Source: Acetomicrobium flavidum (GTDB lineage: Bacteria > Synergistota > Synergistia > Synergistales > Acetomicrobiaceae). From it: a stretch of 50,000 bases of DNA. The translations under genes and the position numbers were made by a program. This document shows positions 1-50,000 of this stretch, in pieces. Each line of letters opens with the position of its first letter. The stretch's first letter is position 1. Location of the stretch: the NCBI RefSeq assembly GCF_900129645.1, contig NZ_FSQZ01000001.1, positions 1,395,001 through 1,445,000 on the forward strand, in the 5' to 3' direction. The notes beneath the pieces are model-generated. The model was not told where the DNA came from. It searched no databases and was given only the letters and a program-made list of their open reading frames with translations.

Positions 1-2430
<2,430 letters not shown>

Positions 2431-2479
2431 AATGAACTTTCCTCTTTCCCTTGTAGTTTTTGAGTAAAAGGCTTGAAAC

Positions 2480-2604
2480 AGGCACATGGTGGCCATAGCG
2501 GAGGGGAAACACCCGGATCCATGCCGAACCCGGCAGTTAAGCCCTCCAGCGCCGATGGTACTACGGGGGGTACCCGCGGGAGAGTAGGTCGCTGCCATGT
2601 GCCT
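2480..2604 (+). rRNA. rrf: 5S ribosomal RNA
   Basis: About 50 nt after the 23S end there is a typical 5S sequence, with the internal block CCGAACCCGGCAGTTAAG and a closing helix I. The helix pairs CAGGCACATGG (2479-2489) with CCATGTGCCTG (2595-2605), a perfect 11-bp match. Helix I is followed directly by a run of T (2605-2610), so the terminal stem can also act as the end of the rRNA transcript. The exact ends are uncertain by a few bases. The order 23S-5S on the plus strand is the usual one. No tRNA follows. Confidence 0.95.
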
Positions 2605-2663
2605 GTTTTTTGTGGTGTCTATATACTCTATAAAGAAAGAACGTCACGAGGTGTTTTTGTATT

Positions 2664-4043
2664 ATGCACAAGAATAAAAGAGTTATCTTTGGTGTGAACG
2701 ACGTACCACCATTCACTATATTACTATTAGCCGGTGCTCAGCATGTCTTGACGCTCTTTGGTGCTACTACGCTTGTCCCTCTGATATTGGGTCCCGAAAT
2801 GGGAATGACAAGAGCTGAGATAGGATTCTTTATTTCATGCGTATATTTAGCCATGGGGATAGCAACCTTAATTCAAACACATCCCAAGCTTGGTTCAGGG
2901 CTTCCGATAGTACAAGGATCTAGCTTTAGCTTTATCCCTCCCATAATGACCATAATCGGGATTTACAAGGCGATGGGACCTAACGTAGTCATGCAGTATG
3001 TCGGTGGTGCCCTGATAAGCGGAGGTTTATTGCTTTCTTTCTTGGGTTATAGCCGCATAGTTGGTTATATCCGTAAGATTATTACTCCAGTCGTGATTGG
3101 TCCGACGATAATGGCCATTGGATTTTCCCTTGCCCCTACAGCTGTTCAGTACAATGCGGCTAACTATTGGCCTATTTCTTTATTGGTCGTTTTTTTGATC
3201 TTCCTTTTTAGCCTTGTCGTCAAAAATCAATATTTAAACATTTTTTCAGTATTAACATCCATTGTCACAACTTATCTATTGTGCCTGGCATTATCTGCCC
3301 TCGGAATATTTGCAACCGGACACCCTGCCTATATTGATCTTACAGAGGTTTTTAAAGCACCGTGGTTTAGGTTTACTGGTATTATGCCTTGGGGAGCTCC
3401 GAAGTTCAGCGTGGTGGCTTTCGGAACAGGATTGGCAGGATTTTTCTCTGTAATGATAGAGTCGATAGGAGATTACCATTCTTGCTCCTATGCTGCCGGT
3501 TTGGATGATCCTTCATCTGAAACTATAAGCAAGGGCATTGGTGCTGAAGGTTTAAATTGTGCCATTTCCGGAATGCTTGGCGGTGTTGCCACGACCTCCT
3601 ATACCGAAAATATCGGACTAATCGGTTTGACGGGCGTTGCCTCTCGCTGGGTTGTAAGGACAGGTGCCGTTATATTGATATTGATGAGCACAATAGGAAA
3701 GCTTGGTGCTTTGATTGCCACCATACCGAGTCCTATAATCGGTGGAGCATACATATCTTTGTTTGGCGTAATTGGTGCCCTCGGAATTCAAGTTTTGATG
3801 AGGGCTGACATGGGTAGCCAGAGAAACGTATTGATAGTCGGCTTTGCCTTTTTAATGGCTCTTGGCCTTCCCGGATGGGTCGAGCAAAATCATGCCGTTT
3901 TTTCGACGTTAGGTGTTCTTGGAGAGGTCATATGGGCTGTGCTTAAGACGCCAATGGCGGTTGCTGGCATATGTGCTGCTGTCTGTGACAGTTTAATTCC
4001 AGGGACTGACGAAGAGCGGGGTATTGGCGTTAAACTAGAATGA
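2664..4043 (+). CDS. NCS2-family nucleobase (uracil/xanthine) permease
   Basis: 459-aa integral membrane protein of the nucleobase:cation symporter-2 family, the usual length for UraA/XanQ-type carriers. It opens with the family's first-helix signature AGAQHVLTLFG, has a dozen or more hydrophobic segments, and carries the conserved loop TTSYTENIGLIGLTGVASR around residues 310-330, the nucleobase-binding helix region. It should import a purine or uracil with H+ or Na+. The genes that follow serve molybdenum-hydroxylase maturation (MocA, XdhC), which favours a purine such as xanthine or urate, but this is inference. The ATG lies behind ACGAGGTG. No clear promoter was found in the 60 nt after 5S, so read-through from the rRNA operon is possible. 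A strong terminator follows the stop. Confidence 0.9.
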   Translation: MHKNKRVIFGVNDVPPFTILLLAGAQHVLTLFGATTLVPLILGPEMGMTRAEIGFFISCVYLAMGIATLIQTHPKLGSGLPIVQGSSFSFIPPIMTIIGIYKAMGPNVVMQYVGGALISGGLLLSFLGYSRIVGYIRKIITPVVIGPTIMAIGFSLAPTAVQYNAANYWPISLLVVFLIFLFSLVVKNQYLNIFSVLTSIVTTYLLCLALSALGIFATGHPAYIDLTEVFKAPWFRFTGIMPWGAPKFSVVAFGTGLAGFFSVMIESIGDYHSCSYAAGLDDPSSETISKGIGAEGLNCAISGMLGGVATTSYTENIGLIGLTGVASRWVVRTGAVILILMSTIGKLGALIATIPSPIIGGAYISLFGVIGALGIQVLMRADMGSQRNVLIVGFAFLMALGLPGWVEQNHAVFSTLGVLGEVIWAVLKTPMAVAGICAAVCDSLIPGTDEERGIGVKLE

Positions 4044-4050
4044 GCTTATA

Positions 4051-4090
4051 ATTTAAATAAGGCAGGGAGTTCTCCCTGCCTTATTTAAAT
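4051..4090 (+). terminator. Perfect 19-bp inverted repeat, intrinsic terminator of the permease gene
   Basis: A perfect inverted repeat (4051-4069 with 4072-4090, two bases between the arms) starts 7 nt after the permease stop. The GC core GGCAGGGAG/CTCCCTGCC is flanked by A- and T-rich arms, so either strand would give a hairpin followed by U-rich RNA. It separates the permease from the mocA-like gene 20 nt downstream. Confidence 0.85.
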
Positions 4091-4110
4091 TACGAGGTGA
4101 AAGGTGAGAT

Positions 4111-4719
4111 ATGAAGGCTTTACTTCTGGCGGCTGGCGAGGGGCGTCGTTTGGGCTATCATAAGATGCTTAGGTCTATTGCCGGCAGACCAATGATCTTT
4201 TGGACGTTAGACTCCTTAACAGCCGCAGGCTTCCTGCCAAAAGACATCATAGTAGTAATCGGATATAACAGCAGTCAAACTGAAGGTATATTAAAAAGTT
4301 ACGACGCCTCTTTAAATGTAGTGAAAAACCCCGACTATAAAAATGAGATGTTCTCCTCGATAAAAACAGGCATTTCATTTGTGCCGGAAAGCTGCAATCA
4401 TGTTCTAATCGCTCTTGGCGATCAACCTCTGGTGAAACCTGAGACGATAAAAGCTATATTAGAGAAGGGCAATCCCTTGAAGGTGGTTCAACCAACTTAC
4501 AACGGCAAAAGATATCATCCTCTGTTAATTCCTCGCAGCTTGATTGAAGCCATTCGTAGAGCTCCGATACATTTTACCTTGAAGGACCTCATGCCGCCAC
4601 CGGAAGATAGGATTTTAATATCCGTCGACGACGAGGGAGTTGCCCTTGATGTGGACACGCCCGATGATCTGCAAAGGGCTGAAATCCTTTTAAAGGCCAG
4701 GCTAAAGGGATTGACGTAA
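4111..4719 (+). CDS. mocA: Molybdenum cofactor cytidylyltransferase-like NTP transferase (MocA family)
   Basis: 202-aa nucleotidyltransferase with the N-terminal nucleotide-binding signature LLLAAGEGRRLGYHK (residues 4-18) and the metal-binding GDQPLV motif near residues 107-112. The C-terminal DVDTPDD is typical of MobA/MocA-like enzymes. MocA transfers CMP to molybdopterin, giving the cytosine-dinucleotide cofactor of xanthine-dehydrogenase-type hydroxylases. The family also includes enzymes with other substrates, so the exact nucleotide is uncertain. The adjacent XdhC gene and molybdopterin-binding gene support the Mo role. The ATG at 4111 is preceded by GAGGTGAAAGGTGAG. Its 3' end overlaps the convergent xdhC gene by 18 nt. 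Confidence 0.8.
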   Translation: MKALLLAAGEGRRLGYHKMLRSIAGRPMIFWTLDSLTAAGFLPKDIIVVIGYNSSQTEGILKSYDASLNVVKNPDYKNEMFSSIKTGISFVPESCNHVLIALGDQPLVKPETIKAILEKGNPLKVVQPTYNGKRYHPLLIPRSLIEAIRRAPIHFTLKDLMPPPEDRILISVDDEGVALDVDTPDDLQRAEILLKARLKGLT

Positions 4720-5508
4720 GGCCTTTATGTTGGCCCCATTGTCGACGGCTATGACCTCAGACATTATGGAAATGGCAATTTCCTCTGGCGTCTCTGCCTT
4801 GATGGGCAGCCCAATGGGTGCAAATATGCTGTCGAGAAATTCTTGAGATACACTCATCTTGGACAAGTTTTCTTTCATCACGGCTATCTTGCGCTTGGAG
4901 CCTATTACTCCTATGTAGGCTGTTTTTTTGCCTTCAAGTTTCTGTACGACTTCCGTATCCAGAGAATGTCCCCTGGTCGCCACTATAACGTGAGTAAGGT
5001 CGTGAAACGACAGGTGTTTTTCAAAGGCCTCATCGAGAGGGCAAGCTATTGTACGGGCCCATGGGATGTTTTGTGTGTTGGCAAATTCCTCTCGTTCGTC
5101 CCATACAGTTACCGCATAGTTCAGGAAGCTTGCAACTTGGGCGACGGCCTTGCCTACGTGTCCTGCCCCGAAGATCAAGACTTCTTTTTTTCTGCCTATG
5201 AGCTCAAGAAACACCTTAGCCTTGCCGCCGCAGGCGGCCTTTGTATCTGTTGGCTCGGTCGCCGTAAATTCCTCTGAATATAGGGACGAAGGTCTTCCTT
5301 CACGGATCAGCTTTAGGGCTTCCTGAATGACGTGGTATTCTAAAATTCCTCCGCCAATGGTCCCTACGATCGAGCCGTCTTCCCAGACTAACATCTTGGC
5401 GCCTACGTTTCTTGGAGCTGATCCCTCTTCGTCTATGACTGTGCATAAAACGCTTCTTTTGCCCTTTTCGATGGAATCCTTCAAAGCCTGTACGATTGTT
5501 AGATCCAT
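4702..5508 (-). CDS. xdhC: XdhC/CoxI family protein (molybdenum hydroxylase maturation)
   Basis: 268-aa XdhC-family protein. The N-terminal XdhC/CoxI domain includes GSAPRNVGAKM and GTIGGGILE (about residues 28-60). A Rossmann-like XdhC C-terminal domain has LIFGAGHVGKAVAQVASFL near residue 110 and VIGSKRK near residue 205. Members bind Mo cofactor and insert the sulfurated cofactor into xanthine-dehydrogenase-type enzymes. I chose the ATG at 5508 because AAGGAGGT lies 7 nt upstream; an in-frame ATG ten codons earlier has no such site. The gene converges on mocA and diverges from the molybdopterin-binding protein gene. No hydroxylase structural gene is in the window, so the client enzyme must be encoded elsewhere. 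Confidence 0.87.
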   Translation of the reverse strand: MDLTIVQALKDSIEKGKRSVLCTVIDEEGSAPRNVGAKMLVWEDGSIVGTIGGGILEYHVIQEALKLIREGRPSSLYSEEFTATEPTDTKAACGGKAKVFLELIGRKKEVLIFGAGHVGKAVAQVASFLNYAVTVWDEREEFANTQNIPWARTIACPLDEAFEKHLSFHDLTHVIVATRGHSLDTEVVQKLEGKKTAYIGVIGSKRKIAVMKENLSKMSVSQEFLDSIFAPIGLPIKAETPEEIAISIMSEVIAVDNGANIKALRQSL

Positions 5509-5531
5509 TGAATTTACCTCCTTGTATATAT

Positions 5532-5616
5532 GGCTCATTTTGTTGCAGATTTATTATAAAATATACAAGTCAATCGAGGTTATATGGACTCAATTTATTT
5601 AAGGGTTAAATGAGCC
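5532..5616. repeat. 9-bp inverted repeat in the xdhC/molybdopterin-binding divergent region
   Basis: GGCTCATTT (5532-5540) and AAATGAGCC (5608-5616) are exact inverted copies. They bracket the region between the divergent xdhC and molybdopterin-binding genes. The right copy also sits in a small AAGGG...CCCTT hairpin. It could be a pair of regulator sites, but 9 bp is short and chance is not excluded. Confidence 0.35.
5540..5567 (+). promoter_or_regulatory. Candidate sigma70-type promoter for the molybdopterin-binding protein/fur operon
   Basis: TTGTTG (5540-5545) and TATACA (5562-5567) are separated by 16 nt, upstream of the gene at 5636. The fit is moderate, and the left hexamer overlaps the inverted repeat arm at 5532-5540. 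Confidence 0.35.
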
Positions 5617-5635
5617 CTTGAGGAGGATTTAAGTA

Positions 5636-6658
5636 ATGCGAAAAAAGACGGTAAGCCTAGATCAGGCAATAGGTCATATCTTATCTCATGACTTGACGAA
5701 AATAGATGTCAAGACTGGCTTTAAGGGTGCCATCTTCAAAAAGGGACATGTAGTCGGACAAGATGACATAGAAACGCTAAGATCTATGGGAAGGGAACAT
5801 CTAACGATATTGGAATTGGAAGAAGACGAGGTACACGAAGATGATGCCGCTTCGGCTTTAGGGTCAGCCATCTGTGGAAGAGGATTGAAATTGACCGCCC
5901 CAAGCGAAGGAAGGTGTAATTTGATAGCCGACTTCAGGGGGCTTCTTTACTTTGATCCAGACAAAGTTCATCTGATAAATTGCGATTCCGACTGGGTAGT
6001 AGTGACGTTGTATCCTTACACGATGGTGGAGCCCGGGGATATAGTTGCTGGTTTCAGAATTTTACCGCTTGTCATTAAGAAGGCACAGCTTGAAAGGGCT
6101 CTGCATGTTGGCGCTAAATTTGAGGTAAGGGCTTATAAACCCCTTAAAGTTGGTTTGGTCACGACTGGAAGGGAAATTAAAAGCGGGATAATAGAAGATG
6201 CCTTCAGGCCCAAACTTGAAAGGAAGATAGCGTATTTTGGGGGGAGCTTGTTAGGGCAAAACATGGCTGGAGATGACCTATGCGAGATTGAAGAGGCAAT
6301 ACAGAACTTTTTGGATAGTGGAGCAGATTTGGTCATCTGCACAGGGGGCATGAGCGTGGATGCTGATGACAATACCCCGCGAGCTATTGCGCAAGCCTGT
6401 GATGAGATAAAATTTAAGGGCATACCAGCTTTGCCCGGATCAATGCTCATGGTGGGAATGAAAGGGCAAAAAGTAATCATTGGAGCGCCAGCATGCGTCG
6501 TTCATGACGAATGGACAAGCCTGGATTTGATTTTGCCTAGGATATTTGCCGGCACCATTCCTTCCTTTGACGAAGTTCGCAAATTTGGGGTCGGGGGACT
6601 TTGCAGGCGCTGCGAGATGTGCACCTTCCCTAATTGTTCTTTCGGGGTGAAGGCATAA
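5636..6658 (+). CDS. Molybdopterin-binding protein with C-terminal cysteine cluster
   Basis: 340-aa cytoplasmic protein. The second half (about residues 165-320) is a MoCF/MogA-MoeA-type molybdopterin-binding domain, shown by KVGLVTTGREIKSG and ICTGGMSVDADDNTPRAI. The first half lacks the full MoeA domain set, so it is not MoeA itself. The last 25 residues carry LCRRCEMCTFPNC, four closely spaced cysteines that could bind a metal or Fe-S cluster. Proteins of this design occur in clostridia next to molybdenum-hydroxylase genes; a role in cofactor delivery or sensing is inference. The ATG follows GAGGAGG by 8 nt. The fur-like gene begins 3 nt after its stop, so the two are probably co-transcribed. 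Confidence 0.8.
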   Translation: MRKKTVSLDQAIGHILSHDLTKIDVKTGFKGAIFKKGHVVGQDDIETLRSMGREHLTILELEEDEVHEDDAASALGSAICGRGLKLTAPSEGRCNLIADFRGLLYFDPDKVHLINCDSDWVVVTLYPYTMVEPGDIVAGFRILPLVIKKAQLERALHVGAKFEVRAYKPLKVGLVTTGREIKSGIIEDAFRPKLERKIAYFGGSLLGQNMAGDDLCEIEEAIQNFLDSGADLVICTGGMSVDADDNTPRAIAQACDEIKFKGIPALPGSMLMVGMKGQKVIIGAPACVVHDEWTSLDLILPRIFAGTIPSFDEVRKFGVGGLCRRCEMCTFPNCSFGVKA

Positions 6659-6661
6659 AAG

Positions 6662-7084
6662 TTGAATGACATAAGAAACACCTTAAAGCTTTTTAATATA
6701 AGACCGACCAAGGCGCGCGTTCTTATCTGTGAGATATTGATGAAAGAGGGTCGTCCGATATCTCATGGCGACCTACAGACGAACGATTCCCTGAAAGAGA
6801 TCAATAGAGTTACATTGTATAGAGCTCTCAATGCCCTTGTGGATGCAGGATTAGTACATAAGGTTCTTGGCGTTGACGGCTGTTGGTATTTTTGCCTCCA
6901 TGAAACGGAGAAGCCTGGATGCCCAGGAGACCATCCTCACTTTTATTGTCTCAAGTGCGGTAGCATGGAATGCCTCAAAGAATACAACTTACCCTTCATC
7001 GAGGTCCCTAAAGGATACCTCGTCGAAGGCAAGCAAATGCTTGTGTATGGGGTTTGCGGAAAGTGTCGACATAACATGGATTGA
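6662..7084 (+). CDS. Fur-family transcriptional regulator
   Basis: 140-aa protein of the Fur/Zur/PerR family. A winged-helix N-terminal half (residues 1-75; recognition region RVTLYRALNALVDAGLV) is followed by a metal-binding C-terminal half with GDHPHFYCLKCGSMEC and VCGKCRH. The two CxxC pairs suggest a structural zinc site, and the HxH plus nearby His and Glu a regulatory metal site. The start is TTG, three bases after the upstream stop; no later in-frame ATG would keep the DNA-binding domain. Its position in a molybdenum-cofactor operon raises the possibility of a metal or redox signal tied to that pathway, but the metal cannot be told from sequence. The stop lies 2 nt from the end of the convergent gene, with no terminator between. 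Confidence 0.85.
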   Translation: MNDIRNTLKLFNIRPTKARVLICEILMKEGRPISHGDLQTNDSLKEINRVTLYRALNALVDAGLVHKVLGVDGCWYFCLHETEKPGCPGDHPHFYCLKCGSMECLKEYNLPFIEVPKGYLVEGKQMLVYGVCGKCRHNMD

Positions 7085-7086
7085 TG

Positions 7087-7926
7087 TCAAGAAAGAGTTG
7101 AAAACAGTACATCATCGCCTAGCTTAACGGGGTCTTTTTCGTCCTCATGTACGACCTCTACAATCGATGAATCGTCATATACGGATATGACTTTAAGGTT
7201 TCCCTTAATTTCATGGTAACTGTATCCATTTAGATCGTGATCCCTTATGGCGTATAAAATAGCTCCCCTTTTAAGGGAGTCCTTGAGTCCTAAATCGGTT
7301 ATGAACCTCTTCTGCGTTTTTTGTTCGTTTGATGCGTTGCAGTCGATGGCTCCTATTATCTTCCCCTTTATGCCGTATTGGGCCAAATCTTGATAGAGCT
7401 CATTTTTTGCCCTATACAACGTCTTCTTTATAGCTTGCCAGTATAAGGATTTTTCGAAGTTATCCCACCAAGGGCGTTTAAAGAAGCTCTCTTCGTAAAT
7501 CGGGTACCAGCGTACATCGCTAATTTTATATTCTCGACGCCATGACGTGACGTTACCTTCATCGCTTCTTTTTTGATAGTTTATCCGTAAAAAAGCGACA
7601 GCCCGCTCTGTTGAGCCCAGTAGATCGCTTTCCTTGGGCTTGATATCTCGAAGCACAACTTCAGCTTGCAACATAGCTCCTTCCCTTGTTGCCGTCACGT
7701 AAACCAACGGTGATTCCTCAAGCATTCTGATGAATTCGGCTTTAATTTTTTGGGGCAGTACGTCATACGTCAAAGTAAACCTGTCCTTGTATATCTTTAG
7801 ATCGGTTTCGTTTTTAACATCATCCACGTAGATGTCGATAGGCAAGGCATTTGCCTTGATTTCGACGGCAAAAAACAGAACGAAGAAAACAGCCATAAGC
7901 CCACGCCAGAAGGATCTGCAAGCCAT
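7087..7926 (-). CDS. Secreted protein of unknown function, C-terminal CsgG/FlgT-like region
   Basis: 279-aa protein with a clear N-terminal signal sequence (basic start, hydrophobic stretch to about residue 22, then KANA), so it is exported. The body is mixed alpha/beta and lacks a recognised catalytic motif. The C-terminal 80 residues run as GAILYAIRDHDLNG, then GNLKVISVYDDSSIVEVV, then KLGDDVLF. That order resembles the C-terminal domain of FlgT and CsgG-type periplasmic proteins, where a set flavour/ID segment ends in GD-x-V. This is pattern memory only. The ATG has AGGAG nine bases upstream; that site overlaps the sirtuin stop codon, so it is probably translated from the same mRNA as cobB. 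Confidence 0.7.
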   Translation of the reverse strand: MACRSFWRGLMAVFFVLFFAVEIKANALPIDIYVDDVKNETDLKIYKDRFTLTYDVLPQKIKAEFIRMLEESPLVYVTATREGAMLQAEVVLRDIKPKESDLLGSTERAVAFLRINYQKRSDEGNVTSWRREYKISDVRWYPIYEESFFKRPWWDNFEKSLYWQAIKKTLYRAKNELYQDLAQYGIKGKIIGAIDCNASNEQKTQKRFITDLGLKDSLKRGAILYAIRDHDLNGYSYHEIKGNLKVISVYDDSSIVEVVHEDEKDPVKLGDDVLFSTLS

Positions 7927-7938
7927 GTTTGATCTCTC

Positions 7939-8694
7939 CTAAACAATGTTTAAATGTTCATTAACCGACCGAAAGAAGGCGTCAATATCCTCATCTACAA
8001 CCAAGCTTACTTTGCTCATGGGTAAATACGCGGTGGAAAACTCTCCTTTGTTTACGACCACTATGGTTCCCCTGCACTCTGCAGGTATCAAAGCGGCCGG
8101 TGTCACGACTAGCGAGGATCCCACGACGAAAAACAGGTCGCTTTCCCTTGCAAGCTGTATGCATTTATCCAAATACTTAACGGGTTCCCCAAAAAACACT
8201 ATGTCAGGCTTTATTACACCCCCACAGGCGTCACAGCGAGGGATATCTTCCTCGAAAGTCTTTTTAAGGCTTTCCTCGTAAGTGTAGGCCTTGCCGCACT
8301 TAACGCAAAAACTTTCCCACACACCGCCATGTATCTCGTATACCTTTTTGGAACCGGCTCTTTGATGAAGGGAATCTATATTTTGCGTTATGATCCCGAT
8401 TAGCTTGCCAATTTCCTCGAGCTTGGCGAAGAACTTATGGGCAAACGTAGGTTGTACCTGTTGCAGTGCCCTTAAAAACTCCCTATGAAACCTGTAAAAA
8501 AGAGAAGGATCACGGTAAAAATAAGAGATATCAAAGATCCTCTCCGGATTTTCTATGCCGGCCGTACGATATAATCCTTTCGGTCCCCTAAAATCAGGTA
8601 TGCCTGCATTGGTCGAGATTCCGGCCCCGGAAAGCAAGCAAATTTTCTTGGCCTCTTTGATCATGTCAGCACATTTGGCAGCTAAATCTGACAT
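7939..8694 (-). CDS. cobB: NAD-dependent protein deacylase, SIR2 family
   Basis: 251-aa sirtuin. It shows the NAD-binding motif GAGISTNAGIPDFRG (about residues 24-38), TQNID, the catalytic His in HGG, four zinc cysteines as CxxC (VKCG) and CxxC (RCDACG), and FFGE followed by VVGSSLVV. It removes acetyl or other acyl groups from lysines using NAD+, giving nicotinamide and O-acyl-ADP-ribose. Acetyl-CoA synthetase and other metabolic enzymes are common targets in bacteria. The ATG at 8694 is chosen because AGGAGGT lies eight bases upstream; the GTG nine bases earlier is too close to that site. It heads a two-gene minus-strand unit with the secreted protein at 7087-7926. Confidence 0.95.
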   Translation of the reverse strand: MSDLAAKCADMIKEAKKICLLSGAGISTNAGIPDFRGPKGLYRTAGIENPERIFDISYFYRDPSLFYRFHREFLRALQQVQPTFAHKFFAKLEEIGKLIGIITQNIDSLHQRAGSKKVYEIHGGVWESFCVKCGKAYTYEESLKKTFEEDIPRCDACGGVIKPDIVFFGEPVKYLDKCIQLARESDLFFVVGSSLVVTPAALIPAECRGTIVVVNKGEFSTAYLPMSKVSLVVDEDIDAFFRSVNEHLNIV

Positions 8695-8814
8695 GCTCGT
8701 CACCTCCTAGGTGCTTCCGGTTCTCGCATATTTTCATAATATACTTTATCATTAATGGAGGATATTTGCATCCTCCGCTTTATAGGAATAGTGTATCGTG
8801 ATGGAGGGATAAAG

Positions 8815-10224
8815 GTGGCAAATAGGTATGATGTGATAGTGGTAGGAGCTGGACCAGCCGGTCTTTTTGCAGCCCTCGAATTGTCAAAGGCAAATTTAAG
8901 CGTCCTTTTGGTGGATAAGGGAAAGACCCTTGAGGAACGTAAGTGTCCGTTGAAGATGGGTTTGGTTCCGACATGTGCTCACTGCAATTCCTGCAGTCTT
9001 ATGTGTGGGTGGGGAGGAGCTGGGGCTTTTAGCGATGGCAAATTGACATTGACTCCCCATTTTGGCGGGAACCTCGAAAAATACGTGGGCAAAGAAAAAT
9101 TGCTCGCGTTGCTGGACGAGGTTGATTCCATCTGGATGGAGCACGGTGCAAATTCGGCCCCGCTTTTCGAGCCGGACCCCGAATTCGCATCAAGCGTAAT
9201 AAAAAGGGGTCGTGTCGCTGGACTGCAGGTAATTCCGGCCAAGATACGCCACATAGGCACGGATAGGACCAAGGAAGTGCTGCGCAATATCTATCATAAG
9301 CTGCGCGATAAAGTTGACATATTAATGAATACTGAGGTAAAGAGCATCTTGTCTGAGGATGGCAAGGTTAAAGGTGTAGAGCTTGTTAGCGGAGAAAGGC
9401 TTGATGCAGAATATGTGTTGCTTGCCCCTGGCAGGGAAGGAGCTCCCTGGATGGAGCGCACCAGCAAGGAGCTTGGACTGTCTGTGGATTCTCTGCCGGT
9501 AGACGTTGGCGTCAGGGTTGAAATTCCTGCTGAGTTGGCCGAGGAGTTGACTGAACAGTTTTACGAAGTGAAGGCCATATACAACTCTCCTACCTTCGAC
9601 GATCAGGTTCGGACATTTTGCATGTGTCCTTACGGAGAAGTGGTAACGGAGTTTCAGTCCGACGGGGGAGTGGTCACCGTTAACGGACATAGCTACAGGG
9701 ATAAAAAGACTGATAATACTAACTTTGCCATCCTCGTGAGCACGGATTTCACCCAGCCCTTTCACGATCCAAACGGATACGGTGTTCACATCGCTCGGCT
9801 TGCCAACATGTTGGGCGGATCGGTATTGGTTCAACGCCTGGGAGATCTAAAACTTGGGAGGCGTTCGACCCGCTCGAGGATAGAAAGGGGCTTGGTAAAG
9901 CCAACATTGGTAGAGGCTGAACCCGGCGACCTTTCTTTCGCCCTCCCCTACAGGCACTTGAAAGATATATTAGAGATGCTTGAAGCGCTGGAATCTATAA
10001 TTCCCCATGTAAACGATAAATATACATTGCTTTATGGCATTGAGGTAAAATTTTATAGCCTTAAGCTTGCCTTGGATAGTAAGCTTAAGACCTCCGTCAA
10101 GGGTCTATATGCAGCCGGTGACGGAGCTGGTGTGACCCGAGGTGTAATTCAGGCCTCGGCGAGTGGATTGGTCTCGGCAAGGAGCATAATCGAGGAGATC
10201 AATAAAACGGTTTCAAATAGCTAA
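8815..10224 (+). CDS. FAD-dependent oxidoreductase (COG2509-type dehydrogenase)
   Basis: 469-aa flavoprotein. The N-terminal dinucleotide fold DVIVVGAGPAGLFAALEL (residues 5-22) is followed by a cysteine-rich segment CAHCNSCSLMCGWGGAGAFS (about residues 50-70). The C-terminus has GLYAAGDGAGVTRGVIQA, the second FAD contact seen in HI0933/GidA-related oxidoreductases. This matches the uncharacterised COG2509 dehydrogenase group; the substrate is unknown. The cysteines might hold an Fe-S cluster or a redox disulfide. I start at GTG 8815, with ATGGAGGG upstream, since the glycine motif then sits at the normal distance from the N-terminus. A start 60 nt earlier has no better support. The gene diverges from cobB. 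Confidence 0.82.
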   Translation: MANRYDVIVVGAGPAGLFAALELSKANLSVLLVDKGKTLEERKCPLKMGLVPTCAHCNSCSLMCGWGGAGAFSDGKLTLTPHFGGNLEKYVGKEKLLALLDEVDSIWMEHGANSAPLFEPDPEFASSVIKRGRVAGLQVIPAKIRHIGTDRTKEVLRNIYHKLRDKVDILMNTEVKSILSEDGKVKGVELVSGERLDAEYVLLAPGREGAPWMERTSKELGLSVDSLPVDVGVRVEIPAELAEELTEQFYEVKAIYNSPTFDDQVRTFCMCPYGEVVTEFQSDGGVVTVNGHSYRDKKTDNTNFAILVSTDFTQPFHDPNGYGVHIARLANMLGGSVLVQRLGDLKLGRRSTRSRIERGLVKPTLVEAEPGDLSFALPYRHLKDILEMLEALESIIPHVNDKYTLLYGIEVKFYSLKLALDSKLKTSVKGLYAAGDGAGVTRGVIQASASGLVSARSIIEEINKTVSNS

Positions 10225-10377
10225 CTCGACTTGAGGTATAATTAAGTTCGTGAAAATCTAGATGGATGTGAAGGGGTAAACGATATAGCGAGAGTAAACA
10301 TTTTCTGGCTGACATTACTGGATAGCATATAATTTACATGGTGCAAAAGCATGTTACTGGAGGAAGGAGGCAAAGCT

Positions 10378-10905
10378 ATGGGTGTTGACAAGATTGATCT
10401 ACAGGCACTCTTCACGTTAAGTTACGGGCTTTATATTGTCACTGGAACTCATGACGGTAAGATGAACGGGCAGATCGCTAATGCATTGATGCAGGTGACT
10501 GCAGATCCGATATGCTTGGTGGCCGCCCTGCACAAGGACAACTTGACGACCGAGCTAGTGGAGAAGGGAAAGGCCTTTGGAGTTTCGGTGCTTGAAGAAG
10601 ATACGCCGATGACCTTTATAGGCACCTTTGGTTTTAAGTGTGGACGTGACATTGATAAGATGTGTCAATGTCAATATAAGATCGGCGAGACAGGTGTCCC
10701 ATTGGTATTGGATCATTCCCTTGCCGTTATAGAGGCAAAGGTGATCGACGTAATTCCTGTGTATACTCATAAGCTCTTCGTGGCCGAAGTCGTATCTGCT
10801 GAGACGCTAAAAAGCGGTACTGCATTGACCTACGCCAATTACAGGTTGATCAAGGGTGGGAAATCTCCCAAAAACGCTCCGACCTTTGTATTTAATAAGG
10901 CATAG
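10378..10905 (+). CDS. Flavin reductase-like (FMN-binding) domain protein
   Basis: 175-aa protein of the flavin-reductase-like/flavoredoxin family. It begins TLSYGLYIVTG, followed by ANALMQVTADP and FGVSVLEED, then the FKCGRD segment, all matching the FMN-binding split-barrel module found in flavoredoxin and the N-terminal half of clostridial high-molecular-weight rubredoxin. There is no rubredoxin domain here. It probably binds FMN and moves electrons between rubredoxin/ferredoxin-type carriers and an acceptor such as a flavodiiron protein. The ATG at 10378 follows GGAGGAAGGAGG; an in-frame start nine codons earlier lies upstream of that site. A terminator closes the gene. Confidence 0.85.
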   Translation: MGVDKIDLQALFTLSYGLYIVTGTHDGKMNGQIANALMQVTADPICLVAALHKDNLTTELVEKGKAFGVSVLEEDTPMTFIGTFGFKCGRDIDKMCQCQYKIGETGVPLVLDHSLAVIEAKVIDVIPVYTHKLFVAEVVSAETLKSGTALTYANYRLIKGGKSPKNAPTFVFNKA

Positions 10906-10917
10906 ATAAATCATTCT

Positions 10918-10958
10918 CGCAAACAGGGAGACGCATCATCGGCGTTTCCCTGTTTGCG
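10918..10958 (+). terminator. Intrinsic terminator after the flavin-reductase-like gene
   Basis: CGCAAACAGGGA (10918-10929) pairs with TCCCTGTTTGCG (10947-10958). The stem continues inward through GACGC/GCGTT to about 17 bp with one G-U pair and a short loop. Only a weak T-rich tail follows. Confidence 0.7.
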
Positions 10959-10991
10959 TTGGCTTTAGATTAAGGGGGCTAGGAAATTAAC

Positions 10992-11771
10992 TTGAAAATG
11001 CGCGATTTACTGGAGAAGTTGTATGATGCTTACAATGACATACAAAAAGCGGAGGAGGACCCTGTCCGTTTTTTGCATGACTTTGAAGATCTAAACGCCA
11101 GGGAAGTGGTAGGCATAATAGCCTCATCTTTGGCCTTTGGGCGCGTTTCTCAAATAATAGCTTCTGTTGGTAGCGTCGTTTCTTTGCTTGGTGACGATCC
11201 TGTAGGTTTTGTAATGAGTTCCTCTGTCGAGTACTTAATTGCAAACCTTGACGGATTTAAGCACAGATGGGTGAGTGGAAAGGAAGTTGCTGGATTATTA
11301 TATGCCTGCAAGAAGTTGTTGACAAAATACGGTTCGTTTCAAGCTCTCTATGAGACTTGTAAGCATACGGGCAAAGATCCTCTAATTGGCTTTGCTTTAT
11401 CTATTAGAAATGAATCTTTTTGTGATATAAGTGCCTTAATTCCGGACGCAAGCAAAAACAGCCCCTGTAAAAGGCTTAGGCTTTTCCTGAAGTGGATGGT
11501 CAGAAAGGATAATGTAGATCCCGGAGGATGGATGGTCGAAAGCCCGTCAAACTTGCTTGTCCCCTTGGATGTCCATATGTGGAGGGTAGGCAAGAACCTG
11601 GGGTGGATAAAAAGGCAGGTTCCGGACCTAAAGGCTGCCGTTGAACTGACTCAGGCCTTTAAGGCCATAAGGCCAGATGATCCGCTGAGGTATGATTTTG
11701 CCCTTTCTCACGTGGGAATGGAAGGCATCGAATTCGAGGAAATATTATCTGCTTTAAAGGGGTGTTTGTAA
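10992..11771 (+). CDS. TIGR02757 (DUF2400) family protein
   Basis: 259-aa all-helical protein recognised as the TIGR02757/DUF2400 family from its conserved features: FLHDFEDLNAREVVGIIASSLAFGR near the N-terminus, CKRLRLFLKWMVRKDNVDPGGW around residues 155-175, LVPLDVHMWRVGKNLG near 190, and RPDDPLRYDFALSHVGMEG near the end. The arrangement recalls helix-hairpin-helix DNA glycosylases, but no function is established as far as I know. The TTG at 10992 is favoured over the ATG two codons later by spacing to AGGA (about 8 nt). The next gene starts 4 nt after the stop, so the pair is probably one operon. Confidence 0.8.
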   Translation: MKMRDLLEKLYDAYNDIQKAEEDPVRFLHDFEDLNAREVVGIIASSLAFGRVSQIIASVGSVVSLLGDDPVGFVMSSSVEYLIANLDGFKHRWVSGKEVAGLLYACKKLLTKYGSFQALYETCKHTGKDPLIGFALSIRNESFCDISALIPDASKNSPCKRLRLFLKWMVRKDNVDPGGWMVESPSNLLVPLDVHMWRVGKNLGWIKRQVPDLKAAVELTQAFKAIRPDDPLRYDFALSHVGMEGIEFEEILSALKGCL

Positions 11772-11775
11772 GTCT

Positions 11776-13611
11776 ATGTATATGGATATGGATAGGTATA
11801 ACGTCTGTGTCGTTACTTGCAAGCAGGGTGCTACGACGAAAGAAGTTCATGTCGAAAGGGGTACGTCGCTTCTTCGTGCATTAAGGTCCATGGGCATTGT
11901 TTTGGATGCAGGCTGCGGCGGGTTGGGTAAATGCGGACGATGCAAGGTCATGACCGATGGTATCTTAGGCAGACCCTCTCAAATAGAGATGAAACACCTA
12001 GGCGAAGAGCTGGATGAAGGTTGGAGGCTTGCTTGTCAGGCAACCGTCGAAGGGGATGTGGATGTATACGTCGATATATTGGATGTGGGCGGTAAGGCGA
12101 GATTTGTAGATGTTAACGGCGATGCTTTTGGCCAGATTTCTCCAAGCGTCGTCAAAGAGAAGATAGATATCGACTTAGATGACAAAGGGGCGACAAGCTT
12201 AAGGGATTTAATTTGCAGCATATTGGGCAAACCGCATTTAAGCTTTAGGCCTGAGGCACTGGCTGATATATCGGCGCTTTTGTCCGACATAGGAACAATT
12301 TGCGCTTACCTCGTTACCATAGATGACCAATGCATAGCGGCTTTTCCTGAAAACTATGACAAATCTGCCTATGGCTTTGTCTGCGATTTGGGTACCACGA
12401 CTTTATCCATGGCGTTGGTGGATCTAAGTAGCGGTAAAGTGGTTTCTGGCTATACCAAGACGAATCCACAAAAAAGCTATGGTGCAGATGTGATATCTCG
12501 AATATCTGCCGCCCTTTTGAGCGAGGGGCTGCATGAAATGAGATCTGTTTTGCTTGAATCGATCAGCGAGATGATGAGGCATTGCTTAAAAGAGGCTAAA
12601 GTAAACAAGAAGGATGTCTTTGAGCTTTTAGTATTGGGCAATACCGTAATGGAGCATATCTTTTGGGGAATATCGCCCAAGTCGTTTGCAAGGTCTCCAT
12701 ATTTGCCTGTATTTACGGATGGTTTAACGTCTGAAGCTTCTAACTTTCCCGGACTCCTCATGCACCCTTTGGGCAGGGTGCGGACTGTGCCTGCTATAGC
12801 TAGATTCGTAGGCGGAGATATGACTGCCCTGCTTTTTGAATTGATGTCGCTAAATCCCAAGCTACCGTCGTTAGTGATCGACCTGGGCACCAACGGTGAG
12901 ATAGGGTTAGTCTTAAACGATGCTATTTTTGTGACTTCCGCCGCGGCCGGTCCTGCCTTTGAAGGGGGAGCGATAAGCTGCGGTATGCCGGCAACGGATG
13001 GTGCAATTTACGCTCTTCATTGGGATGAAAAATATGGACTCAAACCTATGGTCTTGGGCAACACAAAACCTAAGGGGATGTGCGGTAGCGGAATTATCAG
13101 CACACTGGCCTTATTTATTCGTTTGGGGTTGATTGAGGAATCGGGAAGGATTAAGGATCCTGAATCCATTAAAGATGAAACCCTGTTATCTAAGATAAAA
13201 ATCGAGGACGAGAAAAACGAAAGGAAGATAATCATCGCAGAAGATGTTGCCCTAACGCAATGGGACATTAGACAGCTTCAGTTGGCAAAGGGAGCTATAT
13301 ATGCCGCTGTTGAAATACTGACAGAAGAAGCTGGCTTAAATGCAGATGCCTTGAATGCGATTTATCTGGCTGGCTCCTTTGGAAGCTGTTTGAATCCCAA
13401 AGATGTGATGGATATACGTTTATTGCCTAAAGCTTTTAAGGGGGAGGTCGTAGCGCTTGGGAATGGCGCCTTAAAAGGGGGGCTGCGCCTCTTGTTAAAG
13501 GGGCGCAAGGCGTTTGAAGACGTTGATCCCATGCTTTCCAAGGTGAGATATGTGGACATAGAGGAAAGGGGATTTTCTCAAAGGTTCTTGGCTAGCCTCT
13601 TCTTTCGTTAG
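11776..13611 (+). CDS. [2Fe-2S]/ASKHA-domain protein, RACo-like reductive activator of a corrinoid protein
   Basis: 611-aa protein. The N-terminal ferredoxin-like domain has C47, C53, C56 and C87 in the AGCGGLGKCGRC...LACQA pattern that binds [2Fe-2S]. A linker leads to a C-terminal actin-like ATPase (ASKHA/DUF4445) region with VCDLGTTTLSMALVD (about residues 195-210), VIDLGTNGEIGLV (about 370) and LAGSFGS (about 535). Proteins of this build, such as RACo, use ATP to drive reduction of inactive Co(II) corrinoid in methyltransferase systems. No corrinoid protein or methyltransferase is in the window, so the partner is unknown; other low-potential metalloenzymes are possible. ATGs at 11782 and 11788 are alternative starts. 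It ends before a strong terminator. Confidence 0.85.
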   Translation: MYMDMDRYNVCVVTCKQGATTKEVHVERGTSLLRALRSMGIVLDAGCGGLGKCGRCKVMTDGILGRPSQIEMKHLGEELDEGWRLACQATVEGDVDVYVDILDVGGKARFVDVNGDAFGQISPSVVKEKIDIDLDDKGATSLRDLICSILGKPHLSFRPEALADISALLSDIGTICAYLVTIDDQCIAAFPENYDKSAYGFVCDLGTTTLSMALVDLSSGKVVSGYTKTNPQKSYGADVISRISAALLSEGLHEMRSVLLESISEMMRHCLKEAKVNKKDVFELLVLGNTVMEHIFWGISPKSFARSPYLPVFTDGLTSEASNFPGLLMHPLGRVRTVPAIARFVGGDMTALLFELMSLNPKLPSLVIDLGTNGEIGLVLNDAIFVTSAAAGPAFEGGAISCGMPATDGAIYALHWDEKYGLKPMVLGNTKPKGMCGSGIISTLALFIRLGLIEESGRIKDPESIKDETLLSKIKIEDEKNERKIIIAEDVALTQWDIRQLQLAKGAIYAAVEILTEEAGLNADALNAIYLAGSFGSCLNPKDVMDIRLLPKAFKGEVVALGNGALKGGLRLLLKGRKAFEDVDPMLSKVRYVDIEERGFSQRFLASLFFR

Positions 13612-13641
13612 ATATTTGGGATTATCGTTTGATTGCAACAA

Positions 13642-13672
13642 AGGCCCTTAAGAAAAGGGCCTAAATTTTTTT
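13642..13672 (+). terminator. Intrinsic terminator after the RACo-like gene
   Basis: AGGCCCTT (13642-13649) pairs with AAGGGCCT (13655-13662) across a five-base loop, followed by a seven-T run (13666-13672). The next promoter's -35 begins two bases after the T run. Confidence 0.9.
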
Positions 13673-13673
13673 C

Positions 13674-13702
13674 TTGACAAATAGGAATTTAAGTACCATA
13701 AT
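13674..13702 (+). promoter_or_regulatory. Promoter of the Rrf2-ferredoxin-hcp operon
   Basis: A perfect -35 box TTGACA (13674-13679), 17-nt spacer and -10 box CATAAT (13697-13702) lie 26 nt before the Rrf2 start codon. This is the best sigma70-like match I saw in the window. Confidence 0.85.
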
Positions 13703-13706
13703 TCCT
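13683..13706. promoter_or_regulatory. Inverted repeat AGGAATT-N10-AATTCCT, likely Rrf2 operator
   Basis: AGGAATT (13683-13689) and AATTCCT (13700-13706) form a 24-bp dyad. The right arm overlaps the -10 box and the left arm lies in the spacer. A dimeric regulator bound here would block RNA polymerase. Since the first gene is an Rrf2-family regulator, autoregulation of the operon is the natural inference. Confidence 0.6.
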
Positions 13707-13727
13707 GTTAGAAAGGAAGGTAGAACG

Positions 13728-14180
13728 ATGAAAGGTGGAGTAGTGCAGATATCTCAAGCGGCGTCTATTGCTTTGCATGGCATGGGATTGCTGGCCCTGT
13801 ACGGGAAGAGGATGAGCATTAAAGAGCTTTCGGAGATGATATCCGTGTCCGAACCTCATGCCGCCAAGGTATTTCAAAGGTTGGTCAAGGCAGGCCTGGT
13901 AAATTCCACGCGCGGGCCCGGTGGTGGAGTTGAGCTTTCAATTCCTCCATCGAAGATAAGCCTTTGCGATATCTATGAGGCCATAGAGGGCAAACCATCG
14001 CATGACTATTGTTTGATAAATCGACAAGCCTGCCCCTTCGGAGCATGCATATTTGGAACGATGATCAAGAAGATAAATGACGAATTTGTAAGTTATATGT
14101 CTAGTAAGACTTTAGCTGACTTAGTGGGGAGTGATATTTTTGATGAAGCAAAAAATATTGCGGCGGGTAATAAAGATTGA
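13728..14180 (+). CDS. Rrf2-family transcriptional regulator with three-cysteine motif
   Basis: 150-aa Rrf2 protein. The winged helix (MSIKELSEMISVSEPHAAKV, then RGPGGGVELS; residues about 28-72) is followed by a C-terminal segment with three cysteines, CLINRQACPFGAC (about residues 94-106). That spacing resembles the cluster-binding loop of NsrR and IscR, so an Fe-S cofactor that senses NO or redox state is plausible. The ATG at 13728 has GGAAGG upstream; a start 54 nt earlier would lie on the -35 box and is rejected. The gene leads the ferredoxin-hcp operon, and Hcp deals with nitrosative stress in other bacteria. It overlaps the ferredoxin gene by 38 nt. Confidence 0.85.
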   Translation: MKGGVVQISQAASIALHGMGLLALYGKRMSIKELSEMISVSEPHAAKVFQRLVKAGLVNSTRGPGGGVELSIPPSKISLCDIYEAIEGKPSHDYCLINRQACPFGACIFGTMIKKINDEFVSYMSSKTLADLVGSDIFDEAKNIAAGNKD

Positions 14181-14913
14181 CGAAGACAAATGTGACGGCT
14201 GTGGTCTGTGTGCCGAAGCCTGTCATGAGGGGGCAATCGTCATAGAGAACGGTAAAGCTAAACTTAAAAGGAAATCTATCTGCGACGGGTTGGGCGATTG
14301 CGTGGGTGAATGCCCCAAGGGGGCCATATCCTTCGAAATGAGTGAGGTAGAAGAATACCTGGGCCCCGATGAAGGCAAGGGCGCACCGGGGGATAGGGTG
14401 CTTCCTTGTGGTTGTTCGGGAAGTGCTGTTGTTGACATGCGAATCGATAGGACCAAGGCTGCCTTGGCTGTAACCGCAAATAAAGTTGACCAGGATGCTG
14501 GGATGATATCGCAGTTGGCCAATTGGCCTATCCAGCTTAAGCTGGTCCCAGTAGATGCTCCTTACTTAAGGGAGACTCCTATCGTTTTGGCAGCGGACTG
14601 CACAGGCTTTGCTCTTCCAGGCTTTCAGCAGGCCTTCCTTGAAAGTGGCAAAAGCATGTTGCTCATTGGCTGTCCCAAGCTGGATGATGCCAATTTATAT
14701 GAAGAAAAATTGTCTCAAATATTAAAGAACAATAAAACACCCCAGCTTACGGTAGTGATCATGGAAGTGCCTTGTTGCAGCGGGCTTTGGAGGTTGGCAG
14801 AAGCTGCAGTAGATGAGGTTGGTATTGACATAGACTTGATTAAAGTGGTTATTAGTATTGATGGTAATATTAAACTAAAGGAAACGATAAAATATAGATA
14901 TAAGTCAAATTAA
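14143..14913 (+). CDS. 4Fe-4S dicluster ferredoxin-domain protein associated with Hcp
   Basis: 256-aa protein. The N-terminal bacterial-type ferredoxin domain has two tetracysteine sets, CDGCGLCAEAC (about residues 22-32) and CDGLGDCVGECPK (about 52-64). A longer C-terminal domain has further conserved cysteines (LPCGCSG near 87, ADCTG near 150, IGCPK near 180, PCCSG near 210). Proteins like this are found beside hydroxylamine reductase/hybrid-cluster genes in anaerobes and are presumed to hand electrons to Hcp. The start is uncertain: ATG 14143 is chosen, while GTG 14131 and TTG 14140 are in frame. The start overlaps the Rrf2 gene, pointing to translational coupling. Hcp follows 14 nt after the stop. 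Confidence 0.85.
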   Translation: MKQKILRRVIKIDEDKCDGCGLCAEACHEGAIVIENGKAKLKRKSICDGLGDCVGECPKGAISFEMSEVEEYLGPDEGKGAPGDRVLPCGCSGSAVVDMRIDRTKAALAVTANKVDQDAGMISQLANWPIQLKLVPVDAPYLRETPIVLAADCTGFALPGFQQAFLESGKSMLLIGCPKLDDANLYEEKLSQILKNNKTPQLTVVIMEVPCCSGLWRLAEAAVDEVGIDIDLIKVVISIDGNIKLKETIKYRYKSN

Positions 14914-14927
14914 GGAGGGATGTTTAC

Positions 14928-16574
14928 ATGTTTTGTTATCAATGCGAGCAGACGGCACAGGGTAGCGGATGTACAAATTTCGGAGTTTGCGGAAAAAGTC
15001 CAGAGGTGGCCGATCTTCAGGATTTGTTGATTCACGTAACTAAGGGCATATCCATGTACGCTCATCGAGCTCGCGCTCTAGGGGTTAGCGATCAGGAAAT
15101 CGACTCCTTCGTGGTGGAGGCGTTGTTCACTACCGTAACGAATGTTAACTTCGATGAAGAACGCATGGAGCAGATGATTCGAAGAGCGGAAATTATAAGG
15201 GCAAAGGCACGCAAACTCTATGAAGATGTCGCCATGTCTAAGGGCATAACTCCAGAGAACCTTAGCGGGCCGGCAACTTTTGAGCTTGCAAAAGATAAGG
15301 CTGGCCTGATATCTCAGGGAGAACAGGTGACGCCCGAGTCGCGTGCCAAAAAGCTTGGCGATGTAATGGCCGGACTACACGATCTCATACTTTTCGGTTT
15401 AAAAGGAAGCGCTGCATATGCTGATCACGCTCAAATTTTAGGCAAAAAAAGCGACGAGATCTACGCCGGATTTCATGCCTTTCTAGATTTCCTCTCTAGG
15501 GAGAGTTTTACGGAAGAGGAATTATTGGGAAAGGCCATCGAATTCGGCCACTTCAACCTTAAGGTTATGGAGTTGCTTGATGCAGCCAATACCGATGCTT
15601 ATGGCCATCCTGAGCCTACCAAAGTCAGAGTAACCCCTATAAGAGGAAAGGCCATAGTAGTTTCCGGACATGACTTAAGGGATTTGGATCTCCTTTTGAA
15701 ACAGACGGAGGGGAAGGGCATAAACGTATATACGCACGGAGAAATGTTGCCCTGTCTGGCCTATCCGGAGCTTAAAAAATATCCCCACTTAGTGGGCAAT
15801 TATGGTAGCGCTTGGCAAAACCAGAGGACCGAGTTTGATGAGTTCCCAGGTGCGATATTAATGACTACCAATTGCATCCAAAAGCCAAAGGATTCTTACA
15901 AAGATAGGATCTTTACAACGGGCCTTGTGGCATGGCCAGGCGTACGCCATATTGGTCCTGATAAGGATTTTTCTCCCGTAATAGAGGCTGCTTTAGCCCA
16001 GCCTGGTTTTACTGAGGACGCACCTGAAAAATACATCACCATAGGTTTTGCAAGGAATACGGTGTTGTCCGTGGCGGACAAAGTTATTGACCTGGTAAAG
16101 AGGGGTAAAATCCGTCACTTTTTCCTGATAGGTGGTTGTGACGGAGCAAAACCAGGTCGAAATTACTACACTGAGTTTGCAACGAGCGTACCAAAGGATT
16201 GTCTAATATTGACCTTAGCCTGTGGCAAATATCGTTTTAATAAGTTAGAGTTTGGTGACATCGAGGGCATCCCAAGGTTGCTCGACATGGGGCAGTGCAA
16301 CGATGCTTATTCAGCTATAGTTGTAGCCAAAGCACTTGCCGATGCCTTCGGTATAGATGTAAATAGCCTTCCCTTGTCTCTCATTTTGTCGTGGTATGAG
16401 CAGAAGGCGGTTTGCATTTTATTGTCCCTTATTGCCCTTGGCATCAAGAACATGCGGTTAGGGCCAACCCTTCCTGCCTTTTTAAAGCCCAAAGTCGTCG
16501 CTTTCTTGAGCGAAAATCTTGGCCTAAAACCCATCACTACTCCACAGGAGGATCTGAAGGCCATTCTTGGTTAA
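14928..16574 (+). CDS. hcp: Hydroxylamine reductase / hybrid-cluster protein
   Basis: 548-aa prismane protein. The N-terminus carries C3, C6, C15 and C21 (spacing C-x2-C-x8-C-x5-C), the class I pattern of Desulfovibrio, which binds a [4Fe-4S] cluster. The hybrid Fe-S-O cluster ligands are present in the expected blocks: SGHDLRDL, HGEMLPCLAYPEL, TTNCIQ, GGCDGAKPGR, LACGKYRFN and MGQCNDAYSA. Hcp reduces hydroxylamine in vitro and NO in vivo and can drive protein S-nitrosylation. It takes electrons from a dedicated reductase; here the upstream ferredoxin-domain protein probably fills that place, as no Hcr-type flavoprotein is adjacent. The RBS AAGGAGGG precedes the ATG. The operon ends at a strong hairpin. 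Confidence 0.97.
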   Translation: MFCYQCEQTAQGSGCTNFGVCGKSPEVADLQDLLIHVTKGISMYAHRARALGVSDQEIDSFVVEALFTTVTNVNFDEERMEQMIRRAEIIRAKARKLYEDVAMSKGITPENLSGPATFELAKDKAGLISQGEQVTPESRAKKLGDVMAGLHDLILFGLKGSAAYADHAQILGKKSDEIYAGFHAFLDFLSRESFTEEELLGKAIEFGHFNLKVMELLDAANTDAYGHPEPTKVRVTPIRGKAIVVSGHDLRDLDLLLKQTEGKGINVYTHGEMLPCLAYPELKKYPHLVGNYGSAWQNQRTEFDEFPGAILMTTNCIQKPKDSYKDRIFTTGLVAWPGVRHIGPDKDFSPVIEAALAQPGFTEDAPEKYITIGFARNTVLSVADKVIDLVKRGKIRHFFLIGGCDGAKPGRNYYTEFATSVPKDCLILTLACGKYRFNKLEFGDIEGIPRLLDMGQCNDAYSAIVVAKALADAFGIDVNSLPLSLILSWYEQKAVCILLSLIALGIKNMRLGPTLPAFLKPKVVAFLSENLGLKPITTPQEDLKAILG

Positions 16575-16603
16575 CGGCATAAGATAACTAAATGTGGTCT
16601 AGC

Positions 16604-16647
16604 TAAATAAGTAAGGGCAAATATTCATATTTGCCCTTACTTATTTA
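16604..16647 (+). terminator. Perfect 21-bp inverted repeat, terminator of the hcp operon
   Basis: Positions 16604-16624 and 16627-16647 are exact inverted copies separated by two bases. The core AAGGGCAAATAT/ATATTTGCCCTT has A/T-rich outer arms. It is well placed 30 nt after the hcp stop. Confidence 0.85.
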
Positions 16648-16670
16648 TGAATTAATGTAGCATTATTATA

Positions 16671-16719
16671 ATATGACATTGTGCATGAGAATTTCATTTT
16701 CATATGACAGTGTTATAAT
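16671..16719 (+). promoter_or_regulatory. Direct repeats ATATGACAKTGT and -10 box upstream of the MATE gene
   Basis: ATATGACATTGT (16671-16682) and ATATGACAGTGT (16702-16713) match at 11 of 12 positions, and their starts are 31 nt apart, about three helical turns. The second copy abuts a perfect -10 box TATAAT (16714-16719), 21 nt before the start codon. The -35 is poor, which suggests an activator-dependent or repressed promoter. This is inference from spacing. Confidence 0.5.
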
Positions 16720-16739
16720 TAAATTTAGGTGCGAGATGA

Positions 16740-18128
16740 ATGATGAATGTCAAAAGAAAAGCAATTAGTTTAGACAATTTGTTCGATAACGATAAGCTAA
16801 ACAAAAAGCTACTGGATAAATATATTTGGATCCTTGCCCTGCCGTCCTTGCTGGAACTGATGCTGGCTACCCTCTTTGGTATGGTAGACATGATAATGGT
16901 GGGAAACGTCAGTGCTGCATCGTTAGCGGCCGTGGGAATAAGCAACCAGCCAATGATGTTGATATTAGCCGTCTTTCAGGCTCTAAATGTTGGCACCACA
17001 GTTTTGGTAGCTCGTTTCATCGGTACTGGCGATAGGCGATCCTCTGGCCTTGTGTTAAGGCAAACCTTGATCTTGACTGCTATCCTGGGTGTATTGACCA
17101 GTTTGATTGGCTTTCTCTTTGCCAGAAGAGTTGTCGTATTCATGGGTGCTAAGCCTGAGGTAATCCCTCTGGCTACATCCTATTTTGGCATCGTGGCGTT
17201 AGGTTCCATTTTCATCGCTATAACCATGGGTATCACTGCTGCACTGCGGGGTGCTGGCGACACGGTCAGTCCAATGAAGTACAATATCCTTTCCAATTTA
17301 ATCAATGTATTTGGGAACTACATATTGATTTACGGCAAGCTTGGTTTTCCTGCTATGGGAGTGACGGGAGCCGCACTTTCCACCACTATTTCACGCGGTC
17401 TTGGCATGATGATGGCTTTTTATGCTGTGCACCGCCAAGGGTCTATATTTTCGAATTTTCCTTTGCTGAGGTTAAAGGTTGATGTTGGCCTCGTAAAGCG
17501 CATGCTTAGGATCGGCTTGCCATCCGGGCTTGAACAAGTGGCGTTAAGGACGGGGCAGATCGAGTTTGCCCGAACTGCGGCCAGCCTTGGCACAATGGTG
17601 TTTGCTGCTCATCAGATAGCTCTTAATGTCGTGGGGCTTTCCTTTGCTCCAGGTCAGGCCTTTGGCATAGCTGCAACCACTCTTGTCGGACAAAGTTTGG
17701 GGGCTGGTAGGCCTGATGTCGCCGAAAGGTGTGGCTTTGAAACTCGCCGCCTGGGCATGATAATAGCCTTCTCCATTGCCCTTTTGTTTTTCTTTTTCGG
17801 CAGGCAAATTGCCGATATCTACATCAACGACGCAGAGGTAACGCGCATGGCTGCCAAAGCATTGAAGATAGTTGCAATTATGCAACCCCTGCAATCTACC
17901 CAATTCATATTGGCTGGTGCCCTGAGGGGTGCTGGCGACACGCGTTGGCCCTTGTTGTCCACCATGATCGGTATTTGGTGTATTCGGGTGGTGTTTGCTA
18001 AGGTGTTTGTCGCCTTGGGGTTTGGATTGATTGGTCTATGGACTGCTCAGCTTTTGGACCAACTTTTTCGCTCGATTTTTATTTATAAGAGATACACATC
18101 CGATCGCTGGAAGACGATAAGGGTATAG
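16740..18128 (+). CDS. MATE-family multidrug/toxin efflux transporter
   Basis: 462-aa membrane protein with about twelve hydrophobic segments. It has the internal two-fold repeat of MATE carriers, seen as FGMVDMIMVGN in the first helix and the duplicated AALRGAGDT (about residue 163) and GALRGAGDT (about residue 395). It should export organic cations or other amphipathic compounds in exchange for Na+ or H+; the substrate cannot be read from sequence. The length is normal for the NorM/DinF-like group. The first of two tandem ATGs (16740) is taken, with AGGTG 8 nt upstream. It forms a single-gene unit between a terminator and a 195-nt intergenic stretch. Confidence 0.92.
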   Translation: MMNVKRKAISLDNLFDNDKLNKKLLDKYIWILALPSLLELMLATLFGMVDMIMVGNVSAASLAAVGISNQPMMLILAVFQALNVGTTVLVARFIGTGDRRSSGLVLRQTLILTAILGVLTSLIGFLFARRVVVFMGAKPEVIPLATSYFGIVALGSIFIAITMGITAALRGAGDTVSPMKYNILSNLINVFGNYILIYGKLGFPAMGVTGAALSTTISRGLGMMMAFYAVHRQGSIFSNFPLLRLKVDVGLVKRMLRIGLPSGLEQVALRTGQIEFARTAASLGTMVFAAHQIALNVVGLSFAPGQAFGIAATTLVGQSLGAGRPDVAERCGFETRRLGMIIAFSIALLFFFFGRQIADIYINDAEVTRMAAKALKIVAIMQPLQSTQFILAGALRGAGDTRWPLLSTMIGIWCIRVVFAKVFVALGFGLIGLWTAQLLDQLFRSIFIYKRYTSDRWKTIRV

Positions 18129-18241
18129 ACCTGGCTTTTGCTCTTGATGTGCTGCCTGCGCTTTACGCTCCAAGCGCTTACCCGCCGTGTATATTGTATT
18201 TTAGTTATGTTCCTATTGAATAAATAATAAAACAGTGCTAT

Positions 18242-18307
18242 TTTTCTTAAAACGTTGGATACATTCGAATTCGACTTTCGACTAATTTTTAAATTGTTTT
18301 AAGAAAA
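18242..18307. repeat. 12-bp inverted repeat upstream of the GntR gene
   Basis: TTTTCTTAAAAC (18242-18253) and GTTTTAAGAAAA (18296-18307) are perfect inverted copies 42 nt apart. The right arm reaches the Shine-Dalgarno sequence of the GntR gene. It may be two half-operators for looping by the GntR protein, or a long-range RNA stem that hides the RBS. The rest of the 195-nt gap is AT-rich, with a small dyad CGAATTCG near 18265 and no clear promoter. Confidence 0.45.
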
Positions 18308-18322
18308 GGAGGCACAAAAAGC

Positions 18323-18976
18323 GTGCTGGATGAAATGCCCTATAGGAGCATTGCGGGGGCTGTTAAGGAAAGGCTAATGGTCGAGATCTTGTTTTCAGAT
18401 AAATACAAGCCCGGCGAGTGGATTAACGAATCTGTCATTGCAAAGGAGCTTAACGTCAGCAAAGCTCCGATCAGAGAGGCACTGAGAGAGCTCGCAGCAA
18501 TCGGTATTGTGGAAATTGTACCCCATAAAGGTGCTAAAATAACGCAATTTAGTAAAGAAGACATGGAAGAAATATATACAATTCGATATTTGCTTGAAGA
18601 GCGCATATTTAATGATTTGATCAGTAGAGATGCATTATCTCAAGAGGATATAAATCATTTAAAAAGACTAGTTCAAGAGATGAAAGAAGTTATTCTTTTA
18701 AACACTCCAGGAAAGCCTATATTAGGTAATTTTCTTTTAAAAGATCTAGAATTTCATAAATATCTTTGGTCCAAGTCAAATCTTAAATGGACCGTAAAAG
18801 TGCTTCTTGACATTTACCTCCTATTAATTTTAGGAATGTACAACTTCCTTATGGATGCAGATTTAATCAAGACCTATGAGTATCATGTCAGGATAATAGA
18901 TTACTTAAAAGCAAAAGATATAGAACAATTCAAAAAAGATAGATCGGAAAGTTATTATACCTTGAGAAGGCACTAG
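18323..18976 (+). CDS. GntR-family transcriptional regulator (FadR/FCD type)
   Basis: 217-aa regulator. The N-terminal winged helix has GEWINESVIAKELNVSKAPIREALREL in its central part (about residues 33-60), followed by a helical FCD ligand-binding domain with EIYTIRYLLEERI and the metal-type histidines FHKYLW and YEYHVRIID. FCD regulators usually sense small carboxylic acids, which suits the adjacent dehydratase and lyase genes; it is probably the local switch for them. GTG at 18323 follows AAAGGAGG; ATG three codons later is possible. The coding sequence for the FCD domain is distinctly AT-rich (54 G/C in 180 bases, 18541-18720), unlike the genes downstream. The dehydratase gene begins 22 nt after the stop. 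Confidence 0.88.
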   Translation: MLDEMPYRSIAGAVKERLMVEILFSDKYKPGEWINESVIAKELNVSKAPIREALRELAAIGIVEIVPHKGAKITQFSKEDMEEIYTIRYLLEERIFNDLISRDALSQEDINHLKRLVQEMKEVILLNTPGKPILGNFLLKDLEFHKYLWSKSNLKWTVKVLLDIYLLLILGMYNFLMDADLIKTYEYHVRIIDYLKAKDIEQFKKDRSESYYTLRRH

Positions 18977-18998
18977 ATTATCGGGAGGGATATGCAAA

Positions 18999-20258
18999 AT
19001 GGGAAGAACAGTAACTGAGAAGATCCTTGCTGCTCATTGTAAACAAGGAAATTTCAAACCGGGCGATATCATCGACGTAGATGTGGACTTGCTTTTGATG
19101 AACGATATAACGGGACCCGTTGCCGTCGAAGTATTTAATAAGATGGGGGATGGTGACGTCTTCGATAAAAACAAAATAGTGGTGGTGTTGGATCATTTTA
19201 CTCCAAACAAGGATGTCACTTCCGCAAAACTTTCAAAGACCATGCGCGATTTCGTTGCAGAAAAAGGGATATGTCATTTTTATGATGCTGGTTACGGAAT
19301 AGAGCACGTTGTTCTCCCGGAGGACGGCTTGGTAAAACCTGGCGATTTGGTGATAGGCGGCGATTCTCACACGGTAACCCATGGTGCTTTGGGAGTTTTT
19401 TCCACGGGGATGGGCAGTACCGATGTGGCAGGAATCATGGCCTTGGGCAAGACATGGCTCAAGGTTCCAGAGCAAATGAAGGTGTTGCTGGTAGGGGCTC
19501 CTGGTAAATGGGTCTCGGGCAAAGATGTAATACTTTACGTAATATCGATGATAGGCACAGATGGAGCCCTGGGAAAGTCCTTGGAGTTTGATGGTGTAGG
19601 CGCTAAATATATGGATATGGATTCCCGTTTTACCATTTGCAATATGGCAGTCGAGTGCGGAGCCGTTAATGGCATATTTGCCTTTGATGAGGTCACCAAG
19701 AAGTTTGTGGATGCTTTGGGATTGCGAGATTACAAGGAATACAAGAGCGACGCTGATGCCATATACAAAAAAATCATCGATGTGGACTTAAGCGAGCTTG
19801 AACCAATGGTGGCCATGCCTCATTTGCCTTCGAACGCTAGGCCCGTTACGGAGGTAGGTGACATCAAGATCGATCAAGTGTTCATAGGCTCGTGTACTAA
19901 CGGTCGCATAAAGGATTTACGCATTGCTGCAGAGATAGTTAAAGGCAAAAAGGTGCACCCTAGCGTAAGAGGATTGATTGCACCGGGCAGCAGGAAGGTA
20001 TTTGCTCAGGCATTGAAGGAGGGTTTGATCGAGACTTTTACCGATAGCGGATTTACCATATTGCCTCCGGGTTGTGGTCCTTGTTTCGGTGGACATTTGG
20101 GCATCTTGGCCAAGGGAGAACGGTGCGTTTCCACGACTAACAGAAATTTCGTAGGTCGTATGGGAGACAAGGAAAGCGAAGTTTACCTGGCAAATCCTGC
20201 GATAGCAGCAGCTTCGGCGGTAGCCGGAAGATTGGTTCATCCTGCAGAGGTGATGTGA
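18999..20258 (+). CDS. Aconitase-family dehydratase, large subunit (LeuC/HacA/DmdA type)
   Basis: 419-aa [4Fe-4S] hydro-lyase large subunit. The cluster cysteines are C299 (GSCTNGR), C359 and C362 (PPGCGPCFGGH). Other family blocks present are GDSHTVTHGALG and NRNFVGRMG. The 419-aa length matches the short LeuC/HacA group that pairs with a separate swivel subunit. Such enzymes isomerise isopropylmalate, homocitrate or citramalate, or hydrate dimethylmaleate. No leuA, leuB or homocitrate synthase gene is beside it; instead an isocitrate-lyase-family enzyme follows. That context resembles dmdA of Eubacterium barkeri and argues for a degradative role, but substrate choice cannot be settled by eye. 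Confidence 0.85.
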   Translation: MGRTVTEKILAAHCKQGNFKPGDIIDVDVDLLLMNDITGPVAVEVFNKMGDGDVFDKNKIVVVLDHFTPNKDVTSAKLSKTMRDFVAEKGICHFYDAGYGIEHVVLPEDGLVKPGDLVIGGDSHTVTHGALGVFSTGMGSTDVAGIMALGKTWLKVPEQMKVLLVGAPGKWVSGKDVILYVISMIGTDGALGKSLEFDGVGAKYMDMDSRFTICNMAVECGAVNGIFAFDEVTKKFVDALGLRDYKEYKSDADAIYKKIIDVDLSELEPMVAMPHLPSNARPVTEVGDIKIDQVFIGSCTNGRIKDLRIAAEIVKGKKVHPSVRGLIAPGSRKVFAQALKEGLIETFTDSGFTILPPGCGPCFGGHLGILAKGERCVSTTNRNFVGRMGDKESEVYLANPAIAAASAVAGRLVHPAEVM

Positions 20259-20259
20259 G

Positions 20260-20757
20260 ATGAAAATAAAGGGAAGAGCTTTAAAATATGGCGACCACGT
20301 GAATACGGACGTCATAATTCCGGGAGCATACTTGAGCCTTACTGATCCAAAAGAACTGGCAAAGCACTGCATGGAAGGAATAGACCCTGATTTTCCCAAA
20401 AAAGTCAAAGCTGGTGACATAGTCGTGGGAGGCGTAAACTTTGGATGCGGATCCTCCAGAGAGCATGCGCCGATGGCTCTTAAGGGATGTGGGGTAGGTG
20501 CTGTAGTAGCGAAGAGCTTTGCTGCCATATTTTATCGCAACGCAATTAACATTGGACTGCCACTCATAGAATGCCCTGAAGCAGTCGACGAGACGGATGA
20601 AGGCGATGTTTTGGAAATAGATATGGACCTTGGTGTGCTTCAGAATATCACCAAAGGTAGAAGTTATCAGATTCCTTCGCTGCCTGAATCCATCAAAGAC
20701 ATACTAAGCCTTGGCGGTTTAATTGAATATGTGAAAAACATGAAGGGAAGGGCGTAA
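20260..20757 (+). CDS. Aconitase-family dehydratase, small (swivel) subunit (LeuD/DmdB type)
   Basis: 165-aa partner of the large subunit, beginning one base after its stop codon. It has the swivel-domain signatures DHVNTDVIIPGAYLSL and FGCGSSREHAP (about residues 60-70) and AKSFAAIFYRNAINIGLPL. In archaeal enzymes the loop after the first strand reads YLRT in isopropylmalate isomerases and YLV-x in homoaconitases (recalled from literature). Here the same place reads YLSL, which fits neither well and supports a different substrate. The gene is tightly packed within the operon, and the lyase starts 2 nt after its stop. Confidence 0.85.
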   Translation: MKIKGRALKYGDHVNTDVIIPGAYLSLTDPKELAKHCMEGIDPDFPKKVKAGDIVVGGVNFGCGSSREHAPMALKGCGVGAVVAKSFAAIFYRNAINIGLPLIECPEAVDETDEGDVLEIDMDLGVLQNITKGRSYQIPSLPESIKDILSLGGLIEYVKNMKGRA

Positions 20758-20759
20758 AT

Positions 20760-21641
20760 ATGGGCAAGACCGAGAGCGTTCGCAAGCGGTTTGCGACAAT
20801 GTTAGAAGATGATGGGATAATCGTCGCACCTGGCTGTTATGATGCATTGTCCGCCCGCATCATCGAGGCTACAGGGCATGAATGTGCATATATGACGGGA
20901 TTTGGAACTTCGGCAAGCTTGCTTGGTTTGCCAGACATGGGCTTTATAACGATGTCCGAGATGATAGATAATGCCCGACGCATAGCAGGGGCAGTAAATA
21001 TACCGGTAATTGCTGATGCCGATACCGGTTATGGTAATGCCCTGAACGTATGTAGAACTGTACGCGAGTATGAACAAAGTGGCGTTGCGGCCATCCACAT
21101 AGAGGACCAGACATTTCCTAAACGTTGCGGTCATCTCGAAGGCAAAGAAGTTGTAAGCTCAAGTGAGATGGTCCAAAAGATAAGGGCAGCCTGCGACGCC
21201 AGGACCGACCCTAATTTTAAGATTATAGCAAGGACTGACGCTAGGGCAGTAATGGGATTGGAGGAATCGATAAGGCGTGCCCGGGAGTATTATGATGCTG
21301 GAGCTGATGTCATCTTCGTAGAGTCTCCATACAGCGCAGACGAGTTTAAACAAATATCGGAAGAGCTGAAAGGCATACCTCTTTTAGCCAATATGGCCGA
21401 GGGTGGAAAGTCTCCCATGCTTTCCGCTGATGAGCTTGAAAGGTTAGGGTACAAGATAGTCATATTTCCCGTGGGGTTGCTATTTTCTGCCACCAAAGCG
21501 ATGTATTCTCTGGCAGAGGAGATAAGGGTCAAGAAAACCGATAGGGACGTTCAGGATCAAATGTGGTCCTTCAAACAGTTCACGGATTTTATAGGAGTTT
21601 CAAAGTGCAATGAGCTTTCGCAGAAATATAAGACCAACTGA
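20760..21641 (+). CDS. Isocitrate lyase/PEP mutase superfamily lyase (2,3-dimethylmalate lyase or 2-methylisocitrate lyase type)
   Basis: 293-aa TIM-barrel enzyme, the length of PrpB/Dml. Mg2+ and substrate residues are visible in DADTGYGNALN (about residues 82-92), HIEDQ (about 114) and the catalytic loop PKRCGHLEGKEV, with C123 as the acid. KRCGH marks true C-C lyases and separates it from PEP mutase and phosphonopyruvate hydrolase. Likely reactions are 2,3-dimethylmalate to propionate plus pyruvate, or 2-methylisocitrate to succinate plus pyruvate. With the adjacent two-subunit dehydratase and no methylcitrate synthase, the first is preferred; this is inference. The Shine-Dalgarno GAAGGGAAGGG lies inside the upstream gene. 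It ends at a shared bidirectional terminator. Confidence 0.85.
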   Translation: MGKTESVRKRFATMLEDDGIIVAPGCYDALSARIIEATGHECAYMTGFGTSASLLGLPDMGFITMSEMIDNARRIAGAVNIPVIADADTGYGNALNVCRTVREYEQSGVAAIHIEDQTFPKRCGHLEGKEVVSSSEMVQKIRAACDARTDPNFKIIARTDARAVMGLEESIRRAREYYDAGADVIFVESPYSADEFKQISEELKGIPLLANMAEGGKSPMLSADELERLGYKIVIFPVGLLFSATKAMYSLAEEIRVKKTDRDVQDQMWSFKQFTDFIGVSKCNELSQKYKTN

Positions 21642-21656
21642 TAATTGAAACGAAGA

Positions 21657-21689
21657 TTAAAAGGGTCGGCTAATTGCTGACCCTTTTAA
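21657..21689. terminator. Bidirectional terminator between the lyase and cupin genes
   Basis: TTAAAAGGGTCGGC (21657-21670) pairs with GCTGACCCTTTTAA (21676-21689), with one G-U and a five-base loop. The A/T-rich ends give U tracts on both strands, so it can end both convergent transcripts. Confidence 0.8.
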
Positions 21690-21702
21690 TCGATCTATGG
21701 AC

Positions 21703-22047
21703 TTATTTTTTTGCTATGACAGCGAAAAATACCAGCGGAACGTCGCCGATATTTTTTATGCTATGGGACATTCCCTTGCGCGTCAATAAGATATCCCCTG
21801 GATTTACTTCAATTTCGGTGCTGCCATCGGTAAGTAGCCCCTTGCCTGACATAATTGCGTAAACTTCCTCATCATCCGTGTGCTCGTGAAGGCCTATGGA
21901 CGCTCCGGGATCAAGCTCTATGCGAGAAGCCATCTTGATGGCCCCTTTGTCGTCGGGGATGGGTACGTAATAAAAAGCTATCTTGCCCTTTCCGCCGCGC
22001 ATATTCTCGCGAATTACTTGTTCGCTTGATTGTTTCAAGATTGTCAT
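21703..22047 (-). CDS. Small cupin-domain protein
   Basis: 114-aa single-cupin protein. Metal-binding motif 1 is GLHEHTDDEEVYAIMSGKG (about residues 52-70) and motif 2 is PGDILLTRKGMSHSIKN (about 83-99), giving a likely 3-His/1-Glu metal site. No specific function can be assigned; such proteins may be isomerases, dioxygenases or sugar/metabolite sensors. The ATG follows GGGGAGGTG by nine bases. It begins 27 nt after the PEP synthase stop on the same strand and is probably co-transcribed with it, so a link to pyruvate/PEP metabolism is possible but unproven. It ends at a terminator shared with the convergent lyase gene. Confidence 0.8.
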   Translation of the reverse strand: MTILKQSSEQVIRENMRGGKGKIAFYYVPIPDDKGAIKMASRIELDPGASIGLHEHTDDEEVYAIMSGKGLLTDGSTEIEVNPGDILLTRKGMSHSIKNIGDVPLVFFAVIAKK

Positions 22048-22074
22048 TTAAGTAAGCACCTCCCCTTGGTTCTT

Positions 22075-24459
22075 TTAGTCCTTAGAAAGAGCCCTTTCAA
22101 GCAGCAACCTTTGCTCTACAGCAGCAACAAGCCTTCTCGTATAGCCAACGGTGTCCGGGTTGACGGATATGCTGTCAATTCCCTTGCGAACTAGAAACTC
22201 GGCAAACCCGGGGTATACAGATGGAGCTTGTCCGCATATAGAGCAAGTTTTTCCGTATTTGTGCGTTGCTTTTATCAGTATCTCGATGGCCTTTAAGACT
22301 GCAGGATCCTGCTCGTCGAAATAGCCCATTCTGTTAAGTATTCCAGAATCCCTATCGACTCCCAATGTCAATTGCGTGAGGTCATTGCTTCCTATGCTCA
22401 CGCCATCTACTTTTTGGGCGAACTCCTCGGCCAACATCACCACCGAAGGCACCTCTGCCATGATCCATATTTTCAGCGTTCCACCTTGAGTTAGACCTTC
22501 AGAAGCCATGATTGCCTTCACTTTATCCAACTCCCAAAGGTTCCTTACGAAGGGGAGCATTACCCAGGTATTCGTTAATCCGTATTCTTCCCTAACTTTA
22601 CAAATGGCTCTGCATTCCAGCCTAAAGCCTTCTTCGTACTCCGGTGAAATGTACCTGGAAACGCCTCTCCAACCGATCATGGGGTTGTTTTCGACAGGTT
22701 CGACCTCGTCACCGCCCTTGAGACCCCTAAATTCGTTTGTCCTAAAATCACTAAAACGGACGACTACGGGCCGTGGATATATGGCTTGAGCAACTTGAGC
22801 TATTCCCTCGGCCATCCTGTTTATCAATATGTCTCCCTGGTTTTGTTTAACTAAATACATCGGGTGGATTCCGATCATATCCGTAAATATGAACTCGGTC
22901 CTCATTAAACCAATGCCATCGAAGGGAAGGTCTTTGTATTTATCGATGAGCCCGGGTTCTCCAAGGTTCATGTAGATCTTTGTACCCGTTATTGGGCTCC
23001 ACTGTTCAACTATCTCCCTCATCTTTCGTTCCGACATTTCGCTGACCTGAGCTGTTGCCTTAGGTTTTTGCTCTTGTAACTGAAATAGCCTGTCACCTTT
23101 GTATACCACTCCCCTGGTAGCGTCTACTGTCACCACCATGCCGTCCTGTAAGATCTCCGTTGAATTTTGGGTGCCAACAATACAGGGTATCCCAAATTCC
23201 CTGGACACTATAGCGGCATGACACGTCCTTCCGCCTTCATCAGTGATGACGGCTACCGCCTTTTTCATTGCAGGTACCATGTCGGGGTTTGTCATGGTCG
23301 TGACAAGCACGTCGCCCTCTTCTATCCTGCCTATTTCATTGACGCTCTTTATTTTTTTGACCTTACCCACGGCTATTCCGGGGGAAGCTGCCAAACCCTT
23401 AACCAGGACCTCCGGTTCAGATTTTCCTTCTAGAATGGTCGGACCCTCTTGTTCCTGAGGTTTAAGCGTAGTAACGGGCCTCGATTGAAGAATGTAAAGC
23501 TCGCCCGTATCTCTGTCGATGGCCCATTCAATGTCCTGGGGGAATCCATATAGGTTTTCTATTTTCTTGCCCATATTGGCAATTTTTCTTACCTCATCGT
23601 CGGTTAAAGAGGGTTCAGAGATTGCTCCCGGCCCCAAGATGTCCTTGACGTTGACCTTTGTTGTACCTATTCCAGAGGCCTCTCTAACGATCATGATCGT
23701 TTTCTTTGCTATCCGTTTTTCCTTTATGCTTAAAGTGTTCTTATCCACGAGAAATTCGTCGGGCGTTACTATCCCTGAGACCACTGCCTCGCCCAAGCCC
23801 CAACTGGCATTTATCAAAATCTCATCGCGGTCATTGGTTATGGGGTTTACAGTAAACATGACACCTGACTTCGATGCATTGACCATCTTTTGTACCACGA
23901 CGCTCAGCAAGACGCTCATGTGGTCGAATCCTTTGATTTGGCGATAATATGTGGCCCTTGAAGTCCAAAGGGATGCCCAACATTTTTTTATGTTTTTCAA
24001 AAGGTTTTCCTTGCCTTTTATATGCAAGTATGTGTCTTGCTGTCCAGCAAAGGAAGCATCTGGCAGGTCTTCCGCGGTTGCCGAACTGCGTACCGCAACT
24101 TCAGGTTCATTTAGGTTGACAAGCTCTGCCAGCTCTGCGTATGCTTGTAAAATGTCCCTTTCGATTTGTGGCGGGACATCAGTTTCTATGATTAAATTTC
24201 TTATTTTAGCAGTTTTTTCTTCCAAATCCTCCGAATTTTCAAAATCAATTTTAGAGACGATGTCTTCTATGACTTTGTTGATATTGGATAGCGTGACGAA
24301 ATCCTTGTAAGCTTTCGATACTAGACAAAATCCCGGTGGTACCGGTATGCCGTGATTGGTCATCTCGCCAAGGTTTGCCCCCTTGCCGCCGACCAGCGGT
24401 ATATCTTCTTTCCCAAGTTCGTCGAACCATTTGATGTAACTGTAAGAGCCTTTTGACAT
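22075..24459 (-). CDS. ppsA: Phosphoenolpyruvate synthase (pyruvate, water dikinase)
   Basis: 794-aa PEP synthase, normal length. The N-terminal ATP-grasp domain has GGKGANLGEM (residues 24-33) and VRSSATAEDLPDASFAGQ (123-140). The swivelling phosphohistidine domain has H414 in GGRTCHAAIVSREFG. The C-terminal TIM barrel carries IGSNDLTQL and the catalytic cysteine in CSICGQAPS. It converts pyruvate, ATP and water to PEP, AMP and Pi, the gluconeogenic entry from pyruvate. In this organism it may also recharge PEP for the DhaM phosphorelay encoded at 46667. Upstream on the same strand, PFOR is separated by a terminator, so ppsA with the cupin gene appears to be its own unit. The start has GGGAGAG nearby. 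Confidence 0.96.
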   Translation of the reverse strand: MSKGSYSYIKWFDELGKEDIPLVGGKGANLGEMTNHGIPVPPGFCLVSKAYKDFVTLSNINKVIEDIVSKIDFENSEDLEEKTAKIRNLIIETDVPPQIERDILQAYAELAELVNLNEPEVAVRSSATAEDLPDASFAGQQDTYLHIKGKENLLKNIKKCWASLWTSRATYYRQIKGFDHMSVLLSVVVQKMVNASKSGVMFTVNPITNDRDEILINASWGLGEAVVSGIVTPDEFLVDKNTLSIKEKRIAKKTIMIVREASGIGTTKVNVKDILGPGAISEPSLTDDEVRKIANMGKKIENLYGFPQDIEWAIDRDTGELYILQSRPVTTLKPQEQEGPTILEGKSEPEVLVKGLAASPGIAVGKVKKIKSVNEIGRIEEGDVLVTTMTNPDMVPAMKKAVAVITDEGGRTCHAAIVSREFGIPCIVGTQNSTEILQDGMVVTVDATRGVVYKGDRLFQLQEQKPKATAQVSEMSERKMREIVEQWSPITGTKIYMNLGEPGLIDKYKDLPFDGIGLMRTEFIFTDMIGIHPMYLVKQNQGDILINRMAEGIAQVAQAIYPRPVVVRFSDFRTNEFRGLKGGDEVEPVENNPMIGWRGVSRYISPEYEEGFRLECRAICKVREEYGLTNTWVMLPFVRNLWELDKVKAIMASEGLTQGGTLKIWIMAEVPSVVMLAEEFAQKVDGVSIGSNDLTQLTLGVDRDSGILNRMGYFDEQDPAVLKAIEILIKATHKYGKTCSICGQAPSVYPGFAEFLVRKGIDSISVNPDTVGYTRRLVAAVEQRLLLERALSKD

Positions 24460-24570
24460 ATCTCTGTCACTCTCCCTTCGGGATCTCTTTTTTGACGCGA
24501 CTATTAATATACCATATTGTGGAATGAATGATAAAGCATGAAATGCTGCAGTTTGCAGGGCATAATAAAT

Positions 24571-24605
24571 GATGAAGGGGGAGGGTTAAACCCTTCCCCT
24601 TCATC
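24571..24605 (-). terminator. Terminator of the PFOR gene
   Basis: A 16-bp stem (24571-24586 with 24590-24605, one wobble) with a three-base loop lies within 40 nt of the minus-strand PFOR stop and is followed on that strand by an A/T-rich tail. Confidence 0.8.
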
Positions 24606-24610
24606 CTCGC

Positions 24611-27600
24611 TTAAGCTTGTTTTTTGTTGAGAACCTCGGCCAGACCTTTGTAGAGTGCCCAGCGTTCCTTATTGAATGCCTCCGCTGCCTGCAGCAGCAT
24701 TTCTGCCCTTTCCGGCGCATCTCTGTGGAGCATGGCAAATCGGCTCTCCGAAAGCAGATAATCCTTCAAGGGTAGGGTGGGCTCCTTGCAGTCCAGCTGG
24801 AATGCCCTTCCCTCTTCCTTTAACCTTGGATCATATCGGAACAGTATCCATTGGCCTGAGTCGACAGCCATTTTCTGATGTTCCGCACCTCGCTTCAAGT
24901 CATACCCGTGCGAGATGCAGTGGGAGTAAGCTATGATCAATGAAGGACCTTCATAGGATTCTGCCTCGTGGAAGGCCTTCACCGCTTGAGTTGGATTGGC
25001 GCCCATGGCTATGCGTGCCACGTAGATATTGCCGTAAGTTACGGCCATCAATGCTAAATCCTTTTTACCCGTAGGTTTGCCGGCTGCGGCAAACCTTGCG
25101 GACGCACCTAGCGGCGTTGCCTTCGAGGCCTGTCCTCCGGTGTTGGAGTACACCTCTGTATCCAAGACCAGGACGTTTACGTTTTCGCCAGTTGCAAGCA
25201 CGTGGTCTAAACCGCCGTAACCTATGTCATATGCCCACCCATCTCCACCTACTATCCAGATGCTCTTTCTGACCAGATCATCGGCAAGCATTGCAAGTTC
25301 CTTTGCCTTTACATCAGATATGCCACTTAGGGTTTTCTTGAGCTCCTCTATCCTCGCTCGTTGTTTTTTGATGCCCTCTTCAGTAGCTTGATCGGCGTTT
25401 AATATGTCTTGCACCAGCCTGTCTCCAATTTGACCGGCCAGTTCGGTTAAAAGCTGCTTTGCCCTGTTGATGCGTGCATTCAAGGCCAACCTCATTCCCA
25501 GTCCGAACTCCGCATTGTCCTCGAATAGCGAGTTCGACCAGGCCGGACCGCGATTTTCCCTATTGGTCGTCCACGGAGTGGTGGGTAAGTTGCCACAGTA
25601 GATCGATGAACAACCCGTTGCGTTGGCTATCGTTATCCTGTCACCGAAAAGCTGGCTAAGCATCTTGAGATACGGAGCTTCTCCGCATCCGGCACAGGCA
25701 CCGCAGAACTCAAACAACGGTTGGACCAACATCAAATCCTTTATCGATTGTGTATTCAGTTTTTCCTTGTCGATCTCCGGTAAGGACAGGAAGTAGTCCC
25801 ACTTAGGAATCTCTTTGTCCCTCACGTCTATTTGAGTTACCATTCTAAGGGCATTTTTAGTCGGATCTTCGTTTTTGCTCACCGGGCAATTAGCGACGCA
25901 GCTGCCGCATCCGGTACAATCCTCTGGAGCAATCTGAATTGTAAAGGCCTGATCCTTATATTGAGGCCACTTGGCATCGGCATGCTGCCATCCTTCTGGA
26001 GCATCCTTCAGATACGACTTGTCGTATACCTTTGCCCTGATGGTGGCATGTGGGCAAATGAATGTGCAGCGGCCACATTGTATGCATACATCAGGGTTCC
26101 ATTGGGGAATTTCGACTGCTATGTTGCGCTTCTCCCATTTTGAAGTGCCCGAAGGGAATGTCCCGTCGGCAGGAAGCTTGCTCACGGGAATTTTGTCGCC
26201 CTGAAGCACCATCATTGGCCCTAATACTTCTTTTACAAATTCAGGAGCCTTTTCTGAGACTGGCGGTTTTATGTCGAAGTTGCTAGTGACCTTACCTGGA
26301 ACTTTAACTTCATGCAGGTGTTCTAAGGCAGCGTCAACCGCTGCTATATTCTTGTTCACTATAGCCTCTCCGCGCTTGCCATAAGTCTCTACTATGGCTT
26401 CTTTTATCTTTTCGACGGCCAGATCGAAGGGAATTACCTTGCTCAAGTAGAAGAAGCATGTCTGCATTATGGTGTTGATGCGAGGACCTAATCCCTTTTC
26501 CTTCGCGACGGTGTAGGCATCTATCACATAGAAACGTAATTTCTTGTCAATTATCTGCTGCTGCATCGTCCGCGGCAGGTAATCCCACACTTCTTCAGCG
26601 CTGTAGGGACTATTGAGCAAGAATATAGCTCCCTCTTCGGCTATATCGAGGATGTTGAGCTTTTCTGTAAAGGCAAACTGATGGCAAGCCACAAAGTTGG
26701 CCTTATCGATCTGATAGGTCGACCTAATCGGGTTGGGGCCAAAGCGAAGGTGAGATATGGTATATCCGCCGGCCTTCTTGGAGTCATAAACGAAGTAGCC
26801 CTGAGCGTACAGATCAGTTTCTTCGCCTATGATCTTTATCGAGTTTTTGTTGGCGCCTACGGTTCCGTCCGAGCCCAATCCATAAAATACGGCCCTGGTA
26901 GATTCTGGATCGGCTATCGAGAAACTTGGGTCCACCTTCAGGCTTGTGTTGGCCACGTCGTCCTCTATACCTACGGTAAACTGTTTGATCGGATCGCTCT
27001 TTTTCAGTTCGTCGAAGACAGCCTTGACCATAGCTGGGTTGAATTCCTTGGAAGACAGGCCATAACGACCACCTATTACGATGGGGTTGAAATTGGCATC
27101 TAACATGCCATCGCGCTTGGCTACGTATATGGCGTTTACTACATCCAGATATAACGGCTCTCCTGCACTCCCGGATTCTTTGGTGCGATCCAGCACAGCA
27201 ATGGACTTCACCGTCTTGGGAAGAAGCTTAACGAAGTGTTCAACGGAAAACGGCCTGTAAAGTCGTACCTTTATGACGCCGATCTTTTCTCCCTTTTTAA
27301 GTAAATACTCTACGGTTTCGTGAGCCGTCTCCGCTCCTGAGCCCATTAGTACAACTATTCTTTCGGGATCGGGCGCTCCTACATAATCAAACAGGTGATA
27401 TTGCCTTCCAGTAAACTTGGCGAACCTGTCCATGGCATCTTGGACTATCTTGGGACAGGCCGCGAAATAGGGATTACATCCTTCCCTTGACTGGAAGAAG
27501 ACATCCGGATTTTGGGCTGTCCCGCGAATGAAGGGTCGATCCGGAGAAAGAGCGCGTTTACGATGTTCCAGCACCAGATCGTAATCGATCATTTGTCTTA

Positions 27601-28174
27601 AGATATCGTCGCTTAAATACTCGATCTTGTTGATTTCATGAGATGTCCTGAAACCATCGAAGAAGTGAAGAAAGGGAACCCTGCTTTCGAGCGTAGATGC
27701 TGTGGCGATAACCGCAAAGTCGTGTGCTTCCTGCACTGAACTCGATGCAAGCAATGCCCATCCGGTTTGCCTGACCGCCATTACGTCGCTATGATCGCCG
27801 AATATAGATAGCGCATGGGTGGCTACGGTCCTTGCAGAAACGTGCATGGTTGCCGATGTCAGCTCCCCGGCTATCTTGTACATATTTGGGATCATCAACA
27901 ACAAGCCTTGAGATGCCGTAAATGTAGTGGCGAGTGCTCCGCCCTGCAATGCACCGTGCAGTGATCCCGATGCCCCTCCTTCGCTCTGTAATTCGATTAC
28001 CCTCGGCACAAAACCCCAAATGTTAGGTTGTCCTTTTGCAGCCCATTCATCAGCATGTTCGCCCATTGGCGAAGAGGGAGTGATAGGATATATGGCAGCG
28101 ACCTCGCATAGCCTGTAGGCTACAGATGCCGTTGCTTCGTTGCCATCGATGGTAACATATCTTTTTGCTGGCAT
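24611..28174 (-). CDS. nifJ: Pyruvate:ferredoxin (flavodoxin) oxidoreductase, single-chain
   Basis: 1187-aa homodimeric-type PFOR. In order it has an N-terminal pyruvate-binding domain (YPITPSSPMGEHADEWA near residue 30), the domain with GLGSDGTVGANKNSIK (about 433), a two-cluster ferredoxin insert (CIQCGRCTFICPH from about 697; CTGCGSCVANCP from about 753), and the TPP domain with CGACAGCGEAPY (about 830) and GGDGWAYDIGYGGLDHVL (about 975). It oxidises pyruvate with CoA to acetyl-CoA and CO2 and reduces ferredoxin, the core step of anaerobic fermentation. The ATG follows GAGGAGG. It is monocistronic between a 158-nt divergent region and a terminator. The length matches the clostridial and Desulfovibrio enzymes, with no missing cluster ligand seen. 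Confidence 0.97.
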   Translation of the reverse strand: MPAKRYVTIDGNEATASVAYRLCEVAAIYPITPSSPMGEHADEWAAKGQPNIWGFVPRVIELQSEGGASGSLHGALQGGALATTFTASQGLLLMIPNMYKIAGELTSATMHVSARTVATHALSIFGDHSDVMAVRQTGWALLASSSVQEAHDFAVIATASTLESRVPFLHFFDGFRTSHEINKIEYLSDDILRQMIDYDLVLEHRKRALSPDRPFIRGTAQNPDVFFQSREGCNPYFAACPKIVQDAMDRFAKFTGRQYHLFDYVGAPDPERIVVLMGSGAETAHETVEYLLKKGEKIGVIKVRLYRPFSVEHFVKLLPKTVKSIAVLDRTKESGSAGEPLYLDVVNAIYVAKRDGMLDANFNPIVIGGRYGLSSKEFNPAMVKAVFDELKKSDPIKQFTVGIEDDVANTSLKVDPSFSIADPESTRAVFYGLGSDGTVGANKNSIKIIGEETDLYAQGYFVYDSKKAGGYTISHLRFGPNPIRSTYQIDKANFVACHQFAFTEKLNILDIAEEGAIFLLNSPYSAEEVWDYLPRTMQQQIIDKKLRFYVIDAYTVAKEKGLGPRINTIMQTCFFYLSKVIPFDLAVEKIKEAIVETYGKRGEAIVNKNIAAVDAALEHLHEVKVPGKVTSNFDIKPPVSEKAPEFVKEVLGPMMVLQGDKIPVSKLPADGTFPSGTSKWEKRNIAVEIPQWNPDVCIQCGRCTFICPHATIRAKVYDKSYLKDAPEGWQHADAKWPQYKDQAFTIQIAPEDCTGCGSCVANCPVSKNEDPTKNALRMVTQIDVRDKEIPKWDYFLSLPEIDKEKLNTQSIKDLMLVQPLFEFCGACAGCGEAPYLKMLSQLFGDRITIANATGCSSIYCGNLPTTPWTTNRENRGPAWSNSLFEDNAEFGLGMRLALNARINRAKQLLTELAGQIGDRLVQDILNADQATEEGIKKQRARIEELKKTLSGISDVKAKELAMLADDLVRKSIWIVGGDGWAYDIGYGGLDHVLATGENVNVLVLDTEVYSNTGGQASKATPLGASARFAAAGKPTGKKDLALMAVTYGNIYVARIAMGANPTQAVKAFHEAESYEGPSLIIAYSHCISHGYDLKRGAEHQKMAVDSGQWILFRYDPRLKEEGRAFQLDCKEPTLPLKDYLLSESRFAMLHRDAPERAEMLLQAAEAFNKERWALYKGLAEVLNKKQA

Positions 28175-28266
28175 CGCGTGAACCTCCTCTGAAAATTGTT
28201 TTTATATAAACAAGTGCAAATTGCCACTAGAATCTCTCAAAAGGATTATACCCACAAAACGCATAT

Positions 28267-28288
28267 TTTGGTATATCATTTTACCAAA
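28267..28288. promoter_or_regulatory. Inverted repeat TTTGGTA-N8-TACCAAA in the PFOR/glucanotransferase divergent region
   Basis: TTTGGTA (28267-28273) and TACCAAA (28282-28288) form a 22-bp dyad between the divergent PFOR and glucanotransferase genes. On the minus strand it lies upstream of a TATAAT (28245-28250), a candidate -10 for PFOR. It does not match the Rex consensus. It may be an operator for one or both genes. Confidence 0.4.
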
Positions 28289-28331
28289 TGAAGGAAATTG
28301 TCGCAAACGCACACAAATTAGGAGATAGGAC

Positions 28332-29816
28332 GTGATTCCCGTAGACGGAAGAAAAAGCGGTGTATTGCTCCATATCACATCCTTGCCCTCCCCTTGGGGC
28401 GTGGGTGACATGGGATCTCAAAGTTATCGCTTCATCGATCTGCTTAAAGAGTGCAATCAATCAGTTTGGCAGATTTTACCCTTAAATCCCACGGAGGAAA
28501 TTTATGGTTTTTCCCCCTATAGTTCGATTTCCGCGTTTGCGGGAAACGTTATGCTGATAAGCCCAATGGCGATGGTTGAGGAGGGTTTTCTGACAGAGGG
28601 AGATCTTCCTCCTAGTTTTAATGGCCTTACCGCTAATTTCAGGGATGCAATAAATATCCGCCAAGATCTGTCGTATAAGGGGTACTGCAAGTTTACTCCC
28701 GACGATGATTTTCGACGTTTTTGCGAAGAAAATTCCTGGTGGCTGGAAGATTATGCTTTATATAAGGCACTTAAATCACATTACAAATTGCCATGGTACG
28801 AATGGCCGGATGAGCTAAAAAGCAGGCAACCGCAAGCCATAGAAATGGCACGCAAGAAGTTTGCCAATGAAATAATGGCTGAAAAATTTGCTCAGTACAT
28901 CTTTTACCGGCAGTGGGATAGATTGCATTTGTATGCGAAATCAAAGGGGATTAGCGTGTTTGGGGATATGCCTCTATATTTGGCTCACGATAGCGCCGAC
29001 GTGTGGGCGAACCGGGAGATGTTTTGTCTCGATGAAAGAGGCATGCCAACCCATGTAGCTGGCGTTCCTCCAGATTACTTTAGCGTAACAGGACAATATT
29101 GGGGTAATCCCCTATATAACTGGGATGCAATGGAGAAGCATGGATTCGAGTGGTGGATTAGGCGATTGGCTCATGCCTTCAGATTGTACGACATGGTTAG
29201 GATAGATCATTTTAGGGGGTTAGTGGCTTACTGGGCAATCCCATCACAGGAATCAACGGCCGTTAACGGAAGATGGGTGAAGGGCCCTGCCAATAAGTTG
29301 TTCAATGCTATAATAAATCGTTTAGGCAATGTTCCGATAGTAGCGGAGGACTTAGGGCAGATAACTCAGGATGTTCGTCAACTTATGGACGCCTTCCATA
29401 TACCTGGCATGAGGGTCATTCTATTTGGGCTGGACAACCCGAAACAGAACTTACACGCACCGTTTTATTACACTGAAAATTGCGTTGCCTATACTGGGAC
29501 TCAGGATAATAATACTGCGTTGGGATGGTTTCTGGAGGAAGCCTCCTCAGCGGCCGTAAAAAATCTGAAACTTTTCTTAGGACGTAAAACGGAGGCAAAC
29601 TGTGTGTCTCGTGACATGGTTCGTTTAGTTGAGCTGTCCGTAGCCAAGTTGGTGATTATCCCCTTTCAAGATATACTGGGGCTTGGGCCTGAAGCACGAA
29701 TGAACAGGCCGGCCAGCAAGGATGGTAATTGGCAATGGCGTATGCATGAGGATATGATGAGAGCACCGGTGTTAAAATGGTTTAAAGGCATTACGATGTT
29801 CGCAGATAGGGGCTAG
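28332..29816 (+). CDS. malQ: 4-alpha-glucanotransferase (GH77, amylomaltase)
   Basis: 494-aa GH77 enzyme, normal length. It opens with SGVLLHITSLPSPWGVGDMG and QILPLNPT, and has the loop FSPYSS. Catalytic region II has the nucleophile Asp in RIDHFRG (about residue 292), region III the acid Glu in VAEDLG (about 338), and region IV the third Asp in TGTQDNNTALGW (about 390). It moves alpha-1,4-glucan segments between chains, in glycogen or maltodextrin use. Region IV normally reads THDNDT, so the His is Gln here. The start is GTG 28332 behind TAGGAGA. No other glycogen gene lies in the window, and it stands at the head of the cheV cluster with a 23-nt gap. Confidence 0.93.
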   Translation: MIPVDGRKSGVLLHITSLPSPWGVGDMGSQSYRFIDLLKECNQSVWQILPLNPTEEIYGFSPYSSISAFAGNVMLISPMAMVEEGFLTEGDLPPSFNGLTANFRDAINIRQDLSYKGYCKFTPDDDFRRFCEENSWWLEDYALYKALKSHYKLPWYEWPDELKSRQPQAIEMARKKFANEIMAEKFAQYIFYRQWDRLHLYAKSKGISVFGDMPLYLAHDSADVWANREMFCLDERGMPTHVAGVPPDYFSVTGQYWGNPLYNWDAMEKHGFEWWIRRLAHAFRLYDMVRIDHFRGLVAYWAIPSQESTAVNGRWVKGPANKLFNAIINRLGNVPIVAEDLGQITQDVRQLMDAFHIPGMRVILFGLDNPKQNLHAPFYYTENCVAYTGTQDNNTALGWFLEEASSAAVKNLKLFLGRKTEANCVSRDMVRLVELSVAKLVIIPFQDILGLGPEARMNRPASKDGNWQWRMHEDMMRAPVLKWFKGITMFADRG

Positions 29817-29839
29817 ATGAAATTTGAGGAGGTGAAAAG

Positions 29840-30787
29840 ATGCGAGAGGATCGTATAATGACGGAAGTTGGTACCAACGAATGGCAGGTAGTAGTCTTTA
29901 CGCTTGGGGATCAAAGCTTTGCCATAAACGTCGACAAAACTAGGGAGATTTTGCGATGGACCGGGGTGCGTCCGGTGCCTCAGTCACATCCGGCCATGCT
30001 TGGCATAACAACTGTTCGCGGTGAGGTCATACCTCTGATCGACCTGCGCATATATTTAAACATCACGCCGGCGGTTCCTCTGGAACAGAGCAAAGTAATA
30101 GTCACAGAGTTTAACCAAATGAAGCTAGGCTTTGTTGTAGATGGAGTGGAAAGGATCTACCGCATTCATTCCGAAGAGCTTGATGCAACCTTAACGGGGA
30201 CCTTTTTGGGTGAAAACGTTTTGTACGTAATCAAAAGGGACGAAAGAAACATACTCCTACTAGACTATGAAAGGATAGTGCAAGTCGTAAATCCACAGTT
30301 AGCTGGCCAGTATCAGGTGGATTCGACAAGGATGCATGGCGCGGTATCCGATTTGGGAGATCTCGATCAGTACAAAATACTGGTAGTTGAGGACTCGCCT
30401 TTAATACGAAAGATGATTCAAGACGTGCTGGCCAAGGGCGGTTTTCATAATGTTGAGGCAGTATCTCATGGCAAGGCAGCTTGGGACAGGCTGTGCGATG
30501 AGGGCGAGGCATTCGATTTGGTTATAACCGATATCGAGATGCCCAAGATGGATGGTTTGGCTTTGACGAAAAAGATCAAGGAAGACGAGCGCTTGCGTAA
30601 TATACCTGTTATTGTATTTTCGTCTATCATGGCCGACGATATCAAGAAGAAGGCTCAAAGCGTCGGCGCTGACGGGCAGATAACAAAACCGGAAATAGAG
30701 CAGCTAATTGCAAAGGTCGGCGAGCTGTTAAGGAAACGAAGGGAGGTTGGGAGTAAAAACCATGAAGGGACTGCCTCTTTGGGCTAG
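29840..30787 (+). CDS. cheV: Chemotaxis coupling protein CheV (CheW domain + receiver domain)
   Basis: 315-aa protein. The CheW-like domain (about residues 12-155; VVVFTLGDQSFAINVDKTRE, GITTVRGEVIPLIDL) is followed by a response-regulator receiver domain (178-305) with ED184-185, phospho-acceptor D231 in VITDIEMPKMDG, and a late Lys in QITKPE. CheV couples chemoreceptors to CheA and tunes signalling through its phosphorylation. No cheA, cheW, cheY or receptor gene is near, so it must serve a chemotaxis system elsewhere in the genome and indicates a motile cell. GAGGAGGTG gives a strong RBS. It starts a tight run of plus-strand genes that continues through sbcC, and overlaps the next gene by 26 nt. 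Confidence 0.92.
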   Translation: MREDRIMTEVGTNEWQVVVFTLGDQSFAINVDKTREILRWTGVRPVPQSHPAMLGITTVRGEVIPLIDLRIYLNITPAVPLEQSKVIVTEFNQMKLGFVVDGVERIYRIHSEELDATLTGTFLGENVLYVIKRDERNILLLDYERIVQVVNPQLAGQYQVDSTRMHGAVSDLGDLDQYKILVVEDSPLIRKMIQDVLAKGGFHNVEAVSHGKAAWDRLCDEGEAFDLVITDIEMPKMDGLALTKKIKEDERLRNIPVIVFSSIMADDIKKKAQSVGADGQITKPEIEQLIAKVGELLRKRREVGSKNHEGTASLG

Positions 30788-31397
30788 AAACGTAAATTTC
30801 GAGGTGCCCATGTGGACGCCATATGGGCTTGATTATAAGCCTGTCTCTTTCTTAGGTGGGACGGATGAGCTTATAAGAGATATCGCTACCTATGCAATGG
30901 AACTAGAGAGCGAGCTCGTTTATTTGAGAGGAATGAACTATGGAGAGGTCGGAGTTGTATCTTACGATAAGACCATAGACCCCGGCAGGGATATGGTTTT
31001 TCCGTTGGGCTTTATGATGCTTTTCTCCTACTCTCGAACTATGGAAACCTTTGTGTCAAGTCTTGTCAAGGAATTCGAAGACATAAAGGTTGGCATATGC
31101 TTTTGCGATCTCAAGGACAGAAAAATGCGTCTGGGCAAGTGTAAGGCAATTGCCCTAATAAGTAGCGATCCATTCTTCGACGAGAGGACTTTTCTAGAGC
31201 GCTTTACTCGTGAACTTGAAAACGAAGTATCTACCAATGAGACATCCTCATTATCCTTTTATGCCGAGAGGTTTGGGTATAGGCGTTTTTTCATCCCCTA
31301 TGAGACGGATGACCTAGTGGAGCTAGCGATACTTGATATTTGCAGCAAGCTTGAAGTTGAAGAAACGAAATATATTCTCGATCTTCCTAAACCTTAA
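30762..31397 (+). CDS. Conserved-type protein of unknown function, overlapping cheV
   Basis: 211-aa protein I do not recognise. It is soluble, mixed alpha/beta, without signal peptide or membrane span. Notable are FPLGFMMLFSYSRTMETFVSSLV in the middle and RFGYRRFFIPYETDDLVELAILDI near the end. The ATG at 30762 has GGGAG eight bases upstream; a TTG at 30747 sits directly on the stronger GGGAGG and is unlikely. It overlaps the end of cheV, so translation is coupled and a role linked to CheV is possible. Its length, coding bias and tight packing support a real gene. Confidence 0.65.
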   Translation: MKGLPLWARNVNFEVPMWTPYGLDYKPVSFLGGTDELIRDIATYAMELESELVYLRGMNYGEVGVVSYDKTIDPGRDMVFPLGFMMLFSYSRTMETFVSSLVKEFEDIKVGICFCDLKDRKMRLGKCKAIALISSDPFFDERTFLERFTRELENEVSTNETSSLSFYAERFGYRRFFIPYETDDLVELAILDICSKLEVEETKYILDLPKP

Positions 31398-31451
31398 TGT
31401 CCACAGGCAAACGCCTAGGTTGAAATTAATTGCGGAAAGGAGATGTTCGCT

Positions 31452-32012
31452 GTGTTTGACCTATCAAGGGAGCGGGCTTATGCGTTGCTCGGATTGCATA
31501 ATCATGACGAGAGCCACGTAAAGCATGCCTTGGCCGTTGAGGCCGCGATGAGATATTTTGCAAGGCATTTTGGTGAAGATGAAGATTTGTGGGGCATCGT
31601 GGGGCTGCTCCACGATCTGGACTGGGAGGAATGTCCAGAGGAACATCCTAAAAAAGGAGCCGAATGGTTGAAGGAGGCAGGATATCCCGAGGAAGTTATA
31701 AGAGGAGTGTTGGCTCACGCTTGGGAATTGACTGGAGTTGAACCTAAATCGTTAATGGAAAAGGTCATTTACGCTGTAGATGAGCTTACGGGATTCGTAA
31801 TAGCCGTAGCGCTTGTAAGGCCTAGCCGTTCGCTTTCGGACTTGACGGCAAAGTCGGTCATGAAGAAGTGGAAGGATAAGGCCTTTGCCAAGGGAGTCAA
31901 TAGGGAAGTAATTGAAAAGGGGGCTCAGTTGCTTGAAATGCCTCTGGCAGAGTTGATCGAGCATGTCATAGAGGCGTTACGACCCATAGAGCAGGAGTTG
32001 GGGTTGGGGTAG
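31452..32012 (+). CDS. HD-domain (HDIG-type) phosphohydrolase
   Basis: 186-aa HD-superfamily protein. The metal ligands appear as an early histidine in the LHNHDESHVKHALAVE segment (about residues 15-30), the HD doublet in GLLHDLDWEE (about 50-59), a further His in LAHAWE (about 88), and a late Asp in YAVDELTGF (about 108). This arrangement is common in small HDIG phosphohydrolases of unknown substrate, and it may act on a nucleotide. The GTG at 31452 is chosen because AAAGGAG ends nine bases before it; the ATG at 31443 directly abuts that site. The sbcD gene follows after 2 nt, making a tight operon. Confidence 0.8.
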   Translation: MFDLSRERAYALLGLHNHDESHVKHALAVEAAMRYFARHFGEDEDLWGIVGLLHDLDWEECPEEHPKKGAEWLKEAGYPEEVIRGVLAHAWELTGVEPKSLMEKVIYAVDELTGFVIAVALVRPSRSLSDLTAKSVMKKWKDKAFAKGVNREVIEKGAQLLEMPLAELIEHVIEALRPIEQELGLG

Positions 32013-32014
32013 CA

Positions 32015-33133
32015 TTGAAGAAGATCCTCTTATGTGCCGACTTGCATGCTGGAATACGTACCTGGGGGGTCGATAGGAGGGACGAACTTCTTCTGGCTCT
32101 CTCTCAAATATACGATGTGGCCAGGGATTTTAATGTAGATGCCCTATTTGCCCTGGGAGATATATTCCATAGCTTTCGGTATCCTGGAGAGGACGTTGTT
32201 TTGCCCATAGCCAAGTTTTTCTCCGAAGTTCTATCTCTTCCCGCTAAACCCTTTATATATTTGCTCAAGGGAAACCATGACTGGAGCGGCATCAGGATAT
32301 GGGAACTCTTTCAAGGGGACGGAAGGTTTGTATTTGTGGACGATGCAAGCTTTGTGACCCTGGGTGATACGGTGATATTTTTGGTTCCCTACTTGCGAAG
32401 ACATGACTTGCCCAAGGGCATGGAAATAGAGGAGTTCTTGAAAGTGCGATGGAAGGATGCCCCAAAAGGTAGTATCCGGTTATGCTTTGCTCATATGGCA
32501 CTTGAGGGAACTCCATTGAGCCTTTCCGAAATAACCCTTCCCGAAAGGATTTTAGTGGATTTTGAAATTGACAAGACTATCTGCGGTCACATCCATAGAC
32601 ACTATAAGGTAAAGGGTAAAAGTTCATCCATTTACTACGTTGGCTCGCCAATCCGTTTGGACTTTGCAGAGGAAGGAAACGATCTGGGGGTTTATGTCGT
32701 AGATGAAAGAGCAGATATTATCGATGTTCCCCTTCAGGGAAAGTCGCTCGTTACATTAGAATACGATGACGAAGCTGAGGCCTCCAGCAAACTTTGCGAA
32801 TCCCTAGACAAAGTTGCGAAGGATGCTTATGTTAGGGTAGTCCTAAACAGATCGGCATTACCTGTGTCGCAACTGCTGGACAAATTTCGCCTTTTGACTG
32901 ACGATCGGATAGTCGCGGTTTCCGTTAATGACGGAATATTGCAGACAACCAGTTCATCACAAGATCCCTTTGATGTACTGGGTTTATGGAAGCGCTTCAT
33001 AGATAATCAAGATGAGGACGATGCGACGAAGGAAATTTTGAAGGCCATAGGAGAAAGCCTGCTTTTGGGCAAAGACCCCTCGACCATGTGGTCCGAATTG
33101 AAATCCTTCTTCGAAACGGATGAGCAGGAATGA
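32015..33133 (+). CDS. sbcD: SbcD/Mre11-type DNA repair nuclease subunit
   Basis: 372-aa metallophosphoesterase. It shows the five phosphoesterase motifs: ADLHAG (residues 8-13), ALGDIFH (about 47), GNHDW (about 88), an AHM histidine (about 158) and CGHIHRH (about 190). SbcD is the Mn-dependent nuclease of SbcCD, which opens hairpins and blocked DNA ends. E. coli SbcD starts with SDxHLG; this copy has ADLHAG, an acceptable variant. The TTG start lies three bases after the HD gene stop, with a GGGGT stretch upstream. sbcC overlaps the stop codon (ATGA), the usual SbcDC arrangement. The C-terminal capping region is less conserved. Confidence 0.88.
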   Translation: MKKILLCADLHAGIRTWGVDRRDELLLALSQIYDVARDFNVDALFALGDIFHSFRYPGEDVVLPIAKFFSEVLSLPAKPFIYLLKGNHDWSGIRIWELFQGDGRFVFVDDASFVTLGDTVIFLVPYLRRHDLPKGMEIEEFLKVRWKDAPKGSIRLCFAHMALEGTPLSLSEITLPERILVDFEIDKTICGHIHRHYKVKGKSSSIYYVGSPIRLDFAEEGNDLGVYVVDERADIIDVPLQGKSLVTLEYDDEAEASSKLCESLDKVAKDAYVRVVLNRSALPVSQLLDKFRLLTDDRIVAVSVNDGILQTTSSSQDPFDVLGLWKRFIDNQDEDDATKEILKAIGESLLLGKDPSTMWSELKSFFETDEQE

Positions 33134-35808
33134 AATTGTTAGATTTAAAGGTAAGAAACATTTTAGGCCTTAGGGAAGCATTTATAGTTTTTGAACCTGG
33201 GGCGGTGGCCATTGTCGGGCCAAATGGCGCGGGAAAGAGTTCTATCCTAGATTCGCTGGTCTTGGCCCTTTTCGGCTCGACGACTCCAGTTAGGAACGTC
33301 AACAATCAAAGCATCATCAGGACTGGCACATCGGAAGGATATGTGATCTGCACCTTTGTCAAGGATGGTAACAAATATCGGGTAACTAGGAAATTTAGGG
33401 CGCCCAAGGGCCAACAAGAAGCGCTATTAGAAAGGCACGTCGACGGGAGATGGCAGCCCTTTGCCTCCACCGTCAGAGAAGTGAATGAAGGAATTGTGAA
33501 GGTACTTTCGCCTTTCATTGGAAACCCCACTGATACCACTTTAAGCAGATTGCGAGAGGCCTTTATCTCGACCGTGTTTGTGCCTCAGGGAATGGTCACG
33601 AAGTTCGTGGATGTTTCCCCAGGCGACAGATGGCAAATCTTGGTTGCGTCCTTGGGGTTGGAGGGCGAAAGCACGCTGCAGGAAAGGGTTCGCAGGGTCA
33701 TAGAAGACGCATCGCGAGAAGTGGAAAACATCAAGGGCCATTTGTCCAAAATTTCCGATTTCTTGGAAAAGATGCCACCCCTTGAAGAGATAAACAGGAA
33801 TTTGGTCAGCTTAAACAATCAATTGAGAGGATTGCAGGATGAATTGACCTTGAACGAAAAGGCCATAGAAACGGCAAAAAGACTCCAAGACCTCCAGGCG
33901 CGAGCCTCTCGATATAAAGCGGAAATAGAGCAAGCCAAGGATAACTTCGAACGGCTTTATGAGAATTTAAGATTATATGACGCAAAACAAGCCTTAAAAA
34001 GGCTAGTCGCAGCTTCCGTAAATTACGGAGGCCTTCGAAAGAAAATCAGGCTGGTCGAAAATGGTATCAATGCCATAGATAAAAGGGTAAACCCGAAACT
34101 TAATGAAATAGAACTTTTGAGAAATAATTATAAAAATCTATTAAATGAGATAAAAAAGTTGAATAATATTGCTAAGTATCGAGACTTAGCTTATAAGTAC
34201 ATCGATTTACATCGTAATATCACTAAATGTGAACAAGATATTAAATTGCTTAATAAAGAAATTCATAAAAATAAACAGGCTTATGACCAAATTACATCTC
34301 GTCGCCAGGGTTTGGTCTGTCAGAAATTGCGAAGGAATTTGGTCGAGATCATCGATGAACACAAGCGTGCCTCTCATTCCATGGCAGTTGCGCTCGAAAG
34401 GATAAGGAGCAAGTTGATCGATTGGATCACGGAACTGGCGCCTAATGGCGTTGTTGACTTCAGCCGTTTCAGGGGAAATCGAGCCATAGAGGTTGCCAAA
34501 GGCTTGCTCTCTTCGGATTTGGGTCAGGCTTTGTCGGAGTGGGCAAATGCACAGAACAAGGCCCTTTTCCTTTTAAAGGAAGGAAGGCGTTTAAGGGATG
34601 AGATAAGCCATATGTGTGGGGGCATGACATACCCTGAAGCTTCGCTTGATGATATAGAAGCTGCGTTAGATGACGTAGATAAGCAAATGAAAGTGCTTGA
34701 AATCAAGGGACAAAAGCTGGTAGGAGTCCTTGAAAAAAATTTGAGCGATCTTCAAACGATGACGGCAACTTTGCTTAAATTAGAGCCAGAGCTTGGAGAT
34801 CTTGATCCTCAGTATGTCGTTAAAGCTTGCGAAAAAAGAGAAGATTTATTGAAGGAGATGGAAATTCTCAGAAGCAAAGGCGATGGCTTGAACGTAGAAA
34901 TTAACCGCCTTAACGAGAAAAGGCACACCATGGAAGTGGAGCTTGCCGAATTGCAATGGAGGCGCGATGTTGTTCTTAAAGAGCTCAAAGAAGCGACGAG
35001 CCAATTTAAAGCAGTATGTGCAAAATATCAGCTAAGTCACGAGGACAAATGGCAACTTGTTCATAGTGGTGACGTAAGGCCCTGCAAACAAGAAGAAGTT
35101 GAAAGAGAGAAAAATCGCATAGAATGGCTTCAGGGTTTACTTGCCAATATTGAGGAAGAATTATCAGAGCTTGAACCGAGGATCCGCGATGGTTTACCTG
35201 ATCTGGATAAATTGTTGAGTTTACGAGAAGAAATAAACCGAAAAATAGAAGCTCGAAAGGATGAAATAACAAAACTGAAGTACGATTTGCAGCAAAGAAG
35301 GTCGTTGGAAGGCGAGATGAGATCGATCAAGCAGCAATTCGAACGCCTCAACCAAGCATATGATATTGCCTTAAAGCTTCAGAAGTATTCCGATGGCAGA
35401 AACTTCGTTCGCTTTTTAAGCGACACGATACTTAGCGGTTTACTTGATGCCGTCAACGAAGCCCTTTCTTTTAGAGGCCTCTCGCTAGTATCGGAAAACG
35501 GCAGGCTCTATGCAATTGTCAACGGATTCAAGCGTGATGTCACTACTTTATCCGGAGGAGAAAGGGCCATGGTGGCCTTGCTAATGCTCAGGCATTTGGC
35601 AAATAAGGTTGGTTTTAAGGAAGTTCTGTTTATCGATGAAGGGCTCGCCATGTTGGACGATGAAAACTTGGAAATGATGATGAATCTGTTCGATAACTTG
35701 GGCAAAGAAGCCTTTGTGGGCGTCATCACGCACGACCCAGATTTTGCGGCCCTTTTTCCCAAACGCATAGAGGTAAATGGAGGCAAGCTTAAAATCATTG
35801 AAAACTGA
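33130..35808 (+). CDS. sbcC: SbcC/Rad50-type ATPase of the SbcCD nuclease
   Basis: 892-aa SMC-like ATPase. Walker A is VGPNGAGKSS (about residues 30-39), the signature motif is TLSGGERAMVAL (about 806), and Walker B is LFIDEGLAMLDDEN (about 833). Long coiled coil runs between about residues 200 and 740. It tethers DNA ends and gates the SbcD nuclease. I see no CxxC zinc hook at the coiled-coil apex, which is normally CPVC-like in Rad50 and SbcC; the cysteines present (for example in HMCGGM and VRPCKQ) are single. A stretch of the first coil (34081-34260) is very AT-rich, 43 G/C in 180. The ATG overlaps the sbcD stop. Confidence 0.88.
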   Translation: MKLLDLKVRNILGLREAFIVFEPGAVAIVGPNGAGKSSILDSLVLALFGSTTPVRNVNNQSIIRTGTSEGYVICTFVKDGNKYRVTRKFRAPKGQQEALLERHVDGRWQPFASTVREVNEGIVKVLSPFIGNPTDTTLSRLREAFISTVFVPQGMVTKFVDVSPGDRWQILVASLGLEGESTLQERVRRVIEDASREVENIKGHLSKISDFLEKMPPLEEINRNLVSLNNQLRGLQDELTLNEKAIETAKRLQDLQARASRYKAEIEQAKDNFERLYENLRLYDAKQALKRLVAASVNYGGLRKKIRLVENGINAIDKRVNPKLNEIELLRNNYKNLLNEIKKLNNIAKYRDLAYKYIDLHRNITKCEQDIKLLNKEIHKNKQAYDQITSRRQGLVCQKLRRNLVEIIDEHKRASHSMAVALERIRSKLIDWITELAPNGVVDFSRFRGNRAIEVAKGLLSSDLGQALSEWANAQNKALFLLKEGRRLRDEISHMCGGMTYPEASLDDIEAALDDVDKQMKVLEIKGQKLVGVLEKNLSDLQTMTATLLKLEPELGDLDPQYVVKACEKREDLLKEMEILRSKGDGLNVEINRLNEKRHTMEVELAELQWRRDVVLKELKEATSQFKAVCAKYQLSHEDKWQLVHSGDVRPCKQEEVEREKNRIEWLQGLLANIEEELSELEPRIRDGLPDLDKLLSLREEINRKIEARKDEITKLKYDLQQRRSLEGEMRSIKQQFERLNQAYDIALKLQKYSDGRNFVRFLSDTILSGLLDAVNEALSFRGLSLVSENGRLYAIVNGFKRDVTTLSGGERAMVALLMLRHLANKVGFKEVLFIDEGLAMLDDENLEMMMNLFDNLGKEAFVGVITHDPDFAALFPKRIEVNGGKLKIIEN

Positions 35809-35831
35809 TTGAAATTCCACCAAACTTACCC

Positions 35832-36302
35832 TTAAAGTTCTTCGCTATCTATTAACCTCCATTCGATTCCTTTCTTTGTTATTTTATATCGCAGCAACAT
35901 ATACCCGCCCATATGTCCGTCCTCTATGTACGCCATACACCAGGCAGGGCCTATAAACCAAACCTGGTTTTGATCGTAAATGTCCATGGTACCGCCAAGT
36001 ACCCCATGCCATGGGAATAACTCTTTGTTCTTGACAAGTTGGTCGATCATACCATCTCTTGTAATTCCTTCGGGCCAAGATGGAGATGGCGGAATTGATG
36101 CGCTGAGATCTTGGTATGCCCTTTGGAGCGATACAAGCTTGCCATTCAAGTCGTGCAGTTTGACTCCTAAATAAATAGAAATCACCATCAGCACCAAGGT
36201 AATACACAATAACATCGTCATCTTTTTAGAATTCAACTTTTGCTTCGCCTGCCTTTCAAAAAAATTTTCATTGCGGATTACAATGACGAGTACAATAAGC
36301 AT
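35832..36302 (-). CDS. Membrane-anchored protein of unknown function
   Basis: 156-aa protein if started at ATG 36302. A cytoplasmic basic stretch is followed by one hydrophobic segment (about residues 29-50), then a short heptad-like piece (LHDLNGKLVSLQRAYQDL) and an extracytoplasmic domain rich in aromatic residues (NQVWFIGPAWCMAYIEDGHMGGYMLL). I do not recognise the family. The ATG has no Shine-Dalgarno and lies only about 3 nt past the predicted transcription start, so it may be leaderless or start at TTG 36236 or ATG 36221, both before the membrane span. It converges on sbcC with a 23-nt gap. Confidence 0.6.
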   Translation of the reverse strand: MLIVLVIVIRNENFFERQAKQKLNSKKMTMLLCITLVLMVISIYLGVKLHDLNGKLVSLQRAYQDLSASIPPSPSWPEGITRDGMIDQLVKNKELFPWHGVLGGTMDIYDQNQVWFIGPAWCMAYIEDGHMGGYMLLRYKITKKGIEWRLIDSEEL

Positions 36303-36311
36303 CTTTACTTA

Positions 36312-36340
36312 ATATAAGATCATGGAATTATGATTACAAT
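36312..36340 (-). promoter_or_regulatory. Promoter for the anchored protein gene at 35832-36302
   Basis: Read on the minus strand, TTGTAA (36340-36335) and TATATT (36317-36312) are separated by 17 nt. The expected start of transcription near 36305 puts the first ATG almost at the 5' end of the RNA. Confidence 0.5.
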
Positions 36341-36381
36341 AGTTATCGGAAAGATCGGTCATAGATTGGAGGTTGTATACT

Positions 36382-37017
36382 ATGGTGATAAGGGTTATCT
36401 TGGCTGACGATCATCCCTTGACGAGAGAGGGTTTTAAGTCCTATCTCGAGGGAAGGGAAAACATAAAGCTGGTGGGGGAAGCCTCGGATGGCGAAAGCGC
36501 TTGGGAATTGATAAAAGAGCAAATGCCTGACGTTGCTCTCATAGATATTAGAATGCCCGGTATAGATGGCGTAACTCTGGTTCGCCGTATCAGGCAAGAA
36601 GGATTGCAAGTGGCATGTCTCATGCTGACATCTTACGATGCCCAACAATATGTGTTAGCCTCCTTAAGGGCAGGCGCCAAAGGCTATATCTTGAAGACTG
36701 CATCGCCGGACGAGCTTTTGAGGGCCATAGAGATAGTGGCGTCTCAGGGGGTATATCTGGATAAGGAAGTTGCCAAGGCCGTAGAGGAGCCCGGATTTAG
36801 CCCGGAAGGCCTTTCTCCGAGGGAAAGAGAAGTCTTGCTGTTGGCTGGCAGAGGAGAATCCAGCAAAGAAATAGCCTCAAAGCTTTATATAAGCGAAAGA
36901 ACCGTACAAACGCATTTGGCTTCGATATATGACAAATTAGGAGCACGCAACAAAACTGAAGCTTTGCTTTTGGCTTTGAAGTACGGTGTGGTAACTCTGG
37001 AGGAATTGCTGGAATAA
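36382..37017 (+). CDS. NarL/FixJ-family response regulator
   Basis: 211-aa two-component regulator. Its receiver domain has acidic D9-D10, phospho-acceptor D55 (ALIDIRMPG) and the switch Lys in GYILKTASPDELL. The LuxR-type helix-turn-helix at about residues 140-200 reads LSPREREVLLLAGRGESSKEIA and SERTVQTHLASIYDKL. The ATG at 36382 follows GGAGG by nine bases; a TTG three codons earlier is too close to that site. The kinase gene overlaps its stop by one base (TAATG), so the two form a cognate pair. The target genes are not apparent; the neighbouring unknown anchored protein and UPF0316 gene are on the other strand. Confidence 0.93.
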   Translation: MVIRVILADDHPLTREGFKSYLEGRENIKLVGEASDGESAWELIKEQMPDVALIDIRMPGIDGVTLVRRIRQEGLQVACLMLTSYDAQQYVLASLRAGAKGYILKTASPDELLRAIEIVASQGVYLDKEVAKAVEEPGFSPEGLSPREREVLLLAGRGESSKEIASKLYISERTVQTHLASIYDKLGARNKTEALLLALKYGVVTLEELLE

Positions 37018-38420
37018 TGAGAAGGCATTTGCTTTTGATCCTCACGTTGTTAGTGTTAATTCCCTCCATCGCAATCTTGATCGTCACAGGTTGGGGAGTG
37101 GTTGAACATGAAAGGGCCATGAAAAATGTGACGGAGTCCTACGTGTTGGATTTGGCCCAATCTGTGGCCTCGAGGGTTGACAGGCCACGTTTTATACATC
37201 GCGCTCTGATGATGCCGCCTAGATCCTTGGACTCTTTGGTCTTGGATATGTCGATGCCAGGATGGGTAGCTTTAGTGGATGAGGACGGAAATTTGTTAGC
37301 CGCATCCTCAAAAGCGCAAGATGTGTTACCCCAGATTTGGCAAGTTGGCGTTCCTGTGGGCAGGGCCACTCTTCTCAAGGGGCCGCTAGGAGATACGTAC
37401 ACAATAGCTGCGATTCCCACCTCGCAAGGATGGTATGTCATTGCGGCAGTGGCATGGTCTCAATTGCTTGGGCCCATGGTACGGTTCTCGCATCTATGGC
37501 CCGCGGCAGTTGGGCTTTTGGCCATAGTTGGGATGTGTGCCGTGTGGGCCTTCTGGCGATGGTTGATAATGCCCTTATTGTCATTGGAAGCTGAGGTAAG
37601 CAGTTTGAAATGGGGCATAGACCTCCCAAAGCCCGACGACCCCATTGCTGTCTGGGAGCTTCGCAGGCTAAGGAAGGTATTGTACCAGTTGGCTGAAACG
37701 GCAAAGGAAAGGGAAGAGCTGACACAGAGATATGTATCGGATCTGGTTCAAGTGCAGGAAGAGGAAAGGACTAAACTGGCCAGAGAAATACACGATGGCC
37801 CGCTTCAGGATGTAACGGCGCTACTTCAGAGAATATTATTGCTAAAGCAAGAAAGTTGGAGCGAAAGGGCAAAAAAATATATAGAAATAGCCGAAGAAAG
37901 CGCAACCGCTGCCGTGAGGGAGTTGAGGGGGCTTTGCGACACGCTTTCGCCACCGTGGCTGGATCTTGGTTTGCTGCAAGCGTTGACAGAGCTCACAGAA
38001 AGGCTTGCCCGCATTTACGGGATCAAAGTATATCTGGAAGCAAGTGAAATTCCTGATGTTAACGAGGATGTAACGCTAGCTTTTTTTAGGATAGTACAGG
38101 AAGCAATCAATAACGCAGTAAAGCATGGCAGTGCAAAGAACGTCTGGGTCAGGCTTGCTTGCGAGAAAGGATATTTAGTGCTTCAAATCGAAGATGATGG
38201 AAGTGGTTTTGACTTTGAGGGAGATATCGAATCTTTAAGGATAAAAGGGCATAGGGGAATAGCCAATATGGCAGAAAGAATGCGCATGGTAAACGGCCAA
38301 ATTGACATAAAATCATCATCAAACAGAGGTACAATAATTTTATGTAAAGTATTACTTCCCCTTTCTGGGGAAAAATCCCCCGGAAACGCTTTTGATGTCG
38401 GAGATGTAGGCAAATCCTAA
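37017..38420 (+). CDS. Sensor histidine kinase, NarX/DegS-like (HisKA_3)
   Basis: 467-aa membrane kinase. There is one hydrophobic segment at residues 5-27, an extracytoplasmic sensor of about 130 residues, and a second membrane span at about 162-188. A HAMP-like linker and coiled segment follow, then the HisKA_3 phospho-acceptor with H259 in LAREIHDGPLQDV. The HATPase domain has N-box EAINNAVKHG (about 365), DDGSGFD (about 392) and GHRGIANMAERM (about 410). The ligand is unknown. The catalytic fold should end at about residue 448 (GTIILCKVLLPL). The remaining 18 residues lie in DNA shared with the convergent UPF0316 gene (69-nt overlap) and look like an added tail. Confidence 0.92.
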   Translation: MRRHLLLILTLLVLIPSIAILIVTGWGVVEHERAMKNVTESYVLDLAQSVASRVDRPRFIHRALMMPPRSLDSLVLDMSMPGWVALVDEDGNLLAASSKAQDVLPQIWQVGVPVGRATLLKGPLGDTYTIAAIPTSQGWYVIAAVAWSQLLGPMVRFSHLWPAAVGLLAIVGMCAVWAFWRWLIMPLLSLEAEVSSLKWGIDLPKPDDPIAVWELRRLRKVLYQLAETAKEREELTQRYVSDLVQVQEEERTKLAREIHDGPLQDVTALLQRILLLKQESWSERAKKYIEIAEESATAAVRELRGLCDTLSPPWLDLGLLQALTELTERLARIYGIKVYLEASEIPDVNEDVTLAFFRIVQEAINNAVKHGSAKNVWVRLACEKGYLVLQIEDDGSGFDFEGDIESLRIKGHRGIANMAERMRMVNGQIDIKSSSNRGTIILCKVLLPLSGEKSPGNAFDVGDVGKS

Positions 38421-38870
38421 TCCCTTAACTTTGGTCAATACGTCGTTAATTTTCTTTCTCTCACAGACTATCTTTAAGATCATTCTTTCACCGAATTTAC
38501 CTTCTCCACGCAGAACCGTTGTGCCATATCCTGCCTCTCTTAGATTTTCGACCCTTTCTCTAACCAGAGGGCTGCTTTCTGCTATTACTTCGATCAAGGC
38601 ATATCCTGATAATAATTTTTCTTCCAGGAATGACCCGACGTAGTTGCCAGTAGCAAATCCTCCAGCGTAGAACACTAATTCTAAGGGGCTTAACTTACCG
38701 CCACCTAATACGATTGAAAGGGCTATCATGTATATGCTTACTTCACAAAACCCGATTACTGCAGCCCTTAACCTCATTCCTCGGACCAAAAGGAGAATTC
38801 GAATTGTGCCGATCGATACATCCGCTATCCTGGCAAAAAAAATAAAAAGCAATCCCAAGACTGTGGCCAT
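38352..38870 (-). CDS. UPF0316 membrane protein (DUF5698 + DUF2179)
   Basis: 172-aa protein. The first ~85 residues form three hydrophobic segments, including ARIADVSIGTIRILLLVRG, typical of UPF0316/DUF5698. A soluble DUF2179 domain follows (residues about 88-165; GYALIEVIAE, REAGYGTTVLRGEGKFGE) and ends ISDIKSVSGGFF. DUF2179 is also the C-terminal domain of YitT-type membrane proteins. Function is unknown. The ATG has GAGGAGCGATG upstream. Its 3' end overlaps the histidine kinase gene by 69 nt on the opposite strand, so transcripts from the two would be complementary there. Confidence 0.85.
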   Translation of the reverse strand: MATVLGLLFIFFARIADVSIGTIRILLLVRGMRLRAAVIGFCEVSIYMIALSIVLGGGKLSPLELVFYAGGFATGNYVGSFLEEKLLSGYALIEVIAESSPLVRERVENLREAGYGTTVLRGEGKFGERMILKIVCERKKINDVLTKVKGLGFAYISDIKSVSGGFFPRKGK

Positions 38871-39027
38871 TTTTCATCGCTCCTCGCGCTTTGCTGGTTG
38901 TAGTGGCTATATTGCTGGTTAAATGATATATTATGTAAGCTGTCGAAAAATATCTTCCTTAACGATATTATTGTAAATGAAAGCGATACTAGCAAGCATG
39001 CTTCGTATAAGTTAATATTCTTTGTAA

Positions 39028-39054
39028 GCAGCAGGACGACGGAGGTCCTGCTGC
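39028..39054 (+). other. 10-bp RNA hairpin in the leader of the anchored protein gene
   Basis: GCAGCAGGAC (39028-39037) pairs exactly with GTCCTGCTGC (39045-39054), with a seven-base loop GACGGAG. No U run follows, so it does not look like a terminator. It lies 64 nt before the TTG start in a 248-nt gap (38871-39118) that otherwise shows only an AT-rich stretch and a small dyad AAGCATGCTT near 38994. A 5'-UTR regulatory or stabilising hairpin is possible. Confidence 0.45.
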
Positions 39055-39118
39055 AGGGAGTATTGTTGATAATGACATATTAGGCAGGCAAATTGCCATG
39101 ATGGTGGGAGGGAGTTTC

Positions 39119-40579
39119 TTGAGAAACGTCAGATCTAAAAGCTCGCTTGTCTTTTGGTCGTCTTGCGTTGTGGCATTAGCAATCCTTATATGTGGTTTGA
39201 TTTTTTTGGGAAAGCCTCTTCGAGAGGAAGCAGCGATTAATGCACTGCCGATTCCCGAAGAAGGAGAACCTTACGTGTTGTATGTCGAGGAAGGATCGAC
39301 TCTGCTTCATATTAAAGAAACGGTTGCCGTTGACAACCTCCTGTCATTGGTTTTGTCGATCAAGGATGTCAACTTTAAATCTGTCGATATGTTGTTATCC
39401 ATGCTCGAGGGCTCAAAAAACACTGCTTGTCTGGTGTTGCCCAGGGATAGGAAATTTTATCTGGCAATTAAACCCGATCATGAAATCTTGCATACTATAT
39501 CTTTGGGCAAGTTGCCAGCCAAGTGGATAGAGGCATATCCTGATGTTAGTTATGAATTCGTCGATGGAATCGTGAAGGTAAACACATCTCAATCGAATCC
39601 TATCTTGATTTTGCCCTATAGGGATATCCTTTTAGTGTCGTCGTCAATGGATGATTTGGACATAATGAAACATAACCTGGACAATGAAAGGGATATATCC
39701 TCCTTCGAATGGCTTGTACAGGGGGAATGGTCAGGACGTTTGAGGTGCAATGTTCCAGCAAATATCCAAGGAGAGTTAGCGTGGATTTGCGATGATAAAA
39801 AGTTAAATGCCAAATGGAAAATCCAGGGCATCGAGGGGCTTTTATCCAAAGAGCAAGTAAGTTTGCCTCGTCCCGAGAAATGGTCAGGGAATTATATCCT
39901 CCCGTCTCAAAGTTCGCTTGCCCTAGGGCTTACCATGATTGACACGCCACAGTTAGCGAAAGGAGTCTCGTCATTGGCAGGCACATTGGGTGTAAATCCG
40001 GATAAATTGTTAGAATTTTTAAGAGGTCAGGTCATTTTCTCTTTGGGCGGCGAAGCCAACGTCTTCACGTTTAATTTGCCAGGAGTGCTCTTTCAGTTTC
40101 CGAACAGGAAGGAGTTAGGTAAAGAAATAGTAGATTATATATGGGAAAACAGGCTTCAAAGTTTATTGATCAACAGAAGTCCTTTGGAGGGCTTTGAGAG
40201 TGGAGGGGTTATTGAGCTCCCGGTTTCCTTGGTATTGGCCTCTAGTGAGGAGATGACCTTGCTTGGCCTTATCTCGAATGATGCCATCTTGAATGGCCTT
40301 ACGTTAGATAGAGCGCTTCCTGCAGTTGCCGGAAAGGAATATATATTTTGGGCTGACGTGGATTTTCGCTCAATTGCCGCAGATATAGAAAGGCTTCTCT
40401 CTGTAAACAAGGCTTTTAATACCCAAGTGTCAGCCGGAATTGGTATCCGGGAGAATTTCAGTAAGCTATACAAGGCCATTGAAACGCTAAAAAATGCAGG
40501 GCATCTCTTCATGGGATTGCAGAGCATTACCGATGGAGAGCTGTTGTGGCAATATAAAAGCCCGCAGGCGAATAATTGA
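39119..40579 (+). CDS. Large signal-anchored extracytoplasmic protein of unknown function
   Basis: 486-aa protein. It has a basic start, one hydrophobic anchor (about residues 9-31, LVFWSSCVVALAILICGLIF), then a soluble region without membrane spans, so most of it lies outside the cytoplasmic membrane. The body has repeated strand-rich pieces (PYVLYVEEGSTL; SFEWLVQGEWSG; GSLAGTLGVNPDKLLEFLRGQ-like segment). The style resembles DUF3352-type envelope proteins, but I cannot confirm this. The TTG at 39119 is preferred since GGGAGGG lies about 6 nt upstream; ATG 39098 has no RBS. tyrS begins 75 nt after the stop. It would suit a periplasmic structural or chaperone role. Confidence 0.65.
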   Translation: MRNVRSKSSLVFWSSCVVALAILICGLIFLGKPLREEAAINALPIPEEGEPYVLYVEEGSTLLHIKETVAVDNLLSLVLSIKDVNFKSVDMLLSMLEGSKNTACLVLPRDRKFYLAIKPDHEILHTISLGKLPAKWIEAYPDVSYEFVDGIVKVNTSQSNPILILPYRDILLVSSSMDDLDIMKHNLDNERDISSFEWLVQGEWSGRLRCNVPANIQGELAWICDDKKLNAKWKIQGIEGLLSKEQVSLPRPEKWSGNYILPSQSSLALGLTMIDTPQLAKGVSSLAGTLGVNPDKLLEFLRGQVIFSLGGEANVFTFNLPGVLFQFPNRKELGKEIVDYIWENRLQSLLINRSPLEGFESGGVIELPVSLVLASSEEMTLLGLISNDAILNGLTLDRALPAVAGKEYIFWADVDFRSIAADIERLLSVNKAFNTQVSAGIGIRENFSKLYKAIETLKNAGHLFMGLQSITDGELLWQYKSPQANN

Positions 40580-40654
40580 TAAATTGATGCAATTTGCATT
40601 TAACTGTTTTTCAAGGATAATTAGGATGATTAAATTTTTTCAGGAGGAATATCG

Positions 40655-41935
40655 ATGCCGAAGGATGTTGTTCAGATCTTACAAGAACGGGGATTTATGG
40701 AATGGTGCAGCGATCCGGAGGAACTGTCAACTGTTTTTAAGGCAAGGCTTGTATCTGGGTATATAGGGTTCGATCCGACAGCTGATAGCCTCCATGTGGG
40801 ACATCTTGTGCCCATAATGGGATTGGCCTGGTTGCAACGCGCCGGACATCAGCCAATAGCCGTTGCAGGGGGCGGCACAGGGTTGATCGGAGATCCCTCC
40901 GGGAAGACCAAAGAAAGGCAGCTCTTGACGCTGGAGCAGGTCGAGAGCAACATGGCTTCAATCAAAAAGCAGATCGAGCATTTCCTCGATTTTAATTGTG
41001 GCGAGTCGTCGGCAAAAATTGTCAATAATTATACTTGGCTGTCCAAGTTGGGATTGCTTGAATTCTTGAGAGATATAGGGAAATACTTTACGGTCAACTT
41101 CATGATCGCCCGTGATTACGTAAAGACTCGGCTTGAGGACCCAGATAAGTTCATTACATACACAGAGTTTTCCTATATACTCCTTCAGGCATATGATTTT
41201 TATCACCTATATAAACATGAAAATTGTATCCTGCAGATGGGAGGAAATGACCAACAGGTAAACATAATTGCCGGCATTGATCTGATCAGGAAAAAGCTTG
41301 GGGGGAAGGCTTACGGCCTTACGTATCCCTTGCTTTTGACGGCTTCTGGCCAAAAGTTCGGGAAGACGGAGGAGGGCACGGTGTGGCTTTCGCCTTCGCG
41401 CACGACGCCTTACAAGTTTTATCAGTACTGGATAAATACTGATGATCGTGATGTGCCTAAATTCTTAAAGCTCTTCACTTTTCTTCCTCTTGATGAAATT
41501 GATTCGATAATGGCAGAACATAACGATCATCCCGAAATGCGACTGGCCCAAAGAAAGCTTGCTTACGAGGTGACGCGCGTTGTTCATGGCGATAAGGCAG
41601 TAGAAAGGGTTAAGAAGGTCAGTGAGATTCTTTTCGGGGAATCCTATACCCTTGAGGATCTTACCCAAGATTTACTGGAGGAGATAAGGCTGGAAGTGCC
41701 AAGCGGTCATGCCAGCGAAGTCCCTTCCTCCTTAGTGGATATAATGACAAAAGTTGGTGCTTGTTCCAGTAAAAGCGAGGCTCGTAGGTTGATTCGAAGC
41801 GGAGCTGTCACCATAAACGGCGAGAAAGTTCTCGATGAAAATTGTATGGTTTCCGAGAATGACTTTCTGTATGGGAAATACCTGCTGTTAAAGCTTGGGA
41901 AAAAGAGGTATCATTTAATAGAGCTTAATAGGTAA
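40655..41935 (+). CDS. tyrS: Tyrosyl-tRNA synthetase
   Basis: 426-aa class I synthetase of the bacterial TyrS type. It has the HIGH-like motif LHVGHLVP (about residues 48-55), GDPSGKTKERQ, the tyrosine site QMGGNDQQVN, and the KMSKS counterpart KFGKTEEG (about 233). The C-terminal S4 RNA-binding domain (about 350-412) reads SSLVDIMTKVGACSSKSEARRLI. It charges tRNA-Tyr. The ATG has CAGGAGG at the correct distance. The 75-nt leader is too short to hold a T-box, so that form of control is unlikely. A Mop-type gene follows 52 nt later. Confidence 0.97.
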   Translation: MPKDVVQILQERGFMEWCSDPEELSTVFKARLVSGYIGFDPTADSLHVGHLVPIMGLAWLQRAGHQPIAVAGGGTGLIGDPSGKTKERQLLTLEQVESNMASIKKQIEHFLDFNCGESSAKIVNNYTWLSKLGLLEFLRDIGKYFTVNFMIARDYVKTRLEDPDKFITYTEFSYILLQAYDFYHLYKHENCILQMGGNDQQVNIIAGIDLIRKKLGGKAYGLTYPLLLTASGQKFGKTEEGTVWLSPSRTTPYKFYQYWINTDDRDVPKFLKLFTFLPLDEIDSIMAEHNDHPEMRLAQRKLAYEVTRVVHGDKAVERVKKVSEILFGESYTLEDLTQDLLEEIRLEVPSGHASEVPSSLVDIMTKVGACSSKSEARRLIRSGAVTINGEKVLDENCMVSENDFLYGKYLLLKLGKKRYHLIELNR

Positions 41936-41987
41936 GCGGGACTCAGGATCAGTGTTTTACTAGACTTTGATAAAGGGGTGATGTCCT

Positions 41988-42197
41988 GTGAAATTAAGTG
42001 CCAGAAACATGTTAAAGGGAAAAATTATAAAGATCGTTCCTGGGGCCGTAAACTCTGAGATTACATTAGAACTTCCCGGAGGACAGCAGGTGGTCTCTAT
42101 CATCACCAAGGCTTCTGCGGAAAGATTAGGATTAAAAGAAGGAATGGAAGCTTACGCTGTGATAAAAGCTTCTGAGGTCATGATAGCTGTCGACTAG
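41988..42197 (+). CDS. Mop/TOBE-type molybdopterin- or molybdate-binding protein
   Basis: 69-aa protein, the size of the clostridial molbindins. The single TOBE/Mop domain reads SARNMLKGKIIKIVPGAVNS, then TLELPGGQQVVSIIT, then SAERLGLKEGMEAYAVIKASEVMI. Molbindins form hexamers that store or buffer molybdate/tungstate. It fits with the molybdenum-cofactor genes at 4.1-6.7 kb, although 35 kb apart. The start is GTG at 41988 behind AAAGGGGTGATG. It is followed by a terminator-type palindrome. Confidence 0.9.
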   Translation: MKLSARNMLKGKIIKIVPGAVNSEITLELPGGQQVVSIITKASAERLGLKEGMEAYAVIKASEVMIAVD

Positions 42198-42240
42198 GAG
42201 ATATTGTGAACGTCGCAATCATCGTGGAACTGGTTGCTAT

Positions 42241-42276
42241 AAAATAGAGCAGGAAGGCGCCTTCCTGCTCTATTTT
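42241..42276 (+). terminator. Perfect 36-bp palindrome, terminator after the Mop gene
   Basis: Positions 42241-42258 and 42259-42276 are exact inverted copies with no separating bases; the loop would be GCGC or larger. The core AGAGCAGGAAGGC is followed by a T-rich tail. It lies only 30 nt before the next start codon. Confidence 0.85.
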
Positions 42277-42306
42277 TGACAAAACAAAACGAGGAGAAAG
42301 GAAGTC

Positions 42307-43158
42307 ATGAGTGTAGTAGCAACAGCAATAAAAGGTGTCCATTTTCTTGTTAAGCCGGGCATAAGTGCAAATATATTGGCATATCTGCTTTATAGATTGG
42401 CCTGCACTTTCGGAATTCGTAGAAATGTCGCTTTGACAAACTTGGGGATAGCCTATCCGGAAAGTGACCCTTCCTGGAGAAGAGAAGTAGTGAAAAAGCT
42501 GTATTTCAATCTTTCTTTATCGGTGATGGAATTTCTCATCTTGACCAAAAACCCTAAAGCTGTTTCCAAATGGGTCACAAAGGTAGAAGGGGAAGAGCAT
42601 CTCGAAAATCTCTCAAAGAGCGGGAGAGGGGCTGTGCTTTTGACTGCACATGTGGGAAATTGGGAGCTATTGGCAGCCTGGTTGGCATGTAAAGGTTATC
42701 CCCTAGTCGCTGGGGTCCGAGATCCGAACGATGTGCATGTTTCTAAATTGTTGGCCTATTATAGGAAAGCCTTAGGCGTGGAGACGATACCCAAGAAAAG
42801 CTTATTGTTAAAGGGTGCTAAATTATTAAAACAAGGCAAGTTCATTGGGATCTTGGCGGACCAGGATGGGGGGACTGACGGTATAAGGGTTTCCTTTATG
42901 GGTAAAGTTGCAAGCACTGTAGGAGGGCCAGCTGCCTTAAGTTTGCTTACGAAGGCTCCAGTCGTTCCGATCGTTTCCTATAGAATTGCTCCCTATGAAC
43001 ATGAAATCTTAGTTTTGCCCCCCATAGAGCCTCTTTATGAGTTGCCAAGAGAGGAAGCCATAAGAGAGATGACTATAAAATTTAACGATATTTTAGAGGG
43101 CTTCATAAGGAGATCTTCTGAGCAGTGGCTATGGCTCCATAGGCGTTGGAGAGATTAA
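42307..43158 (+). CDS. Lysophospholipid/lipid A acyltransferase family protein (LpxL/HtrB-like)
   Basis: 283-aa acyltransferase. The catalytic H-x4-E motif is HVGNWE (about residue 117), preceded by RGAVLLTA. A second conserved stretch is GKFIGILADQDGG (about 177-190), then AALSLLTKAPVVPI, and the C-terminus WLWLHRRWRD is diagnostic of LpxL/LpxM enzymes. They add the secondary acyl chains of lipid A at the inner membrane, so an outer membrane with LPS is likely. The N-terminal hydrophobic helix (FLVKPGISANILAYLLYRL) is the expected membrane anchor. The RBS is AGGAGAAAGGAAG. It is not in an obvious operon: a terminator lies 30 nt upstream. Confidence 0.9.
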   Translation: MSVVATAIKGVHFLVKPGISANILAYLLYRLACTFGIRRNVALTNLGIAYPESDPSWRREVVKKLYFNLSLSVMEFLILTKNPKAVSKWVTKVEGEEHLENLSKSGRGAVLLTAHVGNWELLAAWLACKGYPLVAGVRDPNDVHVSKLLAYYRKALGVETIPKKSLLLKGAKLLKQGKFIGILADQDGGTDGIRVSFMGKVASTVGGPAALSLLTKAPVVPIVSYRIAPYEHEILVLPPIEPLYELPREEAIREMTIKFNDILEGFIRRSSEQWLWLHRRWRD

Positions 43159-43232
43159 ATTTAGTTTGGGCTTGTTTCCAGCGCAATATAAAGGTAAACT
43201 TATGTTAGGAAGTAGAGGGGGTGAAGCGCAAT

Positions 43233-44177
43233 ATGCGCTTATATGAATTGATGTCTTCGGGTGAGATAGTGAGGTTACCTGACAGCGACTCCGTTGCGGG
43301 TATACCGACGGAGTTCTCCCCCCTCGTTGCGCTTTTTATGCCTTTTAATAGGGTATTAATTGGCAGTGCTTTTTGCAAGAGCTATGAAGTGTGGCGTTGG
43401 GGTAAAATGGGAAGCTATGAGTGGAATGAAGTTACGTTATGTCGTGATAGGCCGAAATTCTTCGACCTGGGCTTGCTGGGCAAGATTTTACTAACAAAAG
43501 ACTCTGTCAATTCCCTACGTAAGGGATTGCTTGAACTTTTGGAGCCGCCCGGAGATCATGAAATGACCGTTTCCATTCTGCAGAATATAATGAAAAGGCG
43601 GATAGCTACTGATAAAAAAGGCGAAATAATAAAACCCTATGGCCACAATCTCGAAAGCAGCGTTAAAGATATCACCCTAGAGATGGCCTATTGGGGTCTA
43701 AGATGGGCTTTGTTGTGGAATATGACTGAATCCGTATCTCGTATCCAGATATGGCTTTCACGATCTCTTGATGTTTTGAACCCTTCCTATACGTCTCCAC
43801 CTCCCATGTGGTTTTCGTTGTCCAAGTTTCCCGATGAATCGGTTTTGCAGCAGTGGGAAGAGGAGGGGTTTGTTGCCGATCAGCTCAAGCATTTTGAACT
43901 AAGCGAAAGTAATCCCACGGTGATAAAAGGTTTAGATTCATATCTATTGCGCTACATTTATCGTTTTAAGGAGATATTCGAAGCCCAATCTCTATACGTA
44001 TGGCTTAGTTTGAGCGTGCCGTTATGGGAAGATTTGCGCAGCAGGTGCTTGCTTTCCTTGTCAGAGGTTTTACTGGCCTGTTGGGGTTTTAAAGACGCCG
44101 TAGATGCAGCAAACGAGATGATGCTGTATGGCAGAAGCGCTAGGGAAATGGGCAACTTGATGGTCATCAGTAAATAA
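43233..44177 (+). CDS. Protein of unknown function
   Basis: 314-aa protein I do not recognise. It appears soluble and alpha-rich, with many Trp residues (KSYEVWRWGKMGSYEWNEV; YWGLRWALLWNMTESVSRIQIW; YVWLSLSVPLWEDL). No catalytic motif or cysteine cluster is seen. ATG 43233 is favoured as it lies a suitable distance from AGAGGGGG; the GTG at 43221 abuts that sequence. It follows the acyltransferase by 75 nt and precedes glpP by 122 nt on the same strand. Uninterrupted length and codon use similar to its neighbours support a real gene. Function is unknown. Confidence 0.6.
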   Translation: MRLYELMSSGEIVRLPDSDSVAGIPTEFSPLVALFMPFNRVLIGSAFCKSYEVWRWGKMGSYEWNEVTLCRDRPKFFDLGLLGKILLTKDSVNSLRKGLLELLEPPGDHEMTVSILQNIMKRRIATDKKGEIIKPYGHNLESSVKDITLEMAYWGLRWALLWNMTESVSRIQIWLSRSLDVLNPSYTSPPPMWFSLSKFPDESVLQQWEEEGFVADQLKHFELSESNPTVIKGLDSYLLRYIYRFKEIFEAQSLYVWLSLSVPLWEDLRSRCLLSLSEVLLACWGFKDAVDAANEMMLYGRSAREMGNLMVISK

Positions 44178-44202
44178 CCAATGGGACAAATAACATTTTA
44201 AG

Positions 44203-44231
44203 TTGCATACTGTTGTTGCACTTGGTAAAAT
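44203..44231 (+). promoter_or_regulatory. Promoter for glpP and the glycerol operon
   Basis: TTGCAT (44203-44208), a 17-nt spacer and TAAAAT (44226-44231) lie about 70 nt before the glpP start. The leader contains a small stem CCGCTG-AAA-CAGCGG (44262-44276). Confidence 0.65.
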
Positions 44232-44299
44232 AAATAACGGAAAATTAGCAAAGTTAGTTGTCCGCTGAAACAGCGGGTAACGTATAAGGGAGTTATGTG

Positions 44300-44875
44300 A
44301 TGTCTGGGCTGAGTGACCTAAAAAACCTATTACAAAAAAATCCCATAATACCTGCTTTGAGGTCTAGCAAGGATGTCGAGGCAGCCTTGAAGATAACGCC
44401 AAGATGCGTATTTGTCCTTGAATCCTCCATTTACACCCTAAAAAACGTAGTGGATAGCCTAAGAGAAAGGGGACATTTCGTATTCGTCCATGCTGATTTA
44501 ATAGAAGGGCTAAAAACGGATCCCTCGGGAATAAGGTTTTTAGCACGCGAAATTAACCCTGAAGGCTTGATAACGACCCATAAAAATGTTCTCGAGATCG
44601 CTAAAGATCTGAATTTGCTCACTATACTGCGTATCTTTCTGCTCGATTCCCAGGCCTTCAAGAAAGGCAAACAGCTAGCTTACAATGTGAATCCTGATTT
44701 CATTGAGGTGCTCCCCGGCATTTCTGTGATTGCCGTGGATGAACCTATTTTGAAGGAAATTCCGTTTCCATTAATTGCTGGCGGGCTGATAAAGACGCTA
44801 GATCAGGTAAATAAAATATTATCAAGGGGGATTTTAGCCGTTTCTACGAGCGAAAGAGCTTTGTGGGAGCAATGA
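44300..44875 (+). CDS. glpP: Glycerol-responsive antiterminator regulator GlpP
   Basis: 191-aa GlpP-family protein. It shows the family order: IIPALRSSKDVEAAL at the N-terminus, FVLESSIYTLKNVVDSL, FVHADLIEGL, GLITTHKNVLEIAK, RIFLLDSQAF, PDFIEVLPG, and LIAGGLIKTLDQVNKILSRG. In Bacillus subtilis GlpP, with glycerol-3-phosphate, binds leader RNA of glp genes and lets RNA polymerase pass terminators. The normal length and full motif set suggest it works here. ATG 44300 is chosen by spacing to AAGGGAG. It directly precedes the dhaKLM-glpK genes, and a terminator-like hairpin lies between glpP and dhaK. Confidence 0.92.
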   Translation: MSGLSDLKNLLQKNPIIPALRSSKDVEAALKITPRCVFVLESSIYTLKNVVDSLRERGHFVFVHADLIEGLKTDPSGIRFLAREINPEGLITTHKNVLEIAKDLNLLTILRIFLLDSQAFKKGKQLAYNVNPDFIEVLPGISVIAVDEPILKEIPFPLIAGGLIKTLDQVNKILSRGILAVSTSERALWEQ

Positions 44876-44926
44876 ATAGGGCAATAACGAAAAATTCGTT
44901 ACAAATTTTTACTGGGCACAGAGACA

Positions 44927-44974
44927 AAAAGAGAAAGCCTAGCATATGTTGTCATATGGCGTGCTTTCTCTTTT
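44927..44974 (+). terminator. Terminator-like hairpin in the dhaK leader, possible GlpP target
   Basis: AAAAGAGAAAGC (44927-44938) pairs with GCTTTCTCTTTT (44963-44974), with an inner CATATG/CATATG stem (44943-44948, 44953-44958) across a short mispaired gap. The 3' arm ends in TTTT. It lies 51 nt after glpP and 43 nt before the dhaK ATG. No convincing promoter fits between hairpin and dhaK, so dhaK transcription probably has to read through it. Confidence 0.65.
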
Positions 44975-45017
44975 ATTATGATGAAATGTTATTACACTTG
45001 AGGAGGTGGAACTGAAA

Positions 45018-46016
45018 ATGAAAAAGCTCATCAACGATGTTGAAAAAGTAGTTGAGGAATCTCTTAGCGGCTTGGTCAAGGCTCATGCGGATCTCATCAA
45101 ATTGCATCCGTCAGCGAGGGCGGTGCTCAGGGTTGACTCCCCCAAGGAAAAGGTTGCAGTCATTTCTGGAGGTGGCAGCGGTCACGAGCCCATGCACACT
45201 GGCTATGTTGGTTACGGCATGCTTGATGCTGCATGCCCCGGTGAGATATTTACCTCTCCGACCCCAGACCAGATGTATGAGGCAGCAAAGGCAGTCAACG
45301 GTGGAAAGGGAATTTTATTCATCGTCAAGAACTACAGCGGAGATATCATGAACTTCCAAATGGCTGCCGATATGCTGGCTGCCGAAGGGATACCCGTGGA
45401 ACAGGTTGTCATCAACGACGATGTAGCGGTGGAAAATTCCTTATATACTGCTGGCAGGCGTGGCGTAGGTGGCACCGTTTTGGCCGAAAAGATAGTGGGG
45501 GCCAAAGCGGAAGAGGGAGGATCGCTTGAAGAGGTTAAAAGTTTGTGCGAGCGCGTCAATGCCAACGTGCGTTCGATGGGCATGGCCCTCACGCCCTGCA
45601 CGGTTCCTGCTGCAGGAAAGCCAACATTTGAGCTTGGACCCGACGAGATTGAAATAGGCATAGGAATTCACGGTGAGCCGGGCAGGCATCGCATGAAGCT
45701 GAAGCCGGCCAGAGAGATAGTAGAAATGCTTGCGACTCCGATAGTAGATGACCTTCCCTTTAAGGCTGGGGATGAGGTGTTGGCCTTTGTCAATGGAATG
45801 GGCGGAACGCCTTTATCTGAGCTTTACATCGTTTACAACGATTTGAGCGATTTTCTGGAAAAGAAGGGAATCAAGATAGTAAGAAATTTGGTTGGAAATT
45901 ATATCACCAGCTTAGAAATGCAGGGATGCTCCATAACGCTTTTACGTCTTGACGATGAAATGAAGCGCTTGTGGGACGCTCCCGTTTGCACGCCAGGGCT
46001 TAGATGGGGGATGTAG
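45018..46016 (+). CDS. dhaK: Dihydroxyacetone kinase subunit DhaK
   Basis: 332-aa PTS-dependent DhaK. The substrate loop [18 protein letters not shown] (about residues 48-65) and the His that binds dihydroxyacetone covalently in [13 protein letters not shown] (about residue 218) are intact. With DhaL and DhaM it makes dihydroxyacetone phosphate using PEP as the phosphate source. ATG 45018 is set by AGGAGGTG nine bases upstream; the GTG at 45006 overlaps that site. dhaL starts 4 nt after the stop. Dihydroxyacetone would come from glycerol by a dehydrogenase not present in the window. Confidence 0.95.
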
Positions 46017-46020
46017 AAAG

Positions 46021-46662
46021 TTGGATAACGAGCATCTGGATGTCACTAAAGCAGTCGCCATTGTTGAAAACATAAAAGAAATTATAGATGCTAACAAGGA
46101 GTTTTTGACGAAACTTGACTCTGCCATAGGCGACGCCGACCATGGCATCAACATGAGCAGAGGCTTTACAAAGGCTCTCGAGAAAGTGCGAAATAACCAG
46201 TACAACGATATAGGGGCAGTATTCAAAGATGTCGCAATGACGTTAATGAGCACCGTTGGCGGAGCGGCAGGGCCACTTTACGGTACTTTCTTCATGAGAG
46301 CTTCGATGAAGCTCGCTGGCCAAAAAGAGGCAGATCTGACGTTGTTAGCTCAGGCCTTTCGCGAGGGGTTACAGGGCGTTGTGGCATTAGGCAAAGCTCA
46401 GTTAGGCGATAAGACGATGGTAGATGCTCTTACGCCTGCCATAGAAGCCTTGGAGGCCGCAGCAAAGCAGGGATTGCCCTTGAAGGAAGGGTTAAAGAGA
46501 GCGCTTGATATGGCTGAGAAGGGAATGAAGGATACAATTCCGTTGGTGGCGAGGAAGGGCCGTGCAAGTTATTTAGGCGAGAGGTCTGCAGGACATCAGG
46601 ATCCAGGGGCTACGTCCAGCTATCTAATTTTAAAGGCCATTTGCGAAGCCTTGGGGGTTTAG
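46021..46662 (+). CDS. dhaL: Dihydroxyacetone kinase ADP-binding subunit DhaL
   Basis: 213-aa DhaL. The Mg-ADP site appears as SAIGDADHGINMSRGF (about residues 32-47), with TVGGAAGPLYGTFF (about 80-93) and GERSAGHQDPGATSSY near the end. In the PTS-linked enzyme ADP is a permanently bound cofactor, rephosphorylated by DhaM and transferring phosphate to dihydroxyacetone on DhaK. It begins with TTG, four bases after the dhaK stop, behind GGGGGATG. Length matches the family. It is translated in a tight dhaK-dhaL-dhaM set. Confidence 0.95.
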   Translation: MDNEHLDVTKAVAIVENIKEIIDANKEFLTKLDSAIGDADHGINMSRGFTKALEKVRNNQYNDIGAVFKDVAMTLMSTVGGAAGPLYGTFFMRASMKLAGQKEADLTLLAQAFREGLQGVVALGKAQLGDKTMVDALTPAIEALEAAAKQGLPLKEGLKRALDMAEKGMKDTIPLVARKGRASYLGERSAGHQDPGATSSYLILKAICEALGV

Positions 46663-46666
46663 AGCT

Positions 46667-47068
46667 ATGATAGGGATTCTCGTCGTTTGCCATAGTTTTA
46701 AGGCAGCTGATGGAATCGTGGAAATTGCCTCTCAGATGGCAGGCGAAAAGGTGAGGGTAGTAGGGGTAGGCGGAAATGAAGAAGGGGGCCTGGGAACTTC
46801 TACTGCAAATATATATGAGGGATTGGATAAACTTTTGATGGAATGTGATGGCGTTGTCGTTATACCGGATCTCGGAAGCGCCGTCTTGTCGACTAAGGCT
46901 GCGTTGGATTTCTTGCCCGAAGATCAAAAAAGTAAAGTCGTTATTGCCGATGCTCCCGTTTTAGAGGGGACCGTTCTGGCCTCCGTCGAGGCAAGCACGG
47001 GATCTCCGGTTGAAAAGGTAAGGCAGGTTGCGGAGAGCGCACACTTGCTAAAAAAGTTGACCAATTAA
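46667..47068 (+). CDS. dhaM: PTS-type phosphotransfer subunit DhaM (EIIA-only form)
   Basis: 133-aa protein of the mannose-type EIIA fold. The active-site His is in VVCHSFKAADG (H9 in IGILVVCHS), followed by GVGGNEEGGLGTSTANI and VVVIPDLGSA. It carries phosphate from HPr to DhaL-bound ADP. E. coli DhaM has extra HPr- and EI-like domains; this is the short form found in Gram-positive organisms, so PTS EI and HPr must be supplied from elsewhere in the genome. It starts four bases after the dhaL stop, and glpK follows after 29 nt. Confidence 0.9.
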   Translation: MIGILVVCHSFKAADGIVEIASQMAGEKVRVVGVGGNEEGGLGTSTANIYEGLDKLLMECDGVVVIPDLGSAVLSTKAALDFLPEDQKSKVVIADAPVLEGTVLASVEASTGSPVEKVRQVAESAHLLKKLTN

Positions 47069-47097
47069 AATAATCAAAATAAAGGGAGGAGATCGGG

Positions 47098-48609
47098 ATG
47101 GCAAAGAAATATGTTGCTGCTATTGATCAGGGGACTACCAGTACGAGGTGTATGATATTCGACAGGGAAGGCAATCCGATATCCAGCAGCCAGATGGAGC
47201 ATGAACAAATTTACCCTCATCCTGGCTGGGTAGAACACGATCCCATGGAGATCTGGTCGCGTACGCAAGACGTAATTAGAGGGGCATTGGAGAAAGGCAA
47301 TGTAGATCCCAATGACATTGCGGCAATCGGCATAACGAACCAAAGGGAAACGACGGTAGTATGGGATAAAAATACAGGTAAACCCGTCTATAATGCAATC
47401 GTTTGGCAATGCATGAGGACTCAGGATTTCTGTCTGGAATGGGAGAAAGAGCCAGGCGCGAACGAAAAGGTCAATCAAAAGACTGGCCTTGTGATAAGCA
47501 CCTATTTCTCGGGTCCCAAGATCAAGTGGATCTTAGACAACGTTCCCGGCGCCAGGGAAAGGGCCCAAAAGGGAGAGCTGCTTTTCGGAAACATAGATAC
47601 ATGGGTAATTTGGAATCTAACGGGCGGTCCGAACGGCGGGGTTCATGTAACCGATGTCAGCAATGCGTCCAGGACTATGCTCATGAATATCAAAACGCTG
47701 CAATGGGACGAGGAAATGCTGAATTTCTTGGGCATTCCGAAATCCATGTTACCAGAGATCAAACCAAGCAGCCATATTTACGGCTATACTGTCCCTAACG
47801 GACCATTCAGGGCGAGCATCCCCATTTCGGGAGATCTTGGAGACCAGCAGGCAGCGGTCTTTGGTCAAGTATGCTTCAACGTTGGCGAGGCAAAGAACAC
47901 CTACGGCACCGGAAACTTCATGCTGCTAAATATAGGCAAGACTCCAAGCCTTTCCAAGAGCGGCCTGCTTACGACAGTTGCTTATGGCCTTAAAGAGGGA
48001 GAAGCTGTTTATGCCTTAGAGGGATCGATGGCCATTACGGGAGCTGCGATCCAGTGGCTGCGTGACAACCTGAGACTTTTTGATGATGCTGCCGATTCGG
48101 AATGGTTTGCCAGCAAGGTCAAAGATACTGGCGGGATATATTTCGTCCCGGCCTTCTCCGGATTGTTTGCACCTTATTGGGATATGAGAGCTAGAGGTTG
48201 TATAGTGGGATTGACGAGATACATTCGAAAAGAGCATTTGATCAGGGCTACCCTGGAATGCATTTGCTATCAGACCTTGGACGTCCAAAGGGCAATGGAA
48301 GCCGATTCCGGAGTGCCCCTCACGGAACTTAAAGTGGATGGCGGTGCTGTACGAAATAACCTCCTCATGCAGTTGCAGGCCGACCTCTTGGGTGTTCCGG
48401 TCGTGCGTCCAAAGGTAAATGAGACTACGGGGCTGGGTGCTGCTTATGCTGCTGGTCTTGCTACAGGTTTTTGGACGAGCTTAGACGAGCTAAAGCAAAA
48501 TTGGAAAGTTGATAAGCGGTTTGAGCCAACCATGAGCAAGGAAACGAGAGATGAAATGTACAGAGGCTGGAAGAAGGCGATTGAAAGAGCTAAGGGATGG
48601 ATAGATTAG
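47098..48609 (+). CDS. glpK: Glycerol kinase
   Basis: 503-aa FGGY-family kinase. ATP/phosphate loop [13 protein letters not shown] is at residues 10-22; [14 protein letters not shown] (about 80), [16 protein letters not shown] (about 183-198), [14 protein letters not shown] (about 243-256) and [18 protein letters not shown] (about 304) follow, with the C-terminal [11 protein letters not shown]. It makes glycerol 3-phosphate, the substrate of the next gene and the inducer of GlpP. In Firmicutes GlpK the region before this SGDxGDQQ motif carries a His phosphorylated by HPr; here that segment reads [12 protein letters not shown], with no matching His, so PTS activation is unlikely. The RBS is AAGGGAGGAG. 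A hairpin lies beyond the stop. Confidence 0.97.
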
Positions 48610-48662
48610 TATGACTTGAATGCCGAAGGGCATCAGATAAGTCTCGCGTAAGGTGCATGAGA

Positions 48663-48704
48663 GGGGAGAGAGGTGCACTGCAAGATGCGCCTTTCTCCCC
48701 TTTT
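48663..48704 (+). terminator. Terminator-like hairpin between glpK and the glycerol-3-phosphate dehydrogenase gene
   Basis: A 15-bp stem pairs GGGGAGAGAGGTGCA (48663-48677) with TGCGCCTTTCTCCCC (48686-48700), with two wobble pairs, followed by TTTT. It lies 44 nt before the next start codon, a distance almost the same as that of the dhaK leader hairpin. It may be a GlpP-controlled terminator. Confidence 0.7.
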
Positions 48705-48748
48705 AGATTCCATAGTGGGATTTTGCAAGTACTCTTGGAGGTGATTTT

Positions 48749-50000
48749 GTGAGCACGCGATATTACGATGTGATCGTAATTGGCGGCGGTATTGTGGGCT
48801 CGACAATTGCCCGCGAGTTGTCACGTTATGATGTTAGGGTAGCTGTTCTGGATAAGGCTTCAGAGCTACCCTCAGGCGCCTCTAGGGCCAATAGCGGCAT
48901 GGTTCATGCAGGTTACGACGACAAGCCTGGCACTATGAAAGCTTACTTTTGTCCAAAGGGGAATGCTATTTACAGGAGCCTTTATGAGGAGCTTGATTTT
49001 ACACTTAATAAAGTAGGATCTTATGTATGCGCCTTTGCCGAAGAGGAAATAGCCCATCTTAATTTACTGCTCGATCAGGGAAGAAAAAACGGAGTTCCTT
49101 CCGTGGAGATCATAAGCGGCGACGAGCTAAGGTCGCGAGAGCCAAATGCATCTAAGGAAATTATCGCTGCCCTTTGGGCTCCTACGGGTTGCATCATAAA
49201 TAATTTCGAAGCTGTCCTGGCATTCATGGATAATGCTCAACAAAACGGGGTTGAGTTGTTTTTGGAGACTGAGGTCTTGGATGTATTGCTCTCTCAGGGC
49301 GAAAAGCAGGTTGTGGGGGTCAATACGAATAAGGGAATGTTTTTGGCTCCTATTGTCATAAACGCCGCTGGAGTGCATTCGGATAGGATAGCTAGGATGG
49401 TTGGCGATGAAAGCTTCGTCATACATCCACGACGGGGTGATTACTTCATAACGGATAAATATGTCGGAAATCTCGTCAAGAGCTTCTTTTTTGCTTGTCC
49501 TTCCGAGGCTGGCAAGGGTATAACCGTGGCTAGCACAGCAGATCACAACTTACTAATGGGACCTACTTCCATATTCCAGGTAGATCGCGATAAGACTGCG
49601 ACCACTGCAGAGGGCTTGAAGCAGGTTATTGAAGGAGCAAGGCGGCTAATACCTCCTATCCCGGTCAATATGGCCATAACTACCTTCGCTGGACTTAGGG
49701 CGGATCCAGATACAGGAGATTTTGTAATAGGGATCCTTAAAAAACCCCATGGATTTGTCAACGTCGCAGGAATCAAATCTCCAGGCTTTACCTCCGCTCC
49801 CGCGATTGCACAGCATATAGTTGAAAGAATCAAAGATGAACTAAAGGATCTTGTTGAATTCAAGCCTAACAGGAAATTTGTGCCAGAGCGTAAACATATA
49901 CCACGATTTGCATATCTCACCATGGAAGAAAGATCTGCTTTAGCAGAAAAAGACCCTAGATATGCCCAAATAGTGTGCAGATGCGAGAGCGTTACTGAGG
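48749..50000 (+). CDS. FAD-dependent glycerol-3-phosphate dehydrogenase (GlpA/GlpD-like), 3' end cut by window
   Basis: At least 417 residues, running off the right edge. The start is GTG 48749 behind CTTGGAGGTG. The N-terminal FAD fold is DVIVIGGGIVGSTIARELS (residues 7-25), followed by SGASRANSGMVHAGYDD, a GlpA/L-2-hydroxyglutarate oxidase-type signature. Near the end of the visible part, IVCRCESVTE starts a BFD-like [2Fe-2S] domain (C-x-C), found in anaerobic GlpA-type enzymes. It should oxidise glycerol 3-phosphate to dihydroxyacetone phosphate and pass electrons to a partner oxidoreductase, probably encoded downstream. L-2-hydroxyglutarate oxidase is a possible alternative, but the glycerol operon context decides for glycerol 3-phosphate. 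Confidence 0.85.
   Translation, partial: MSTRYYDVIVIGGGIVGSTIARELSRYDVRVAVLDKASELPSGASRANSGMVHAGYDDKPGTMKAYFCPKGNAIYRSLYEELDFTLNKVGSYVCAFAEEEIAHLNLLLDQGRKNGVPSVEIISGDELRSREPNASKEIIAALWAPTGCIINNFEAVLAFMDNAQQNGVELFLETEVLDVLLSQGEKQVVGVNTNKGMFLAPIVINAAGVHSDRIARMVGDESFVIHPRRGDYFITDKYVGNLVKSFFFACPSEAGKGITVASTADHNLLMGPTSIFQVDRDKTATTAEGLKQVIEGARRLIPPIPVNMAITTFAGLRADPDTGDFVIGILKKPHGFVNVAGIKSPGFTSAPAIAQHIVERIKDELKDLVEFKPNRKFVPERKHIPRFAYLTMEERSALAEKDPRYAQIVCRCESVTE

Follow-up and report, generated by a model that had tools for sequence, protein, structure and literature searches.

The four-gene cluster described here, from the heat-loving anaerobic bacterium Acetomicrobium flavidum, probably encodes a GntR-regulated module in which a dehydratase descended from a leucine isomerase works together with a lyase on a branched malate (C5–C7). 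Within the 50 000-nucleotide stretch of DNA analysed (the window), the plus strand carries in succession genes for a GntR/FCD-family transcriptional regulator (18323..18976, 217 aa, GTG start), a LeuC-type large subunit of an aconitase-superfamily dehydratase/isomerase (18999..20258, 419 aa), a LeuD-type small subunit (20260..20757, 165 aa) and an ICL/PEPM-superfamily C–C lyase (20760..21641, 293 aa), their Pfam families being GntR plus FCD, Aconitase, Aconitase_C and PEP_mutase/ICL in that order. The intergenic gaps are 22, 1 and 2 nt, exactly as given in the original prediction. Family searches named RACo-like, Hcp, MATE, cupin, PEP synthase and PFOR proteins as neighbours, with leuA, leuB and citrate synthase absent among them. 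This operon context, together with the lack of citrate synthase and PrpF-family proteins (see below), supports the earlier view of a regulated, probably catabolic unit of dehydratase and C–C lyase that stands alone.

We infer the catabolic direction, substrate class, products and regulation of the module as follows. LeuCD, a predicted heterodimeric [4Fe-4S] hydro-lyase, would hydrate a cis-alkylmaleate or shift the hydroxyl of an alkylmalate, yielding a 2-hydroxy acid of the substituted-malate type (C5–C7). The lyase would then cleave the C2–C3 bond of the substituted malate in a Mg-dependent, retro-aldol-type reaction, releasing a 2-oxo acid (probably pyruvate) and a short carboxylate such as propionate. 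Candidate substrates are dimethylmaleate/2,3-dimethylmalate, citraconate-derived methylmalates, or another. The dehydratase itself probably derives from a Synergistota leucine isopropylmalate isomerase whose specificity would have shifted, the clearest sign being the change from Thr/Ser to Leu/Ile at residue 27 of the loop. PEP synthase and PFOR, encoded downstream of the cluster, and the absence of any citrate synthase family protein favour the module, as does the fermentation of malate and tartrate by A. mobile, described in one report (PMC3739175).

Conservation of the cluster provides further support. The LeuC–LeuD–lyase triplet is intact in all four other Acetomicrobium genomes with a close LeuC copy (G011, G012, G014 and G015) and also in loci L018, L019 and L043, which may repeat some of these genomes. 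In two relatives, A. hydrogeniformans (L018) and G015 (L135), the gene order is gntR–lyaseB–sodium:solute symporter–leuC–leuD–lyaseA, an arrangement that makes the triplet look catabolic. Neither the symporter nor the second lyase is in the A. flavidum cluster, and lyaseB was found nowhere else in that genome; no transporter is therefore tied to the cluster, which weighs against the module. Across Synergistota the co-occurrence is more than chance: when 118 lyase places were compared with 69 LeuC places, 32 of the former began no more than 6 kb from one of the latter (21 genomes, 10 genera), while a hand estimate for random placement gives 1–2. LeuCD–lyase pairs with other LeuCD types occur at eight loci of Burkholderiaceae and one of Rhodospirillales. 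In G173 and G179 a LeuCD in the leucine operon (L139/L138) coexists with another at a separate site, linked to a lyase and accompanied by genes for transporters (L120/L119). These observations argue for the module reading. Against it, of the 38 loci retrieved through their similarity to the lyase, some of them on short contigs, 13 contain a LeuC relative and 25 show none in the stretch covered.

The original prediction took the cluster to be the terminal part of the nicotinate branch, a descent that is not supported as written: the large subunit LeuC (Pfam Aconitase, 367 bits) falls among the leucine-operon LeuCs of Synergistota, on the leucine side of branches starred 100/96 and 100/99 in two trees, where the leucine side of the former comprises 55 rows (31 of leucine context, 8 of lyase context and 16 unlabelled). 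Its score against TIGR02083 is 588.2 (cut-off 610.65), a threshold also missed by the leucine-operon LeuC of G179 (606.1) and passed by the lyase-linked LeuC of G173 (662.9). The original prediction had been staked on the dehydratase not grouping with leucine-pathway enzymes as the genome's only leuCD; LeuC does group with them, whereas its being the only set holds just in part, given a LeuCD-type set at C1:1850151. The window LeuCD is thus like the Synergistota leucine-operon LeuCDs in this grouping and in LeuC identity (47–57% to the 31 leucine-context LeuCs), but differs from them in lying away from leuA and leuB, in having Leu27 for Thr/Ser and in having Ala for Arg in the ARIF motif.

The last two differences lie in the small subunit, which scores 229.3 against TIGR02084 (cut-off 245.85, missed also by the leucine-operon LeuD of G004 at 245.3). 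Its YLSL loop (20329–20340) comprises residues 24–27. Among 160 columns of LeuD, a single one separates seven lyase-linked rows (Leu/Ile) from 30 leucine-operon rows (Thr in 20, Ser in 9, Val in 1), namely position four of YLxx, the substrate-recognition loop. This comparison was drawn up once the pattern had been noticed, and the seven rows represent three lineages only. The contention that this loop is unlike that of leucine-operon LeuDs is borne out by the separating column. At the ARIF-motif position all five Acetomicrobium rows have Ala, and 65 of 66 other rows have Arg; this and the change at loop residue 27 suggest, from sequence comparison, an altered specificity. The HacB loop of M. 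jannaschii is YLRT, and the window loop has no Arg. The location of the single column within a loop that sets substrate preference, according to PMC7308503, counts towards the module.

The lyase retains every catalytic residue checked (PrpB-numbered D58, D85, D87, E115, K121–H125, R158, E188 and N210), its KRCGH loop (21120–21134) being residues 121–125, but reaches no lyase equivalog cut-off in NCBIfam. Its best match there is TIGR02317 prpB (308.0 bits, cut-off 354.4), and it stays far below the PEP mutase cut-off (TIGR02320, 141.6, cut-off 319.55) and also misses those for phosphonopyruvate hydrolase (TIGR02321, 130.1, cut-off 374.4) and CPEP mutase (TIGR02319, 285, cut-off 420.05). By sequence it is nearest to petal death protein (246.9 bits; oxaloacetate hydrolase, 186.6 bits). 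Both petal death protein and PrpB are closer to it than oxaloacetate decarboxylase is; a grouping with oxaloacetate decarboxylase or PEP mutase types would have told against the original prediction. The AlphaFold model (pLDDT 93.8) gives Z scores of 39.7 for oxaloacetate hydrolase, 38.9 for petal death protein and dimethylmalate lyase (a lead of under 1), 38.4 for PrpB and 37.4 for PEP phosphomutase. The fold and checked catalytic residues are therefore common to the group formed by petal death protein, 2,3-dimethylmalate lyase, oxaloacetate hydrolase and PrpB, although neither the structure comparison nor the sequence tree, with its weak backbone, places the window lyase with any known lyase; in that tree the A. 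niger dimethylmalate lyase (3fa3) stands apart from it. At PrpB position 212 the window lyase has Ala, the three PrpB/methylisocitrate-lyase-type references all have Thr, petal death protein has Ile and dimethylmalate lyase has Val. Taken with the LeuD loop lacking Arg, Ala in place of Thr212 would favour a substrate with an alkyl side group over one with a third carboxylate.

Isopropylmalate isomerase activity in this genome may likewise come from the window LeuCD. The ilv–leu operon (C1:920–926 kb) reads ilvN–ilvC–leuA–leuB–ilvB and has no leuCD, from which it follows that the window LeuCD may also serve leucine synthesis; the G179 leucine operon holds leuCD at the very place left empty in Acetomicrobium. 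The ilv genes exceed their cut-offs, and the LeuBs of this operon match isopropylmalate dehydrogenase best, below its cut-off (335 versus 393); the A. flavidum genome has two Iso_dh-family genes (922 and 1729 kb). Its sole leuA (C1:923–925 kb) is split by a one-base deletion, the gene being intact in three of the four genus genomes that have it, and the G014 LeuA passes the leuA_bact cut-off (691.3 versus 598.7). The four LeuC-family matches in A. flavidum (G000) are the window LeuC, the second set at C1:1850151 and two aconitases of ~650 aa. The window type is the only leucine-type leuC seen in G000 and in G012 (both matches listed for the latter); G014 and G015 have two weaker LeuC matches each beyond the matches listed. 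Retention of leuA and leuB with no other leucine-type leuC seen, like the LeuC grouping, speaks against the module. So does G013 (89% complete), in which leuA, leuB, the IlvD-family match present in five of six genus genomes and the window-type LeuCD are all absent, a joint loss that a leucine role predicts.

We tentatively entertain, as a possibility overlapping with the module, that the GntR-controlled LeuCD both feeds the lyase and supplies the cell's isopropylmalate isomerase. A conserved, catabolic-looking operon alongside kept leuA and leuB is consistent with such dual use; the altered specificity suggested by the LeuD loop and the ARIF-position Ala argues against it, and the set at C1:1850151 could be the isomerase instead. 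A bolder and rather doubtful scenario is that a Synergistota leucine isopropylmalate isomerase was turned, possibly repeatedly, into a lyase-feeding alkylmalate dehydratase via one loop residue, after which the Acetomicrobium leucine operon would have lost leuCD and borrowed the GntR-controlled catabolic enzyme.

It is unlikely that LeuCD is simply the relocated leucine-pathway isomerase of Acetomicrobium, with the lyase an unrelated neighbour. The LeuC grouping, the empty place in the ilv–leu operon, the G014 LeuA score and the IlvD distribution, including G013, all fit this explanation. However, LeuCD shares its operon with the lyase and gntR, joined by a symporter in relatives; each context has its own copy in G173 and G179; residue 27 of the loop departs from the leucine type; the TIGR02083 and TIGR02084 cut-offs are missed, as they are by some leucine-operon proteins; leuA is split in A. 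flavidum and the LeuBs fall below their cut-off; and G011 (80% complete) has LeuCD with no leuA or leuB found.

By family, the window cluster resembles that of Eubacterium barkeri, where DmdAB is a dimethylmaleate hydratase and Dml a 2,3-dimethylmalate lyase: in both, a two-subunit aconitase-family dehydratase adjoins an ICL/PEPM C–C lyase. That the cluster forms the terminal branch of nicotinate fermentation, acting on the same substrates, is quite improbable, even with the non-Thr, aliphatic residue at lyase position 212 that dimethylmalate lyase and petal death protein share. The methylitaconate isomerase of E. barkeri is of the PrpF family, and no PrpF protein (PF04303) was found in the A. 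flavidum genome (control found in 2 of 14 genomes); the window LeuC is of leucine-type grouping; and all six MoCoBD places in the genome lie in long single frames (770–943 aa), unlike the split nicotinate dehydrogenase of E. barkeri described in PMC5746545. Two of these six Mo-hydroxylase-type proteins exceed an aldehyde oxidoreductase cut-off; the other four come closest to xanthine dehydrogenase models without reaching their cut-offs. The assertion that nicotinate genes are not visible thus stands for PrpF, while a nicotinate hydroxylase may yet be among those four proteins. A 2-methylisocitrate lyase branch, within a methylcitrate cycle or fed by imported methylcitrate, is highly improbable: although prpB is the best NCBIfam match and PMC11982470 describes KRCGH as the canonical motif of PrpB, the lyase is below the TIGR02317 cut-off and has Ala for Thr212, the LeuD loop has no Arg, a search of the genome for methylcitrate synthase returned no PF00285 protein (control found in 13 of 14 genomes), and matches to the HMGL family comprise both pieces of leuA plus a third, unassigned place.

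The set at C1:1850151 belongs to a second cluster (C1:1843.8–1860.6 kb) with MmgE/PrpD-type proteins, an AtuA-like protein, LeuCD, TAXI-TRAP and two lyases. It is like the window cluster in combining a LeuCD-type set with ICL/PEPM lyases, and includes a transporter, but its LeuCD is of a different, also lyase-linked family with loop KYTK and its lyases fall in another subgroup.

LeuCD-like and PrpB-like genes are usually read as leucine or methylcitrate enzymes. Recurring beyond a single phylum and often accompanied by a transporter, the LeuCD–lyase pair marks a pathway for branched dicarboxylic acids that carries no assignment yet. A genuine specificity switch at the loop residue would provide a one-residue rule separating leucine isomerases from catabolic dehydratases, and would make Acetomicrobium a test case for an enzyme common to breakdown and synthesis. 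In the bolder scenario above, one enzyme would link branched-acid breakdown with leucine synthesis.

The regulator (Pfam GntR 43.6 bits, FCD 29.5 bits) reaches no NCBIfam equivalog cut-off; copies 69–71% identical to it head the cluster in L018, L135 and L136. A candidate operator/promoter element, CGAATTCGANYTTCGA (18266..18281, plus strand), lies 41 nt upstream of its start codon and is conserved in all four aligned Acetomicrobium upstream regions. It is the sole match in the window at up to two mismatches, where shuffled controls gave a mean of 0.22 matches (20 of 100 shuffles with at least one). Exact copies occur in four of 174 loci, namely L001, which is the window site itself, L018, L135 and L136.

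Gene calling in the Acetomicrobium flavidum genome (G000; 2.02 Mb, 3 contigs, 99.87% complete) confirmed the four plus-strand genes and the gaps between them claimed in the original prediction, namely gntR (18323-18976), a leuC-like gene (18999-20258), a leuD-like gene (20260-20757) and a lyase gene (20760-21641), with Pfam and NCBIfam concordant on the families. Judged from sequence, the best reading is a GntR-controlled LeuCD-lyase pair for a branched C5-C7 dicarboxylate. Under GntR control the enzymes would act as a pair, in which LeuCD, going by its family, would hydrate or isomerise a branched dicarboxylate (C5-C7, unsaturated or carrying a hydroxyl), after which the lyase, again by family, would cleave the LeuCD product to yield a 2-oxo acid together with a short carboxylate; PEP synthase and PFOR encoded nearby fit, weakly, pyruvate as a product. 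The proposal of a stand-alone catabolic unit was supported by a symporter and a second lyase (lyaseB) in the operon of two relatives (loci L018 and L135), and by the lack of any PF00285 protein in G000.

The LeuC-LeuD-lyase triplet is kept together in loci L018, L019 and L043 and in the Acetomicrobium genomes G011, G012, G014 and G015, L018 and G014 probably representing one and the same genome; the Synergistota LeuC search found no close copy of the window LeuC in G013 (89% complete). Both L018 (A. hydrogeniformans) and L135 (G015) have the order gntR-lyaseB-sodium:solute symporter-leuC-leuD-lyaseA, lyaseA being the type found in the window. In G012, gntR and lyaseB precede leuC by ~14 kb and the intervening stretch holds TRAP genes, DctM among them, and L043, near-identical to G012, carries IS21- and IS1182-type transposase genes directly before leuC. 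The window copy has neither lyaseB nor a symporter between gntR and leuC, and lyaseB is absent from the lyase matches of G000 (three places genome-wide). A 16-nt element, CGAATTCGANYTTCGA, is kept upstream of gntR in all four copies aligned and occurs once in the window, at 18266-18281, making it a candidate operator. The window, L018, L135 and a further Acetomicrobium copy (L136) share an Hcp gene upstream of gntR, and only in the window does a MATE gene stand between the two. Downstream, a cupin and PEP synthase are found in the window, L018, L019, L043 and L135, followed in the window by PFOR. The window cupin (21703-22047, minus strand) is a small single-domain protein with weak likeness to oxalate decarboxylase cupins (26 bits), and adjoins the lyase in the four other loci as well.

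The window lyase is 77-78% identical to those of A. hydrogeniformans and two Acetomicrobium MAGs, its nearest named loci, and <=50% identical to those of most other loci; on this basis G000 belongs with Acetomicrobium. Alignment revealed every catalytic residue checked, KRCGH included, at positions chosen from PrpB and ICL structures. PrpB position 212, which, judging from ICL structures, presumably reads the third carboxylate, is Ala in the window lyase, Thr in the Escherichia coli, B. pseudomallei and B. anthracis references, Ile in petal death protein and Val in dimethylmalate lyase. The lyase tree (22 rows, weak backbone) did not place the window lyase. By sequence score the best solved chain was petal death protein (246.9 bits), followed by methylisocitrate lyase (217.2 bits), dimethylmalate lyase (215.4 bits), oxaloacetate hydrolase (186.6) and an oxaloacetate decarboxylase (147). 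An AlphaFold model (pLDDT 93.8) matched oxaloacetate hydrolase at Z 39.7, petal death protein and dimethylmalate lyase at 38.9, PrpB at 38.4, a PEP phosphomutase at 37.4 and oxaloacetate decarboxylase at 33.5; the modelled structure does not clearly favour any one of the four best matches. A PEP mutase/phosphonopyruvate type was rejected by profile scores against their cut-offs.

For the dehydratase, the LeuC tree (72 rows) joined the five Acetomicrobium LeuCs (100/100) and placed them with leucine-context LeuCs on one side of a branch marked 100/96, a side of 55 rows (31 in leucine context, 8 in lyase context, 16 unlabelled), apart from both the isomerases of Methanocaldococcus jannaschii and the other LeuCD-type set that G000 carries. 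The joint LeuC and LeuD tree (47 rows) is concordant with this placement (100/99), and the LeuD-only tree is poorly resolved. All trees were midpoint-rooted, a clade being one side of a branch; the LeuC-only and LeuD-only trees leave out eight repeat loci (two of these, L056 and L059, being presumed rather than established copies of L019 and L043), and the joint tree also drops four divergent loci and thins two near-copy groups. As far as sequence can tell, the window dehydratase is of leucine kinship. Its next relative is the lyase-linked LeuC of G179 (94/54 in the LeuC tree, 86/68 in the joint tree, on long branches), and the lyase-linked LeuC of G173 is placed with other leucine rows (93/88; 90/86). 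A constraint joining all seven lyase-linked rows was not firmly rejected (AU p 0.064), and one origin is therefore indistinguishable from several. Both G173 and G179 hold a leucine-operon LeuCD (L139 and L138, respectively) plus a lyase-linked pair (L120 and L119).

Passages of PMC7308503 describe a five-residue region in the small-subunit loop that sets substrate preference. The column of window LeuD residue 27 is T (20), S (9) or V (1) in 30 leucine-operon rows and L (2) or I (5) in seven leucine-type lyase-linked rows from three lineages, a comparison that omits L140 (tagged lyase-linked, but adjoining leuB and with the leucine-type loop YLVT), lyase-linked LeuDs of other families (L008, L151, L021 and eight Burkholderiaceae rows) and context-unlabelled rows. 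In a scan of every usable LeuD column (160), not of the loop alone, residue 27 was the only one separating both sets; three LeuC columns (26, 45 and 77) do likewise. The window LeuD loop has no Arg, in contrast to the M. jannaschii homoaconitase small subunit with YLRT. In the ARIF motif of LeuD, Ala is present in all five Acetomicrobium rows and Arg in 65/66 other rows. Two further loci, L142 (G004) and L145 (G119), each have a pair of LeuC-type genes adjacent to a pair of LeuD-type genes, with loops YLPL and YCAT, respectively, in the one LeuD read from each; these represent additional unassigned LeuCD types.

Leucine synthesis may well depend on the window LeuCD, because the Acetomicrobium ilv-leu operon (ilvN-ilvC-leuA-leuB-ilvB, with ilv genes above cut-offs; in G000 at L017:8207-14201, i.e. 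C1:920.2-926.2 kb) has no leuCD and no other leucine-type leuC was seen. G179 has the same order but with leuC and leuD between leuA and leuB. No second leucine-type leuC was found in G000 or G012 (both G012 matches examined), nor among the matches listed for G014 and G015, which leave out two weaker ones each. LeuA of G014 scores above the leuA_bact cut-off (691.3 vs 598.7); for the LeuBs of G014 and G000 the best model is isopropylmalate dehydrogenase, below cut-off (about 335 vs 393). Intact leuA is present in G012, G014 and G015, and was not found in G011 or G013; in G000 it lies in two frames owing to a one-base deletion relative to the G014 gene, either real or an assembly error. The leuB of this operon was found in G000, G012, G014 and G015, and an IlvD-family match in 5/6 Acetomicrobium genomes, G013 having no IlvD-family match, leuA, leuB or window-type LeuCD. 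The argument, drawn from six genomes of which three are <90% complete (80, 87 and 89%), is suggestive only, and the window dehydratase perhaps still has a leucine job.

Judged from the PrpF-family and MoCoBD searches of G000, a role in a nicotinate branch is unlikely. Descent from that of Eubacterium barkeri (DmdAB/Dml), as originally envisaged, was not borne out, the dehydratase being of leucine kinship. A profile search found no PrpF-family protein in G000. The six MoCoBD places of G000, two above an aldehyde oxidoreductase cut-off and four nearest xanthine dehydrogenase models but below cut-off, are all in single frames, whereas passages of PMC5746545 describe the nicotinate dehydrogenase of E. 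barkeri as divided between two peptides. Passages of PMC3739175 describe fermentation of malate and tartrate, and use of leucine, by A. mobile, and name no branched dicarboxylate. The methylcitrate cycle as main role was rejected because a profile search found no citrate synthase-family protein (PF00285) in G000, where the HMGL family is matched only by the two fragments of leuA and by one other, unassigned place.

LeuCD-lyase pairing extends beyond the window. A second such cluster in G000 (L008:5806-17898 and L009:7636-8562, i.e. C1:1843.8-1860.6 kb) holds three proteins of MmgE/PrpD type (Pfam recognises two of them, similarity the third), an AtuA-like protein, LeuC-LeuD, a TAXI-TRAP transporter and two more KRCGH lyases, a gene set identical in kind to that of G180 (L151); in other genera LeuC and lyase lie about 4.5-5.2 kb apart, which suggests this layout there too. 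Across 185 Synergistota genomes, LeuC matches at 1e-75 occur in 162 and lyase matches at 1e-40 in 59. Of 118 lyase places, 32 (21 genomes, 10 genera) start <=6 kb from one of 69 LeuC places entered by hand, where random placement would give 1-2 by hand estimate; the count takes in some opposite-strand lyase clusters beside a leucine operon with no shared operon (L124, L134). In L123, L124, L126 and L134 (G101, G041, G040 and G028), a lyase-TRAP cluster lies close to a leucine operon but on the other strand, and includes an HpaI-like aldolase, recognised in L124 and L134 by profile scan below cut-off and in the rest by eye. Related lyase clusters of G179 and G031 contain an HMG-CoA-lyase-family protein and a CoA-transferase of CaiB type, which comes closest to the succinyl-CoA:mesaconate CoA-transferase model but scores below cut-off, neighbours that suggest organic-acid catabolism and do not fix the substrate.

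Outside Synergistota, other LeuCD types form LeuC-LeuD-lyase runs in eight Burkholderiaceae/Polynucleobacter loci, a lyase-LeuC-LeuD order in a Rhodospirillales MAG and a convergent LeuCD/lyase pair in a Natronomonas MAG. A LeuC relative is present in 13 of the 38 loci retrieved by lyase similarity and absent from 25, most haloarchaeal ones included. No description of the pair in Acetomicrobium was found in the open-licence papers searched; the passages of PMC7609661 concern isocitrate lyase. The lyase beside LeuCD in a Polynucleobacter locus (L040:7962-8870) carries KRCAQ, not KRCGH, and its catalysis is possibly altered or lost. Elsewhere in G000, L010:3831-12643 (C1:1721.8-1730.6 kb) encodes GntR, an AtuA-like protein, a TctCBA-like transporter (identified by eye), a single-chain aconitase and an isocitrate-type dehydrogenase. 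The set resembles a cluster for taking up and oxidising tricarboxylates, in a genome that has no citrate synthase of the PF00285 family.

Follow-up and report, generated by a model that had tools for sequence, protein, structure and literature searches.

A candidate GlpP-dependent antitermination switch in front of dhaK in the glycerol operon of Acetomicrobium flavidum

Background

In Acetomicrobium flavidum, the gene for the glycerol-3-phosphate-responsive antiterminator protein GlpP lies directly 5' of the genes for a PTS-type dihydroxyacetone kinase (dhaKLM), and the gap between them encodes a long RNA hairpin. An original prediction, made from the DNA alone, took this hairpin for a terminator controlled by GlpP. 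Is it such a switch, or an ordinary terminator that happens to follow glpP? To answer this, we analysed the 50,000-nucleotide stretch that carries the genes (the window, to which coordinates without a locus name refer) together with related genomes. The dhaK leader is, in our assessment, probably a GlpP-dependent antitermination switch (switch A).

Results

The operon and its putative promoter

The source genome belongs to Acetomicrobium (Synergistota), and the nearest relatives of its glpP among named records come from Acetomicrobium species and a Synergistaceae MAG (75-79% protein identity). Pfam and TIGRFAM profile matches give the operon order glpP-dhaK-dhaL-dhaM-glpK-glpO, all on the forward strand. 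The glpP gene (44300..44875) is intact and single-copy in the genome, and its product covers the full PF04309 profile (positions 1-173, E 9.5e-59) and has PDB sequence relatives in 3KTS (E 2.9e-38) and 1VKF (E 4.3e-21), so that the gene 5' of dhaK was correctly named in the original prediction. For dhaK (45018..46016; TIGR02363, E 1.7e-151) the open reading frame list gives a GTG start at 45006, and the ATG at 45018 follows a ribosome-binding site, GAGGAGGTGG. Beyond it lie dhaL (46021..46662; TIGR02365, E 6e-76), dhaM, reduced to its EIIA domain (46667..47068; TIGR02364, E 1.9e-31; PF03610), the glycerol kinase gene glpK (47098..48609; TIGR01311, E 2.2e-228) and a gene for a glpO/glpA-like FAD-dependent glycerol-3-phosphate dehydrogenase (48749..50000, continuing beyond the window; PF01266), whose product scores 310 bits against NF033460, under the cut-off of 460.

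A consensus scan gave no sigma-70 promoter of at least 9/12 between glpP and dhaK, in agreement with the earlier view that no usable promoter stands 3' of the hairpin. A promoter between hairpin and dhaK was rejected as the default reading, none being found at consensus level; a weak dhaK promoter without a consensus -35 may still exist. Upstream of glpP, visual inspection picked out a putative operon promoter (TTGCAT-N17-TAAAAT, 44203..44231) that is below the 9/12 threshold. Relatives share this -35/17 nt/-10 layout at an equal position, as TTGTAC-N17-TAGAAT in locus L002 and as TTGCAC-N17-TAGAAT in L003, L004 and L006, a promoter-like pair TTGYAY-N17-TARAAT thus occupying the matching position in three Acetomicrobium sequence groups. 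It therefore seems plausible that transcription of the operon begins at this pair and passes through glpP before reaching the hairpin.

Two other features were seen in this region. The gene adjoining glpP on its 5' side (43221-44177) encodes a 318-aa protein with no Pfam match, and similar sequences appear beside glpP in other Acetomicrobium, in L039 and in L010. The putative glpP leader contains a small perfect hairpin (CCGCTG-AAA-CAGCGG, 44262-44276), which is missing in related genomes.

Two mutually exclusive hairpins in the dhaK leader

The unconstrained fold of 44876-45017 shows a 12-bp stem, an internal loop and a 6-bp CATATG/CATATG stem, followed by UUUUAUUAU. We read it as an intrinsic terminator (44927..44983, stem 44927-44938/44963-44974, inner stem 44943-44948/44953-44958, U-rich tail), the last stem base of which (44974) lies 43 nt 5' of the dhaK ATG (45018). 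The fold reaches -35.7 kcal/mol, a stability that none of 200 dinucleotide shuffles matched (-24.2 +/- 2.9, z -3.94); the 12 + 6 bp hairpin 43 nt before dhaK on which the original prediction was built is thereby borne out. The 12-bp stem consists partly of A-tract/U-tract pairing, with a G+C-containing core formed by GAGAAAGC and GCUUUCUC, and a simple terminator scanner, confined to loops of 3-8 nt, omits the hairpin. Hairpin and tail are kept in all six Acetomicrobium genomes examined (6/6, in three distinct sequence groups).

A second, putative antiterminator hairpin (44912..44942) pairs CUGGGC (44912-44917) with GCCUAG (44937-44942) around the loop ACAGAGACAAAAAGAGAAA. This loop of 19 nt holds AGAGA twice, at 44920-44924 and 44930-44934. 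The 3' arm of the antiterminator overlaps the 5' arm of the terminator. When nascent RNA is folded to 44944 or to 44962, the unforced minimum-free-energy structure is the antiterminator, while full-length leader RNA folds, again unconstrained, into the terminator and not the antiterminator. By itself the antiterminator has little stability (about -6 to -7 kcal/mol) and would need the protein to win over the terminator.

Across the genus, TGGG, GAG and AAAAGAGAAAGCC are invariant in switch A. Conservation in the switches thus includes the antiterminator 5' arm and the first repeat, and since both lie outside the terminator stem, termination alone does not explain their conservation.

A second switch before glpO

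The gap between glpK and glpO holds an intrinsic terminator (48658..48710) with a 20-bp stem (48658-48677/48686-48705) and a fold energy of -59.0 kcal/mol compared with -38.1 +/- 3.7 (z -5.6). In this switch B too, the terminator arm is overlapped by an arm of a putative antiterminator hairpin (48653..48678), in which GUGCAU (48653-48658) pairs with GUGCAC (48673-48678) around the loop GAGAGGGGAGAGAG. The latter hairpin is the minimum-free-energy fold of the 5' part and is kept in relatives.

In one Synergistota family, switch B of the glpO leaders L035 and L038 seems to have its own promoter, unlike in Acetomicrobium: promoter-like strings stand 5' of glpO there (TTGACG-N18-TAGTAT in L035, TATAAT in L038).

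A tandem GAGA hairpin shared across phyla

Leaders of glpF, glpO, glpD and glpK near glpP in genomes of Clostridia, Bacilli, Thermotogota-like bacteria and Atribacteria share a pattern: a hairpin bearing [A/G/U]GAGA twice in a loop usually of 12-13 nt, with a 3' arm that is also the start of the terminator. We expressed this as a descriptor ([AGT]GAGA-N1-6-[AGT]GAGA, flanking stem of at least 4 bp, overlapping terminator), which on both strands of the 50 kb matches only at 44920 and 48658, that is, in the two switches, against 0.03 matches expected per shuffled window, a significance that is optimistic as the descriptor was framed after inspecting related leaders. An earlier version had given 34 matches in 90 loci, some of which overlap; 30 of the matches stand directly 5' of glpF, glpO, glpK or dhaK, and reversed or complemented controls gave zero.

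The flanks pair much better than chance: in 48 elements collected with no stem demanded, the value is 5.58 vs 2.32 +/- 0.33 for permuted flanks. In 14 leaders from outside the Synergistota, 84.5% of cells pair vs 57% in shuffles, and covariation is strong (20 double changes vs 6.4; score 0.647 vs 0.181; 0/500); with 22 leaders, double changes number 36 vs 14.5.

When a covariance model (R1) was run on 15 whole Bacillota genomes, 12 of its 17 matches were leaders of glpF, glpD/glpO or glpT, several of them far from glpP. Matches again fell mostly before glp genes in a further Bacillales sample; as a pre-filter limited scoring there to 90 candidates per genome, the tally of 13 of 81 is a lower bound. 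The GlpP-activated promoters reported in B. subtilis have glpF, glpD and glpT as targets (PMC9604022), and this agreement between R1 targets and regulon argues that the tandem GAGA hairpin is very likely a GlpP binding site, binding itself being taken from the Bacillus literature.

No Rfam (15) family corresponds to the element: a search of window positions 40000-50000 that admitted E values up to 1 returned nothing relevant, nor did nine related loci yield a match in their leaders at the gathering score. A Thermotoga regulon study left the GlpP element aside (PMC3750489).

Some matches depart from the usual setting. In a Halobacillus genome (G195), a strong R1 match (L147, near 1501) precedes a 116-aa protein and has no terminator, and in genome G248 another (L162, near 1501) precedes an apparent sugar- or glycerophosphate-type ABC binding protein; both are possible further GlpP targets in Bacillales. 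The glpO leaders of Acetobacterium, Pseudoramibacter and Eubacterium (L071, L079 and L100) carry a shortened form, GGC-AAYGGAGA-GCC, with a single GGAGA.

Divergence of the Acetomicrobium copies

Models built without Acetomicrobium do not find its switches. R1 has no match at the dhaK leader of the window, and with a second model, R2, positions 44909-44945 score only 5.1 bits (E 10), so that the window copies are not above background. R2 recognises the Synergistota leaders L118 (E 5e-4) and L134 (E 0.004), both members of its training set, and gave nothing clear for the remaining Synergistota leaders. Switch A has a longer loop than usual (19 nt vs about 13), and long spacings also occur in leaders of Atribacteria and Halanaerobiales (L060, L069 and L074). 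We read the failure of the models as divergence: the Acetomicrobium copies would work like GlpP leaders, a claim of likeness in function that stops short of strict membership in the sequence family. An R1 scan of their own genome for extra GlpP targets returned seven weak matches, of which three were inspected; all three fall inside or between unrelated genes and appear to be chance matches.

Operon composition in relatives

The order in other Synergistota families is glpP-switch A-glpF-dhaKLM-glpK-switch B-glpO, and the arrangement, with or without glpF, is common to four families. The comparison of leaders in related genomes thus finds the switch A hairpin kept in Acetomicrobium and the synteny of glpP and switch well beyond it. 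The Acetomicrobium operon is without glpF, and dhaK stands first after switch A. Loss of glpF from the Acetomicrobium operon has thus brought dhaK up against the switch A leader, and the switch is linked to dhaK through the make-up of the operon. Such a leader is also present in a Bacillota MAG (L062), in an operon of the order glpP-glpF-dhaKLM-glpK. The proposed wiring of GlpP to dhaKLM was originally presented as new; our literature search found no report of it, but it is not unique to this genome, being shared by four Synergistota families and seen in L062. Within the phylum, full-length GlpP is present in 22 genomes vs 97 with dhaK, so most dhaK-bearing genomes are without it and the wiring is therefore confined to some lineages.

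In relatives, glpO is followed in the operon by genes for a GlpB-like FAD/NAD oxidoreductase, a protein of 132 aa and HPr. In Acetomicrobium genomes where it is visible, HPr is a single match and the last gene of the operon (L112:231-548, minus strand; L135:7850-8119), and by comparison with these relatives the operon of the source genome probably ends likewise. Enzyme I of the source genome lies outside the operon (G000:C1:1483001-1483369). A single, operon-terminal HPr suggests that the phosphotransfer chain is kept mainly for the dihydroxyacetone kinase.

The source genome has a single MIP-family channel gene (glpF-like), far from the operon (G000:C1:967037-967822; L128, start near 1495), and protein search found none in five other Acetomicrobium genomes. 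About 100 nt 5' of this gene, AGAGACCAAGAGA stands just after a promoter-like pair (TTGCTA-N17-TAAAAT), with no terminator; it is possibly a GlpP site without antitermination, or chance.

Discussion

A model for the leader, and other readings

The model that we favour joins computed elements (alternative hairpins, conservation, covariation and the link to glp genes) to predicted ones (promoter position and start site, GlpP binding, the effect of glycerol-3-phosphate and read-through). Transcription would start 5' of glpP, run through it and by default stop at the terminator (44927-44983). The hairpin made first (44912-44942) would present its two AGAGA repeats in the loop, and its 3' arm would double as a segment of the terminator 5' arm. 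With glycerol-3-phosphate, GlpP would bind and stabilise the AGAGA hairpin, the terminator would be blocked and dhaKLM-glpK transcribed. The second switch (48653-48710) would then gate glpO and the later genes; in relatives the last of these is the sole HPr gene of the genome, encoding the phosphate carrier required by DhaM. The original proposal of a GlpP-controlled dhaKLM leader gains from the hairpin with tandem AGAGA, which cannot coexist with the terminator, and is to be widened in scope: the predicted target is dhaKLM-glpK-glpO onward, and GlpP control likely extends to the entire glycerol operon of which dhaKLM is a part.

The terminator shape and U tail are genuine, so the hairpin could be a constitutive terminator or partial attenuator that splits glpP from dhaKLM, dhaK being expressed by read-through or from a weak promoter of its own with no action of GlpP. 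The silence of R1 and R2, both external to the lineage, is consistent with this, as is a string near 44988 that resembles TG-n-TATTAC and recurs in some relatives. The scan gave no consensus promoter, however, and a start driven by TATTAC would fall within the ribosome-binding site; moreover, a plain terminator accounts neither for conservation reaching 5' of the stem, to TGGG and GAG, nor for the repetition of the arrangement before glpO and, across lineages, mostly before glp genes. We regard this explanation as unlikely. Even less probable, in our view, is that the leader acts mainly on mRNA stability or processing, with bound GlpP shielding the RNA 3' of it and antitermination playing little part. 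Stabilisation of glpD mRNA by GlpP is reported from B. subtilis, alongside binding to the antiterminator (PMC7430163; title of Glatz 1996), and the distal glpF leader of the source genome carries AGAGACCAAGAGA without a terminator. Both switches and those of relatives, however, have the arrangement expected of antitermination, with an antiterminator arm that overlaps a terminator arm.

The leader also contains a perfect 7-bp inverted repeat just 3' of glpP (TAACGAA-AAA-TTCGTTA, 44885-44901), which forms a hairpin in the RNA fold and could be taken for the operator of a DNA-binding repressor controlling the dhaK leader. This palindrome is not conserved in other Acetomicrobium species and adjoins no consensus promoter; it was rejected as an operator for its lack of conservation in the genus, and such a repressor is very improbable. 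GlpP-dependent antitermination thus stays our preferred account of switch A.

Relation to known systems

GlpP antitermination as such is already known, and the Acetomicrobium leader resembles those of B. subtilis glpD, glpFK and glpT in having a PF04309 regulator and a terminator in the leader of a glycerol gene. In Bacillales the tandem GAGA hairpin precedes the reported targets, glpF, glpD and glpT, and every GlpP target in Bacillus has its own promoter (PMC9604022). In Acetomicrobium, by contrast, glpP is in the same operon 5' of the switch, two switches stand in series, and the putative regulon adds dhaKLM and, in relatives, ptsH. The dhaK switch also differs from the Bacillota element in its longer loop, missed by models of that element. 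Gene order and both switches are shared with the Synergistota operons L035, L117, L118 and L119 (glpP-glpF-dhaKLM-glpK-glpO), where, unlike in Acetomicrobium, glpF comes first after switch A.

A protein-stabilised antiterminator hairpin overlapping a terminator, as predicted here, is also the principle of BglG/LicT/SacY-type antitermination with its RAT elements; the protein family and RNA sequence of those systems are unrelated to GlpP's. The new features are the operon content (dihydroxyacetone kinase and, in relatives, HPr), the serial switches and the diverged loop, together with an explicit, cross-phylum account of the RNA element. Our literature search found no paper on GlpP control of dhaKLM; the original Bacillus leader studies, beyond its reach, may partly describe the element.

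Significance

We lean towards the broader view that GlpP uses a widespread, uncatalogued family of cis-acting RNAs, and that in Synergistota two serial switches place a PTS-type dihydroxyacetone kinase and the only HPr under glycerol-3-phosphate control. If so, the phosphotransfer chain for one substrate would be gated by the product of the parallel glycerol route. Acetomicrobium (Anaerobaculum) mobile ferments glycerol (PMC3739175), which makes the switch hypothesis testable. If true, it would bring dihydroxyacetone kinase and, in relatives, the sole HPr gene under a control known from the glycerol genes of Bacillus, and would define GlpP targets at a sequence level that can be searched for in other genomes. 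Switches in series would allow the kinases before switch B and the dehydrogenase after it to answer glycerol-3-phosphate with different gain.
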